Below are positions 1-64,000 of a DNA stretch of 64,000 nucleotides, piece by piece. A program made the position numbers and the translations under genes. Position 1 is the first letter of the stretch. Each line of letters opens with the position of its first letter. The notes below the pieces were generated by a model that had not been told where the DNA came from, did not search any database, and was given only the letters and a program-made list of their open reading frames with translations. Source of the DNA: Thysanoteuthis rhombus (taxonomy: Eukaryota; Mollusca; Cephalopoda; Oegopsida; Thysanoteuthidae); assembly GCA_963457665.1 (NCBI GenBank), contig OY735219.1, positions 39,364,477 through 39,428,476 of the forward strand. Direction: 5' to 3'.

Positions 1-607
1 CGGAGGAAAAGAATATAAAGAGAGTAATTTCCATCTCTTAATGTGTTCTAAGAACTACTCCATCAAGATTGTTCTGTAAATTGTTGAATAGGAAGTAATA
101 GGATGAAGCTGAAGAAGGAAGGTGTGGAATGTTTCCCAAGCAGAAGTCTCCAGTCTTTTCTGATGTGATCTAAGCTGTATGGGTTCCATGGATTTAACAA
201 TCAAGATTATGATTGATCGTACTAGGCCTCTTTTCCTTCAGAGCAGTGTTAAGATGCTCTGACTGCTGACAATAGATGTCTGCTTTAATCATAACTTTGA
301 CTGGCAGCAACCACACAAAACTTTCCTTGGATGGAAGTCTATTTTAGGTTGTGTTGTAGCCTGTTCACTCAGTCAACATTTGTATTCTTATAAAATAACT
401 ATTTTTTATCTCAAGTCATTAATCTATTCGAAAATGGTACAATGCATAAATGCAGATGTGCATTTTTGCTTTACAGTTGGTTTTTCTTGAATCATGGGAA
501 CACTTTTTCCGAATTCAGGCATCTTTGCATGTTGTTGCAGATGATGGTGAACCATTGAATAGCTTGAATTCAGTTTTTGAGCTAATTCTCCAACCAAAAC
601 AGCTCAA
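1..607. other. unannotated AT-rich DNA
   Basis: No convincing coding frame, RNA gene or recognised repeat was seen in this stretch. It ends where the first family 1 repeat copy begins. Confidence 0.5.
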
Positions 608-715
608 TTAGAAACCGTCAACCAAAACTGTCAAAATAGGAGTCTTCAGTTTTCAAGTTGGTTTGGCTAGCTGTGTATATATGTATCATGCATACAGGCT
701 ACATCAATAGAGAAA
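608..715 (+). repeat. Family 1 repeat, copy 1 (left end only)
   Basis: Family 1 is the dominant interspersed repeat of this window, with about 25 full or partial copies. In forward orientation it starts TTAGAAACCGTCAACC, continues through a GGTTTCTTCAGTTTTCAAG block and a (GGCT)n-rich block, then T-rich and TGATCA-containing segments. It ends near GTGACGGTTTCTATTGAG followed by GACTAACCAGACCTG. The internal TAGAAACCGTCA and TGACGGTTTCTA are inverted near the two ends. No open frame is conserved, so it is non-autonomous; its class (DNA transposon or SINE-like) is unresolved. This copy breaks off where the minisatellite field begins. Confidence 0.75.
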
Positions 716-719
716 TTTT

Positions 720-1690
720 AGAGGAAATTCCTATTTCAGGGGTCAAAATCGAGGAGGAGATATTTTCTCTTTCAGTGGTCAAAATCAAGAGGGAGTGTTT
801 ACTTTAAATTTTTTTTCTATATTTAGGGGTCAAAATTGAACCGTAATTTTTTTTCAACTCAAAGATCAAAATTGAGGGGAAATTTTTTCTCTCTTTTGTA
901 AATCTAAATCAAGGAGGATTTTTCTTCATTTTGAGGGGTCAAAATGAAGAAGATACTTTTCAATTTTGGGAAACAAAATTGAAGGTGAACTTTCATTTTT
1001 TCATTTTTAACTCTCAGAAGCAAGGGAGATTTTTGGTTTGATTGTTAGGGGTTGAAATCTAGAAGGAAATTTACTCTCATTTTTAGAGGTCAAATTCAAG
1101 AGGGAATCCTTTTTTTCTGGTGATTTAAATCAATAGGTAAAATTTTTCCTCTTTAGTAGTCAAAATCAAAGCGCAGAATTTCTCTTCACTTCAAGTGGTC
1201 TAAATTGAATGGAAGATTTTTTCTAATTTGAGAGGACTACTTTCATTTTTAGGGATCAGAATTATGTGGAAAATTTTTTTCATTCTAGGGGACAAAATCA
1301 AGGGGGTAATTTTTAACACTTTCAGGGGTCAAAATTGGGAGTGAATGTTTATTTTCATTTTTAGGGATTGAAATGGGAACTTTTTTTTTACTTTTAAGGG
1401 TCAAACCAAAAAGGAAATTTTTTTCACCTCCTGGATTCAAAATCAAGGGTGGGGGGAATTATCTTTCACTTTTACATAGTGAAATTGATACAGAACTTTT
1501 TTTTCTATTTTTAGGGTCAAAATCAAAAGTGAATTTATTTTTTCATTCTAAGATGTTGAACTAGAGGGAAACTTTTTTCTTTTATCAAAGGGTCAAAATT
1601 GGGGAGAACAATTGTTTTCACTTTTGGGGAGTCAAAATCAAAAGGGGAACTTTTTTCACATTTGTTGGTCAAATGGGAGGGGGGACTTTC
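720..1690. repeat. Degenerate minisatellite, unit about 40 bp
   Basis: About twenty diverged units follow a pattern of T-rich sequence, then AGGGGTCAAAATC, then AAGAGGGAAATTTTTT. Units vary in length through T-run and indel changes. The block directly follows the truncated family 1 copy. The short frames inside it are fragments of translated repeat, not genes. Confidence 0.75.
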
Positions 1691-2130
1691 TCCCTTTTTA
1701 ACATAAGCCCCTCTTAACATTGACCCCTTTTTTGAATATTACTACCAAAGCTCTTTTCTAATACTATTAGCCCAATTTTTTTTAACATTTGCCACTTTTT
1801 TAACGTTGCCCTCTTTTTAACATTATTCTCCTCTTTCTTAACATTATTCTGCTTTTTCTAATTACACCTCAATTTTTAACATTATACCTTACCTTTTAAA
1901 ATTTTCATCTTCTTTTAACATCAGCCCACCTCTTTTTTATTACATTAGCTCCCCTCTTTTTGGAGACTAGCCCTACTTTTTTTCCCAACATTGACACTTT
2001 TTTTCTTTTTTCTCAGACCCTCTTGGCCTCTTTTTTAATATCAACCCCTTTTTTACATTAGCCCCCATCTCAAATCTACTTTAGCTAAACACCCTTTCCT
2101 TACATTAACTTTTTCAACTTGATTTTTTTA
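1690..2130. repeat. Degenerate minisatellite, unit about 25 bp
   Basis: This tract repeats a TTAACATTAGCCCCTCTTTT-like unit with many substitutions. It abuts the ~40-bp-unit array, but on the + strand the unit is pyrimidine-rich rather than carrying the AGGGGTCAAAATC motif. AGGGGTCAAAAT read on the other strand (ATTTTGACCCCT) resembles the ACATTGACCCCTTTT core here, so the two arrays may be inverted relatives. Confidence 0.6.
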
Positions 2131-2379
2131 ATCTATCTTTCAATTTGTTTTCTGGAAAACATTTTGTATCGCCCCTTAGTCTAAATAAGGTAAGGAGGAG
2201 TTGAGTCTTTAATACGTATGAGTACTCCGTCAAGTTTCTTTAATTCAAAGAATCTATTCAATAAACACCACGAACATCTCAAGTTGATATTGCAGCATTA
2301 TCGTCTTTTCTAAACTCGTAGACGATCATATATCTTACATGCTCTGTAGACACATTCATCTTTAGAGAAGTCAAGTAAG

Positions 2380-2830
2380 TGACTAAGCTGAATTAAAGAC
2401 CTGAATTAAAGACCTTCCCCAATATTCACCAGACTTCTTCATCATGGGCATCATGGGACCAATCCTTTCTAAGCTTGTTTAGTTTGCTATCCTATTTTAT
2501 CTTCTGCCCGCCACAATTTTGCATATGGTCTCTGGGTTGTGATGACCTGCGGTTGTCTGCCATTCTTGTAACATGACAAGCCCATTACCATTTGAGTTTT
2601 CTAATGGATTCTTTGATATCTCTGACTCCTGTTTTTTCTCTAATATACTGTGCTGTCTTACGATCGCTCTATGTGATGTTAAGCATGATTCTTTCTTATG
2701 CGTGTTGCATGGTTCTCAGTTTGAGGGTCAATCTTCTGGTCAAGTTCCATATCTCAGCTCCCTAGGTGACTATCAGGAGGACGCATTGGTTGTATAATCG
2801 TCTATTTCAGGACTAATAAGATTTTCTCGT
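2380..2830 (-). mobile_element. RTE-type LINE 3' fragment
   Basis: Reading the minus strand gives the end of a LINE reverse-transcriptase polyprotein with frameshifts. The segment matches, in order, the other LINE tails in this window: the MELKYGTLTKR-like, WAGHVARM-like and AHDR-like parts. The ORF on the plus strand (2573-2797) is the antisense shadow of it. Compare 15420-16290, 34370-35150 and 56520-57030. The copy is 5' truncated and not functional. Confidence 0.7.
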
Positions 2831-3900
2831 TATTAGGCTGTATGAACACTCACTAGCATTTATGATCATTTAGTCATTTTAGTATGGCAAAAATATCCGG
2901 TCTATTGCTATCATATTTCAGGCATTACTTATGGGATGACCTGATACTTTCGATTCTGCCTGCATTTCGTCTCTTCACAAATCAACTCGTCTATGGTCCT
3001 GTCACCGATACAACATAATGGTGGATTGAGAAAAGAGTCCGGGAGTGAGCGTGCTGGACGTTCTGCTCTTCAATAATTACCTGTCAGGCAACTGCGGCAA
3101 AATGGATACTATATCTGTTGTCAACCTTAACGGATGTAACCTGCTGAGATTATCACAAGTTTATGACCGCCTTTATTGCATTTAAAACCAGCAATAACAC
3201 TTCCTATTTCGAGAGTTGAAGTAGCTCACTGTGAATGCAAAAAGTTTACAATACATTCCAAAAAGTTAATTTTGATCTTCTAGTACAGCTTCAGAATCGA
3301 TAGAATTTGAACCAAAGATTAAAAATGCAAAAATCAAAGAAAATATCGAAACCTGCATCTCCAGGCAAAATAAAGGCCTCCATACCCACCTGGTCAGTAC
3401 ACTGGAGGCCTAAACCCCAACGATAAAAATCTTTTGGTGCGTTACTGTTCTGAGCATGAAACTGAACAACAGTAACCACCAAAGTTGGCAAAGGGTTCTA
3501 TCCCTTCTCATGTGTACGTGATTTTGTGTGTTCTAGCACTCCTGGCCTTACCAGTTTGTCTACAGACATAGAAATTGGCATCAGTACTCCACTACACCCA
3601 TTCTAAAATTATTTTTTTTGATTTTTAAAAAATTTTGGGGCCATATTCTAACTAGTTTATTAATAATATCCAGATTCTCAAGAATCTAGAAATTCCTAGA
3701 TGTTTTTTTCAACCTATTTTTTAATTTCTCCAGTGGAAAACACCAGTGATGTCATGAGTGGAATTTATTCTGATCATAATTATTCCTTGATGGAATTTTT
3801 TTGACATCTTCAAATTTTGAAGGCAAGTCATATTCTTTTCCAAATAAATTTGCGGTGAAATACATATTTTTCAAAATCTTCTCCTTATCATTCCTTTACT
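2831..3900. other. unannotated AT-rich DNA
   Basis: No recognised gene or repeat. Short frames here show no recognisable family. Confidence 0.4.
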
Positions 3901-3905
3901 ATAAC

Positions 3906-4165
<260 letters not shown>

Positions 4166-4363
4166 ATTTGTTTGTTCTTGAGTGTTTGCATTGCTCCATG
4201 TTTCAGACAATATAGCAATAATTCAATAAAACAGCTTGTGATAATTAATAATTTCATTACATGGGAATCACACCACAAATGTGTTAGATGCTTGAATGTT
4301 TGCTATTGGCATTGAAACAATGGGCCAGTTGTAGTGTGATACCCCTATAATATGATTACTGAT

Positions 4364-4366
<3 letters not shown>

Positions 4367-4395
<29 letters not shown>
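4367..4395. repeat. Short (TA)n tract
   Basis: TA dinucleotide run beside the 3' end of the neighbouring tRNA-like SINE copy. Confidence 0.9.
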
Positions 4396-4396
<1 letters not shown>

Positions 4397-4414
4397 AAGT
4401 GTGTGTTATTAGGA

Positions 4415-4640
4415 AATGGATATATAATCCGACAGAATGATTATGAATTGCGTTATGTTATATAGAAACTCTTATTTGATATGATCATCAGTTATTACAT
4501 GGTGAACGTACCATTTGGCCAAAAGAATATAAATAGAATAAACAATTAAAGAAAATGGGACTGCTGCAGGAATCAAACCTGCAATCAATAGGGTAGCTGT
4601 TTTATCGTATTGATGCTCTTCAACAGCCGCCAGTAATGCA
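4415..4640 (-). repeat. tRNA-like SINE, copy 1
   Basis: On the minus strand the element carries a T-arm-like hairpin: TGCAGG, a 7-nt TTTGATT loop, then CCTGCA (B-box-like GGTTTGATTCC at 4569-4579). A shared body (TTTCTTTAATTGTTTATTCT, then GGCCAAATGGTACGTTCACC) and a tail ending near TAATCATTCTGTCGGATTATA follow. The same body recurs at 4828-5030, 33590-33770, 37860-38195 and 39662-39820. The A box is poorly preserved, so derivation from a specific tRNA cannot be stated. Confidence 0.7.
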
Positions 4641-4734
4641 AAGCAAATACAAACTCTGTATTCTCATCTTGCTCATTCGCAGTAAATATCTGCTCTATTT
4701 GTTTCTTTCAACGCAGTGACTACGTTATTAAGAA

Positions 4735-4820
4735 ATAGATATATGATCTGACTGATTGCGTTACATTATATAGAAACTCTTATTTGAAATGATCACCCAT
4801 TATTACACAGTAAATGTACC
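4735..4820 (-). repeat. tRNA-like SINE, 3' half only
   Basis: This repeats the tail portion of the SINE on the minus strand (GGTACATTTACTGTGTAATA, then a TGATCATTTCAAATAAGAG block). It lies directly before a plus-strand copy, making a head-to-head structure. Confidence 0.6.
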
Positions 4821-4827
4821 ATTGCTA

Positions 4828-5030
4828 CGCTGTGTTGAAGCAATTATCCTATTGGGTGCAGGTTTGATTCCTGCAGCGGATCAATTTTCTTTAATTGTGT
4901 ATTCTGTTTATGTTGTTTAGGCTAAATGGTACATTCATCGTGTAATAATGGGTGATCATTTTAAGTAAGAGTTTTTATATAATATAATGCAATTTATAAT
5001 CATCATGTCAGATCTCACATCCATTTCTTA
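4828..5030 (+). repeat. tRNA-like SINE, copy 2
   Basis: Contains GCAGGTTTGATTCCTGCAGC with the T-arm-like stem-loop (B-box-like core at 4861-4871), the TTTCTTTAATTGTGTATTCT body and the AATGGTACATTCATCG block. It is oriented opposite to copy 1. Confidence 0.75.
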
Positions 5031-5035
5031 TACAT

Positions 5036-5165
5036 ATATGTGCGTGTGTGTTTGTTTGTGTATGTGTGTATGTGTGTGTGTGTATTTATGTGTGTGCTTG
5101 TGTGCGTGTGTATGCATGTGTTTATATTTGTATTTGTATGTATGTACATAAGTGTATATTTATAT
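5036..5165. repeat. TG-rich microsatellite
   Basis: Imperfect (TG)n and (TGTA)n run. The cysteine/valine-rich frame over it is an artefact. Confidence 0.85.
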
Positions 5166-5760
5166 TTATGTCTGTGTATCCCAAATTATACTCAATTCAT
5201 ACTTAACTTATTTAGACTTATATACTTGATTAAAGAATTATCAGATAAGCCATGTCACTCCTCCTCGATTCTGTGTGAATGTTACAAGCACAAATCTTTG
5301 CATACGGGCACCTGAGCTTGTGTGTCTGTTTACATACACTCACTCACCAATAGGTGCATATATTTGCTTGTATGTGTTTGATATAATCACTGCTACTTTA
5401 CCTCTTAATGTTTTAAGCTGTCACATGAGTCTTCATTCTAGGATTACAGTCACCTCATTAAAAATTGGAGAGAAAAGCTTTTTTTTTTTCTTTGCGAATC
5501 AACTTTATGATGAAAGAAAAATAAATTAAAATGCAAATAAATAAACAATTGGTTATCTGTCAAAAAATGTTCTATTTTATGAAAATTACAGAGCCAACCC
5601 ACTATTTGCATAAGTTTATTGGCAAGCAAGATGGCTACCCCATCAACATTTAAGATAATGAGCATCCAAAAATTGTCATTTCCTTGAAGAAAATTGAATC
5701 AACAAATTGAGTTGCTAACATTAAATGAATATTGATTGTGTAAGAAGTATTTTTCTCAAA
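5166..5760. other. unannotated AT-rich DNA
   Basis: Nothing recognised; no long frame with protein-family character. Confidence 0.4.
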
Positions 5761-5764
5761 ACTC

Positions 5765-6192
5765 TTATAAACTGCCAACCAAAACTGTCATCAAAACCCT
5801 CGACATAGGTTTCTTCAGTTTTCAAGTTGGTTTGACAGGCTATGTATGTATCATGTGTACAGTCTGCACTGATAGAGCTAGAGGGCTGAAAAATTAGACG
5901 TTTACTCCTTATTATGTCTAGATTAAGCTTTTTTTTTTCTCTTAATTCCACTCCTGAATATGTTTTTAAAATTTGTAAAATTGATCCATTAGTTTGTGTC
6001 TGGCAGTATTCACTATTGTTCGTTGAAAATTCAGACTTTTTTGTGATCACTTCCTAACAAAACATGAGAGAAGTAACTCATTCGCTGATTACAACTTTTT
6101 CCAATTTTTTGATTGATCACCCCCAAAATAGCTGTCAGAAGACATTTGTCATGTGTCGGTTCCCACTGAGCGACTAAACAGACCTGTTTTTC
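5765..6192 (+). repeat. Family 1 repeat, copy 2
   Basis: Near full length: AACTGCCAACCAAAACTGTC at the start, a GGTTTCTTCAGTTTTCAAG block, a TTTGTGTCTGGCAG segment, a TGATCAC motif and an end near GACTAAACAGACCTG. Confidence 0.8.
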
Positions 6193-6479
6193 TTTTGGTT
6201 ATTTTCCTGACAATGGACAATTCAAACTCACTTATATTTTACTGCCGTTACATAATTTTGATTATTGCTAATCAAAGCTCAAAATAGACGTTCACCGCAA
6301 TATCCTTTGTCTCCAGATTTGTCTCCAAAAAGACATAGTTTGATATTGATTTTGCGTTTCTTAACTCATATAATAAATTCGTAGGTTAGTATACAAGGGA
6401 AAGTACTGATCAAAGTTATCTCCCTTCCTACTTCACATGAATTTTTTATTGTCAAACTCTTTCTAAGTTTTGACTTTAT

Positions 6480-6710
6480 TTTTCTCACCTAACAACGACA
6501 TTTTCAGTGTCCTGGTTAAGACAAAAAGTGGAAAGTTTGTAATGATTGCAGAGGACAGAAAAGGGAAGGGGAAAGTTGGATTCTATCCCTATGTCATCAA
6601 TCAATGGAAGAGGAAAAGAAAGAAAGAAAGAAAGTAAGAAAGATAAAAGAAAGAGAAAAAGAGAGAGAAAGAAATAGATAAAGAGAGAAAAAGGAAATGG
6701 AGACATATGG
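6480..6710 (+). repeat. Interspersed repeat carrying a (GAAA)n tract
   Basis: A unique-looking leader ending ATGTCATCAATCAATGGAAG runs into a (GAAA)n-rich purine tract at about 6610-6700. A similar leader (ATGTCATCAATCGACAGAAG) followed by a GAAA-rich tract occurs on the minus strand near 23310-23440. The microsatellite is therefore probably part of the repeat. Confidence 0.55.
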
Positions 6711-7265
6711 ACATTAATTTTCAGTTAATATCTAAATTGTTTCAAATTATATCTAGAATTATCTTAATTTTCACACTATTTATCTTGAAATATATCTAGA
6801 TATTATTTTATAAAGTCCCCTTCCATGACCAAATATGAAGATCTTTTGCAGTTAAAGAAAGAAATGTTCTCATAAAAGTGAAATATTTAAAAAACTTTTA
6901 AGCGTCTGTCAGAGTGGAGTTTGACTCTGAAGTAGTCAGTCTTGTTTTATTAAATTTTTTTCCATCTGAAATAATGAATCTATCAAAATCTGTTTCCTTC
7001 ACTGAAGAGCTCCACTGTCAATTAGGACCAGTATCAAGTGGTCTATGAATTGGAGAGTTAAAATACTAGGTTTCAAGAAGGAGATTTAAATCATTAAATT
7101 TCCTCAACACTCGTGTAACAGGACTCCCCAAACTTGCTTCATTTTCCGCATGTCTTATTGCATTTCTCTCCGTTAATATTACGACTGCTTTTGTTTGTGC
7201 ATCTTTACTGGCTTACTCAAAAGTTCAGTTTGAAAAATATTCTCTTTTTTATCATTGAATGATAT
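6711..7265. other. unannotated AT-rich DNA
   Basis: Nothing recognised. Confidence 0.4.
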
Positions 7266-7269
7266 CATA

Positions 7270-7400
7270 AAACAGGCTTGGTCAGTCTTTCAATAGAAAC
7301 CATTATATGACCAATGTCTTTTGGCAGCATACTGTTTTGGGGGTGATCAATAAAAAATTGGAAAAAGGTGTGATTAATGGATCAGATACATCTCTCGCTT
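7270..7400 (-). repeat. Family 1 repeat, copy 3a (partial)
   Basis: Reverse-oriented end: CAATAGAAACC, CTTTTGGCAGCATACTG, then GGGTGATCAATAAAAAATTGG. It breaks off and is followed within 100 bp by a forward-oriented partial copy. Confidence 0.7.
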
Positions 7401-7489
7401 TTTCTAATCATACGGATGAAATCATGACTTTTTTGTTGTGTCATTTTTGTGTTGCGATGAAACTTGTCCATCCTCATCAGAAATCAATA

Positions 7490-7745
7490 ATGCTATCATC
7501 AAAACCCTCAACATAGGTTTCTTCGGTTTTCAAGTTGGTTTGATCGGCTATGTATCTATCATGTGTATAGTCTGCACTGATGGAGCTAGAGGGCTGAAAA
7601 ATTAGACGTTTGCTCCTTATTATGTCTAGAAAAGGCTTCTTTTTTTTTTTTTCCCCTTAATTCCACTCCTGAATATATTTTTAGGGGGGGAGTTCAATTT
7701 GCATAGTGAGTTTATGTTAAATTGATCCATTAGTTTGGATATGGG
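7490..7745 (+). repeat. Family 1 repeat, copy 3b (partial)
   Basis: Forward-oriented left half with ACATAGGTTTCTTCGGTTTT and GGAGCTAGAGGGCTGAAAAA blocks. Its internal AAAACCCTC variant is shared with copy 2, suggesting a subfamily. Confidence 0.7.
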
Positions 7746-8190
7746 CAATGAAAATTTAGAATAAAAATTTCGAATTGAAACTACAGATGCACTTGAACTT
7801 TTCCACAAAATTTGAGTTTTTACGCTTCAGTCGTTTTACCCCACGAATGGTTTCTATAAACTTGGTTCCGGCTGAGAATGAACCAGAGGCAGAAACATTA
7901 CTCTTGTACCTGTGTCTACAATTAAGAAGAACCACTTGAGTTTATTCTTTAAAATCATCTGTATAGTCACATGATTGAAGTACAAAAACTCAAATTTTGT
8001 GGAAAGGTTTTTAGCATACCTGTAGTTCCTTCAGTCGAAATTTCAGTTCAAAATATCAATGCAATAAAAAGTTATTACAAATTTTCATTGTACTAACTTA
8101 GCTATGAGAACTGTAAGGTTAGCGTGAGATCAAATATTAACTCTAAACCTAACCTTCATATCTGACCTCTCTTAACACCACATGTTATTA

Positions 8191-8580
8191 TTAGAAACCA
8201 TCAACCAAAAGTGTCAAAATAGGTTTCTTCAGTTTTCAAGTTGGTCCGGCTGGCTAGCTATATATGTATCATACATGCAGGCCATACCAACGGAGTTAGA
8301 CAGCTGAGAATTTCAAAATTTACTCCTTATTAATATCTATTAAATCGTTTTTTTGATTATTTTCTAAAATTCCTATTTTGCTAAGGTTTTTTTAGGGGCA
8401 GGGTTCAATTTGATGGAAGTTTATATTAAATTGATCCTGTAAGTTTGTGTCATGTTTGTTTTTTGAAAATTCAGATTTTTTTACAGATCACTGCACAACA
8501 AAATGCAAGGAAGAAACTTATTCATTAATCACCCGTTTTTTTCCCAATTTTTCAATTGATCACCCCTAGCACAAAAGGTG
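8191..8580 (+). repeat. Family 1 repeat, copy 4
   Basis: TTAGAAACCATCAACCAAAA start, (GGCT)n block, TTGATCC segment and TTCCCAATTTTTCAATTGAT near the end. The outermost right end is missing. Confidence 0.75.
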
Positions 8581-8589
8581 ATGTTGATT

Positions 8590-10390
8590 ATCCCTGTTGT
8601 ATTTGTAGATTTCCTTCAACTATTAATCAACAATGATAGGAATAATGAACACAATGATGACTGATAAAACAGCCTTTTAAAATTATTCTGCTTGGAACAA
8701 AACCAAAGAATATGTAAAGCTTGTCAGGCAAAAAGCTGGCCTTGTGAGCAGGAGGAATAAAATACGTCTCTCATGGAGGATGTAGAGCGAAACTGATGTT
8801 ATTGCTTGATTCAGCATTGTGTACACAGACTCCCAGCAAAAGGCACCCAATGAGATTGAATTATCTGGTGTCGCTAAGCAGATTTTTTATTGCCACCCAT
8901 TATCATCCATTCTTTTACGAGTATTTTCCTGCATCTTAATTTTCTAGTTGCTTTTTATTGCAACATTTTCTGTCAGTTAGTCTGCAGCTGTGTTTAAACT
9001 GCAGGTTGGAAATAAATATTTTATTACATTTCATCCATTTGGCTCTTTATGAGCAGATAAGTTGATTGCCATTAACACAGACAATCAAAGATAGAGTCGC
9101 AATAAATACCAGTACATGTACCCAGGGATGAAAAGGTGGGTACATGACTGTGCCGGAATAAAGCGAATGGAGGCTCTTGGCTATGATAGGACTTCCCAAA
9201 GTGTGGGTTGGGACACCTTAGGGGATCATATAAAGAGGAGAGGTGTGCAGAAACATTTGAAAATTCTTTCTTAAAGGATGGTTATGTAACTAGTGTTATT
9301 TTTTTGCAATCTCTATATAAACATGTACTACATCTCATTGTGAAAATGGTTTAATGCTATTCACTGATTTGAAAAATACAAAATTTTCTTTTACTAATGA
9401 AATAAAATTGATCGTTCCTTCTGACAGGAAGCTTAGCCCCCTGCCCCCAGATTATGAGACCTAGGGCTGCAGCCCACTCAGCCCATATATATATATATCC
9501 GGCACTCAGTACAGGTATAACTACTACTCAATTTCAACTTCTTCATCTGTTCAATGTCTACTAATAGAGACATTATATTGTCTTCTTCATGCAAACTCAG
9601 ATATAACTCAGTGATTCTTGTCCCCTGATATCAAGCACGTGCACAAGGGGTCAGGGAGCAAACGTGGGAATAAAATCACCTCCTTTGCCTCCTGGATCAG
9701 GCCCTTCTCACTAAGAGCAAGGGGATTTGAAAGTTAGAACCCAGTACTCAATAAAAATAATGATGCTGCACTATTATTTGTAACTCAAACTTAATGTCCC
9801 TTTATAAAACGATCATTTTTACTTACTGATGTCACACGAGGGTTTGGACATGCATCTCCGTCAACAGACAAGTGCACAATCAGACCTCTGGATCATACAG
9901 TGGATCACACTTGCTTGCACTACAAATGGCAATGAGTGCAGCATTTTCTCCATTGGGGGGATATGCCTATTGTGTAACAGGGTTGCCCCTAAGATATATT
10001 CTGGATATTTTGCCCCTACTTCCCTATTGGTAATACATGCCTTTGCAGCCCCCCCCCCTCCGGGTCTTTTCTCTAGTTGGCGCAGTTGGAATGATCTTAT
10101 TTTGGCAGCTCAGTCTTGGCCTCCTCGACAATGTACAAATGTACTCTGTAGTGTCTCAGACTTCTTCACAGCACGTAAGCTTTTTGATTACATCCGTGAA
10201 AAAAAAGACAAAAAAAGACATAGATGACATCCATCCTCCCTGACTGTCAGATGTGATTGACTCCAAACAAATATTAGACAAACAAACAAACAGTCATCAC
10301 CTGAATACATCTACAAAAACCTCAGTTTTCCAATAGCCCCCAAAACAACATTCGCCTTATCCAACTGTCAAATTCAAAACAAATGATAGA
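8590..10390. other. largely unannotated; possible hAT-like end near 9190
   Basis: No gene was recognised. Around 9190-9240 the sequence CTTCCCAAAGTGTGGGTTGG resembles the terminal region of hAT-type elements, in which a CCCAAAGTGTGGGT-like motif is common. No partner end or target-site duplication was identified. A 132-residue open frame at 9829-10227 has no recognisable domain and is probably chance. Confidence 0.35.
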
Positions 10391-10392
10391 CA

Positions 10393-10803
10393 GACACATC
10401 TAGTTGGTCACCCAATAGAAACCTTCAGATGACCAAAATCTTTTGACAGCATGCCGTGTTGGGTGGAGGGGTGATACAATTGAAAAATCGGAAAAAACAA
10501 GTGATCAATGAATAAGTTACTCCTCTCACTTTTGGACTGTAATCACTAAAAAAGTTTGAATTTAAAAAAAAAAAAAAAACCCCAACACTGGTGGACAGAA
10601 ATTCAGGTGCAAATTTTGCATAGACTAACTAAAGAAGTAAGAGTTTAAACTTTCAGTCCTCTAGCTTTATAGGCACGGTCAGTGCATGTAAAACTCACAT
10701 AGATAGATAGATAGCTAGCTAGACCCACTTAATAACTGAAGAAAACTATGTTGATGTTGACTATGTTAATGCTGACTGTTTTGATTGATGTTTTCTTATA
10801 AGC
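10393..10803 (-). repeat. Family 1 repeat, copy 5
   Basis: Reverse orientation: CACCCAATAGAAACC, CTTTTGACAGCATGCCGTG, TGATCAATGAATAAGTTAC, then an AACTGAAGAAAACTATGTTG end. A short (GATA)n run lies inside near 10700. Confidence 0.75.
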
Positions 10804-11089
10804 AAGCAATCTCAATGTGACCACATCTGACAAAAATGGCTGCTTTTCAGAGCCCAGAAAATTGTCTAAATAAAAAGATATGAATAAGATAAGTGGTTGG
10901 CATTACTAACCAGGTAAAGGTGATTACATTTTACTTATAGTTTCCACAAATGTATACTCCTATTTCATGTCGAGCACAAGCTAAACAGACCTTGTAGTAG
11001 TTTTATTCATATTCCATACTGTTTTGGGTAAGTTCTGATGCTAATGAATGCTATTCATGTCAAGTAAGCAATAAATGAATAACACCAGC

Positions 11090-11475
11090 TACGACTAGCA
11101 GATGCAAAATATGCAGACAAATAAAATGGACTGAGAACCAACTTATAATTGCACGGAGAGCCATGGAGAGAGCAATGCTAGGGATAAGTCTAAAAAATAA
11201 ACCAAGATCAATATTGATCAGAGAGAGGAGGATTATATAGATAATTAAGCAACAAAAATGGAAATGGGCTGAATATTAAGTAAGAAGAGATAATCATAAA
11301 TGGAGCGAAAGAATAACTGATTGGTACCCAAGGGTCAGTAAATACAGTAGGAAAAGACCAGACTCAAGATGGAGGGAGAAATTAGAAAGACATGGCAGAG
11401 ATTTGCACAATTGTGGTTGTTATGGAAGGAGATGCAAAACACCTTTATCCAGCAATGGCCCTAAAATGTCCCACA
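11090..11475 (+). mobile_element. LINE 3' fragment, second RTE-like subfamily
   Basis: Forward translation with frameshifts gives RRAMERAMLGISL, then RDNHKWSERITDWYPR, then SRWREKLERHGRD. This is the post-reverse-transcriptase tail typical of RTE-clade polyproteins, clearly diverged from the WAGHVARM subfamily. Its closest relative in the window is the minus-strand copy at 21175-21545 (RAMERVMLGIIL). Truncated and interrupted by stops. Confidence 0.65.
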
Positions 11476-11559
11476 AGGATATTATACATGTATATAAACA
11501 TTTTGGGGGAAACGTAAGTTCGATCAAAACTGCTGGGTTGCCATGTTGATGCAACTGTT

Positions 11560-11779
11560 TTGTTTTTTTAAATCCCTGAAGCAGATACACAGTAAACAAC
11601 TGATGATCCCAACAAGAGACAACTTGTACTATAATAACAAAGTATTGGGGAAACAGTTAGGAAAACACTGAAGAAAATTATATAAATGCCATGGGAAATG
11701 AGTGACTGAAGTGATACAAACAAAACTTTTAAAAAAGTTTTTTTAAAAGTTTAGTGTTTAAAGCTGTAAAGCTTCCAAG

Positions 11780-11783
<4 letters not shown>
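11560..11783 (-). repeat. TA-linked repeat, copy 1
   Basis: Member of a four-copy family whose forward end reads GCTTTACAGCTTTAAACACT. It then contains TTTTGTGTCACTTCAGTC and GTTGGGATCATCAGTTGTTT. In every copy the GCTTTACAGC end lies beside a TA-rich microsatellite. Other copies: 37600-37810, 38900-39150, 47195-47425. Confidence 0.7.
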
Positions 11784-11876
<93 letters not shown>

Positions 11877-11881
11877 GTGTG
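11784..11881. repeat. Compound (CT)n(TA)n(TG)n microsatellite
   Basis: Three consecutive dinucleotide runs. The frames over it are low-complexity artefacts. Confidence 0.95.
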
Positions 11882-13224
11882 TAAATGTAAGAGAGAACAT
11901 ACGGAAGGCACACAGACAGGAGTGAGTGTAAAATATGATATTATTTCATTTTTATGTATGTATATTTCCTAACCGGTTTTGATCATTTTGTCATCCCAGA
12001 GAGAGAAATAGTAAATGAAAGTGTTCGTAAAGTTGAATCTAATTTAAAGTAATTTTGTCCCTCTCTTTTCAATAAAAATCTTACATTTCATTTGTCAGTG
12101 AGACTCCATCTGATCGTTCTTTTATCAATCGGGCCTTTCCTATTTTAGGACGCATTTCATACTTTTAGCCTGATAATTTTGATACTCTTCATGGTTACTC
12201 ATTATTGGAACAACTTCAGAAGATGATGTAAATAAACACTGAAATATCTTATATCTTGAACTGCACGAGTAGTGTTCAACTCTCTGCATCTTTTATTCTG
12301 GTATGATAAAGGCCAGTACATTTCTCAAGTGCTAAAATCACTGATGAAGAGAGTTAAATAATAACTTCTATGAGCTTGAGATTGACTTCTGTCTGTGACC
12401 AAAACAGGTAAGTTATCAAGTACAAAACTGCCATATTTCTACATCTTGAGTCAGCTGACTTATATTGACAGTTTTTATGGTATCAATGCCATGAGACACA
12501 GCCTAAGGAGATGAGCTGTCATTCTATTGTAATAAAACACTATATGGCTTGTCATTCGTCATGGACCACTGAAGATTCTTCTTCAGTTCCAGACTTTTTG
12601 TAATTTTTTCTTGTTATCTAGGCTTCTTCCTGATTTTTCAACCAATATTGTATCCATTTACAGCTATTTTAAGTTCATGATAGTGCAGTGGGTAACCAGC
12701 TAGTCAGCTGGGGATTAACCATAGAGCAAAAAAAGCCTGTGCTTGGAGCATCAAAAGAGAAAGGGTACCACATGTTACAAAAATTACTATAAGTTTTTTA
12801 AATTGTTCAATGCAAAATTTAGAATTTAATTTTTCCTATTATGCATAGACTTAATTCAAACATTCAAATGATTCAATTGCCCACACAAATACTATAGTAG
12901 AAATTGGTCATTATGCAAGCAAAGAATTTGTTGGTAAAGATTTGGTTTACTGTAGTAGTATATTTTTGTGGGAAAATGTATTTTTTCTAACATGTTTTTT
13001 TATGTGCTTCAAATGCATATAACCCTAATTTCTTCTGGAATGTTCTATTTTTGAAAATCTTGTCAGTCAAGCAATGGGAGGGCTAAGGTGGAGACACCAT
13101 TTTTGAGCTGTGCTCAGGGCATTATCAGCTTGAATCTGACCCGCACACACATATATATATATGACTGAAGAGATCACATTTTCCCCTGTTCAAGATGAGG
13201 TCTTGTCCCCTATCCCCCAATTAT
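11882..13224. other. unannotated AT-rich DNA
   Basis: No gene or repeat family recognised apart from a short TA run near 13150. Confidence 0.4.
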
Positions 13225-13372
13225 GGACTTCATGATAAAGAGCAAATGTTTAATTGGGTCTGGCCTGTACACGTGATCCATACATTCATACATAGCCGTC
13301 CAGCCAGTCAGGGTCACTAAAAAACTGAAGAAACCTATGTTGACTGTTTTGTTTGGCCAATTTCTAATTAGC
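13225..13372 (-). repeat. Family 1 repeat, copy 6 (partial)
   Basis: Only the left-end portion is present, in reverse orientation: CCATACATTCATACATAGCC, AAACTGAAGAAACCTATG and TTGACTGTTTTG. Confidence 0.65.
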
Positions 13373-13424
13373 CATGTGCTAAAGCTGCTCCTGTCTAACA
13401 AATGTCAGCAAAAAGATTTTTTAT

Positions 13425-13590
13425 TAGTGGCTCTCAACCTTTTTCATTCCCACCTAAAAACATTTGATGTCTCTTTCACAATAAAAAAAAAAACGTTATT
13501 TGACTATCTATCACATGACAAAGTAAAGGACTTATAATTGTATGAATATATAGTTAAGTTCTTGGCTTCTGGCCAAAACTTTGCTTTGAT
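13425..13590. repeat. possible hAT-like terminal fragment
   Basis: AGTGGCTCTCAACCTTTTTC at its start resembles the widespread hAT terminal motif (AGTGGTTCTCAACC). The opposite end and an 8-bp target duplication were not found. It runs into the family 4 repeat. Confidence 0.35.
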
Positions 13591-13708
13591 CAACCTTTTG
13601 AACACTGACCCCCTCATATGTACGACTCCCTTACTCTGATACCCAGGAGCCCAGGTGACCAACACTCAAGTATCACCACTATATATTTAGAGATATGAAT
13701 TGCAAATC

Positions 13709-13759
<51 letters not shown>

Positions 13760-13880
13760 ATATATATTATTTAGACTTAGCTGTGTCATGTCAATGTTCC
13801 TAGGTCAGATAAGAATCAGTGGGTCACAATTCCTGGGTGTATCAATGTTCGTAAATGAAACGCATGTGTCAACACCTGAT
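13591..13880 (+). repeat. Family 4 repeat, copy 1
   Basis: Starts CCTTTTGAACACTGACCCCC, includes TGATACCCAGGAGC and ATCAGTGGGTCA, and ends near CAATGTTCGTAAATGAAACG. A second copy with the same ordered blocks is at 42100-42415. A (TA)n tract at 13713-13765 interrupts it. Confidence 0.6.
13713..13765. repeat. (TA)n microsatellite
   Basis: TA dinucleotide run inside the family 4 copy. Confidence 0.95.
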
Positions 13881-14740
13881 TAAGGTGTTGTTTATTGACT
13901 CAAAATGTGTCTGCTCAAGTTCACATATTTAATTCCACCTTATTATAGATAGCTGAGCATTAGTTCCAATGGAATCTATGGCAAAATTAGTAATTAATTG
14001 TATTATATAAGAATTAGTTGTATTCTATGGTAGATATTTAATCATTTGAGCTTAAATATAACCAAGTTTTGAGTCACAAAATGCTCTTCATTCAGAATCA
14101 CTAATCTATATCCTCCATCAACTGCTGTTCTGTGTTCTAAGCCAACACATGTACACATACTAAAAAATATTAGGTTGCCCCACATTAAATGGATGTTTAC
14201 AAAATGCAAAAATATGCTTGGTGACACCTTTTAGTAGATTTCGAAATCTGATAATTTTGAACAAGAGCTTGAGCAGTTGTCTTTGCATTAGTTTCAACAA
14301 CATTTTTTAAATTCCCATCATAACAACTGACTGATGGTGTCCTTGAAGGTCATTATCAAAATTTGTGGAACTGATGTTGCAATGTTCTTCCTGAGCATGT
14401 TTCCATTCCAAATGTAAAATTGATGTTCTTGAGAAGTTTAATATTATTTCTATCAAGTTTGGACTCATACAAAAAGATTAGTCTGATATCTTTTGAAGAT
14501 AAATCTCTAAAAGTGGGAGATTATCATATTAAAACTGATATGATGAATCATGATTTGAGAATTTTAAAGAAAGTTAATATTATATAATGTGGAACAACCT
14601 AATACTTATAAATCTGTTCATATTTAGAAATACTGTTTTTAATTCCATTACACAAAGGGAAAAGAAAAGATGGTGAGAATAAAGAACTCAAAAATTTGAT
14701 CAAAAGATTTTAAACTGCTTTTGTCTTGATTCCACTGAAC
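13881..14740. other. unannotated AT-rich DNA
   Basis: Nothing recognised. Confidence 0.4.
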
Positions 14741-14741
14741 C

Positions 14742-15070
14742 ATCATCATCATCAGTCTTCTAACATCTACATCAAACAAAGATCTTCCCCAGATTTCACA
14801 AGACCTCTCTATCATGGGCATCACAGAGCCAATACTTTTCAAATTCATGTAGTTTGTCTCTCCATCTTGTATCTCTGCTGGCCTTGGTTACGTGGATGAT
14901 CTCTGGTGATCAGTGTTATGAGTCGTAATGTCTATCAGTTGTCTGCCATTCTTGCAATATGACCAGCCCATTGCCATTTGAGTTTTCTTATGGATTCTAT
15001 GATTTTTCAGATTTCTTTTTTTTCTCTGATATGTCATCTTGTGATTTCTCCACCTGAAGTTGAGCATGTC
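14742..15070 (-). mobile_element. RTE-type LINE 3' end with (TGA)n tail
   Basis: The minus strand ends in a short TGATGATGATG tail at 14742-14752, preceded by the conserved LINE 3' block (CATGATAGAGAGGTCTTGTG, then GGGGAAGATCTTTG). Further upstream is the segment coding the WAGHV-like motif. It is 5' truncated and frameshifted. Confidence 0.7.
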
Positions 15071-15419
15071 CCCAGAACATATTGAATACTAAATTTGCTA
15101 CAAATTTCATCACACATTTTCAGCATTTAAAAATAATTTTAGATAATATGCAAATTGTATGAAAATTTCATAAATTGGTTCTTTAGGTCACATGATACTT
15201 TCACTCATGACCTCAAGATTTTTAGCTCTGTTTCAAAATTTATCACCAAGAAAATATTTAGTGATTAGTATGAAGAGAGAATAGTATCAGAGTTGATAAA
15301 CCCAGGAGTGTTGGAACCATAGAGGCAGAAAGCTGCCCTCATTGCTTTCCTGTGTGTGCTTTATCAAAAAAAAAAAGGAAAATGTAAGACGTATTGAATC
15401 AAATACTTATATATGTATC

Positions 15420-16290
15420 TTCTTTGAAAGTTCAATTTTGTGGCACTCTGTCGGGAGATGATCTTTCGAAACCTAGACTGGGAAAATAAAGGAATCAGAA
15501 TAGACTGCAAATACCTAAGCAACCTCAGATTTGTTGATGATCATGTCTTTTTTGCTGAGAACCTTCATGATCACCAAAAAATTCTTGAAAAAACTGAATG
15601 AAGAAAGCTAGAAAATTTGTGTCCATGTGAAATTCAGTCAAACAAATGTAATATACAACAAACATATTGACGATAAGGACACAACATTCAAAATCAGAAA
15701 TGTAGAAATGAAGAAAGAAGACCATTACATCTACCTCAGACAATGAATCTCCATTAAAACCTCAAAAGAAGACGACATCAAGGGAAGAATCATACTAGAA
15801 TGGCAAGAGCTTGGCAGAGTAAATTCAAACCTCCAAGACAAGAAAAATCCCTTCAGTCTTAAAAAGAAGGGTATATACCCAATACATTTTCTTCATAGTC
15901 ACCCATGGAGCTGAAACAGAGAACCCAATCAAAAGATTGACCTTCAAACTGAGAACTATGCAACATGTACAAAAGAGAATCATGCTCAATCTCACACATA
16001 GAGATCATAGGACAGCACAGTATAATAAGGGAAAAACAGAAGTTAGTGATATCACAGAATCCATTGGGAAACTCAAATGTCAATGGGCTGGTCAAGTGGC
16101 AAGAATTGTAAACAACCAATGGACATCACGACTAACAATGTCGATCCCCCACAGAAAATAAGATAGCATAATGAACTGGCTACTTTATATAGTACTGGCT
16201 CCATGATGCCCATGATAGAAGCAAATTTTGAGGAAGGTCTATGTCTTATGACGGATGCTAAAAGGCTGATGATGATGTTGATGATTCTAG
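15420..16290 (+). mobile_element. RTE-type LINE 3' portion, with reverse-transcriptase remnant
   Basis: Frameshifted translation gives MIFRNLDWENKGIRID, then LRFVDDHVFFAENLHD (the catalytic YADD block, here FVDD). It continues through the thumb region, LRTMQHVQKRIMLNLTHRD, WAGQVARIVNN and a short TGATGATG tail near 16270. About 850 bp of the RT C-terminal half is present. The altered YADD block, stops and missing upstream domains make it non-functional. Confidence 0.75.
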
Positions 16291-16387
16291 TTTCGTGGTT
16301 TAGACTTTTGTGGCCTTCAGTTCAAGATCTTCTAATGGCAACAAAACATAGCAATAATTTCCCATTTTCAATTTCAAACATTATTAT

Positions 16388-16468
<81 letters not shown>
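16388..16468. repeat. (CA)n(TA)n microsatellite
   Basis: Compound dinucleotide run. Confidence 0.95.
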
Positions 16469-16473
<5 letters not shown>

Positions 16474-17600
16474 CCTTGCGATCTCACAATGAAAATATAT
16501 GTCATAAAATACGCTTTCCGGATTGCTGCTCCGCCTCAAATTGCTTCTGGCACCTCAGGATGAACTAATGTGTTTTTATGCATATTTTATGTATGTATCA
16601 ATAAATTGTCTCATCTGTGGCGAATGTTAGTATACTGGCAGGTATATCTGACATTGCCTGGGAAAAAACTTAAAATATAACAAAACAAGAAAGCAAATGA
16701 TATTATATTGAGATTTCATAAAATTGAACAAGGAGTAGGGGACAGACACAAAAACCTTAAAATATCCATGTGTTCATTTTTAGTCTTAGTATTTTGTATT
16801 TTGAAGTGGACCATTAGATTTGAATAATGGCCATGTTTTATCATTGTGTTTGAGTTGGGGTCAGGTTTAATGGTAGGGTTAGGGTTACCACTGAAAGAAA
16901 ACATCTTTTACTGTCAGGTTAGCATCAGATTCCTTGAAGAAATACCGCTAAGCTAGCATAAGCACTGAAATATGCATCCGTGGTCTCCTACAACAAACAG
17001 AAAGTGAGATCTTAGAAACCCCTCTAATACCTTTAAAAACATTTTTTTTCCAAAAACTGACAAATTTCTGGAGGTTTGAACGTCTGATAGATCTAAAGTG
17101 CATAAAATCAAAAAAAAAAAAAAGATGGCAATTCTCTCAATCTGAGTTTTATACTTGGCCATTGGCATTTTGATTTTTTTTAGATAAATAAATATTTAAG
17201 TAGAAGTTTACTTATAAGGATGGAAAAATTGGTCTTGACCTTAAATTGATGCATAGAGGTCTTTCAGGTCAATGCCACCTATCCTATGTTAATCCTTAGA
17301 TTTAGTTACCTGCATGGACAAATTTAAAGCCCCTAGGAGGCAGCCATTTAGGAGTCCATAAGATGCTCATATGTAAGCAAGCAGACATATGAACAAACAT
17401 TTGCCATCTGAGTAGAAATAGATATTGAGGATTAGATAGATGGAAAGATACCATCAGCCAGATGGAGAAGCCAGAACCACAGGAACTCTACATAACTTTT
17501 GTTTCTGTTATTTTGGCTCCTTCATCCAATTTGCATTGATCGATTCATGATAGAGAGATTATAAACAGATTTCATATCTCCATTATGGTTGGGAAACCAT
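16469..17600. other. unannotated AT-rich DNA
   Basis: No gene or clear repeat recognised. Confidence 0.4.
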
Positions 17601-17601
17601 T

Positions 17602-18060
17602 GTTAGAAACTGTTGCCAAAACTGTCAACATTGGTCTCTTCAGTTTTTCAATTGGTCTGGCTGGCTGGCTGGCTGACATGTACACACCTACAGGCTGCAT
17701 CGATGGAGCTAGAAGGCTAAAAACTTAAACATTCACTCCTTATTGTGTCTCAAAAAAACATCTCTTTTTTTTCAAAATTCCTCCCTTAAAGAGGTTTTTA
17801 GTGGTGGAGATTCAATTTACAAAGTGAATTCATGTTCAATTGATTGCTTAGTTTGTGTCCAGCAGCATTCACACTTATTTTTTGAAAATTCTGACTTTTT
17901 TAAAGATCACTACCCAACAAAATGTGAGCAAAATATCCTATTCGTCAATCTCTCCTTTTTCTATTTTTTTAATTGATCACCCCTAACATGGCATGCTGCC
18001 GACAAACGTTAGTTATGAGATGGCTTCTATTGAGTGACTTACCAGACCAGTTTTCTTGAT
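17602..18060 (+). repeat. Family 1 repeat, copy 7
   Basis: Full length: TTAGAAACTGTTGCCAAAAC start, a triple GGCT block, GTGTCCAGCAGCATTCACAC, GATCACTACCCAACAAAATG and an end near TATTGAGTGACTTACCAGAC. Confidence 0.85.
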
Positions 18061-18164
18061 ATTTATGTTTAGTTAGACTCAATTTTGTTTTTAATCCCCT
18101 TGATCTTATGAAAGAATCTTTTTGAAGAGAGAAGCATTTGTACCTATCAGCTGGCTTTTAACTA

Positions 18165-18281
18165 ATCACCCCTAACCACAACAGACCAGTTTAAACACTG
18201 TTGCTCGGTTTAGGTTATTCTTGTGTTCTGACATTTATATTTATATATGTATGTACGTATCTATCTATCTATCTGTCTATC
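18165..18281 (-). repeat. Family 3 repeat fragment plus (TATC)n run
   Basis: CAGTTTAAACACTGTTGC with GGTTTAGGTTATTC is the signature of family 3 (see 26205-26375, 36455-36660 and 57620-57935). A short GTAT/TATC run follows at 18250-18281. Confidence 0.6.
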
Positions 18282-18359
18282 TGGAATTCCCCCAGTAATT
18301 ACCATTACCATTCATAGAAGAAACTTTCCAAATATGATGTCGATAAACAGAATTTTCCA

Positions 18360-18644
18360 GTGGTAGCTATGTTACCACAAAGGATTCAGGTAGTGTTGAA
18401 TACTTTCTCTTTTGCCTTATTATTGAAGGTTGGTAGAATTCTTTGGCACGTTTGACAATCCTGTCTCTGTCTGTTGTTAGGTTTCCATTTTCCTCGAGTA
18501 TGCTAGTTATTTGCCTTCATCCTGAGTTGAAGCCTTTGTTTATTGCTTTGAAGCCCCGACCTTTTTCAAGAGTCGATTCGATGACTGCCGTCGTGTATCT
18601 CCTTCTGTCTGAACGAACGCTCTCTTGGTGTAGTGTTTGGGTAG
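18360..18644 (-). mobile_element. RTE-type LINE fragment, endonuclease-RT linker
   Basis: Minus-strand translation gives TTAVIESTLEKGRGFKAINK and later ILEENGNL followed by TDRDRIVKRAKEFYQ. These match, block for block, the plus-strand LINE at 56160-56340 (VETTLEKRRGFRAINKALS, KENRDITDRDR). It is a fragment between the endonuclease and RT domains; both flanking domains are absent. Confidence 0.7.
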
Positions 18645-18941
18645 TCACCCTTGGAGCACATCACCCCCACCCAAAGCAAGTGATGTGGCTGGGCCTTTTA
18701 GTACCAAGGTCCCAGCGGGCACGGCCGATATAATTTTTGGTGTGCAAACCATAGGAAGTGATGGGCCATGCCCTGCCACGCTGGAGCATGACGGGCTAGC
18801 AATGGGTCTGTTGGATTGTCCACTGCTGATGTGGGTCAGTGGCCTAAGAGCTCCACTGGCTCTTGATACCCATCCAAACTGTTCTTGTAAGTTAAGAATG
18901 GATGTTCGGAGCGCTGGAAAAAAAAAAGAAGTTTTTCCCAA
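18645..18941 (-). other. GC-rich open block, probably LINE 5' region
   Basis: This ~300-bp block is clearly more GC-rich than its surroundings and is open on both strands. The minus-strand frame runs 98 codons and includes QEQFGWVSRASGALRPLTH and ISAVPAGTLVLKGPATSL, ending GGGDVLQG-stop. On the same strand it is followed directly by the LINE linker, so I infer it is a LINE 5' leader joined by a deletion that removed the endonuclease. The alternative is an unrelated exon: TTCTTTTTTTTTCCAG on the minus strand before the block resembles a 3' splice site. Confidence 0.4.
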
Positions 18942-20460
18942 CGCAATTCAATCTTATTTTTTGAAAAAATTGGATGCAAATTCCATGGATAAAGATCTCT
19001 TTCTCTCTCTCTCCTACCTGATGGGGTCAGTGAGGCAGCACTGGAGCATACCTCTCCCTTATATATAAAGTTTTTGACTTAGGTAAAGTCCATAGACATT
19101 GGAATTTGAAAACAGAATTGCACTCATCTAAATTTGCAGCAGCATAGTTGTCCTGGGGACTTCATTTTAGCAGATGAAAAAGTTTGAATTTTTCACCTTT
19201 CATTGCTAAATGTTTCATGTCTGTCTTCCAGCAAGAATTTACTACTTAGATTAGATGGAAGACCGACTCTAGTAACCCCTAATTACCATGCGGTATGAAA
19301 ATACATGACCGTTTCCTTTCTTTTTACTAGAGATCAATTCTAACCAAACTTATATCATGGAAAAACTTCAGTATTCCTGTAATACCAATCTAGAAACCTT
19401 ACGAAAGTTTTATGAAGACAAACCTATACCACATATTTTGCTGCTTATAGACAAAACAAGAAACAAACATTTTCATTCACTAAAGAAAACCCAGATCAAA
19501 GTAGCACAGTCAGGTGTGAAGTGATGAAGGGTCATTCAGTGATGCTACTGGTCAGACCCTTGTTGCAGGGGGATCAAGTAAGGAGTGGTTCAGACACTTA
19601 TTTCATTTGATTGATCCGTATACCTGGGTGTTGTGACATATGAGACTATCCCTGATGACTGCGTATTGTAGAATGTTGTTTCGTATATACAACAGATGTA
19701 CATCAAGTCAAGCAAAGAAACTCTTGTGGTATTATTTATAAAGAAATGATATCCTATTTTAAGTATAATGAAGACAATGTTAAATTTGAATACCTGAAAC
19801 CTAGATGATGTCTATTCTTTTTTTGAGCAATCATCTCCAATTGTGGAAATTGGGGAAACAGTGTATATCTACTTCTCAATTTCCAGGTTTTTTGCATATC
19901 TAAAAATGTGCCTCAAAATTGACCATGTTTTAAAGAAAAATCACCAATAATGGGCTTGTGCTCCAAAAACCCAAGCTGCATGCTTCCACTGGTTTTGCTT
20001 GTCCCTGATGGACCACTATGAATCCCAAGCATAAATCCTAGATGTAGACTTACTGTATACCTATTTCCTAAAACCCATTTCCATTACTGCATTAAATAAC
20101 TGCAGACAGGAACCATCATTATTATCATTTTAGTCCAATTGCTAAAAAAGTTCCTTCTCTTCAATAAAAACTGATATCCAGTCTAATCAAGCTTTGAAAG
20201 AAGGGAAAAAAAATTGTAATATACACCATTGTCAATTTAAACTAATTACTGGGAATATATCTGGAGTCATGTTTTTTCCCCCGGGTTGAGGTAGACTCAA
20301 GACAGCAAAAATACAGTAAACTGAATCAGAGAATTAAAAAATAAGATCGTGCATATTTTTTTCTTCTTTTTCAAATATCCATTTTGAGTTCAAAAATGTA
20401 TTATGGTAATGAAGTTTGAGACAAACTCATTGTTGAGTATCATATACTGTAAAATTGAAT
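18942..20460. other. unannotated AT-rich DNA
   Basis: No gene or repeat family recognised. Confidence 0.4.
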
Positions 20461-20464
20461 CATT

Positions 20465-21170
20465 ATAGACCTTCCTCAAGATTCACCAGATCTCTCTATC
20501 ATGGACATCATGGAGACAATACTTTCTGAACTTGCCTAGTGTGTCATGCTCTCTCATATTTTGCTGGCTACATGTTTGCATATGGTTAATGGGTATCTAC
20601 ATTGTGAGTCGTTATGTCCAGCAGTTGACTGCCATTCTTGCAACATGACCAGCCCATTGCCATTTGATTTTTTCAATGGTTTCTATGATATCACTGACTC
20701 TTGTATTTTCTCTAATATACTGTGCTGTCTTATGATCTCTCCAGGTGAGGCTGAGTATGATTCTTTTTGGTGTATGTTGCATGGTTCTCAGTTTGGGGAT
20801 CAATATTTTACTAGGGTTTCATATTCCAGCTCCATAGGTGACTATTGGAGGGAATGCATTGGTTATATACTCTTCTTTTTAGCACTAATGGGATTTTCTT
20901 GTTCTTAAAGGCTGAGCTGGCTCTGCTGAAAGCTTAACAACCCAAAGTGATTTTTCGCTTGATTTCTTCTTTTGAGGATTTAATGGAGATTCATTGTTCT
21001 AGGTAGATGTAGTGGTTTACTCTCTCCAATTCTGCATTTTTGATTTTGATCTTTTTGTTCTTGTTTTGCTTTCTAAATTCAATTTGTCTCACATTATTTG
21101 GAGATCAAGAAAGACAATGTCGTCAGCTGAATCCTCAGAAGACCATAAGAATAGATTATGAGGTTCTAGA
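20465..21170 (-). mobile_element. RTE-type LINE 3' portion
   Basis: The minus strand encodes a decayed RT palm remnant near 21110-21130, the thumb, then LRTMQHTPKRIILSLTWRD, KTAQYIRENTRVSD, and WQWAGHVARM. The 3' block CCATGATAGAGAGATCTGG follows. The plus-strand frame 20546-20908 is its shadow. It is joined head-to-tail with another LINE fragment upstream. Confidence 0.7.
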
Positions 21171-21174
21171 AGAG

Positions 21175-21545
21175 GTTGAGAAATATTCTGTGTCAGGCCT
21201 TTTCCTACTGCATTTACTGTTCCATGGGCACCAATCAGTTAGCCTTTTGCTCTGTCAGTTTTTATCTCTTCTTGTTAAGTATCCAACCCAGTCCCATTTT
21301 TGTTGCTTAATTATTAGTATGATATCCTTCATTTGGTTCCTCTTTCTGATCTATGTTGATCTTTTTCTTAGGATTATTCCTAGCATTACTCTTTCCATGG
21401 CTCTGCATATGATTCCAAGTTGGTTGTCAGTCGGTGATTTCCAGTTTTTGCAGCCATAAGTCTTAGTTGGTATAATGCATTGATTGTATATTTTACGCTT
21501 CAAGCACGTTGATACTAGTAAAAATATAAAGCATATTAGCAAAAG
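21175..21545 (-). mobile_element. LINE 3' fragment, second RTE-like subfamily
   Basis: Minus-strand translation gives YGCKNWKSPTDNQLGIICRA and MERVMLGIILRKRST, then KRLTDWCPWNSKCSRKRPD. This is the same subfamily as 11090-11475. It ends where the first-subfamily LINE at 20465-21170 begins, so one element probably inserted into or beside the other. Confidence 0.6.
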
Positions 21546-21849
21546 TCAAAATCATGTGAAGTTATATATTTCAAGTTTTATAATAAATTTATAAGTTTTA
21601 GACTTGAAATTAGATTAGAATACTCATAGATGATGGAATTTGCAAAACTTAAAATGTATTATCAAACAGGATTTTACTTAAAATGTTGTTACTCTAATGA
21701 CTAGTTTTAAATGAATTGAGTCTGGGATTTTTAATATTTATCATCTTTCTTCAATATTCAAAATCTTATTATTTTCTAATTGATCTAAAATTGCTTTGAA
21801 TTAATTTGTAAAGCTTATAATAAATTATTTGGTATTTTTTCTAGTATTA

Positions 21850-22258
21850 GTCACTCAAAAGAAACTATCTTTTGGTAGCATACTGTGCTGGGGAGTTTGA
21901 GGATGATCAATCAAAAAATTGGAAAAAAGAGTGATCAAGGAAGTTACTTCTCTTGCCTTTTGTTAGATCACTAAGACGTCTGAATTTTCAAAAAATCTAC
22001 CTGAAAGCAGTTGTGCACAAACTAACATAAACTTACATTGGATATTGAACCCAGTACTAAAAACCTACATACAAAAGTTTTTAGTAGATATAAAGAGGAG
22101 TAAATGTTTAAATTTTCAGCCCTTCAGCTCCGTTGGTGTGACCTGTACATGTATTATATACATGTATATACTCATAGCCAACCAACCAGCCAGTCAGCCA
22201 GCCAGTTTAACTTGAAAACTGAAAGAACCTATGTTGACAGTTTTGGTTGATGGTTTCT
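21850..22258 (-). repeat. Family 1 repeat, copy 8
   Basis: Full length, reverse: GTCACTCAAAAGAAAC, CTTTTGGTAGCATACTG, GATCAATCAAAAAATTGG, a CCAACCAACCAGCCAGTCAG block and TTGGTTGATGGTTTCTAA. Confidence 0.85.
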
Positions 22259-22259
22259 A

Positions 22260-23115
22260 AAATCTTAAAATACCAAATTCTTCAATGGGTTTTAACAAGC
22301 AAATAACTTGAGTACATATTGAATCCAGTTATAGAGATTTATTTATAATCAAATTTTGTCTGAAACTACTCAATCCATGATTTAATGAAGATTGGTAACT
22401 CTGTAGTGCATTCAATTTGATGGTTAGTTTTTTAGTACTTCCAATTTCCCCATCTTTACTCAAAGTATTTCCCATAGAATAATAACTCACAATGGTATTT
22501 TTATATAGATTTTTATTTGCGTTTTTTAGAAACCGGCATCATCCGTCCCAAAATCTACCACTGACTTACATAGTTACAGGACTCAATCTCGGTCTCAATC
22601 CAATGATGCCTTTTATCTCAGTGCATTTATCTCTGTATTATTGATGTTTTATTAATCTATATGATCTTCACTTATGACTTCTATGTGGCTCAACATCTGG
22701 TTTGAAGTCCAAGAGAAATGTGCCTAGTGCTCAATGAAGCCAAACACACTGCCTTTTTCTTGCTGAAAAATAAAGAAAAACATTGTTTTCCAGTAAAAAC
22801 AAATATGTGAATTTGTTTCAGTGAAGTAAAACACAATTATATACGCAAATTTTATCAACTATCTTTTTGAGGCAGACTTTATTAAGGTGATAATAAAATC
22901 ATATATATGCAAATTGAGTACATTGCCAATATTACAATAAATATTATCATCATAATTATGATCTACACATTGGCTTAATTCGGATAATTTAAACCTCAAA
23001 TTAGACACCCATTAAAATTTCATGTTGAAAGAATGAACAGGACTGGCTGCTTCAGGGTCAAACTTCACCCTAAATGCAACTAGTCAAGCCACTGAACCAA
23101 ACTTTCAAAAACAAA
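22260..23115. other. unannotated AT-rich DNA
   Basis: Nothing recognised. Confidence 0.4.
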
Positions 23116-23119
23116 AAAA

Positions 23120-23195
23120 TGTTTTTCCCACTTGTTGAGGGAAGTATGCGCGCACAATTTTAGGTTTCTATTATGGACAGATAGGGCTGAGAAGA
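23120..23195 (+). repeat. Family 3 repeat fragment
   Basis: CTTGTTGAGGGAAGTATGCG and TTTCTATTATGGACAGATAG match the left part of family 3. The same blocks recur at 26205-26290, 55470-55570 and 57620-57715. Confidence 0.5.
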
Positions 23196-23299
23196 GCAGA
23201 GAAGAATGAAAGAGAAAAATAATTATGGTAAAAATAAAAAAGAAAGAAAAAGTAATAAATTCTAATTAAAAGAATCTGTCTTTGAGGGAAACCTGATAA

Positions 23300-23520
23300 T
23301 TTAAGCTAGTGTGTATGCTTCTACTTTTTCTTTCTCTCTTTATTTCTCTCTTTCTCTCTGTTTCTCTCTCTCTCTCTTTCTTTCTTTCTGTCTTTCTTTG
23401 TTTCCCTTTTTCTTCCTTCTGTCGATTGATGACATTGGAATAATAGTTGTCTCTCTCTTTTTCCCTCCTCTCTCTATCCATCATTTCAGACTTTTTTCTT
23501 TTTAGTCTGAACTAAGAAAT
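23300..23520 (-). repeat. (GAAA)n-bearing repeat, second copy
   Basis: On the minus strand a leader with CCAATGTCATCAATCGACAG runs into a GAAA/GAAAGA purine tract. This has the same arrangement as 6480-6710. The Ser/Phe/Leu- and Arg/Glu-rich frames are artefacts. Confidence 0.55.
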
Positions 23521-23625
23521 AAGATTTCTAACCAGAAATTTTTCTAAAAAAATCATACATGCCTATCTCCACAATTTCAGCTGCATCATCCAGAGTACCA
23601 GAGTTACAATTTTACAAGCTACATC

Positions 23626-24000
23626 CTTGAAAAACTGATAAAATTTTTTACAACTGTATCCATATGTATATATCTCTTGGAGGGATTCATTACACAATCG
23701 AAAGAAATAGGACTGTGTACATGTAATTTTCTTGAAAAATGATACATACATATTTTCATGATTTTTGTTGTAACTTCTGAGATTCAGGATATACATACAG
23801 TCTTGAAACAGAAACTCTTGAAAAGCTGATGAAATTTTCTAACAATGTATATTTCCAATATATATATACTTCCATCGAGAATTAATCTAACAATTTAAAG
23901 AAATGGGGTTGTCTACTTCAAATTTCCCTAAGGAATGCTACACACCAAGCTTCATGATTTTTTTGCTATAACTTTTAATGCCCAACAGATACAAATAATA
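23626..24000. repeat. Diverged 191-bp tandem duplication
   Basis: Two units start at CTTGAAAAACTGAT (23626) and CTTGAAAAGCTGAT (23817). They share ordered blocks through TTCATGATTTTTGTTGTAAC and TTCATGATTTTTTTGCTATA. Divergence is substantial, so the duplication is old. Confidence 0.6.
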
Positions 24001-24160
24001 TGAATTAAGAATTACTTCTATGGTGAAATCAAGTGTATTTTTGAATTCCTCATCTCTGGAAAAACCCTGATTTAGCCCTTTAAAATACTAAGATAGATCA
24101 ATTGCAAGACGACATGAAATTCTAGATTTTTTTGGTGGAAGTGGTACTTACGTTCAGTTA

Positions 24161-24460
24161 TTAAAAACCATCATTGAAAACTCTTAAAATGATCTGTTAA
24201 CATAGGTTTCTTTAGTTTTCAAGTTGGTCAAGCTGGCAGGCTGGCTGGCTGGCTGGCTGTGTATGTATATATTGTGCATACAGGCAGTACCAATGGAGCT
24301 AGAGGGGTTAAAATTTAAACATTCATTCCTTATATGTTTAGAGAAAACTTTTTTTTTTTTTTTTGAAAATCACACCGCTGAATAAGTTTCTTAGAAGGGG
24401 GTTCATTTTACAATGTACCTTTATGCTAAATTGGTACTTTACATTGTGTCTATTTGTTTA
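24161..24460 (+). repeat. Family 1 repeat, copy 9 (right end missing)
   Basis: TTAAAAACCATCATTGAAAA start, AACATAGGTTTCTTTAG, four GGCTs, and TTGTGCATACAGGC. Similarity is lost after ACATTGTGTCTATTTG. Confidence 0.75.
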
Positions 24461-24679
24461 ATTTACTTTGGCTGCGAGAAGATGTTGGCCATATAATGGT
24501 TACCATCAAGTGGCAACGCAAACATGTTTCGAACTCAAGTTAGAAGCCCATTAAAGGTTCATATTATGCTTCAAGTTTTTAGCAATTCCTGAGCCTTAAA
24601 GTCTTTGTATTTACATGGATGGCCAGATAATGTATGGCTTAACTTGTAGAAGATAGAGAAGAAAAAAAAACATCATGTT

Positions 24680-25081
24680 TCTGGCCTCTTTTGGCAACTC
24701 ATCATGTTGGGGTGATCAATTAAGGTATTGGAAGAAAGGCCGATTAATAAATAAGTTGCTTCTCTCACATTTTGTTGGGCATTCAGCTCTAAAAAAAAGT
24801 CTGAATTTTCAAAGAGCAGAAAGATGCAAACTAAGGTATCAATTTAGTATGAAGTAACATTGCAAATTGAACCCCTCTACTGAAAATTTTTTCAGGGACG
24901 GCCGAGAGGAGTTGAATATTTTCAGTAAACATCATAAAGAGTAAATGCTTAAATTTTCAGCCCTTTAACTTCATTGGTGTGGCCAATATGCAGGATACAT
25001 ACATACATAGCCATCCAGCCAGCTGGACCAATTTGAAAACTGAAGAGACCTATGATGCAAGTTTTGTTTGACGGTTTTTAA
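24680..25081 (-). repeat. Family 1 repeat, copy 10
   Basis: Reverse: CTTTTGGCAACTCATCATG, GGGTGATCAATTAAGG, a CAGCCAGCTGGACC block, AAACTGAAGAGACCTATG and TTTGACGGTTTTTAA. Confidence 0.8.
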
Positions 25082-25084
25082 TAG

Positions 25085-26015
25085 TAATCCAATGTCATTG
25101 ATAGTGACATTTACGAAGTATCCTGTTGCAGAGTGCATTTGTAATGGCATCTGTTAAATGAAGTGAAAAGGCCAAGGGATGCCATGAGTATGGTCTGTTA
25201 CGTGACAAGAATGATATGGTGAGGCCAATGAAAGAAGATATTGAACAGGTAGAACTGAGGTCAGGGGCATTTGGCTCTATATACAAGATGGAACCTGGGA
25301 GTATTCAGCCTTGTCCAGTTAGGGAGAATAGGAACATTTAGCCCAAGAATCTGTGCTGAGACTAATAAAAGAACGTTCGAATGATATCTGTATGTACACA
25401 TGATACAGAAAATACTTGTAGTGGCAGCACTCATTCTAATGGCACTATTTAATGACGCGCATCCTCAGTGGTGTATGGTGCTTTCTATCGTGGGTATGCT
25501 GTGTGCTATGGATGCACAAAAACGTAAAAAATATTTTACTGTATTAAAGCAACAGAGAGACAATGTCTTTTGTCTCAATGTAGGGAAGTTAGTCTTGATT
25601 GTAGATATTAGATAATTAATGGAAAAAAACAGAATTTGGATCAGACATTATCATCAGCGGATAATTTGTGTCAAATCCAAATTTCTTTTTTCCTTTGAGT
25701 AATTCTTTTATTTCTTTCAAGTTTATCGTTGTTTGTATCACCAAATGAACGAATGTGTGAAAATTTATAACTTACAATCTGGACCTCTTTCCCTACATTA
25801 TACCAAAAAGTCTCTCACTGTCTGTTGCTTTTATAAACATCCAAATATTTTTGCATTTCACAGCATCCATAGCACACACCACACCCAAGATACAAAATAC
25901 CATAGGCCATTGGTTCTAATGTCATGTTTGTTCTTATATTCTTGCCATATTATTGTTGGAGATTTGTTTGCAGCAACAGTACATTAAGATTTCAGAGCAT
26001 TATTCTAAAAACTAA
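25085..26015. other. unannotated AT-rich DNA
   Basis: No gene recognised; the frames at 25400-25987 lack domain character. Confidence 0.4.
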
Positions 26016-26017
26016 AA

Positions 26018-26115
26018 TTCACTAGCATTCCAAGAGAAATTATGGATCACCACTACCCATATATGCTTCTTTTTACCTTGATAATTAACAGTTGTGGATA
26101 TAAACAAAAGGATCA
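26018..26115 (+). repeat. Family 5 repeat, copy 1
   Basis: CACTAGCATTCCAAGAGAAA followed by TTATGGATCACC matches copies at 57255-57345 and 59901-60042. It is followed by a family 1-like segment (ACAAAAGGATCAATTTAGG). Confidence 0.5.
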
Positions 26116-26204
26116 ATTTAGGATAAATTTACATTGTGAATTGAAACCTCTACAAAAATCTTTTAAAGGGGTGAATAATCAAAAAACAAGAAATATTGTT
26201 ATTC

Positions 26205-26375
26205 TTACTCATTGTGGGGAGAACGTGCGCAAAATTTAAAGTTCTTACTATCAGCGATTAGGAATGGGCAAAGTCTGAATAGATTGATACACAGATACAT
26301 ATAAATGTTAAATAACCTAAACCCAACCACAGCGTTTAAACCAGTCTGTTGTGGGTAGTGATTATCAATAAACCA
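26205..26375 (+). repeat. Family 3 repeat
   Basis: Contains GGAGAACGTGCGCAAAATTT, AATAACCTAAACCCAACCAC and GTTTAAACCAGTCTGTTGTG in order. Reverse-oriented relatives are at 18165 and 36455; a forward relative split by a LINE insertion is at 57620-57935. Confidence 0.6.
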
Positions 26376-26727
26376 TTAAAAGTCATATTTGTCTGTACTT
26401 ATTCATTTTTCATTATTAATGCACTTTGTATGAAATTCACCGGTTATAGCTGTGAATTTGTTTTATCAGCATTCTTAAATCCTCAAGAGTGACGTAATAA
26501 CTGGAGTTTACTGTATTATATTAATAAACATGTTTTGCCCATTAATGCCTGACAAATTCATACTGTAGTAAACTCATAATAGAGATTTAGAATTTTAAAG
26601 AAAAGTGTTCTTTATTTGATCTACAGAATATTTAAACAGATCAGTGAATTAAAAAAAAAACCCCGTGTGGAACATCCATTTGCTTTCAGATTGCTCACAG
26701 CTCTGACTTTCTGAATAAAATATAAAC

Positions 26728-26855
26728 AAGTCTGGTTGATCACTCAATAGAAACTGTCACTTAAGATCTTTGACAGCATGTCTCGATGTGGATGATCAAT
26801 TAAAAAATTGGAAAAGGTGAACAATAGATAATTTACTTCTCTTGCCTTTTTGGGG
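26728..26855 (-). repeat. Family 1 repeat, copy 11 (part 1)
   Basis: Reverse-oriented end: GTCTGGTTGATCACTCAATA, then GATCAATTAAAAAATTGG and TTACTTCTCTTGCCTTTTTG. It is interrupted at 26856 by a LINE insertion and resumes at 27063. Confidence 0.85.
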
Positions 26856-27062
26856 TAGCGATGGATATCACGTCACGTCTCACAAGATGGATCCCCAGAG
26901 ATCACATTAGACACTGAGGCCGACAGAACACAAGATGGAGAGATGAACTGGACAGATTCAGGAAATACTGGCTACGTGACGCCCATGATAGAGAAATGTG
27001 GCGAATCCTGGGGAAGGTCTATGTCCTACGACGGACGTTAAAAGACTGATGATGATGATGAT
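26856..27062 (+). mobile_element. RTE-type LINE 3' end inserted in family 1 copy 11
   Basis: A 207-bp 5'-truncated LINE tail: GATCCCCAGAGATCACATTA, GGAGAGATGAACTGGACAG, CCATGATAGAGAAATGTGGC and GGGGAAGGTCTATGTCC. It ends in AAAGACTGATGATGATGATG. Family 1 sequence stops at GGGTAGCGAT and resumes at TAAAATGTCTGAATTTTC, so this is an insertion younger than the host repeat. The 3-nt GAT at the junction may be part of the target duplication, but the tail makes it ambiguous. Confidence 0.85.
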
Positions 27063-27345
27063 TAAAATGTCTGAATTTTCAAAAAATTAACTTGAATGCT
27101 GCTGGATAAAAACAAAGGGATTGATTCGGTATAAACTTACATTGTATATTGAACCCATCACTGAAAACCTATTTAAGTGGGTAATTTTCAAGAAACCAAA
27201 AAAAATTTTCCTCCTGGACACAATAAGGAATAAATGTTTGGATTTAGATTGCTCTTGCTCCATTGGTATGGCCTGTACATATAATATGTACTGAGCCATC
27301 CAGATCAACTAAAAAATAACTGGGAGTTTGGGTCGATGGTTTCTA
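27063..27345 (-). repeat. Family 1 repeat, copy 11 (part 2)
   Basis: Continuation after the LINE insertion: TGTCTGAATTTTCAAAAAAT, AACTTACATTGTATATTGAA, then a GATGGTTTCTAATG end. Confidence 0.85.
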
Positions 27346-27544
27346 ATGTAACAAGCCTGGCTGTTGCTGGGTTGAAATTCTACTCTTACTTCTTTTCCAA
27401 TGAAAATGATTACCGCAAATTTTTATTTTATATAATAAAACATTTTTAAAACTATATATCATTTAGTATAGATTTGTTTATTTATTTGAATGAAATAAGC
27501 ATTTGAGTATTTGTGACATGAATTTTTGTAGCTATGCAAGACTT

Positions 27545-27618
27545 GTCACTTTGGCTCAGTTGGCAAGAGTGTTGATTACTGATTGCTTGGTCGAGATTTC
27601 AAATCATGGTAGGGAAAC
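27545..27618 (+). repeat. tRNA-like relic (SINE head or tRNA pseudogene)
   Basis: TGGCTCAGTTGG at 27552-27563 fits a pol III A box. GAGATTTCAAATC at 27593-27605 resembles a B box (GGTTCAAATCC), with tRNA-like spacing of about 42 nt. The acceptor stem and anticodon arm do not form cleanly, so it is not a functional tRNA. No second copy was seen in the window. Confidence 0.5.
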
Positions 27619-27690
27619 GTGAATTTTATATATAGGTTTGGTTTAATGACAGGATTGACAAATAGTGAAGAGTTTATTCCCCTAAATTAA

Positions 27691-27868
27691 GTGAGAATTG
27701 TTTTAGTTGTTGAGGGAGAAAAACAAAATCAACTCCAGACTTGTAAAATTAGGTGAGGATTGTTTTTATTGTTACGGTGGAAAGACAAAATCAACTCCAG
27801 ACTTGTAAAATTAGGTGAGGATTGTTTTTGTTGCTATGATAGAAAAATAAAATCAACTACTAGCTTGG
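27691..27868. repeat. 61-62 bp tandem repeat, about 2.9 copies
   Basis: Units start at GTGAGAATTG (27692), GTGAGGATTG (27753) and GTGAGGATTG (27815). Each contains a CAAAATCAACTCCAGACTTG block or its variant. Units 2 and 3 are more alike at their starts, and units 1 and 2 at their ends. Confidence 0.85.
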
Positions 27869-27869
27869 A

Positions 27870-29370
27870 CTTGAGTTTGACAAAGCACACGGAAGTTTTA
27901 ATGAGGTACTGTAAAGTTTTACTGTGAGTGATTTTGAAGTATAACATCAGGATTTGACTTGATACGTCTGAACTCAAGAAAATTGAAACTAAGAGAAACA
28001 AACAGATGATGATTTATTGGGAATACTGACTTTGCTGGAATTGTTGAATGATTAAACAAGAACGGAATTCTAATGATGCGTCAATGTACCACGGAAAGGG
28101 AAACTGTAGATAAGGTGGGGTGGGGGCTTCAAGAGAAAACTCTGGAGGAGTGAGGGGCTCTAATGGGTACACCGTGGATAAGGAGGACCACTAACACGGT
28201 CACTATAGATTACACAGATTATAACTAAAAAAACAATTTTAATCTATAATCCTATGCTTATGAATGCTGATGATGTAATGATATATCAATCAGGAAAATT
28301 GATTGAGAAAAGAAGAAATGATTGTTCTTTGATGACCAAAAACAATGTGCAACTTGAAAAGAAACCGCAAATATTTTCTTTTTCTATTGCAAGAATTGAT
28401 TAAAAAAAGAGTGAATGATATAACTTAACTCAGGACAGACAAAGTGAGTTATAGAGATGATGGACCCAAAAAAAACTGTATATGATTTCCCTGATTGCAA
28501 CTGAATCAGTGATGAAAAGATAGTATGACTAAAATCCTTTCAAGAAAAAAATAGCTGAGTCAATTGATCTTAATTTTGAGTTTGAAGATAATGAAAATGA
28601 ATGTATAAAAGATCTATGAGTTTTTATACAGTGCTTATGGTTCTTGTTTTATCGCACCAGTGATTGCAAAGGAGTGCACTGCTAACTTTTTAGGAGCCAG
28701 AGCTGACAAAATGCTCGCCATTTTCTAAATCCTCTCACTATTCATGAATAATAAAAAAAGTATTGTATTTTGCGAGTCAACAGGGGAGGAGAGCAATCAT
28801 GAGAGAGGTTTGGAAATGTGCTCCATTTCGTTCACTTATTTTGGCTTTTTTTTTTTCTACGTTGGTGCCGGAGTGACGCTCTGATGAGCTCCAGCAGTAC
28901 TTCACCCCTGGTGATTGCCAACTGCAGGTCAAAAACATATGGAAGGTTTTATTGTTAAGTAATGTTCACACAGCAACAAAATATAAGACAGAAAATCTAC
29001 AGCCTTTGAGGGTGTAAAAAACTATTTATTTCAAAAAAAGTGGAGAAATCTGCTTTTTTTTTTTTAAATGACTCAATAAAACTTTCAGTCCAAAAGTTAT
29101 TACCATATAGAATTGATCAATGACTATTCATTTCTTAATGGAAAATAATCAGATATTTTTTCAGCTGCACATTTCCATTGTTTTGTAATCTACCATTGGC
29201 AAAAGAAGTTGTGATCCTTTGGTGGATGTAACAATGCAATAAGGAAAGTTCAAGTATTCTTGACTCACTGATACTCTGAACTCTGTGCTATCCCTTTCTT
29301 TATTGACTCATTTGAGTTGAGAAATTTGCAGGTGATGGTAAAAAATATATCTGTTCTTTTTCAATTGAAA
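27870..29370. other. unannotated AT-rich DNA
   Basis: No gene, RNA or repeat family recognised. Confidence 0.4.
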
Positions 29371-29373
29371 GCT

Positions 29374-29374
<1 letters not shown>

Positions 29375-29430
<56 letters not shown>
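29375..29430. repeat. (TA)n microsatellite
   Basis: TA dinucleotide run. Confidence 0.95.
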
Positions 29431-29432
<2 letters not shown>

Positions 29433-29484
29433 GTGTACTGTTGGGATTCTTCCCATTATCAGTGGTGTGTGTTGTGTGAGTGTG

Positions 29485-29587
<103 letters not shown>

Positions 29588-29609
29588 TACAGATCAGGTT
29601 TGCAATATA

Positions 29610-29798
29610 GCATAATATAAAGCAATGTCTGATATGTGATGGATTTATTTCATAGAGTGCTCGATACATTCAACTTCATACTATGGAAGTCAAGTTGTCT
29701 TAGAGTAGAGCTGGAAATAAATAAATAATAGAATGTGGATTCACTGCACAAACTGGTTCATGTTTCTGTCCTCTCTGGGCCTCATCAAGCGAATCTCA
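29610..29798 (-). mobile_element. PLE terminal repeat (family P1), minus strand
   Basis: On the minus strand it runs from a hammerhead-like core (TTGATGA, GCCC...GGAC, AGAAAC at about 29763-29789) through GTTTGTGCAGTGAATCC to GTATCGAGCACTCTATGAAA and TAAATCCATCACATATCAG. The same order of blocks is seen after the endonuclease of the PLE at 41690-41830 and at 46980-47135. It is fused head-to-head to the next repeat. Confidence 0.65.
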
Positions 29799-29853
29799 AG
29801 GTGAGATTCGCCTGATGAAGCCTGGAGAGGGCAGGAACATGAACTAGTTTGTG
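29747..29853. repeat. 52-bp imperfect palindrome at a head-to-head PLE end
   Basis: Arms 29747-29798 and 29802-29853 are inverted copies separated by 3 nt. They match at 45 of 52 positions, and all seven differences are transitions. Each arm holds a copy of the PLE hammerhead-like core. Confidence 0.9.
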
Positions 29854-29880
29854 TAGCAAATCAACATTGTATTATTTATA
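29802..29880 (+). mobile_element. PLE terminal repeat (family P1), plus strand, partial
   Basis: CGCCTGATGAAGCC, then GGGCAGGAACATGAACTAG and TTTGTGTAGCAAATC; it then runs into a (TA)n tract. Compare the same TTTGTGTAGCAAATC block at 47012-47026. Confidence 0.65.
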
Positions 29881-29888
29881 CATATATA

Positions 29889-29950
<62 letters not shown>
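29880..29950. repeat. (TA)n microsatellite
   Basis: TA dinucleotide run following the PLE end. Confidence 0.95.
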
Positions 29951-29954
<4 letters not shown>

Positions 29955-30088
29955 AATTTTACTAAGATGTTTCAAACTTATTGATACGAAAGCACTTATT
30001 GGTATAGAGACTGTAACATTTTCTAATCAGAAATGTGCAAGTTGTCTAGATCATGTTAGATTATAACTTATACTCCAAATGTATATTA

Positions 30089-30540
30089 CTAGGAACCGTC
30101 AATACAAAACTGTTATCAAAACTGACAACATAGGTTTCATCAGTTTTTAAGTTCATCTGGACAGCTGGTTATGTATGTATGTATCATGCATACAGTTTAC
30201 AGCTACAAGCCTGAAAATTTCAACATTTACTCTCAATGTGTGGAAAGGATTTTTTTTTTGTTTTTTGAAAATCTCACCCCTAAATGGATTTTCAGTAGGG
30301 GGGTTCAATTTACAATATACCCTAAGGCTAAATTGATCCCTTACATTGTGTCCGCTTCTTTTTTGAAAATACAGACTCTTTTTATAATCACTGCCCTACA
30401 AAATGGGAGACAAGCAACTTAATCATTGATCACTTCTTTTTCAAATTATTTAATTCATCATCCCAACACAGCATGCTTCCAAAAAAAGGTTGGTCATGTG
30501 ACGGTTTCTGTTGAGAGTTTGACCAGACCTGTTCCGGTAT
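30089..30540 (+). repeat. Family 1 repeat, copy 12
   Basis: Full length: CTAGGAACCGTCAATACAAA, ACATAGGTTTCATCAG, AAATTGATCCCTTACATTGT, and GTCATGTGACGGTTTC with a TTGACCAGACCTG end. Confidence 0.85.
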
Positions 30541-30767
30541 TTTGTTGTGTGTAATTGAGAAAGAGAGAAACAGTCCAATTTAGACATTCATTTATTTCAA
30601 CAAGCACATCTAACAACAGCCAGTCTTAATTAGAATGATGATACATCTGGACTTATAGAAAGAAATTCACTTGTCCTTAAATAAAATCAGCCTCCTTCTC
30701 CAAGCATGTCCTTCCTGTAAGCATGAAAAAAACATCAAGCGATCGATTGATAAAAGCAAAAGAGAAA

Positions 30768-31197
30768 ATAAACAGGTCCAATTAGTCACTCAATAGAAAC
30801 CGTCAGGCAACCAACGTCTTTTGGCAGCATGTGGTGTCTGTGGTATTCAATTATAAAAATTGCAAAGTGGGTGATCAATGAATAAGTTCCTTCTCTCACT
30901 TTTTGCTGGGCAGTGATCATCAAAAAGCCTGAATTTAAAAAAAAGAAAAGCTGGCATAAACTAAGGGATCAATTTAGCATAAATTTACATTGCAAACTGA
31001 AGCCAACCCACACCTCTAAAAATCTATTCGGAGGAGCGATTTGAAAAAAAAGAAAAAAACTTATTTTGTAGACATAATAAGGAATGAATGCTTAAATTTT
31101 CAGCCTTTTAGCTCTGTTGGTTAGCAAGCCAGCTAGCCCGGCAAACACGGAAAATGATAAAGGTTGACAGTTTTGATGACAGTCTTGGCCTCTAACA
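30768..31197 (-). repeat. Family 1 repeat, copy 13
   Basis: Full length, reverse: AACAGGTCCAATTAGTCACT, CTTTTGGCAGCATGTGG, GTGATCAATGAATAAGTTCC and an end near TGATGACAGTCTTGGC. Confidence 0.85.
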
Positions 31198-31224
31198 GGT
31201 TAAGCTAATAATGAAAAAATGTAT

Positions 31225-31325
31225 TATTTCTATTATTATTCAGAATATCCTCACCTTGGTTGTTTTTCATACAACGTTTTGGCCGTTGTACTCTACGGCC
31301 TTCATCAGGTATCATCTGGTAGGTG
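31225..31325 (-). mobile_element. PLE-like terminal repeat (family P2) with hammerhead-like core
   Basis: On the minus strand, CTGATGA (31308-31302) is followed by one A, then a perfect 6-bp stem GGCCGT/ACGGCC around an 8-nt loop, then AAAACGTTG where a hammerhead would have GAAAC. After it come TATGAAAAACAACC and AAGGTGAGGATATTCTGAAT. The last blocks recur as the arms of the histone H4 fold-back at 51077-51300. Confidence 0.55.
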
Positions 31326-31374
31326 TGGGGAAGTAACGAACCGAACCCTTTATTTAACCGACAGGGGTATATTG

Positions 31375-31500
31375 ACCGCACTCCACAATCAAGGCCGGCA
31401 AAGTATTAGATGGCGAAATGAGCTAGACAAATTCAGAAAGTACAGGCTCCGCAAAACCCATGATAGAGAAGTGTGGTAAATCCTTGAGAAGGTCTATGTC
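31375..31500 (+). mobile_element. RTE-type LINE 3' tail fragment
   Basis: Translation gives RWRNELDKFRKYRLRKTHDR, then EVW-stop, matching LINE tails such as 26930-27000. It stops at GAAGGTCTATGTCC and is followed at once by family 1 copy 14, so the (TGA)n tail is missing. Confidence 0.75.
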
Positions 31501-31910
31501 CAAGCTGTTGACATAGGTTTCTTTAGTTTTCAATTGAGTTTGGCTGACTATCTATGCTTGAGTTATGCAAACAGGCTACAACAATGGAGCTATAGAACTT
31601 GAAATTTGAATATTTACTCCTTGTTATGTTGAGAAAAAAACAGTTTCTTCAATTTTTGAAAATTTCCCGCCCCCAAATACTTTTTTTTAAGGCAGTTCAA
31701 TTTACAATGTAAGTTTATGCTAAATTGGTCCCTTTGTTTGTATCTGGCAGCGTTGCCTTTTTTTCTCTAAATTCCAACTTCTTTAGTGATCACAGCTTAA
31801 CAAAAGGCAGAAGAAGTGACTTATTCATTGATCACTACTTTTTCCGATTTTTTAATTGATGGTCATGTGACAGTTTCTATTGAGTGACTAACCAGACGTG
31901 TCTTTTACTT
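31501..31910 (+). repeat. Family 1 repeat, copy 14
   Basis: Lacks the first ~15 bp; contains GTTGACATAGGTTTCTTTAG, AATTGGTCCCTTTGTTTG, TTTTCCGATTTTTTAATTGA and ATTGAGTGACTAACCAGACG. Confidence 0.8.
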
Positions 31911-32105
31911 GCCATATCCTAAGCATAGGAAAATGTGATCAGATAGCATATAGTTTGGAGATCTGTTTCTTCAAGAGTATTCCAGAGTTCCTGATTGCAT
32001 TTCTCTAAAAGAGAATTGGATATTGATTTTTGACTTCATTACTCAACATGTGACCAGGAACAGGTGGGTCCTAATGCTCTCTGCATGACAACTTGAAATT
32101 GACCA

Positions 32106-32564
32106 CTAGGAAGAAGAAGAAGAAGAAGAAGAAAGTAGAAGAAGAAGAAAGAATGAGAAGAAGAAAAAGAAGAAGAAAGAAGAAAGTAGAAGAAAGTAGA
32201 AGAAGAAAGTAGAAGAAGAAGAAAGAAGAAGATGAAGAAGGAGAAGAAGAAAAAGAAGAAGAAGGAGAAGAAGAAGAAGAAGAAGAAGAAGAAAGAAGAA
32301 GAAGAATGAGAAGAAGAAGAAGAAAGTAGAAGAAGAAGAAAGAAGAAGAAAGTAGAAGAAGAAGAAGAAGAAGAAAGAAGAAGAAGAATGAGAAGAAGAA
32401 GAAGAAAGTAGAAGAAGAAGAAAGAAGAAGATGAAGAAGGAGAAGAAGAAAGAAGAAGAAGAAGAAGAAGAAAGTAGAAGAAGAAGAAAGAAGAAGAAAG
32501 TAGAAGAAGAAGAAGAAGAAAGAAGAAGATGAAGAAAAAGAAGAAGAAGAAGAAGAAGAAGAAG

Positions 32565-32596
<32 letters not shown>

Positions 32597-32612
32597 CAAC
32601 AAGAAGGGGAGG
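32106..32612 (+). repeat. 500-bp AAG/GAA purine tract
   Basis: The plus strand is almost wholly purine: (GAA)n interrupted at intervals by GAAAGTAGAA, GAATGAG and GATGAAGAAGGAG variants. The arrangement suggests higher-order units. The long Ser/Phe/Leu frames on the minus strand are translations of this tract. Confidence 0.95.
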
Positions 32613-32639
32613 AGAAGGGAGAGGAGGAGGAGGATACAA

Positions 32640-33490
32640 CATCTTTATTTCTAGACAATAACATACATTCAAAACGCATTATCTGTGGAGAGTGTGATCT
32701 ATCTTGTGGATATTCTTCTGTTGAACCCCCTCAGAATATTACCAATACAAAACAAATTTACTTGATTTAATATTTACTAAATATATAAAACAAAGGTTAA
32801 GAAAGAAACAATCAAAAAAAAAAAAAAAGAAAAGCTGAAATTATAAACTTTAAGTATAAGTAAAAGACAATTAGTTTCAGTATGTGGTATGAAGTCAACC
32901 AATAAAAACATTTTTTCACAAATAGCCCAATGAATAAATCACTAAATCAGAAAAAGAAGAGCTGCGTATGGAAGATTCAGGTTATTTTAAATTTCCAACT
33001 AGAATTGAGAAGAAAAACTTGGTCTACTGGTAAAAATATAAATAATTACAACATTTTCGTCCAAATGTGTGCACTGAAATTCAACAAGCCTGAAAGACAG
33101 ACTATAGATGTGTTAATTCAATCTTTATCGCCTATAAAAGCCCATTCCCCCCAAAGTTCGTACCTTTAAAAGCCCTTCCCTCTGGAAAAACCCTGTTCTA
33201 ATACTATCATAGCAAAATAGAATTTCATTTACACAATTGACGCGCGTTTGTATTCTGAAATGAATGTAAAATAAGATTCCATGTTCTGCTGATGTAATGA
33301 GAAAATGTCACCTAAGTGACATCAGATTCATCGAAGGAGTAGGAGGGGATGTATTTTGGTGATGGTGTGAGGTGTTTGCTATGTCAGTCAGTCAGCCAGT
33401 GACAGCAATTGCTGCTATAGATGCTAACGCATGAAGTAATGAAGAAACGATTTAACAATCTTTCTCTCCTGCTCTCTTTTCTATCTTGTT
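32640..33490. other. unannotated AT-rich DNA
   Basis: No gene recognised; poly-A run near 32815. Confidence 0.4.
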
Positions 33491-33504
33491 ATACACCAAT
33501 TTTT

Positions 33505-33598
33505 TGTAATATAATTGTCCTTATTGAGAGGCATTAAGAGTAGATTTGGACAGCGAATGAACAAGATAAGATTTTGGTGTAAAGTAGTGAATGGACTT
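33505..33598 (+). repeat. Flanking direct repeat of SINE copy 3, left
   Basis: TTGTAATATAATTGTCCTTA through AGATTTTGGTGTAAAG matches 33767-33852 (TTGTGATATAACTGTCTGCA through AGATTTGGGTATAAC). The two lie either side of the SINE. Confidence 0.7.
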
Positions 33599-33766
33599 CA
33601 TTTGGATGCAGGTTTGATTCCTGCAGCAGACCACTACATTGTTTATTCTATTTACGCTATCTAGGCCAATAGGCATATTCACCGTGTAAAAACTGGATCT
33701 TGTTTCAGATAGTTTTGAATACAAATAACACATTTATGATTATTCTGACAGGTTATATATCCATCT
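33595..33766 (+). repeat. tRNA-like SINE, copy 3
   Basis: Contains GCAGGTTTGATTCCTGCAGC (B-box-like 33611-33621), TTGTTTATTCTATTTACGCT, GGCCAATAGGCATATTCACC and a tail ending GACAGGTTATATATCCATC. Confidence 0.75.
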
Positions 33767-33852
33767 CTTTGTGATATAACTGTCTGCATTGAGGAACATA
33801 AAATCAGATATGAACAATGAATGAAAAAGACGAGATTTGGGTATAACAAAGT
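33767..33852 (+). repeat. Flanking direct repeat of SINE copy 3, right
   Basis: Second copy of the ~85-bp flank described at 33505-33598; it then runs into a TA tract at 33857-33897. Confidence 0.7.
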
Positions 33853-33855
33853 AAG

Positions 33856-33856
<1 letters not shown>

Positions 33857-33897
<41 letters not shown>
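33857..33897. repeat. (TA)n microsatellite
   Basis: TA dinucleotide run. Confidence 0.95.
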
Positions 33898-33902
<5 letters not shown>

Positions 33903-34369
33903 CATTTCTTTGTACAACCTCAATTCTCATGTTGGAATTGATACTGATGAATGGATTCATGCTGGATGAGTAATTATTTGTTGGTAAGAAAGATTGAAAA
34001 TGTTTTCAATTTGATTCTAAAAACTACTGAAAATGACTGATGACTGTTAATTATATAGTAATTGATTAATTTCCCTGAGAGAGAAAGTTACAGATATACT
34101 TGAATTTCAGTGAGATTAATTTTTTAAGAAAAGAAAAAGACTGAAGTTGTTTTAGTGGGAGAGTTCATTGTTTTGGATAATTGGTGGAAGATGTCATTAT
34201 CAGCAAAATTGTTACTTCTAAGTGGAGGAGTCTACTGTTACAGATAGAAAAATCACATTGTTCATTATAAAAGTAAATCTTGGTGCATTTAGTGACTCAT
34301 ATCTATGGATGTTTTGAATTTTTCAATTAGGTTTGGAGTAGGTAAAGACAAGGTGATATCAGCTCACCA

Positions 34370-35150
34370 AAACTCATCACAGCCTGTCTCGAGATGATCT
34401 TCCGAAACCTGGACAGGGAGAATAGAGGAATCAAATCAAAAGCAACCTCAGATTTGCAGTCGACATCGTCCTTTTTGCAGAGAACCTTCACAACCTCCAA
34501 TAAATGCTAGATGAACTACATGAAGAAAGCAAAAATGATGGCTGACACATGAACTTCAGTAAAATGAAACTCATGTGCAACAACCACTTCGAGAATAAGG
34601 ACATAATTGTCAAGATCAAAGATGCAAAACAGGGGAACTACATCTACCTATGACAAAGAATCTCTATGAAATCCACAAAAGAAGAAGTAATCAAGCAAAG
34701 AATCACCCTTAGTTGGCAAGCCTTTGGCAGGGCATTCTCCTGATATTCACTTATGAAGCTGAAACATGGAACCTAACCAAAAGATAGACCCATAAACTGA
34801 GAAGCATGCAAAGCGCACATGAAAGAATCATGCTCAACCTCACATGGAGAGATCACAAGACAGTGCAGTATATCAGAAAGAAAACAGGAGTCCGAGACAT
34901 TATAGAATCTATTAGAAAACTTAAATGGCAATGGGCAGGTCATGTTGCAAGATGTTGCAACTGATGGACATCACGACTCACAACATGGATCCCCAGAGAT
35001 CACAGGCAAACTAAGGCCAACAGAACACAAGATGGAGAGATGAACTGGACAAATTTAGAAAATACTGGCTCTGCAACACCCATGATAGAAAAATGTGGCG
35101 GATCCTGGGGAAGGTCTGCGTCCAACGATGGACATTAAAAAAATGATGAT
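34370..35150 (+). mobile_element. RTE-type LINE 3' portion
   Basis: Frameshifted translation: LEMIFRNLDRENRGIK, an RT remnant in which the YADD block is damaged (SDLQSTSSFLQRTF-like). Then come the thumb region, TWRDHKTVQYIRKKTG and WQWAGHV. It ends with GGGGAAGGTCTGCGTCC and a short AATGATGATG tail. A gap near 34738 removes part of the thumb region present in other copies. Confidence 0.75.
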
Positions 35151-35169
35151 GAAACAGTCATCTAATTGT

Positions 35170-35562
35170 TACAGTTCTGGTTATGTCACTCAATAGAAAC
35201 TGTCATGTGACCAACATCTTTTAATAGCATGCCACGTTGGGAGTGATCAATTAAAGAATTTGGAAATGAGTGATCAATGAATAGGCTATGTCCTCCCCTT
35301 TTGTTGGACAGTGACCACTAACTCAGTGACCAATACAGCATAAACTTGTGTAGTAAATTGAACTTCCCATTAAAAACCTATTGGGGGAAGAATTTTCAAA
35401 ATACAAAAAAGCTTTTTCTTTAGACATAATTAGGAGTGACTGCTTAAATTTTCAGCTCTATAACTTTATGACACATACATGCATGACCAGTCAGTCAACC
35501 AGACCAACTTGAAAACTGAAGAGACCTATTTTGACAGTATTGATAGTAAGTTTCTTATTAGA
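35170..35562 (-). repeat. Family 1 repeat, copy 15
   Basis: Reverse: GTCACTCAATAGAAACTGTC, TGACCAACATCTTTTAATAG, GGGAGTGATCAATTAAAG, CAGTCAGTCAACCAGACC and a GACAGTATTGATAGTAAG end. Confidence 0.85.
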
Positions 35563-36450
35563 ACCAGGGAGGCCTTCAACATCTTACAATTTTTGAAATC
35601 TATAAGTTGTTCTCTGTGTTTGGTGGTATTTGAAGGGAATTCTCATTTATAAATTGGTGTGACAAGGAATAACTGTTACTACACTCCACTACAGTGAGCA
35701 ATTGGCTTATTTGAATGATGCATGGGAATTGGACATTCTCCAGACCTTCACCTTCAGATTATCTTTTATCTCATTTCATATAATCATCCTTGTTTGATTG
35801 ATGGTTCCAGCCAAATATTAGAGGCCACAAGTTCAATGTATACAAATAGGGCTATAAAAAATTATCAGAAGATTCTCTTCCAAGTGCCAAGTCACTGATC
35901 ACTGGAACAATCTTCCGGAGGTAATAACAGAATCACCAAGTCTGAATGCATTCAAAAACTTCATTAAAAACGTTTGAGCAAAAAGGTATTATTTATGACC
36001 CTGGTGTCGATCTCTATGCAATAACATCTGATTGCTGAAGAAAATAAAAAATGATAGATATATGTTAGAGCCTGGTACAAGAGGCTATCACTAAAGCCTT
36101 ATCTCAGAATACTATTATTATCATTATTATTAGAATTGTTAAAACCATTCCTTTATTTAGCTAAAAAGTGGAAAAGCAAGAAGAAATCTATGAATTCATA
36201 TGAATAGAAGATTCTTTTTGAATTTCTGGAAACTTTTGCAACAACTTGTGTTTATATTTCTCTTCGCATAGAATTGAGAGTGCAGCAAATACTGGAATTA
36301 TTCATAATTATGAAATCAAGCTGTTCTAGCAAGTCAGCCAGAAGCTTCTTTAGTTTGATGGTTAAAAATGTTAAATTTAAGTTTCAGTGACTGTTGGTGG
36401 TGCTGATATCTATGTTACTGTGCGAATAAGGCATTTCCTATGCAGAATGT
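35563..36450. other. unannotated AT-rich DNA
   Basis: No gene recognised. A TTCCAAGTGCCAAGTCACTG block and WNNLPE-like coding (CACTGGAACAATCTTCCGGAG, 35898-35918) resemble the end of other LINE reverse transcriptases in which RVVXXWNXLP is common. The evidence is too short to call. Confidence 0.3.
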
Positions 36451-36454
36451 GTCC

Positions 36455-36660
36455 ATCATTGATCACTGCTATGCACAACAGACTGGTTTAAACACTGTTG
36501 CTGGGTTAAGTCAATTACAACTACCCCTTAAGGGACTGTTGCTGGGTTTAGGTTATTCATGTATTCTGACATTTACATGTTTCAAGAGTTTGCCCTGTTC
36601 TAAGTATTCATTATAGAAACTTGAAATTTTACACACATACTTCCCACAGTGATGGAGGAA
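36455..36660 (-). repeat. Family 3 repeat
   Basis: Reverse-oriented GACTGGTTTAAACACTGTTG and GGTTTAGGTTATTCATGT, with AAACTTGAAATTTTACACAC and TACTTCCCACAGTG further along. A GGACTGTTGCTGGG duplicate lies inside at 36534. Confidence 0.6.
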
Positions 36661-36845
36661 AAGGTTTTTTTTTTGATTTTAGAAATTCTCCTCTGAATAA
36701 ATTATTAATTGGGGGTTCAATTTGCAATGTAAGTTTATCTTAAAACTGTCCCCTGGGTTTTTTGTCAGGAAACATTCATGTTTTTCAAAATTTCGTATTT
36801 TTTTAAATGATCACTGACCAGCAAAATGCAGGAAAAGTAACTTGA
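36660..36845 (+). repeat. Family 1 repeat, copy 16 (middle only)
   Basis: GGGGTTCAATTTGCAATGTA, GTTTATCTTAAAACTGTCCC and GATCACTGACCAGCAAAATG are family 1 middle blocks. Both ends are missing; the left side is joined to family 3. Confidence 0.65.
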
Positions 36846-36929
36846 TTGTCATAATTAAACACATCTAAATTTGTTTGCTAAAATTTAAATCATGAGAGCT
36901 TGTACAACACATTCATCCACACAATGATT

Positions 36930-37140
36930 TATAAATATATATACATGTATATATATTTATATATATGTATATGTGTGTGTGTGTAAGAGATAAGCAAGAA
37001 GTAAGGAATAGCCACACTGGTTAGATATCTAATAAAAAGTCAGTGTTCCAAGTTGCATTTCCAGCTAAAAGAAGAAAAATTCTCTTGACTGGTTTCAATG
37101 AGATTTTTTAAAAATATACATATGTATATATATATAATTT
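36930..37140. repeat. Short TA/TATG microsatellites
   Basis: Interrupted TA runs at 36937-36984 and 37116-37136 with unrecognised sequence between. Confidence 0.8.
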
Positions 37141-37194
37141 GAACTACAGAAAGTGAGGCAGAATTGGGAGTGAAAGTGTGTGGAAGTTAGGTTT

Positions 37195-37280
37195 ATTTAT
37201 CTGTAAATGTTTTCATTAATGGTCTAGACATGTTTCGGGAGGTATTCCCATCTTCAGTAGAGTGTGCTGTGTGTGTATGT
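37195..37280 (-). mobile_element. PLE-like terminal repeat (family P3) with hammerhead-like core
   Basis: The minus strand reads CTGAAGA (37257-37251), T, GGGA, ATACC, TCCC, GAAAC (37236-37232), then ATGTCTAGACC. The CUGANGA and GAAA boxes are both intact around a 4-bp stem. No associated coding region was found. The downstream (minus) ATTTACAGATAAATAAACC has no match in the window. Confidence 0.5.
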
Positions 37281-37599
37281 GTGTGGGTATATTTTGAGGG
37301 GTTATAAGTTTGATGTGGAACATGAGTCCTCCATCAGGAGCTTTGCTTTGTAAGCAAAAAATGGTATTCCATCTGCTAGGGACATCCTGTTGTGTGAAAG
37401 AAAATTTAGTCTGTGATGAAGTCTGTGGTGTTAGTAGCAGTAATGGGTCTTGGAGTGGACATATGGTAGGAGGGAAGTGTTGTGGTGTTAGATTGTGTGG
37501 GTAGGTTAGGGATGGTGTAAATGGAAGGGTGATGAGGTTAAGGAACTACATAGGTTTTAACCTTATGCATACATATATATATCCTGGCGTGCTATGTTT

Positions 37600-37810
37600 A
37601 TATAACTGTTCTGTTTTCAAATCCTCAAAATGGTTTCATGGTAAATATCTAACGATCCCAATAAGAGAAAATTTATACATAGTACCATGATATTAAATTA
37701 TGTCCACAAAATAAAAAACACTGAATGAAATTGCATAGATTTCATTAACAAATGTAAAATAAGTTTTGAAATGAGTTTAGTGCTTAAAGCGGTAAAAACT
37801 TTTCAGACTA
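37600..37810 (-). repeat. TA-linked repeat, copy 2
   Basis: Reverse-oriented relative of 38900-39150: TGGTAAATATCTAACGATCC, AATAAGAGAAAA, and TTTAGTGCTTAAAGCGGTAA, with short TA tracts right after it at 37821-37855. Confidence 0.6.
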
Positions 37811-37859
37811 TTCATACATTTATATATATATACTGTCTAGAAATATATATATATGATAA

Positions 37860-38022
37860 TAAATTGGGTTATATTATACAAAAACTTATTTGAAATGATC
37901 TCTCATCATTACACTGTGAATGTATCATTCAACCTAAACAACAGAAATAGAATAAATAATTAAAGAAAATGTGGCTGCTGCAGGAATTAAACCTGCAACT
38001 GACAGCATAGCTGCTTCAATGT
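37860..38022 (-). repeat. tRNA-like SINE, copy 4a
   Basis: Minus-strand GCAGGTTTAATTCCTGCAGC with the shared body (TTTCTTTAATTATTTATTCT). It is head-to-head with copy 4b. Confidence 0.75.
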
Positions 38023-38024
38023 AG

Positions 38025-38195
38025 TGTTGCTCTTTCAATTCCTACAGCAGCCCCTTTTTCTTTAATCATTTACTCTGTTTCTGTTGTCTAGGTTGCGTGA
38101 TACATTAACCATGTAACAATGGAAGATCATTTCAATTAAGTTTCTTTGATATAACGCAATTTATAATCATCCTATTGGATCATATGTATCAATTT
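38025..38195 (+). repeat. tRNA-like SINE, copy 4b
   Basis: TTTCTTTAATCATTTACTCT body and a GATCATTTCAATTAAG tail. The B-box segment is degraded (TTTCAATTCCTACAGCAGCC). Confidence 0.7.
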
Positions 38196-38199
38196 CTTG

Positions 38200-38204
<5 letters not shown>

Positions 38205-38262
<58 letters not shown>
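38205..38262. repeat. (TA)n microsatellite
   Basis: TA run between SINE copy 4b and a LINE fragment. Confidence 0.95.
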
Positions 38263-38263
<1 letters not shown>

Positions 38264-38267
38264 ATCA

Positions 38268-38690
38268 TCAGACTTTCCTCACTCTTGGAGGAAAAACCCC
38301 TCCCACGTCCATTCCCTTTGATGTCTATTATTGTAGCACTCTGTCCTATCACTACACATTGTCTGCCACCCCTCCCCTGGATTCTGGCCTTGTCTCTCGG
38401 TATCCATTCAGTGACTCTGATGGTCCACCTGTTGTTGTAGCGACGGGCTAGATATCCAGCCAATCTATGCCTGTCATGTTAGATGGATTGAATGATGTCA
38501 GATACTCTTCTATGATGCTTCATCCAGCTGTTGTACTTTCCGTCTCAAAATTAAATGTCTAACATCACCCATTCCATCTTCCTTTCGGCTATGGCGAGTA
38601 TCTCTGCTTCGCTGTTGTTAATTGTCCAAGTCTTGTAGCCATACATCATAACATTATTCATTGAACACCCCTTTCTTCAATTTCATTGTC
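38268..38690 (-). mobile_element. LINE 3' fragment, third RTE-like subfamily
   Basis: Minus-strand translation with one or two frameshifts: YGYKTWTINNSEAEILAIAE, then RKMEWVMLDI, LAGYLARRYNNRWTIRVTEW and IPRDKARIQGRGGRQ, ending in KGNGRGRGF. This corresponds to the tail after the RT thumb (the WAGHVAR equivalent is LAGYLAR). It is diverged from the other LINEs in the window. Confidence 0.7.
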
Positions 38691-38769
38691 TCTCTTCTTA
38701 ATTCATGCATTCGAATGGATTTATTAGGGTATGTATAGATATTTGTTATATATTCATTCTTAAAAAGTC

Positions 38770-38796
38770 ATATATATATGTATATACGCACACATA

Positions 38797-38874
<78 letters not shown>

Positions 38875-38898
38875 TAGATAGATAGATGGATGGATGGA
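38770..38898. repeat. (TA)n with (GATA)n/(GATG)n end
   Basis: Long TA run passing into TAGATAGATAGATGGATGG. It lies beside a TA-linked repeat. Confidence 0.95.
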
Positions 38899-38899
38899 C

Positions 38900-39150
38900 T
38901 GACACTGTATGCTTTACAGCTTTAAACACTAAACACATTAAAAACTTTTTTCAAAAATTTTTTGTGTCACTTCAGTCCCTTCTTTCCCATCATCAGTCAA
39001 TGCAATTTATGTCATTTTCCTCAGTGTTTTTTCATGTATTTCATATACTTTATTCTTATGGCACAATGTGTAGAATTTCTCTTGTTGGGATCATCAGTTG
39101 TTTACCATGTAACCATTTCAGGGATTCAAAAACAGTTATATCAACTCTCA
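38900..39150 (+). repeat. TA-linked repeat, copy 3
   Basis: GCTTTACAGCTTTAAACACT, then TTTTTTGTGTCACTTCAGTC, TCAATGCAATTTATGTCATT, TTGTTGGGATCATCAGTTGT and ACCATGTAACCATTTCAGGG. The 101-residue frame here is not conserved in copy 4. Confidence 0.75.
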
Positions 39151-39195
39151 ACACTCAAGCAGCGTTGATCAAATACGGAAAAAAGATATAGAATT

Positions 39196-39237
39196 CTCTC
39201 TCTCTCTCTTGATATATATATATGCACACACACACAC

Positions 39238-39290
<53 letters not shown>

Positions 39291-39625
39291 TATAAACACA
39301 CATATGCATATATGTATGTATATAAATATATGTAAATATATCTATATATATGTATGGATATGTACATATACATATGTATACATATACATATATGTATGGA
39401 TATGTAAACATACACATATATATACATATATATGTATATATATATACATATATATAGAAATGTATACATATGAATATGAGTATATATATACAAATATATG
39501 CATATCTATACATATATATATATGTATATTTATATATATGTATGCTTGTATATATGTCTATTTATGTGTATGTATATATATGCATATATATTTGTACATA
39601 CATATATATATATGTATTTTTGTAT
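39196..39625. repeat. (CT)n, (TA)n and degenerate CATA/TATG microsatellite field
   Basis: A short CT run, a CA run, a TA run to 39292, then about 330 bp of degenerate TATACATATG-like repeats. The Tyr/Ile-rich frames are artefacts. Confidence 0.95.
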
Positions 39626-39661
39626 CACTGGCAATTGTTAAGCTCAATTGTAAGATCAACA

Positions 39662-39820
39662 TTATGTTGAAGCAGCTACCCTATTGGTTGCAGGTTTTAT
39701 TCCTGCAGCAGCTTTATTTTTTTGATCGCTTATTGTATTTATGTTTTCAAGACCAAATGATCCATTAACTGTGTAATGACGGAAGATCTTTTCAATGAGA
39801 ATTATAATCATACATATATA
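39662..39820 (+). repeat. tRNA-like SINE, copy 5
   Basis: TTGAAGCAGCTACCCTATTG, GCAGGTTTTATTCCTGCAGC, CCAAATGATCCATTAACTGT and GAAGATCTTTTCAATGAGAA. It starts between two microsatellites. Confidence 0.75.
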
Positions 39821-39854
39821 TATATATATATATGTGTATATATGTGTATATGAT

Positions 39855-40210
39855 GAAATATAGGATTTGCTATGCAAACATGTTCTTTTTCTGCCCTGTT
39901 TGGGCTTTCACAGGCAAATGATTCTATATATTTCAGATCCTGTTTAGGATGCTCATTGAGAGAGTGCCCCTTTTTTTCAAGGGTTGAAAATTTTCCTTTT
40001 ATTCAATTCATAAGTCTTTTTTTTTTTCTCTTTTCTTTTCCTGGTTTAGTTGTTAGTCACTGCTTGCTATGTTTTTCTGTTTTACATAATAGAAATACTT
40101 TACAGTCTGGTTTTTTTAAATTATAAAATAACCGGAGATTCTTTAGGCACTTTCTTTATCAGTATGTTGTTGGAACATCAGCTCTTTGTGATATTTTTCC
40201 TCTTTGGGCG
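39855..40210 (-). mobile_element. PLE terminal repeat (P1), outer copy
   Basis: Minus-oriented. Shares with 40393-40635 the blocks GTTGTTGGAACATCAGCTCT / GTTGTTAATCTATCAGCTCT and the hammerhead-like segment: GCCC (39893-39896) and GGGC (39902-39905) stem, then AGAAA on the minus strand. The CTGATGA box is altered to CTGTGAA. A TA tract borders it at 39812-39855. Confidence 0.7.
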
Positions 40211-40392
40211 TATTTTATTCATATTGAAATCTGTTTCCCAGTGTTGGGGTTCACTTTTATATGAGCTTAGTTGTTAATTAAATTTTTCTGGGTTTGGTAT
40301 GTTTTTAGATATCTAAGACAATTATTGGAAGGTAATTAGGCAGTTCTTAAAGTGGCAGGAAGTATGAAATAGTTGTAATTTTAATATTTTTT

Positions 40393-40635
40393 GTTGCACA
40401 AACACGTTTATGTTTCTGCCCTTTTGGGGCTTCCCTAGGTAAATGATTTGATTTATTTGGATCCCTATTTAGGGTGTTATCGGAGGAGAGTCTATCCTTG
40501 TTTAGTTATTTTGTTGATCTCTGTATTCTCAGGAAAGTAGATTTCTGGCTAGTTGTTATAAATTACTTGGGATATTTCAGACTTTTCTATCAGTGTGTTG
40601 TTAATCTATCAGCTCTTTGTGGTATGTTCCCTCTT
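40393..40635 (-). mobile_element. PLE terminal repeat (P1), inner inverted copy
   Basis: Minus-oriented. GTTGCACAAACACG, a hammerhead-like stem (GCCC 40418-40421, GGGC 40427-40430) followed on the minus strand by AGAAACAT, then GGATCCCTATTTAGGGTG and TATCAGCTCTTTGTGG. It is the inverse of 41425-41745. Confidence 0.75.
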
Positions 40636-40639
40636 ATAA

Positions 40640-41135
40640 AAAATCATACTGATAGAGTATTAAAGAATAATACTGGTAGAGAAAATATAAATGAACCAAA
40701 GTGCAGTTGTACAAACAGCAACAGGTGCCCTTTGCAAAACAAATGCCTCAAATTGGATATTGTATATCAAGCTGAAATATCAACCCTAAGGAAACCCTTA
40801 GAAGTGAAATGTTATGTAGAAATATCAAAAACACCCTTTAAATTGAGATTAGCAAACCATACATTATCTTTCACAAACGACTATTACAAAAACAATACAT
40901 CACTATCCACACATTACTGGAACCATTAAGACAGCAATCTCACTCACGCAGTAAAATGGAAAATATTAAAACAAACACATCTATGCCAGAACATTGAAAC
41001 ATCATGCTACTAATGTTAAATTGAAAAAAAGAGATTCTCACCTTTACTAAAATAAAACAGACTTACTAGACAGGAAAAATGAAGTACATGTAAAATGTCA
41101 TCACCGCTCAAAAATTTCTAATAAAAAACATAATT
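40640..41135 (+). pseudogene. Penelope-like element endonuclease remnant (GIY-YIG type)
   Basis: The frame to 40929 encodes KCSCTNSNRCPLQNKC (a Cys cluster of the type that precedes the PLE endonuclease), then LDIVYQAEIS and VKCYVEISKTPFKLRL, with ANHTLSFTND following. The YVE, R and NH..SF positions fit the PLE GIY-YIG endonuclease fold. A stop after HYWNH and frameshifts follow, then KKEILTFTKIKQTYL and CHHRSKISN-like pieces, matching a typical PLE C-terminus. The reverse-transcriptase domain is absent, so the copy is dead and 5' truncated. It sits between inverted terminal repeats, an arrangement known for PLEs. Confidence 0.7.
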
Positions 41136-41189
41136 TATCATCATGCATACAGGTGTGCAAAAATTAATCACCATAGCTATCTTATTCTT

Positions 41190-41260
41190 CTCATCATTAC
41201 TAGTAATAGTAGTAGCAGTATTACTATCAGTATTATTATTAGTATTATCAAGCCCTCAGC
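41190..41260. repeat. AGT/ATT trinucleotide-rich tract
   Basis: Imperfect TAGTAATAGTAGTAGCAG and TATTATTATTAG runs after the endonuclease remnant. Confidence 0.8.
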
Positions 41261-41424
41261 CATTTGAAAAGCAACTTAATCACTTTCCCATACTTATCTT
41301 GAATATATGAATGCAAACCCACAAAGAATATTTAGAGAATTAAGCATAAACAACTAAAGTCATGTAAAAGTGTATCCTAAAACTGTTTGGGGGAAGTAGA
41401 TAGAAGCAGGAAGTGTTACTTCCT

Positions 41425-41850
41425 GAGAGGAAACATGCCACAAAGTGTTGATGGATTAACAACCCACTGATGAAAAAAAGTGTCTGAAACATCTCAAGTA
41501 ATTTTTAACATCTAGCCAGACATCCGCAACCCCTATGGAAGATAAAACAAAAACAGAAATCAACAAATAAATAAGGAAAAGAAAAAAAGAAAAAGAAATA
41601 TAAATAGATTAAGACAAAGTTTTTCCACCCAGAAAAATAGACGCCTCCAATTACGTCTTAAATAGGGATCCAAGTAAATTGAATCATTTGCCTGAAGAAG
41701 CCCCAAAAGGACAGAAACCTAAATGTGTTTTTGCAGCAAAACCAGTATTTCTTCATATTCAAAGCTTTACTTTAACTTAATATTGAATGTATTGAGCACT
41801 TCATGAAATGAATCCAACACACATTGGATATTGAATAACTGATTTGTACT
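41425..41850 (+). mobile_element. PLE terminal repeat (P1), downstream copy
   Basis: ATGCCACAAAGTGTTGATGG, GGATTAACAACCCACTGATG (a second CTGATGA...GAAAC pair at 41467-41490), then AAATAGGGATCCAAGTAAAT. The hammerhead-like core follows: CTGAAGA 41692-41698, GCCC/GGAC, GAAAC 41714-41718. The tail is ATTGAGCACTTCATGAAATG. It is the inverse of 40393-40635. Confidence 0.75.
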
Positions 41851-42095
41851 TTGGTATATAAACTTATAAACTAGGTGTTACCAAAAAGTTCTGAGAATTT
41901 GACTATTATAAAAACTTGTACGTGTGGTGTTTATATGATTATATCCAATTATAGATACAGAAACATACATATATAGTTGAGGGTCTAAGAAAACATTAAC
42001 ATTCTCTATATAATACACCATTCAATGTATTTTTAATTGAAGCTTTAGTGTAACATTCTTAATCATAAATCTGTTGATTTTTAAAAAAGTAACAT
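41851..42095. other. unannotated AT-rich DNA
   Basis: Nothing recognised. Confidence 0.4.
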
Positions 42096-42099
42096 GGTT

Positions 42100-42415
42100 A
42101 TTAACCCTTTGAACACTGTCCCCTTCCCATACATAACTCACACTGATACCCAGGAGCTATGTAATATGCATATATAACCAAATATAAACTAGAAGCTATA
42201 TAATGTGTGCTTTATTTAATCAATATCCCAAAGTCAGATAACGGACAGAGGGCTATAATTTTGGGTATAAGAAAGCTCATGTTGGCAAACAAACAGCAGA
42301 TATAATGCGAACTGAGTCTGATCAATGTCCACAAATCAGATTAAGATCAGTGGGTCAGGATTTTTGGCGCATTGGAATATATATCAATGTTTGTAAACAA
42401 AACATGTGTTAGCGG
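42100..42415 (+). repeat. Family 4 repeat, copy 2
   Basis: ACCCTTTGAACACTGTCCCC, CTGATACCCAGGAGCTATG, AGATCAGTGGGTCAGGATTT and TATCAATGTTTGTAAACAAA are in the same order as 13591-13880. Confidence 0.6.
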
Positions 42416-42653
42416 CTTGTGCTTGTGCTAAAGAACTTCCCAAAAGTTGAATGTGTTATATGATGCCATTTAGCATACATCTGAAAAATGCAAGGGAAAA
42501 TGATATAGTTGAAACAGAGCTATGAAATTTGTAGCTTTTATTTATCATCCTTTGGCCGACTGAAAAAATCAAAACATTGTTGAGTCCACAAACATATCAA
42601 CATAGCAGTAATACTGCTTTATATTCCCAATACAGACATCAGCGGTTTCCAAC

Positions 42654-42696
<43 letters not shown>
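42654..42696. repeat. (GA)n microsatellite
   Basis: About 42 bp of perfect AG repeats. Confidence 0.97.
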
Positions 42697-42697
<1 letters not shown>

Positions 42698-42699
42698 TA

Positions 42700-43300
42700 A
42701 CGCATCCGCCAAAAAAGAGGAGAAAGAGACGCTAAAAGTCATGTCACAGGATCATCAGTCATCACCACCTGACTTTGAGCAAATCCAAGTATAAAAGCAA
42801 AACATGCCATCATGACAGGAACAGCCTCACCCATTCTGACAAACTATGTCACAGGTTACATAGCTCAATGTGAACAATAGGCATCCTTTCCTCACAGAAA
42901 AAAAACAAAACATTCATCAGAAATAATTGGCTAAAGATGTGAAGTCATTAAATTTTAACCCAGGTTTCTTTATGCAAACAATGATGAAATTGCTTGCAGA
43001 CACAGCAGGGGTCAGCCAGGATCAAGTGTGTGACCTCCTTGTTACTAAACTGAGAGATGAGAGAATCTCTCGAGGAAAATCAGTCCTTACACAGCAAAGT
43101 TTATTTAAATCAAACTTATTAAATCAAACAGAAAAGTTAATGAACTTCACTTATTGATTTTTTCTTCCCTCATCATATTATACATGTTCAAAGAATTAAT
43201 AACCAAACTATGCTTTTAGTATACAATGTACTAAGTCTGTCTGCAAATTATCCAGCCGTTTGATATTAATGAGGGAATTGCCTACAAAGGACAGTGCCTG
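42700..43300. other. unannotated DNA
   Basis: The 76-residue frame at 42927-43157 shows no recognised domain and no conserved context. Confidence 0.4.
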
Positions 43301-43304
43301 TTCA

Positions 43305-43510
43305 GTCCATTTTAAAGTACTTCCTTTGGAACCTCACCCGCTGATCTGAACGTCCTTTCAACTTTTCAAAACAGTCTGAAAAGTTCTTTTTCAGTATTGC
43401 CAGCAGCTGCCCAATCACATTCTCCTTAATCTCACCCATGGTTTAAAATCTTCTTTGGAAAAGCCAAAAGTCACAGTGAACAAAAGCTGGACATTGAGGG
43501 CACTGACAGA
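43305..43510 (-). pseudogene. mariner-like transposase C-terminal relic
   Basis: Minus-strand translation gives CPAFVHCDFWLFQRRF, a stop, then MGEIKENVIGQLLAILKKNF, followed by SDCFEKLKGRSDQRVRFQRK and YFKMD-stop. The spacing of CDFWLF, IKENV, the F..CF helix and the terminal YF.MD resembles the end of Tc1/mariner transposases. The N-terminal and catalytic regions were not found intact upstream (43510-44100), and no terminal inverted repeats were located. Confidence 0.5.
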
Positions 43511-44885
43511 CCTGATTGATGCAATGTCTTGCCAAAAAAACCCTGCATAAGACACAAAAAGTCCACTCATTGAGTCACTGTGAATGCAACAGTCACACAG
43601 TTCACAAGCTCATTGAATGGAGTCTCACTGCCAACTGAGTAATCCAATGGAGGAGTGTCCATTACAAATGTGCAGATACATTCATTAGGATTCATGTTAA
43701 TGGACTGACTTGATCTTGAAAATCACTCAGTTCAATTTTTGACCTGTTATTCTCAAGTTTTTCCATTTTATGACGTAAAACTCCATCTTCCATGAAAACG
43801 TGCTGATTTTGTCTAATTAACTTACAGTGAATATTGAGAGTAGTCCCTCCAGCAGAATGAATATGTATTTCTCAGAATTGATATTCCCCACATCCTCTAA
43901 AAATCCGAATAACAAGTGTCTCAATAACTCCTTAACCAAAAATCTGCCATGTTTTATAAGAAGCAGTTAAAGCAAAATTCATGGCAAATCAATCTTCAAA
44001 CCAATGTTTTCCAATGTAAGTTCAGTGGAAAAAATCTGGGGTTCTTTGACATAAGGCATGTTTTAATAGAAATACTTTCAATATTCTTAGTGACTCCTTC
44101 CAAGAATCTGAACTGGGTTTAGAGTTAAATATCTGAAATGATATTAAAAATTATCCTAACAACTTATGACAATTTTCAACTGAGTATTTTCGAGATTTGA
44201 AGAACAGAGATTATTATTGGTTGCATATTCCATTGGAAGTTAAAGAAAGGCCAACAGGATCTCTTACCTGTGAAAATAGGTATGAGTTCCTCAATTTTTT
44301 GGAAATTGTGTAAGTGTTTCACAACAAAATAAGTTTGTAAACTATTGCTCTAGACCCATTCTCATCTGCCTTTGAAAACTCACCAAATTGGTTCAAGAAG
44401 TGGCTTTCTTCTGGCTGTTCTGCCATAATATCTTCAATGATAAAGATATTGGATTGTCATTCTGATTTCAGCACACTTTTTCACATATGTTGACTCACAT
44501 AAGTTTTTTTTTCTAAATTATGATCCCATCACCTGAACCTACTTGTCTAATTGCTCAGGTTAACTTGAACAAGATGCCATTGTTTTCTTTCATAAGCAAA
44601 TTTTATGATTACGCAATTCACGGTCATGAATGTAATCCTCAATTTGAGTGTTATTTGATGCTGGTTTATCAAAACTTTGGATTTACCAGCAATATACCTC
44701 CTTTTGAGGATTATGAGGTATTGGGAAAATAATTATGCAGTTATTTCTTATGGACTTTTATAGTAAAATCAGTCATTGGCATGCAGTATATCTGTTTTAA
44801 ACATAAATGTAATGGTGTATATTCACTAATATCAAGTCTCTGTAAGCTGCTGGAGCCAAGTCAAAGATATTGGTGGGATTCAGGC
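43511..44885. other. unannotated AT-rich DNA
   Basis: May include further decayed transposase sequence on the minus strand to about 44100. Nothing else recognised. Confidence 0.35.
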
Positions 44886-44888
44886 AGC

Positions 44889-45160
44889 AGTGCCAACACA
44901 AAATATTTTTGCGCTATATCAACCTTGAAAAAGCTGAAAAAATGACAAAATGAACTGAAAACATTGTAAGCCATTTTGTCACTATTTAAATCGATAAAAA
45001 TGGCCATATTAATCTTAAAATGGCTAAAAATTTGAAAAATGTTTGATGAAATGGGACTGAAGGCATTAAAAATGGCTTTGCTCTTTTTTGATTTTTACTT
45101 TGCCAAAACAAGAAGCAGGCTAAATTTAGTATGGAAAGTTCTAAATTGGCAACACTTGTT
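44889..45160 (+). repeat. hAT-like MITE candidate, copy 1
   Basis: Begins CAGTGCCAACACAAAATATT and ends AAATTGGCAACACTTG. The ends and the AAAATGGCTAAAAATT-type interior resemble the copy at 48271-48483. An 8-bp target duplication is not visible. Confidence 0.4.
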
Positions 45161-45730
45161 TGCAACATATGTATCTAAGTTTTGCCAAAAGGTATCCTTC
45201 TAGAGAGGTGTCATGGTTTTCTCTTCATTTCTGCATTAATTATAAGGGTCAGTCTGGGAAGAGATTGGTGAGGGGGGGGGGGTCTGTACCCCTGACTTGG
45301 CTTCACACGTATTTATGTTAAGAATGATAAAGGGAAAATGACTGCAATTTCTTTTGCTTTTCATTGGTTATATTCGAGGCATGAACACCTGGAGATCTGG
45401 GGGCCTGAGGGGCTTATCTTCTTGACCAAATCCCTCCATAAATTTAGCGTAGTTGTTCCCTCCCTAATGTTAGTATAAAATGCAATAGTTGAACTAGTAT
45501 TCATAACGCTGGGGGTGGGGCCTCCTCCATTTTGAATCACCTTCACCTCATCCTCTGATTTTAGGACACATTATTTGTTGATATTGGCTCAAAATAGAAT
45601 TGACCAACGAGATTACTATGTAAGATATTCAATCAGCCAATTATCGGATGTTCCTAATTAGTGCTAAAAAATTCATAACGGCTCTTCCAGTATTGGTCAC
45701 AGGCGTTATGATGACTTTCTTTCTACCATT
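45161..45730. other. unannotated AT-rich DNA
   Basis: Nothing recognised apart from a G run at 45271-45280. Confidence 0.4.
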
Positions 45731-45734
45731 TTTG

Positions 45735-46185
45735 GAAACTGTCAATGGAAACTGTCAGCATAGGTTTCTCCAGTTTTCAAGTAGTTCTGGCTGGCTGGCT
45801 ATGCCTGTATGACATGTATTGACTTTACCAATTGAGCTCTGGAGCTGAAAAATTGAACATTCACTCATTATGTCAAGAAAGAATGTTTATTCTGTTTTTT
45901 TGAAAATTACCCCCTTATATAGGGTTTTAGCAGGGGTTTCAATTTACAGTGTAAGTTTATGCTAAATTGATCACTAGTTTGTGTGCAGCAGCATTTTAAA
46001 AGCATTTTTAAAAAAATTCAGACTTTTTAGTGATCACTGGCGGACAAAATGCAAGAGAAGTAACTTATTCATTAATCACCCCATTATCCAAGTTAGCTAT
46101 TATTACACCCAACACGGCATGCTGCCATAAGATGTCGGTCATGTGACCATTTTTATCATGTGACTAAGCAGACCTGTTTTCTTTA
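45735..46185 (+). repeat. Family 1 repeat, copy 17
   Basis: AACTGTCAATGGAAACTGTC start, GCATAGGTTTCTCCAGTTTT, GTTTATGCTAAATTGATCAC, AACACGGCATGCTGCC and a GACTAAGCAGACCTG end. Confidence 0.85.
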
Positions 46186-46364
46186 ATCATTTCTCCTTTC
46201 TTCTCTCTGGATCTATTTTTCCTTGTTTTGTTATTCCACTGTCATCTTTCACCAAATCTCTCCACTCTATATGTTGACTGCTGAACTTGTTTCAAAATGA
46301 TGCTATCGGTCTTCATTTACAGCTTATCATTATGAAGTTGATATCCATTGGTCATACGTGATAT

Positions 46365-46560
46365 GTCTGGTGAGTCACTCAATAGAAACTGTCACGTGAC
46401 CAATGTCTTTTGGCTACATGCCGTGTTGGGAGTGATCAATTAAAAATTAGAAAAAGGAGTGATCAAAATATAAGATACAGCTTTTGTTAGGCCATGTTTT
46501 CTAGAAAAAAAGGTCTGAATTTTCAAAACACAAGCCCTCTAGCTCCTTTGGCTCCAGAAG
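46365..46560 (-). repeat. Family 1 repeat, copy 18a (partial)
   Basis: Reverse end: GAGTCACTCAATAGAAACTG, GTGACCAATGTCTTTTGGC and GGGAGTGATCAATTAAAAAT. It jumps to CTCTAGCTCCTTTGG, so the middle is deleted. Confidence 0.75.
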
Positions 46561-46589
46561 TACTCATTGGATTCCTCTGACTACCCAGG

Positions 46590-46730
46590 AAAAAAAAGCG
46601 AGAGAACTAACTTATCTATTGATCATACTTTTTTCCAATTTCTAATTGATAACCCCCAACATGGCATGCTGCTGAAAGATGTTACTTTACATTACTGAGT
46701 ATCTAACCGGACCTGGTGTTTCTTAGAATT
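46590..46730 (+). repeat. Family 1 repeat, copy 18b (partial)
   Basis: Forward right end: GAGAGAACTAACTTATCTAT, ATTGATAACCCCCAACATGG, TCTAACCGGACCTGG. With 18a it makes an inverted pair of the same end. Confidence 0.7.
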
Positions 46731-46906
46731 GTAAATTCTTTTTTCCCTAAGCTATCTTCTGTAGGTTTGAAGGTGGTTGTGAATGCAGATCTTTCCACAC
46801 TTAAGACCAAGGAAGCCCTGTGCTGGTGGTGTCTGAAGAGGTAGTTGTGTTGACATCCTTTCCTTTCAATGCCAACTAGGGAAAGCTACTTCTTGAGCAG
46901 GTCTTC

Positions 46907-46912
<6 letters not shown>

Positions 46913-46978
<66 letters not shown>
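46913..46978. repeat. (TA)n microsatellite
   Basis: TA run joined to a PLE terminal-repeat tail. Confidence 0.95.
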
Positions 46979-46979
<1 letters not shown>

Positions 46980-46981
<2 letters not shown>

Positions 46982-47135
46982 ATGATGAAGTACAGGATTC
47001 GATTCACAAGGATGTTTGTGTAGCAAATCCTATAATTCATCATGATTCAAGCTCTTCTCCAAGTCAACTTGATGTTTATTGCTGAATGTATCAAGCACTT
47101 TATGAAATAAACCCATCACACATCGGATATTGTAT
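46980..47135 (+). mobile_element. PLE terminal repeat (P1), tail only
   Basis: GATGATGAAGTACAGGATTC, TTTGTGTAGCAAATCCTA, AAGTCAACTTGATGTTTATT and GTATCAAGCACTTTATGAAA with TAAACCCATCACACATCGG. It shares blocks with 41790-41850 and, inverted, with 29620-29700. There is no hammerhead-like core. Confidence 0.65.
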
Positions 47136-47154
47136 TATACTATATTATATTCCT

Positions 47155-47195
47155 GATTCCTATATATTTATATATATATATACATATACATATAT
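47155..47195. repeat. TA/CATA microsatellite
   Basis: Short interrupted TA run preceding a TA-linked repeat. Confidence 0.85.
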
Positions 47196-47425
47196 TCTAT
47201 AAGGCTTTACAGCTTTAAACACTAAATATTAAAAAACCTTTTTCAAAAATTCTTTTGTGTCACTTCAGTCTCTTATTTCCCAATACCTGTCAAAGCAATT
47301 TATGTAATTTTCTTCCATGTTTTTCACCCTGTTTTACATATACTTTGTTTTTATGGTACTAGGTATTAATTGCCTATGTTGGGATCATCAGTTTTTTACC
47401 ATGTAACTCTTTTGGGGATTTTCTC
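47195..47425 (+). repeat. TA-linked repeat, copy 4
   Basis: GGCTTTACAGCTTTAAACAC, TTTTGTGTCACTTCAGTCTC, AAAGCAATTTATGTAATTTT and GTTGGGATCATCAGTTTTTT with ACCATGTAACTC. It is closest to copy 3. Confidence 0.75.
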
Positions 47426-47449
47426 TTCACCTTTCATTTATTATTTTCA

Positions 47450-47505
47450 TCAACACACACACACACACGCACACACACACACACACACACATATATATGT
47501 ATGTA

Positions 47506-47536
<31 letters not shown>

Positions 47537-47556
47537 GAGTGTGTGTCTGTATATAC

Positions 47557-47626
<70 letters not shown>

Positions 47627-47642
47627 ATATATGTATATGTAT
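47450..47642. repeat. (CA)n and (TA)n compound microsatellite
   Basis: CA run followed by interrupted TA runs. Confidence 0.95.
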
Positions 47643-48268
47643 GGACTCCTTATATAAACATAATATGTGATAAAGCTAGATAAATGTTAGTTCGGATTCT
47701 TAGTGTGTTCTGTGATTGTAGTGCAACAACAATGTTGAGACTGTATAAAATAATCATGATACAAAATACTGTTTCCCCTTCAGTCACTATAAAAAATCAA
47801 TGACATCCAAGCCTTTAAAACTTTTTGGTGACTGCCGGAATATTTCCTATTTTCACCTTTGCCAATTCAAGTGAATATAACTTGGGGTTGATTCAAATCA
47901 ATCCATCATGCTACATATCATTGTATAGATTTTTAAATAAGCTAAATAACCGCACAGTTTTTGGCTCCATTTAAGCATAATTGCAATTTGCAGATTGCAC
48001 AATATTACCAGATATAAACTTAACAGTGAAAATTGGCATTTCGTTGCACTTTTTTTTGAAAACTTTCTATAAACAAAACAAAGATCATCAAGCGATGAAT
48101 ATGCATAAAGAGTTTCAAACAAATACATCTCATACTTTACAAGTTATGGACCAATCTCTGAGCGGTATCATAAGCTTATCACTCCGTGGCCTCTATACAA
48201 AACATTCGTACTAGTATTTCTATAAACATATGCTTTCAATGAATTAGCCCTCTCCCATTTCTTCCTTG
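47643..48268. other. unannotated AT-rich DNA
   Basis: Nothing recognised. Confidence 0.4.
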
Positions 48269-48270
48269 TG

Positions 48271-48483
48271 CAGGAATCAGTGTTGGCAACTCAAAAGATA
48301 TTTTTGCACGAGTTTGATTGTTAAGATGCACCAAATAAAATTTAAAATAGCTTCGAATTGCCATAAAAACCTCCACCATGATGCTTACATTATTAAAATA
48401 TGGTGGGGAAAAATGGCCAAAATGCAGCAAAAAAAGATGCTAAAAGTGGTTGATTTTTGAACTGCCTTAATTGGCAACACTCC
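48271..48483 (+). repeat. hAT-like MITE candidate, copy 2
   Basis: Ends AGTGTTGGCAACTC and ATTGGCAACACT are 11-bp imperfect inverted repeats; CAGTGTTGG-type ends are usual in hAT elements. The interior is shared only loosely with 44889-45160. Confidence 0.45.
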
Positions 48484-50095
48484 TGGGATAATGGGTTCAT
48501 CCTCTCTGACAGCTGAGATAAAATGCTGATAGGAAATAATGAGTGCTTCTTTTCAATGATGCCATGAGACACGTTCTTGGTTATTGTCTATGTTTGACAT
48601 AATTCTTAGTACAGAAAGGTTTTTTTTTTTGTCAGAATCTGATTGGCTATGATATGGTAAGTATTCTAAAACAATATTTCTTTTCCGAATACATTTTTTT
48701 TATTGTCATAGCAATCAATATATTATCATACGTAGAGGAACAATTTTTAAAGGGACAGTCACCAAAGGGTTGAAGGTGTTCAGAACCACTTTATCTGCAA
48801 TCAGTTGCTACATTGATTTGTTTCACTGAGAAAGACTTCATAAACTGATACTTATGTTTCTCTAGAAGAGGAGTTAAATGCTAAAGGGTTTTAATGATGT
48901 TCAAGATACAGCAAAAACTTGCACTCATCACGTTTCTCCTAGATAAACAAAAATATATTTGTGCCACTATTTCAACTATAGTTTAGGGCATGAAAAAAAA
49001 AGCCAAATTCAGAAATAATGAGTCATTTTCAGTGCTTGGACAAAAACTTTGGAACTGTATTCCCATCAAGACCACCCTAATAACAAAACTGTTGAACTTC
49101 AAGACTTCTCCGTGTAAAATTCCTTGAGCAGATCCCAGACAGCCCATCTACAACTGGATACATATCCATAAACTACAACTGCATACAAGAGTATAATGAA
49201 CGTGGTCAACATTTGTGGAGATGACGTTGAGGAACCCACCTTCACCATTAGAAAGTCATCAAAAGTAAGTTCGGCTAACAGGGAGCACTTCAATAGAGTC
49301 TTCCATCATGAAGTTCATTGTTTATACTCCTACTTCCTGCCTTTCTTCTTTAAAGTGGAGATCAGCTTGAGCACACCAGGACCACTTTTTAGGCTTGGTG
49401 CCTTTCCTTGGGAGTTCAGTGAATCGGGATGGCCAAAGCAACTCCCAAGCTACAGGGGCTTTTGTCAGAATAGCCTTCTCTTAGATAAGATGTCATACAT
49501 AAAGTAAATGAATATCAAATAAATAAGAATAAAATAATAATCGCATTATTGTTTTCTTAGGGATTTCAAAGTGACGTCTGTTTTCTTTCATATTGCAAAT
49601 GAGCTATGAACAAATAATCAGTTTTTGATTACACCCATTCAAAACCATGGTTCTCTTAGAGCATCAGTTTTAGAATTTTAATTACTTAGGAAATCCTTTT
49701 CAATTATCAAATTTTCAAGGGAACCCCTTCAAAAAAAAAACAAACCTACCCTTCTACATATATATAATAATATATGTATGTAATGATTGGATTTTGGCCA
49801 TGTTCATTGAATCATTCAAATGTTTATATACACTCGAGTAGAGAAGTAAAAATAAAACTTACTGAGGAAAAATACATATGTGAATGTCTAATGACTGAAC
49901 AGTGTCTGTGTCTCATAAATAAGCAAAATTTTTTATTCCAAAAGGAAAAATGTTCTTGATATTTTTCTCACATAAAAAGCACTGTGTGTTGAAGAAATAA
50001 AATAAAGGCTTGTAAAAGCCATGAAGGAATCATTTGTGTAATGAAGAATTATCAAGTATATTACAAAAATGTCACTTCGTTTTATAGAACACCCA
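48484..50095. other. unannotated DNA
   Basis: The segment 49060-49500 is less AT-rich than its surroundings, with short frames on both strands and no recognised domain. The rest is AT-rich with nothing recognised. Confidence 0.35.
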
Positions 50096-50097
50096 AG

Positions 50098-50160
50098 AAA
50101 GGTTGTGTTGAACCATGGGGTCCCGCGGCACCCAGTTTGAATACTGTTGTCTTGGAGCTT
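50098..50160 (-). repeat. hAT-like terminal fragment
   Basis: The minus strand reads CAGTATTCAAACTGGGTGCC, then GCGGGACCCCATGGTTCAA. This strongly resembles the common hAT end in which CCAAACTGGGTGCCGCG precedes a G-rich block. The other end was not found. Confidence 0.45.
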
Positions 50161-51070
50161 TGAAAGTGATGTCCCTTTTTTTTTGATTATCAGATAGTAA
50201 AAAAAAAGAAAAGGAAGGAATTCACCTTGATCTTAAATATCTTGAAATATATCTTATATATCATATCGAAGAAACTTCATGAGGATAGCTGTACCCTCTA
50301 TAAAATTCGTCATCCAAAACCTAACTTTTGCATGGTTTCCTACATTAGCTGCTAATGCTTTGAGCAAAGTTGCTTTTGATGTTACCAACAAGGCATTACC
50401 CACCTGCAAACGGAATTGATCAAAGAGAAATCAATGGTGCTGTTATAGCAGTGTCAGCCTTTCTAATGTAGAACTCAAATAATTTTACATAAAATCCTAA
50501 AAGGACTGTATGCATTCATGAGCAATTTCTTGAATGACATGTTTCTGACCAAATGTATAAATCCTTGACTTGGCTTAAAAGCAACCAGAAGCCTTCCTAC
50601 AGTTGAATGAAATACCCAACTCTTAACAATGATCCCACTCTTACAACCATCATACATGCGCACAAGGATAAATTTTACCTTGCTATGTACTCTATGCATT
50701 CAATATATTCAACATTTATTTCCTAGTATCATTATATGAATATCAAATTATTCCATCTACTTATATAAAATATCATGTGATGTTCTACATTTTCTATTCA
50801 TAACATTTGTCAAGGAGAAAATCATCAAATGCTAATCATAGAATAATCTCCTTATTTTGATCTCTTTTTGCCAATGCATAAAAAATCAGGGTTCATTCTG
50901 ATTGAACAAGAATAAAAGAAAGCTGAGCAACATTATGTTTTTGATATTTAAGTACAATTCAATTGCAAAATTATTTGAATAATGTCGTCATTTTATAGGG
51001 CATGGGTAAAGTAGAATCAGGTATGATATTATATTAGAAATTAGCATATCTCTGAATTTTTGAGATGAGG
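50161..51070. other. unannotated AT-rich DNA
   Basis: Nothing recognised. Confidence 0.4.
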
Positions 51071-51076
51071 TATTAT

Positions 51077-51300
51077 TATTATTTCTATTGATATTCGGAC
51101 CATCCTTATCTTGGTTGTTTTTCATACATACGCTTAACGCCACCCCTAGGAGGAGCTAAGTGTCATCGAAAAGTTTTACGTGACAACATCCGGGGGATCA
51201 CCAAGCCCACTATCCGTCATCTAGCCCGCAGGGGTGGCGTTAAGCGTATGTATGAAAAACAACCAAGATGAGGATGGTCCGAATATCAATAGAAATAATA
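51077..51300. repeat. Fold-back element with 71-bp arms enclosing histone H4 sequence
   Basis: Arms 51077-51147 and 51230-51300 are inverted copies differing at one position (T at 51107, left TCCTTATC versus TCCTCATC), with an 82-bp spacer. From outside inwards each arm holds TATTATTTCTATTGATATTC, GGACCATCC, then TTGGTTGTTTTTCATACA, then CGCTTAACGCCACCCCT, which is reverse-complement histone H4. The outer portion matches the PLE-like terminal repeat at 31225-31280. The element sits directly against the TTAGAAA end of family 1 copy 19. Near-identity of the arms suggests recent formation or gene conversion. Confidence 0.9.
51149..51249 (+). pseudogene. Histone H4 internal fragment
   Basis: Translated from 51149 the frame gives [16 protein letters not shown], then [17 protein letters not shown]. 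This is histone H4 from about Gly13 to Arg45 (initiator Met not counted). Differences from the canonical sequence are R17C, Q27R, A33T, R36H and I46M. All other residues match, including K16, K20, DNI, GITKP and RRGGVKR. The N-terminal tail and the rest of the histone fold (helices 2 and 3) are missing. There is no start codon, so it cannot make H4. The last 20 bases of the H4 piece are also present inverted in the left arm. After KR the frame passes into the PLE-like tail. The base composition is much less AT-rich than the surroundings. Confidence 0.92.
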
Positions 51301-51705
51301 TTAGAAATTGTCAAAGTAGGTTTCTTTAGTTTCCAAGTCAATCTGGTTGGTTAGCTAGTTGGCTTTGTAACATACGAACGAGCGACACAAATGACAATAG
51401 CATAATATTTGCCCCTTATTGTGTCAATAAAAAAAACTTTTTCTTTTCAGTTTCCCCATAAATAGGTTTTCAGGGGAGGGCAATTTGCAATGCAATTTCA
51501 TGCTAAATCGATCCCTTAGTTTGTGCTAGCATTCATACTTGCTTCTTTGAAATTCAGACTTGTTTTAGTGATCATTGCTCAGCAAAAATCAAGAGAAGTT
51601 ACTTATTCATTGATCAACCTGTTCTCCAATTTTTCTGATTAATCACCCGCAACATGGCATGCTGCCAAAAGATGGTTTCTGTTGAGTAACTAAACTGATC
51701 AGTTT
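51301..51705 (+). repeat. Family 1 repeat, copy 19
   Basis: TTAGAAATTGTCAAAGTAGG start, GTTTCTTTAGTTTCCAAGTC, TTCATGCTAAATCGATCCCT, AACATGGCATGCTGCC and a GAGTAACTAAACTGATCAG end. Its first base follows the H4 fold-back without a gap. Confidence 0.85.
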
Positions 51706-52605
51706 TTTTCTTATATCTCAGTAAATACTTTTTTGAATAAGATATTTTTATCAATTTCTTTGGATGGTATGGAATATTATAATTATCTGAAAATTTTATT
51801 GATTTCAATTTCTATTTTGAGACCAAACTAGTTTAATCATCAACAAAGAAAGGATAATCAAAAAAAGAATATGTTGGGCTATATAACATCAGGGATGGTT
51901 TGTGTCTGCAAAAATTTGTTTTAAAAAAATCTTTCAACGCAATATAATTCATCTAATGAATTCCTATATTTACAACCAGGGATAGGCTAGTTTCCAGTCT
52001 GTGATAAAGAGAAAATGCAACTTTTAGGCTTCCATACTTTGAAATTATGGATATTAGTGTTTGGCTAGACATAATAAATCCTTTTTTGCTTCCAGATTGA
52101 TGGAACTCTTTAGAGATATGGTTTGAAACCTGCCCCAGTGAAATCTTTTAAACTCGAACAGTGTATTTAAAAGATTTTATACTTCTTTACCTTTGGAAAA
52201 CATAAGTGTCTTCTCAAATAACAGTTTGCTTGAATAAATTAGTTGATAAGGAAACCAATAATAACATACTTTTAGTAGAAGTTTGGAATAATAAGAAGTT
52301 AATAGTTGTAATGATTTCATTTTCTTGAAAAGACTAAAACTTTTTTTTAATCCTAAGGGAGAATCAATGAAAGTGAGACCTTCTATTGGTTTTCTTTTAG
52401 GGGGGAACTCACATCTGATAGATCCCTTTGTCTTAGCAACCTGTGATTTTCACAGTTGTTTTCATCATGTTTGTTACCTTGAAAACCAATTTTCATTCAT
52501 TATGGTCCATAATTTCTCTTTTTTTTGATTTTTAGTAATTTTGGGGTATTTTTTAGTGATTGAATTTTGAACTTTGGTAAAAATTGGAGATTTGAAATTT
52601 GCATA
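51706..52605. other. unannotated AT-rich DNA
   Basis: Nothing recognised. Confidence 0.4.
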
Positions 52606-52611
52606 TATCAT

Positions 52612-52642
<31 letters not shown>

Positions 52643-52643
52643 G

Positions 52644-52683
<40 letters not shown>
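52612..52683. repeat. (CA)n(TA)n microsatellite
   Basis: CA run followed by TA run. Confidence 0.95.
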
Positions 52684-52685
<2 letters not shown>

Positions 52686-53940
52686 TATTACTTTTCTTGT
52701 GGGACTCTGTTGAAAAAGCAATAAAATTATTGCAGAAGGCCTTTTTTAAAATAAAAAGAAGATAATCATCAGAATTTTGAATTTTTCAAAAAAAATTTTT
52801 AAAAGTACTTCTAGAGAGTCTTGTCAATACATTTCCCTGCCAAATGATGTTTGTTTCATGAAAATTGGTCCATAAATAAGGGAGAAAAGCTCAGCTAAAT
52901 TTTAGAAATTTAGTCTTAAAGAAATCTAGGTTAAAGTTTTTATAACCAAAAAATCTTATATACGATATTACATTTATTTATTCTACATCATACAAAATAT
53001 TTATTTTATTCATGTTTTATATACAATATTCACATTATGTATTTATACAATATTCTATATTTACATGATAAAAACAATTTTTTTGATAAAAATATCACTG
53101 CTGCCGGTGTCTGCCTGTGTTTCATTGTATGTTATACCCTATATATAAATGGCGCCAGACCAATGATATCTTTCTCAAATGCTTTACTATCATATACCAT
53201 TCAAAAGGAAATTGATTTCTCTATAAGATGATACAAAAAACAAAAAAAGGCAAAATTTGAACAAAATAGGTGTGAGTTCCCGAGGGCCACCATAAAATGT
53301 TATCGAACATTAACTGCTGGTCTGTACAGAAATGTCTGCTCGGATTAGATAGCTCTACTTTCCTTACTTTCTAAAGTTATCAAACTAATAATAGTAGTCA
53401 TACTCATTCTCCTCTCAGGGGGAGAAGTAACTAAAAAGACATCTCATTTGACTAAAGACATGGCCATTGATCGAAACAAGGTTTTGGTAGTAGGTATGAA
53501 GTGAGGCTCTATCTAAGATTTATGATCGGGGATCACAGGGGGTTCATCAGGGATGAGTGGAGTGAACCTGCGCAGCAAGGGGCTCTGGGGCACAATAAGC
53601 CTTTGTGGATGATTTTTTAAAAATATGGCTGATTTTGGGTCCGTTTTCGAGAAATACAAAGAAACTGAAGATATACACCGTATTTCCACATTCTCACCAC
53701 CCTATCTCCACTAATGGTCATGCACAGCTTGGTAGCCTTGATAAATGGTCTGCTATCATTGCAATTCTTACAGCTGAATTTGAAATTTCTGAATTAGGTC
53801 ACTCTTTATAGACATCTGCGCGCTTGGAGATAGAAATATTTGCCGAAAGAAAAATGCACTGAAGACAATTAATTGGCTGTGTCTGTTATTCCAGACTCTG
53901 GTGAGACGTTGATTATTTCCAGAAGGTTTCCAACCCTTAT
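52684..53940. other. unannotated AT-rich DNA
   Basis: Nothing recognised. Confidence 0.4.
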
Positions 53941-53942
53941 TT

Positions 53943-54030
53943 GTTAGAAACTGTCAACCAAAACTGTCATCATAGATTTTCTCCAGTTTCCAAAAAGAAA
54001 TATAACAGAACTGTTGACGGTTTCTAATCA
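53943..54030. repeat. Family 1 mini fold-back, copy 20
   Basis: TTAGAAACTGTCAACCAAAA with ATCATAGATTTTCTCCAG is followed after about 20 bp by AACTGTTGACGGTTTCTAA. Both ends are the left end of family 1, one inverted. It is an 88-bp derivative with no middle. Confidence 0.8.
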
Positions 54031-54059
54031 AGAGAAAAATTGGAAAAGAGATAAGTTAT

Positions 54060-54300
54060 TAGGATGAAATAAGATGATGTTCAAAAGAAGGAAAAAATGG
54101 ATTGATGGAAAAAGGAATAAAAGAAGAAAAAGAAGGAAGAAGGATTGATAGAAACAATGAAGGAAAAAGGGATGATGAAGTAAAGAAGGGAAAAGGAAAG
54201 AAGCAAAAAAAGAAGGAAAAAGGAATGGAGGAAGAAAGCCAAAAGCAATGAAGTAAAAAGAAGCAAAAAGAAAAGAAGGAACAAAGAAAATGAATAGAAA
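54060..54300. repeat. Purine-rich GGAA/GAAA tract
   Basis: Mostly A/G on the plus strand with AAGGAAAAAG and GAAGAAAAAG variants. The Phe/Ser/Leu-rich minus-strand frames are artefacts. Confidence 0.8.
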
Positions 54301-54470
54301 GCAATGAACTAGCATATTTTGAAAGAGTTTTGTACAGTCATTTCTATTTTGCTTGCTGCCAAGCCAGTCATAGGGTTCAAGGAGGAGTGAGGAGCCCTTC
54401 ACCTTGTTTACTTAATGTTGTATTGAGATAGAACGGGATAGCCACAACAGTCTCTTTACATGATCCTTAG

Positions 54471-54590
54471 ATGCTGTGTACATCTGGTATACCCAGTTGG
54501 TCACCCATCTTGGTACTGACCAGGCTTAATGCTATTCAACTTCATTGATTGTAGGCAAACTGACTTATAGAATACGATTTGGCCAGATGA
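54471..54590 (-). repeat. 5S rRNA-derived copy 1
   Basis: On the minus strand about 120 bp follows the 5S rRNA outline: a GGCCAAAT 5' part, TAGCATTAAGCC, then the internal promoter C-box equivalent GTACCAAGATGGGTGACC (54516-54499). It continues AACTGGGTATACC and ends near GTACACAGCAT. The length matches 5S rRNA. The A-box region is degraded. It is a pseudogene or the head of a 5S-derived SINE. Confidence 0.7.
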
Positions 54591-54607
54591 AAAGAGAAAA
54601 AATAAAC

Positions 54608-55062
54608 AGGTCTGATTGGTTACTCAATAGAAACTGTCACATGACCAATATAATTTGGTCACATGCTGTGTTGAGGATGATGAATTAAAAAAACGGGGTG
54701 ATCAATGAGAAAGTTACTTCGCTCACCTTTAGTTGGGCAATGATCGCTGAAAAAGTCTAGATTTTCAAATAACAAGCGTGAGTGTTGCGGGACACAAACT
54801 AAAAGATCAAGTTAGCATAAACAAACATTGCAAATTGACCCCCCCCACGAAAAACCTGGGGGGGGGGGATTTTGAGAGAACAAAAAAACATGTTTTCTTG
54901 ACATGATAAGGAGTAAAAGTTTGAATTTTCAGCCCTGTAACTCCATCGGTGCAGCCTATACATTTAATAAAACCATAGCCAGCCAGCCAGCCAGCCAGCC
55001 AGACTAACTTGAAAACTGAGGAAACCAATGTTGACATTTTGGGTGACAGTTTCAGTTTCTGG
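54608..55062 (-). repeat. Family 1 repeat, copy 21
   Basis: Full length, reverse: AACAGGTCTGATTGGTTACT, TGATCAATGAGAAAGTTAC, ACATTGCAAATTGACC, five CAGC units and GGGTGACAGTTTCAGTTTC. Confidence 0.85.
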
Positions 55063-55465
55063 TTTCTGATCGAATGTGAGTGGGAATAACAGAAATGAAA
55101 ATGAGAAAAAAAGAAAATGCATTCAATATTAAAAGAAAAAGGGTCAAATTCTAAAGACGGTGACGCCTGAATGAGAGAGGAAAAAAGAATGAAGTGTACA
55201 TAAAAAAAAGTAGAATGAAAAAGACACGCATTGATATATTCTAACACTCACATGCATGGAAGGAAAATACTCTTGCATTTTATAAGAAGTTAATTTCCGT
55301 AGCTGACATGCCTCAGAACACAATTTTAGCCAATCCTGGATACATAATTTTCAAAGATGCCGCTAGAAGTCCCCACTTCTGTGCATTTGAGAATTTTTTT
55401 TTGGTGGACGGAGGGAGGAACATAATTCTCACTCATTCTTAATACTGACATTATGCAAGTATGTC
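55063..55465. other. unannotated AT-rich DNA
   Basis: Nothing recognised; purine-rich near 55090-55210. Confidence 0.4.
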
Positions 55466-55469
55466 TGAC

Positions 55470-55570
55470 TAAAGCTTCCCTACTTATTGAGGGAAGTGTG
55501 TGTGCAAAATTCCATGTTTCTACAATAGACAGTTAAGGCTGTTTAAATGATACACACATAGACAAAAAAA
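55470..55570 (+). repeat. Family 3 repeat fragment
   Basis: TTATTGAGGGAAGTGTGTGT, GCAAAATTCCATGTTTCTAC and AGACAGTTAAGGCTG match the left part of family 3. Confidence 0.55.
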
Positions 55571-55849
55571 CACAGTAGGCTGATTATTGAAAAAATATGA
55601 AATACAAAAACAGATTCTGTTTTACTGAAAAAAGATCTTTAAATTCGGCTGTGGAATAGTTTCTAGATATTTTTCTAGATAACTGACATGAAAATCTAAA
55701 TGATTTGATTCAATTAACGGACAAAAGCCACGCCATCAAAGACATTTAAATTCTAAACCAAGTGAACATAGGAAGTAACCATAGAATGGTAAGGTGTAAG
55801 ATGCAAGTAAACACCTAAAAGGAACACAGAAGAATGTTCCACACCAAAC

Positions 55850-57035
55850 CGCAACCACTAAACATACCAAATGAACTCACCCAACCCTTCAAGCTAGAAT
55901 TGAAAAACTGATTTAAAATCCTTACTGATGAAAACAACACCAACATCAACAAACTCTACAGCAAAATAACAACCTCTCTAATAGAAGCTGGCAATATGTT
56001 TAAACCAAGAAACATACAGACCATCAGTAAAATCTTGGACGAAACCAGGAAACTCATTGGAAAGTGAAGAAACCTCAAACCACCAACAACAACAAGATAG
56101 AAAATAGAGGAGGCTAAACTAAACAAAACAAGTAAAAAGAAACTAAGAGAAGACAAAAGAAGGTACATGATAGCAATTGTCGAAACCACTCTTGAAAAAC
56201 GGAGAGGCTTCAGAGCAATAAACAAAGCTCTTAGTGTAGGACAGAAACAAATAATTAGCATAAGCAAAGAAAACAGAGACATAACAGACAGAGACAGAAC
56301 GCGCCCAAGAATTCTACCAAGAACTTTACTCTTCAAGAAATGTGCAACTAACCATCGACTGGGATACACAAGATGCTGACAATCAGTTTGAGGACTTCCC
56401 AGAAGTTACACTATGGGAGGTAAGACAAGCTATCAAACAAACAAAACTGGGGAAAGTAGACCACTATATCTATGAATCTCTTTTAAATTCACAAAAGAAG
56501 TAATCAAGCAAAGAATCACCCTAGGATGGCAAGCCTTTGGCAGAGCAAGCTCAACCTTCAAGAACCAGATGATCCTAATAATCCTAAAAAAAAGAGTATA
56601 CAACCAATGCACCCTCCCCTTGTAACTTGTGGAGCTGAAATATGGAAATTAACCAAGAGACAAACCCACAAACTGAGAAGCATGCAGCGTGCGCATGAGA
56701 GAATCATGCTCAACCTTACATGGAGAGATCACAAGACAACACAATATATCAGAAAGAAAATGGGGATCCAAGACATCACAGAATCCATTAGAAAACTCAG
56801 ATGGCAATGGGCTGGTCATGTTGCGAGAATGAAAGACAACTGATGACTCGCAACATAGATCTCCAGAGACCACATGAGGAACCGAGGTCAACAAAATACA
56901 AGATGGAGAGATGAATTGGACTAGTTCAGAAAATACTGGCTCCGTAAAGCCCATGATAGAAAAATGTGGTAGATCTTAGAGAAGGTCTATGTCCAACAAC
57001 GAATAATAAAAGATTGATGATGATGATGGTGATAG
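55850..57035 (+). mobile_element. RTE-type LINE with internal deletion of the RT core
   Basis: From 55890 the frame gives the endonuclease-RT linker: LEAGNMFKPRN-like, then RYMIAIVETTLEKRRGFRAI, NKALSVGQKQIISI and TDRDRTRPRI. It reaches the RT entry motif VRQAIKQTKLGK near 56430-56455. At about 56455 it jumps to the post-catalytic block DHYIYESLLNSQK (HYIYLGQ-like). It continues through HKLRSMQRAHERIMLNLTWR, DHKTTQYIRKKMGIQDITES, WQWAGHVARM and a TGATGATGATGG tail near 57015. The whole palm with its YADD is missing, so it is not autonomous. Confidence 0.8.
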
Positions 57036-57254
57036 ATATAAACCAAAAAAAAATAAGGTGGCTTGTGAAGTGAAGGTCACCCGAAACGTTCTTCATAAAT
57101 CTTCAAGTAGGGTTGAAATAAGGTTGCATGCCAAATTTCAGCCTCCTCAATAGCCTTGAAGGGTTCTAATTATGGTGAAGGTTATTGTTGTAGTTATCAT
57201 TGTTAACAGGGGAAAATGCAATTCCTATTCCAGAGTAAAAGGAAAGAAACAAAA

Positions 57255-57345
57255 GAAATGCTCGCATTCCTAGGGAAATTATGAATCACCAAATCAAGCA
57301 TGGGTGGATATAAAATCAAGTTACCTTGATGAAAATACTACCAGT
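57255..57345 (+). repeat. Family 5 repeat, copy 2
   Basis: CTCGCATTCCTAGGGAAATT, ATGAATCACC and CAAGTTACCTTGATGAAAAT match 59901-60042. Confidence 0.55.
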
Positions 57346-57384
57346 CTAGTTTAATCATTGATTTATAATCCAAAACCACAAAAA

Positions 57385-57625
57385 CTTGTCTGGTTACTCA
57401 CTTGATAGGGTGATCAATTAAAAAATTTGAAAAAGGGTTGATCAATGTAAAGGTTACTTTTTTTACTTTTTTTCAGTTGTGATCACAACAAAGTACAAAT
57501 TTTCAGAAAACAAGAGTGAATGCTGCTGGACACAAACAAAGGGACCAATTTGACATTAACTTTCATTGTAAATTGGACACCCAGGTTTTAAATGCGGGTG
57601 GGGTTTTCCAAAACACAAAAAAAAT
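57385..57625 (-). repeat. Family 1 repeat, copy 22 (left end missing)
   Basis: Reverse: CTTGTCTGGTTACTCACTTG jumps straight to ATAGGGTGATCAATTAAAAA, so about 50 bp is deleted. Middle blocks follow. It then breaks into family 3. Confidence 0.75.
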
Positions 57626-57719
57626 ACATTTTCCTTATTCACTGAAAGCAGTGAGTGTGAAAAATTACAAGTTTCTATTATGAACTGCTAAAGCTGGGAA
57701 AAGTCCGGATACATAGATA

Positions 57720-57787
<68 letters not shown>

Positions 57788-57935
57788 ATAATCAGGATTC
57801 GCCACATTTCTCTATCGTGGGCATTGCAGAGCCAGTACTTTCTGGACATATCAAAATATGAATAACCTAAACCCAGCAACAATGTTTAAACCAGTCTTTT
57901 GTGGGTAGCAATGATTAATATTGGAAAACCAAGGA
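57625..57935 (+). repeat. Family 3 repeat, split by a LINE tail
   Basis: CACTGAAAGCAGTGAGTGTG, AAGTTTCTATTATGAACTGC and ATACATAGATACAT precede the insertion at 57718-57848. AATAACCTAAACCCAGCAAC and GTTTAAACCAGTC follow it. Confidence 0.65.
57718..57848 (-). mobile_element. RTE-type LINE 3' tail with about 22 TGA units
   Basis: The minus strand reads CCAGAAAGTACTGGCTCTGC, CCCACGATAGAGAAATGTGG and CGAATCCTGATTATTGATG, then an uninterrupted (TGA)n to 57718. It is 5' truncated within the last 80 bp of coding sequence. The poly-Asp frame is the tail. Confidence 0.85.
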
Positions 57936-58117
57936 AAAATGAAAGCAGGCAATAAGGAATATGAGAAAAATTTGCTGAGAAAAGAAATACATTGAGAAGA
58001 AAGAATGTTTGTACGTATCACGGGATATACCCTCATTGAGTGTGTCACAAGGTTAGGTACACAGCCAATTGTTAGTTTGACCAATTCCTGGCTTGTCAGG
58101 CCTGTTAGAGCTTTATC

Positions 58118-58241
58118 CTGCTTTCGACACTTGATATTCCTCAGTGGTCACCCATCCAAGTACTGACCTAGCATGACATTGGCAATCATGTGAGAACTGT
58201 TGTATCCAACATGATTAGAATTACAGCCCCTTAGCCATATG
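58118..58241 (-). repeat. 5S rRNA-derived copy 2
   Basis: The minus strand has CCATATGGCTAAGGGGCTGT at the 5' side. GTACTTGGATGGGTGACC (58163-58146) is almost the exact 5S C-box segment; ACTGAGGAATATC follows. Length is about 124 bp. The middle (A-box region) is diverged. Confidence 0.7.
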
Positions 58242-58359
58242 GAGAGGTTCCTCAATCCTTGTGCTGAGTGATCATTAAAGAGGCATTGTGTACCATTTTT
58301 AACCCTAAAATTCATTAAAAAAAACTGATTATCATTATCATTCACAGAAGAGTTCTATC

Positions 58360-58760
58360 ATTGGGAACCCTCAATTATTACTGTTAACATTGGTTTCTTC
58401 AGTTTTCAAGGCTGGCTGGTTGGCTGGCTATATATGTGTATATCATGCAACAGAGCTAGAGAATTAAAAATTTGATGATATACTCTTTATTACTTTGAGA
58501 AAAAACTGGGGGGGGGGAATTACCCCTAAAATAGATTTTTCCCGAAAGGTGATCAATCTATAATGTATGTTTATGCCGAATTGGTCCCTTGTTTCCACCC
58601 AGCTGCATTTTTAGTGATCCACCAAAGCCAAAAGAAGTAACTTATTCACTGATAACCCCTTTTACAAATTTTTTAATTGATCACCCCCAACACTACATAC
58701 TACCAAGAGGCATTGGTTTCACGATGGTTCCTATTAACTGACTAACCACACCTGTTTTTA
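58360..58760 (+). repeat. Family 1 repeat, copy 23
   Basis: GGAACCCTCAATTATTACTG start, TTGGTTTCTTCAGTTTTCAA, a GGCTGGCTGG block, GTTTATGCCGAATTGGTCCC and an AACTGACTAACCACACCTG end. Confidence 0.8.
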
Positions 58761-59790
58761 ACTATCTGTACAAGTGGTTACAAGCAGTCCATGAATTTAA
58801 GAGTTAAAGTCTTTGGTGTGACCAACCATACGAATAAGGATAAGGAGGGAATCAGAAAAAGGGACTCATTGGGAGAAAAGGAACCAGGAAATAATTGAGT
58901 ATAACTGGAAAGACATAAATCAGAAAAAGAACAGACTTTGTTCAAAGCCTGCAACGTTGTAAATACAATTTTTGACAATATTTGGCAACATTTGACAACA
59001 TTTGCTTCTGTTATGAAAATAGTGTCAGTATAAAAAAATATTTTTTTCTAGTTGATCTTTCAGAGTAATACCCATTAAAACGTCTGGAACAATAAATAAT
59101 TAATGCATCAGAAATGAAAGGAAAAACATCGTCTGAAATGCTATACAATTCATTGGCAGAGGAAAAAGTTATAAGTGCGTACATTAGTTATAAACCCTGT
59201 TTAGTCTGTTTTATATTTTCTTTCCTTCTGTCTTCCTTTCTTTCTGTCTTTCTTTCTTGTATTGTATCTTTTTATCTAGAGAATTGATTTAAAAAAAAAG
59301 GAATAATATGACAGTGTGACGTTTATAAAAAAAAAATTTTTTTCTTTCATTATCTCCCCTTCTTATCAAAATAATAGCTTTCTTCCTTTTTCAGGGATGC
59401 TGTCTATCTCTCTTCAACCACTCTCTTTTTAGGTTACTTAATCCCTTACAAACACTGTTAACCTATTCAAACCTGGTCTTGATATGAAATTTCTGTCACT
59501 CTTAGAACTATCAACATATGTCAAAGTCAAAAAAGAGAATAACCTGATTAGGGGAGAATCTCTCTCATGTATATGAGTTGGATTGCAAGCTAGAGAAAAA
59601 TTTCTATGTCCAAGCTTCATGTCAGAATGATCCTTCCCCAAGATCCACCTTTGTTAACTATAGTTTGATCTTCTGTCAATCCCAGAAGCCCTTTTCATTT
59701 TTTTATGCAATGAGCCTTTACACATAATTTTTCCAAATGGTTCCAGTTCTCTATCATAGATAATGGCATAGAGCACACCAGTATTCCAGT
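58761..59790. other. unannotated AT-rich DNA
   Basis: A CTTT-rich pyrimidine stretch lies at 59215-59265. Nothing else recognised. Confidence 0.4.
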
Positions 59791-59794
59791 AGAA

Positions 59795-59885
59795 AGGTCA
59801 GTTTAGTCACTCAATAGAAACCGCCACATGACCAACATCTTTTGGTGGCACACTGAGTTGGGAGTGATCAATTAAAAAAAGGAAA
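59795..59885 (-). repeat. Family 1 repeat, copy 24a (end only)
   Basis: TTTAGTCACTCAATAGAAAC, TGACCAACATCTTTTGGTGG and GGGAGTGATCAATTAAAAAA, then an A-rich break. Confidence 0.75.
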
Positions 59886-59900
59886 TGAAAAAAAAAAACA

Positions 59901-60042
59901 CTAGCATTCCAAGGGAAATTATAAATCATTGCCATCTATGTATGCCACTTTCTACCTCGTGAATCAAGTGTTGATGTTGAAATTGAGTTACCATGATGAA
60001 AATACTGCCAGTATGGTTTGAACCATGGATTCATAATTTAAA
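59901..60042 (+). repeat. Family 5 repeat, copy 3
   Basis: CACTAGCATTCCAAGGGAAA, TTATAAATCATTGCC, GAGTTACCATGATGAAAATA and TTTGAACCATGGATTCAT. It lies between two partial family 1 copies. Confidence 0.6.
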
Positions 60043-60047
60043 AAAAA

Positions 60048-60492
60048 AACAGGTTTTGTTTGACACTCAATAGAAAGTGTCATGGGAACAATATCTTAAA
60101 AAATTGGGAAAAGGGGTGATCAATGAAGTAGTTACTTCTCTTGCCCTTTGTTGGGCAGTGATCACTAAAAAGTCTGAATTTTTAAAAAAAAGCAAAATTG
60201 AATGCTGCTGGACATATAATAAGGGATCAATTTAGCATAAACTTACACAGCAAATTGAACCTATTATGGGGGAAATTTTCAAAGAACAAAAAACAGTTTT
60301 TTGTGGACATATGGAGTAAATGTTGGAATATTTAGTCCTTCATCTCCATTAGCGTGACCAGTACATGTGAAACATACATACATAAATGCATACATAGCCA
60401 GCCAGCCAGCCAGCCAGCCAGACTCTCATAAAAACTGAAGAAACCAATGCTGACAGTCTTATGATATATTTGGTTGACGGTTTGGGTCAGGT
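60048..60492 (-). repeat. Family 1 repeat, copy 24b
   Basis: Reverse, near full length: GTTTGACACTCAATAGAAAG, GGGTGATCAATGAAGTAG, CAGTGATCACTAAAAAGTC, five CAGC units and a TTTGGTTGACGGTTTGGG end. Confidence 0.85.
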
Positions 60493-61330
60493 GGAACTTG
60501 ATAGTTATGTGTTTGAAAAATAGGACTAACAAACTGAGGTCCAATCACAACTGGGGCTGTTTATGTCCTTTTTTTTCACAAACCGTTTCGTGAAAGGCAT
60601 GAAATCACATCTCTCTGTACTCTGTCTCATTACCAGATATTCTTACAAAATATTTTATTATGGGTATGCCATGATGGTTGATGGAGGAGAGAGTACAAGG
60701 GTGAGTACTAGTGCAAACCACTCTCCCATAACTACCTTACCTGCCCAGGCAGTAGCAGCAAGAAGCTGTTATGCACATTGTCAAACCTGAGAAGAGCCAA
60801 TCATTAAAATGGATGATTCTTGCTTGGTGAGAATCAGAGAACCAAGTTTAAACCGCAGTTAAGACAGTTTAAATTCACTTTGCACTAATGCCTTCATGAA
60901 AGGCATGAATCCATGTCTTTTAACTTTTAAAGCCATGGGTAAATAGCAACTTGGATCAATATCTTTTTCTGACAACCAGTCTATAAGATGAATGAATCTG
61001 ATTCCAAACCAGTGAATGGGGCCCCCTCAAAGCAGTTGGATGCAAACTTTGACTTTCTTTGTGACAGTTCATGCTGCCAAGCTGATACCAGATGTACATC
61101 AGTGAGGGTAATAGAAGAATTCTGTCAAATGAGCATCCCAGGATCTCCATACACTTTTCTCTGGCTTCACTGTAGAGAAGTCACTTCAGTGGCATTCCAT
61201 TGTCTGTTGAGACAGAAAGAAACCTACTTTTTTAAAAAGCTCTTATAATATCCTAGGGGTCAGTCCTGCATGGCACTCTTCAAATTCCTTATAATGCCAA
61301 TGAAGCAAACATGAGATTTCATGTTCTAGA
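60493..61330. other. unannotated DNA
   Basis: Short frames at 60563-60790 and 60988-61248 have no recognised domain or conserved relative in the window. Confidence 0.35.
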
Positions 61331-61332
61331 AG

Positions 61333-61473
61333 TTATTGGTTTGATTCAATAGTAGTGAGGTTGACATGTTCTGAATTGGATAGTAGTATGACTGACTTGT
61401 TTCAAATTCAATAGTAGTGAGGCTGATATGTTTCAAATTCAATAATAGTGAGGCTGGCTTGTTTCAATTTCAT
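61333..61473. repeat. Tandem repeat, unit about 36 bp
   Basis: About four units with the core TTCAATAGTAGTGAGGCTG, followed by a TTGTTTCAAA-like spacer. Variants include GGATAGTAGTATGACTG. Confidence 0.8.
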
Positions 61474-62145
61474 TATACTTTCAGCTGTTTAAATAAAAAG
61501 TTGGTACCTGCTTCTTGAAAGATTGACGATAGCTCATTAAATTGTAATAATGGCTCACTCATTGGGTTTAAGATATGTGAGCAGTTGTGAGAACACTGTA
61601 TTAGAAAAAAATTAATAGGCACTCCATCAAACAATAATTCTGCTATATTTCTTTCTTGAGCTGAAAATAATCTTAAAAAAGGATTATAATAGATTTGAAA
61701 TTGAATGATGCAAATTTGGTCTGAAGTGATATTGTGAATGCAAGTCAAGTCTAGAGACATTAGCATTTATAAATAATCATAATGTGTTTACATTTTGCGG
61801 GGCCAATCAGCAGGATATTCATAAATCATAAGTGGAATGATATTTCTGGCAATGGATAATTTGATAAAAAAACGAATTATCTTCCTTTATTTTTTATTAC
61901 ATATTTCGTTGTGTGGCAGCATCATCATATCGGTTTCAAAAGATATTTTTCAAGTATATGATTTCCATTGTTGTTATGGGGACCACGCAACAACATCATT
62001 TTCCAGTGGTGTTATTTGATGTACTTTGTTGGATATTTCATATCTTATAGCTTTGACTATTTGAAATTGCTAGTCTTGGTTCCTCTTCATATTGATCTTC
62101 ATAGGTAATTTATTTTGTTTTAATATATATTTGATATCAGCAAAT
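61474..62145. other. unannotated AT-rich DNA
   Basis: Nothing recognised. Confidence 0.4.
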
Positions 62146-62149
62146 ATCA

Positions 62150-62513
62150 TATTCAATAAAACATACATACACATATATGGTGAATTTAATAGACAATATG
62201 AGAGCACAAAAGTTTGGAAACTGGGTTGAATCTATTTCCGTTACATGTTTTGAGAGACTGTTTGCTCACAATGTTGAATGTCAAATGGGAAAAAGGAAAA
62301 AAAATTGGAGGTTAACAAGGTTTGAAAAGTGGGGAGGTTATTATCATTCTAAATTTGTTTTCTTCATTGCTGGAAAAGTAGATGTCTTCATGTCAAACAG
62401 TCTCTCAAAACGTGTAGACAGAAATTAATTCATTCCTATTTCCAAACTTTCGGGTTTCCATCTTCTTTATTAAATTCACCAATATGTCGGATAAATCTCA
62501 TCCGTTTCCTCAC

Positions 62514-62544
<31 letters not shown>

Positions 62545-62612
62545 GCGTGTGTGTGTGTATTATATGTATATATGTATATATGTGTGTGTGTGTGTTTTAT
62601 TGAATTTGAATG
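62150..62612. repeat. Large imperfect inverted repeat (fold-back element)
   Basis: Left arm: ATTCAATAAAACATACATAC, GGTGAATTTAATAGAC, AGTTTGGAAACTGGGTTGAA and GTTTTGAGAGACTGTTTG (62150-62272). Right arm, inverted: CAAACAGTCTCTCAAAACGT, TTCATTCCTATTTCCAAACT, ATTAAATTCACCAATATG and GTTTTATTGAATTTGAAT (62390-62612). The right arm also contains a (TA)n/(TG)n tract at 62513-62600, where the left arm has only a short CATACATACACATATA. The 83-residue frame at 62177-62428 lies across it and is not a recognised protein. Confidence 0.8.
62513..62600. repeat. (TA)n/(TG)n microsatellite
   Basis: Interrupted TA and TG runs inside the right arm of the fold-back element. Confidence 0.95.
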
Positions 62613-62867
62613 ACGAGAGTTTTCTATTTAGTTTTTTGTTTAGTTTTTCCTGTTGGCAAATCAGTTACCTTATAACTGGATCCAGATTGTATTGGAACTG
62701 GTCATAGTTTATTTTTATGATCATAATACATCATTAAATAAAGTGCACTGACAAAGAAGGTGATTATGTTGAAAAGTTGAAATTTGTTGTGTAAAAAGAT
62801 GCTTTTTTCATCATTAGGCAAGGACTTCATAATACACTATTGTATATGTATATGTATGGATTTATGC

Positions 62868-62899
<32 letters not shown>

Positions 62900-62902
62900 A
62901 TG
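62868..62902. repeat. (TG)n microsatellite
   Basis: About 16 TG units then GCATGCATGCATG. Confidence 0.95.
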
Positions 62903-62965
62903 CATGCATGTTCTTTCATCACATTATTCCTGTAACACCTATTCTAAAAATATATATATATTTAT

Positions 62966-63152
62966 TAGAAACCTTCAATCAAAAGTATTGCCAAAACTGT
63001 CAACCTAGTTTCCTCTGGTTTTTATACTGATCTGATTATTCATTCATTGATCACCACTTTTTCCAATTGTTTGATTGAGCACCCCTAACATGACATGCTG
63101 TCAAAAGACATTGATCACATGACGGTTTCTACTGAATGACTAACCAAACTTC
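62966..63152 (+). repeat. Family 1 repeat, copy 25 (internal deletion)
   Basis: Left end TTAGAAACCTTCAATCAAAA jumps near 63035 to the right segment TTCATTCATTGATCACC. It ends at CACATGACGGTTTCTACTGA. It keeps both ends at only 187 bp. Confidence 0.85.
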
Positions 63153-63309
63153 ATTGAAATGTGGGTGAATAATCAATCAAGCAATCGATATAATATAAGA
63201 TAAATCTTTACATTCATCAGATTACAAAACAAAATAATAATTCTGGTAAACCCAAAATGATTAAAAGCTGTTTATGCCTTGCATAAGGGAGTCACTGGTT
63301 ATTCTATTC

Positions 63310-63880
63310 AACTTTTGCCCAATACAAAGTAAAGTCCTGGAATATTGGAACACTGCAATCATAATGCTTTTATATATAAAAAGGAAACCCAGAAGACCTC
63401 AACTACTACAAAGTTATGAGCCAACTTAACTGCATCTACAAACTTTTCACAAAAATCATTACCAACTGGATCACTAAAACACAAGATGTAAACCAACCAC
63501 AGGACAAGCTGGATTTAAAAAAAGAATTATGCACAACTTCACGGGGAGAGACCACAAGACAACACAATATATTAGGGAGAAAACAGGAGTCTGAGACATC
63601 AGAGAATTTATTAAAAAACTCAGATGGCAATGGGCTGGCCATGTTCCAAGAATAGCAGATAACCGATGGATATCAGGACTCTCAACATGGAACTCCAGAG
63701 ATCACATGCACAACCAATACCGGCAGAACATTAGAAGGAGAGACGAACTAGACAAAATCAGAAAGTACTGTCTCAGCAACAGTCCATGATAGAGAAGTGT
63801 GGTGAATCCTGAGGAAGGTACACGTCCAATGATGGACGCTTAAAGACTGATGATGATGACGATGATGTAATTTATCCTCA
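63310..63880 (+). mobile_element. RTE-type LINE with internal deletion of the RT core
   Basis: Starts in the RT N-terminal region: ILEHCNHNAFIYKK-like, with the alternative frame giving YWNTAIIMLLYIKRKPRRPQ, then YKVMSQLNCIYKLFTKIITN and WITKTQDVNQPQDKL. At about 63515-63525 it jumps to the post-RT block (ELCTTSRGETTRQHNI, other frame HGERPQDNTIY). Then come QMAMGWPC and the tail CCATGATAGAGAAGTGTGG, ending GACTGATGATGATGACGATG. The palm is missing. Confidence 0.75.
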
Positions 63881-64000
63881 CTAGCAAACATAAAATCAAA
63901 GGAAGGCTGAGAAAGGCTGAGGGTGCCTTTTCCAAATTCCATTCCGTATGGAGGTCAAAGCACTACAGCCTTAGAACAAAGACGCTATGTATAATGGCAA
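63881..64000. other. unannotated window edge
   Basis: No match within the window; may be the start of another repeat. Confidence 0.3.

Follow-up and report, generated by a model that had tools for sequence, protein, structure and literature searches.

A histone H4 fragment within a putative Penelope-like fold-back insertion of the squid Thysanoteuthis rhombus

The stretch of Thysanoteuthis rhombus DNA analysed here (the window; 64,000 nucleotides) contains a fold-back with histone H4 coding sequence at its centre. The fold-back is one retroelement insertion (51043-51297), with a 12-bp target duplication on either side. Its parts, and a related copy located elsewhere in the window, are as follows.

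51031-51042, no strand: left target-site duplication ATATTAGAAATT (repeat search and flank comparison)
51043-51128, minus strand: long-type tail arm (84-86 nt) with its full outer end, matching family tail positions 1-86 (L001 1467-1552); by the open frame in the tail, the reverse complement of the putative first codons of a Penelope-like ORF
51128-51147, minus strand: short H4 copy, antisense, 20 nt, codons 40-46, its first base common to the tail
51147/51148: junction of the antisense and sense H4 pieces
51148-51249, plus strand: long H4 copy, sense, from Gly13 through the first two bases of codon 46 (E 5e-35 for query positions 72-173)
51249-51297, plus strand: short-type tail arm of about 50 nt, from a match (L001 tail+ 1-55) that runs at its end into the duplication
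51298-51309, no strand: right target-site duplication ATATTAGAAATT (repeat search and flank comparison)
31222-31376, minus strand: one-armed comparison copy outside the H4 insertion, comprising tail, hammerhead-like core and body

The two arms, taken as 51074-51147 and 51230-51303, pair with only two mismatches over 74 positions, and the predicted hairpin has a folding energy of -140.9 kcal/mol, compared with -51.9 +/- 4.5 kcal/mol in shuffled sequences (n = 200, z = -19.6). A first-pass annotation had described inverted arms of 71 bp with a single mismatch and inner 20 bp of H4 sequence. These arms (51077-51147 and 51230-51300) are indeed complementary at 70/71 positions, and their innermost 19-20 bp are H4, but the left arm extends a further 34 bp to 51043, making the insertion larger than first described. 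The insertion is unequal inside: the left arm, with its outer start at tail position 84, holds about 20 nt of H4, and the right arm, with its outer start at position 50, about 100 nt. These outer ends are the same as those found in the wider repeat family (see below). The switch from H4 to tail occurs at the identical base in both arms, with a one-base ambiguity from a single shared T. The site of the insertion is the edge of one copy of a dispersed repeat (family D6; 11 copies in the window, at 604, 5773, 7481, 8187, 17598, 24170, 30098, 31481, 45728, 51284 and 58357). The right flank touches this repeat, and no empty target site for the insertion could be demonstrated there, the repeat copies being divergent. 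The window also contains a separate inverted repeat (4410-4602 and 4838-5030) with 193-nt arms that are 81% complementary and 235 nt apart.

Comparison of positions 51152-51249 with an H4 gene of the C31 cluster showed identity at 91 of 98 bases, and all seven differences are transitions. Four of these are CpG to TpG or CpA changes (R17C, silent R23, A33T and R36H). R17C, Q27R, A33T and R36H had all been called in the first-pass annotation and are confirmed here, whereas the reported I46M consists of the first bases of the tail and is not a substitution. Both arms, and other H4 genes too, carry a silent change at V43, which was hence probably inherited from the source. The near-identity of the arms agrees with the earlier suggestion of a recent event, whereas the seven transitions, four of them at CpG sites, do not. 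The apparently greater age of the H4 part can, however, be explained by its CpG richness (10 CpG in 98 bases, versus 2 in 134 bases of the arms). It had further been proposed that more copies might exist, but a genome-wide search allowing up to three mismatches found the H4-tail junction in these two arms only. Likewise, among the listed H4 matches (40 of 665 candidates scored), no other crosses the boundary; they stop there. The source locus was therefore not found in this assembly, and the H4 insertion is the single case found.

The outer arms had previously been matched to a repeat near 31.2 kb, and this similarity was recovered (31222-31273; 88% and 87% identity over 52 bp, E 6e-14 and 3e-12). 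The hammerhead-like core of that copy, whose right boundary with a LINE-like fragment was placed by eye, reads AAAA in place of GAAA. The stretch 31222-31485 passes from tail, mutated core and body directly into this fragment, which resembles a LINE 3' end and recurs in the window (e.g., at 26917, 35030, 56892 and 63709); the join is possibly another template switch. As had been claimed, H4 occupies the place of the ribozyme-like segment: in the H4 insertion, codons 13-46 replace everything upstream of the tail, standing for the hammerhead-like core and the part before it, between Penelope-like tails. The similarity to H4 stops precisely where the hammerhead cut is predicted, a position placed immediately before GUAUG from the core sequence (AUAC-CUGAUGA ... 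GAAACGUU/GUAU, the slash marking the cut). The insertion carries neither a hammerhead nor an ORF past the tail.

The tail belongs to an abundant repeat family. A 22-bp core of the arm occurs 8,991 times in the 2.73-Gb genome (4,523 and 4,468 on the two strands), and a full unit comprises, in order, a tRNA-like head, a body, a hammerhead-like core and the tail. We sampled 70 loci from the C1 set (66 distinct), 14 similar to the H4 insertion and 30 with unusual junctions, leaving duplicates (L035, L048, L052 and L055) and histone loci (L002-L007 and L022-L025) out of the family counts. The sampling is biased by design, as C1 loci were selected because one arm contained an exact 22-mer, L008-L021 because they resembled the H4 insertion and L096-L125 for their junction pattern. 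Arm-pair totals accordingly vary with criterion and sample (40 of 81 loci; 55; 74). A typical sampled member consists of two partial unit copies placed head to head, and 42 of the 66 distinct C1 loci are fold-backs with a qualifying arm pair, while 24 are not. One outer end lies near position 84 and the other near 50 in 68 of 74 pairs, with three pairs having both ends at 50 and three both at 84; smaller sets gave mixed pairs in 52/55 cases and, for the C1 subset, 39/42. If the ends were independent with p = 0.5, at least 68 mixed pairs among 74 would be expected with a probability of 1e-14. Inner ends, by comparison, are scattered (36 distinct combinations among the 39 mixed C1 pairs), as if each join were made anew; four loci (L014, L015, L017 and L021) have an identical inner junction. 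The longer arm starts at 50 in 28 of these 39 pairs and at 84 in 10 (one pair is equal), and the H4 insertion follows this commonest pattern, its longer H4 copy being on the 50-start arm. Flank matches of at least 8 bp near the ends, a few of them of low complexity or some bases off the ends, were found in 46 of 68 pairs versus 4% in shuffled flanks, after six of the 74 pairs had been dropped for insufficient flank. The matches are 77% A+T, and the length of the target duplication varies among members. One locus (L014:848-1525) holds a tandem array of roughly nine long-type tail units, with a period of 74 bp, and the centres of five others (L041, L042, L043, L061 and L071) carry an extra segment around CACCTGAGGTTTAAGGCTCC, in either orientation, that is absent from the main unit; members with this segment are a second subfamily.

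We also compared the two arms within elements. Sister arms are closer than random pairs (4.6% versus 7.4% divergence over 40 pairs; 0 of 2,000 shuffles as low), and the mean percentile of within-element arm similarity is 0.28 (50 pairs), but a shared subfamily and age can also produce this closeness. In L014, L063 and L071, the two arms are further apart than almost any other combination of arms. Rare variants common to sister arms accounted for only 2 of 139 counts (0.97 expected), both from the two arms at one site in L097. Most rare variants are probably post-insertion mutations, hence they were uninformative on a one-RNA origin, and ordinary copies, whose sister arms almost never share them, are no proof of such an origin.

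The tail, the hammerhead-like core and the layout of the ends all suggest machinery of the Penelope-like kind. An open frame runs through the tail and extends, in L099, to ...TLTNRYGPEIVKEWRRVERLYLKK; we take it, by its likeness, to be the first codons of a Penelope-like ORF. In one locus (L057) the tail is joined to a reverse transcriptase-like fragment (SLPKIHK..., DVVSLFTRVP...) with more decayed ORF pieces upstream; this fragment presumably resembles the Penelope reverse transcriptase. A Pfam scan of it (E up to 1) gave no match, and three unnamed relatives were likewise without a Pfam match when scanned. A GIY-YIG domain was not found, and the L057 fragment is at most an incomplete candidate for the autonomous partner. 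Inverted ends with about 34 nt of tail on one of them characterise 68 of 74 pairs and the H4 insertion; short duplications at AT-rich sites are likewise present (46 of 68 pairs; 12 bp in the H4 insertion). Penelope insertions are described in the available text of PMC3846280 as having an inverted pseudo-LTR with an optional tail of about 31 bp on one. Moreover, in work with a purified Penelope-like enzyme, both strands were cut and extended, and reverse transcription began at two internal sites that bound a 30-40 bp tail (PMC11167929). The 34-nt step between our ends fits both the Penelope tail and these two in vitro start sites (PMC11167929).

A hammerhead-like core (CUGAUGA-stem II-GAAAC-GUU/GUAU, with a 4-bp stem I) was recognised by eye in members, whereas Rfam gave no hammerhead, either in the window at the gathering threshold or, with E up to 5, in four members, and the hammerhead fold is absent from the computed minimum-energy folds. 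Rfam matches in those four members (E up to 5) were mostly of miRNA type, together with other sub-threshold matches, and a 5S-like match in the flank of L021 was just above threshold. For a SINE with a tRNA head, pol III box-like sequences were seen by eye, the Rfam tRNA model scored 21.1 bits in L021 (threshold 29) and ARAGORN (bacterial code) found no tRNA genes in six loci.

Capture at the hammerhead end as a general rule was examined through a genome pattern of non-native bases immediately upstream of the predicted cut, and was rejected, since junctions across the genome are enriched at the cut modestly at best. The pattern had 354 matches. Among 100 listed, 70 were judged small indels of native sequence and 30 as other; shifted controls, unsorted, gave 92 matches at +2 (24 of one recurrent form) and 53 at +5. 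A modest site effect at the predicted cut is therefore possible. No clear peak of short-arm inner ends at the cut was evident in the C1 sample, where the ends are scattered. We inspected 30 junctions (28 of the 30 other ones and two native-like), the remaining two being the arms of L012. They comprised 17 fold-back joins, nine native-order changes, three with upstream sequence resembling a Penelope-like ORF and one one-sided insertion (L112), which starts at the predicted cut and is accompanied by a duplication of about 15 bp. By eye, neither these 30 junctions nor the 66 C1 loci contained a recognisable host gene. A separate feature of the 100 listed junctions is that 56 read AAAC/GTATG, a 3-nt deletion at the predicted cut, which may mark either a subfamily that is spreading or a scar left by cleavage followed by religation.

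Taken together, we consider two-sided, target-primed insertion of a Penelope-like kind from a chimeric H4-tail RNA to be the best reading of the H4 insertion, with a probability of roughly two in three. The template would have been an RNA with histone H4 mRNA at its 5' side and, at its 3' side, an element tail starting at the predicted hammerhead cut. An AT-rich target would be cut on both strands, one target 3' end priming reverse transcription at about tail position 84 and the other at about 50, and each cDNA would run through the tail into H4. The 84-start cDNA would have copied only about 20 nt of H4 and the 50-start cDNA about 100 nt (codon 46 back to 13); joining of these unequal cDNAs head to head, with gap repair, would leave the fold-back and the 12-bp duplication. 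For the family pairs in general, extension of each strand from a different start site followed by joining of the cDNAs appears the simplest reading. A chimeric RNA probably served as template for both arms; it may have arisen by ligation, by read-through of a tail insertion that once lay in an H4 gene and has since been lost, or by template switching in a first cDNA. An attractive possibility is that a 5'-OH tail was ligated to an H4 fragment, as animal retrozyme RNAs were circularised well by RtcB in vitro, according to the available text of PMC7229834. A more specific proposal has one RNA molecule copied on both strands, by the enzyme at 84 and its partner at 50, the chimera having been made by an RtcB-type ligase; here the H4 tag acts as a barcode, its junction on both arms and nowhere else speaking for a single molecule, and the 5'-OH end left by hammerhead cleavage could have been joined to a broken H4 mRNA. 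We regard this combination as possible but rather doubtful. Evidence against its ligation half is that, in an Anolis Penelope-like element, ribozyme-dead mutants insert equally well in vitro and no RNA-seq reads begin at the cut (PMC11167929). The same in vitro work found the start sites to be alike on the top and the bottom strand, and thus offers no explanation for the strict 50/84 pairing (PMC11167929).

The main competing explanation was already implied by the first-pass annotation, which proposed capture by template switching or snap-back synthesis; retro-insertion with a target duplication stands, but snap-back is not favoured. Under snap-back, a cDNA started in the tail would switch to H4 mRNA, fold on itself and use its own H4 and tail as template; later loss of part of the palindrome centre would account for the unequal H4 lengths. 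A single event would thus account for the same H4-tail junction in both arms, which differ at only 2 of 74 positions, and self-priming is favoured for inverted Penelope-like ends on the basis of palindromes at inverted junctions in the available text of PMC3846280. The closeness of sister arms noted above would also suit it, though shared subfamily or age would suffice. However, self-copying does not explain why the second arm ends near 50, here and in nearly all family pairs; it is this 50-end that favours a chimeric RNA copied for both strands over a second arm copied from the first. Self-copying also requires an extra deletion, and it sits poorly with the unequal arms and mostly unique inner joins (36/39) of the family and with the few pairs that differ more than nearly all other combinations. 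We therefore consider it unlikely.

Fixed 50 and 84 ends would likewise result if the H4 insertion descended from an earlier H4 fold-back whose palindromic unit was transcribed from a constant start site at its 50-end and then copied by priming on one side only, at the 84-end; four loci do have one inner junction in common. Yet a second H4-tail junction is absent within three mismatches and nearly all C1 inner joins differ (36/39), rendering this origin improbable. An origin at the DNA level, whether as a fold-back or MITE transposon, by local duplication in inverted orientation or as an artefact of assembly, is very improbable. Inverted ends with a target duplication are superficially transposon-like, but a fold-back or MITE transposon was rejected, since the ends are unequal by about 34 nt in a nearly fixed way and duplication lengths vary. 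Moreover, the cores consist of incomplete copies of a single unit with many different join points, and the ends resemble the beginning of a Penelope-like ORF, while many dispersed copies with duplications argue against an assembly artefact.

On the preferred reading, two-sided priming from a chimeric RNA, the insertion shows a histone message entering the genome by a Penelope-like route. Histone mRNA normally lacks poly(A). If true, ligation of a cleaved tail to a broken mRNA would be a general route by which Penelope-like elements pick up host messages. The H4-tagged template can separate models with one RNA, two RNAs or self-copying, and the tag on both ends hints at simultaneous insertion from two sides. 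The family makes the completion of Penelope-like insertion and the origin of inverted ends countable: the insertions examined have one arm per start site, on opposite strands, and the genome holds thousands of further copies. That Penelope elements can capture host genes is already known, and it is the H4 tag as a template tracer that is new. Our literature search (titles and the beginnings of abstracts) found neither a histone H4 fold-back of this kind nor the paired 50/84 anatomy.

The squid family resembles endonuclease-containing Penelope-like elements in its inverted pseudo-LTR with an extra tail of about 30-40 nt on one end, its AT-rich targets with short duplications, its candidate hammerhead-type motif and the position of the tail at the start of the presumed ORF (PMC11167929 and the available text of PMC3846280). 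It differs from them in being short, high-copy and mostly non-coding, and in consisting mainly of two unequal head-to-head cDNAs. Gene capture by Penelope in Adineta vaga likewise placed host sequence between Penelope ends with a target duplication; the cases given in the accessible part of PMC3846280 are an LRR gene and an NRPS gene with introns, the latter lying between two pLTRs in direct orientation, with one more that is inverted. In the H4 insertion, by contrast, about 100 nt of histone coding sequence is fused upstream of the tail and the fusion is present in both inverted arms. Metazoan retrozymes, as presented in the available text of PMC7229834, are similarly short, non-autonomous and equipped with hammerheads, with Penelope-like elements suggested as their movers, but they form tandem repeats with circular RNAs, whereas the squid elements are dispersed fold-backs and only the tail unit of L014 shows tandem repetition. 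Finally, a processed pseudogene made by a LINE would share the RNA-derived host sequence and the target duplication, but this class was rejected, as the H4 insertion has inverted Penelope-like tails at both outer ends rather than a LINE tail or poly(A) at one.
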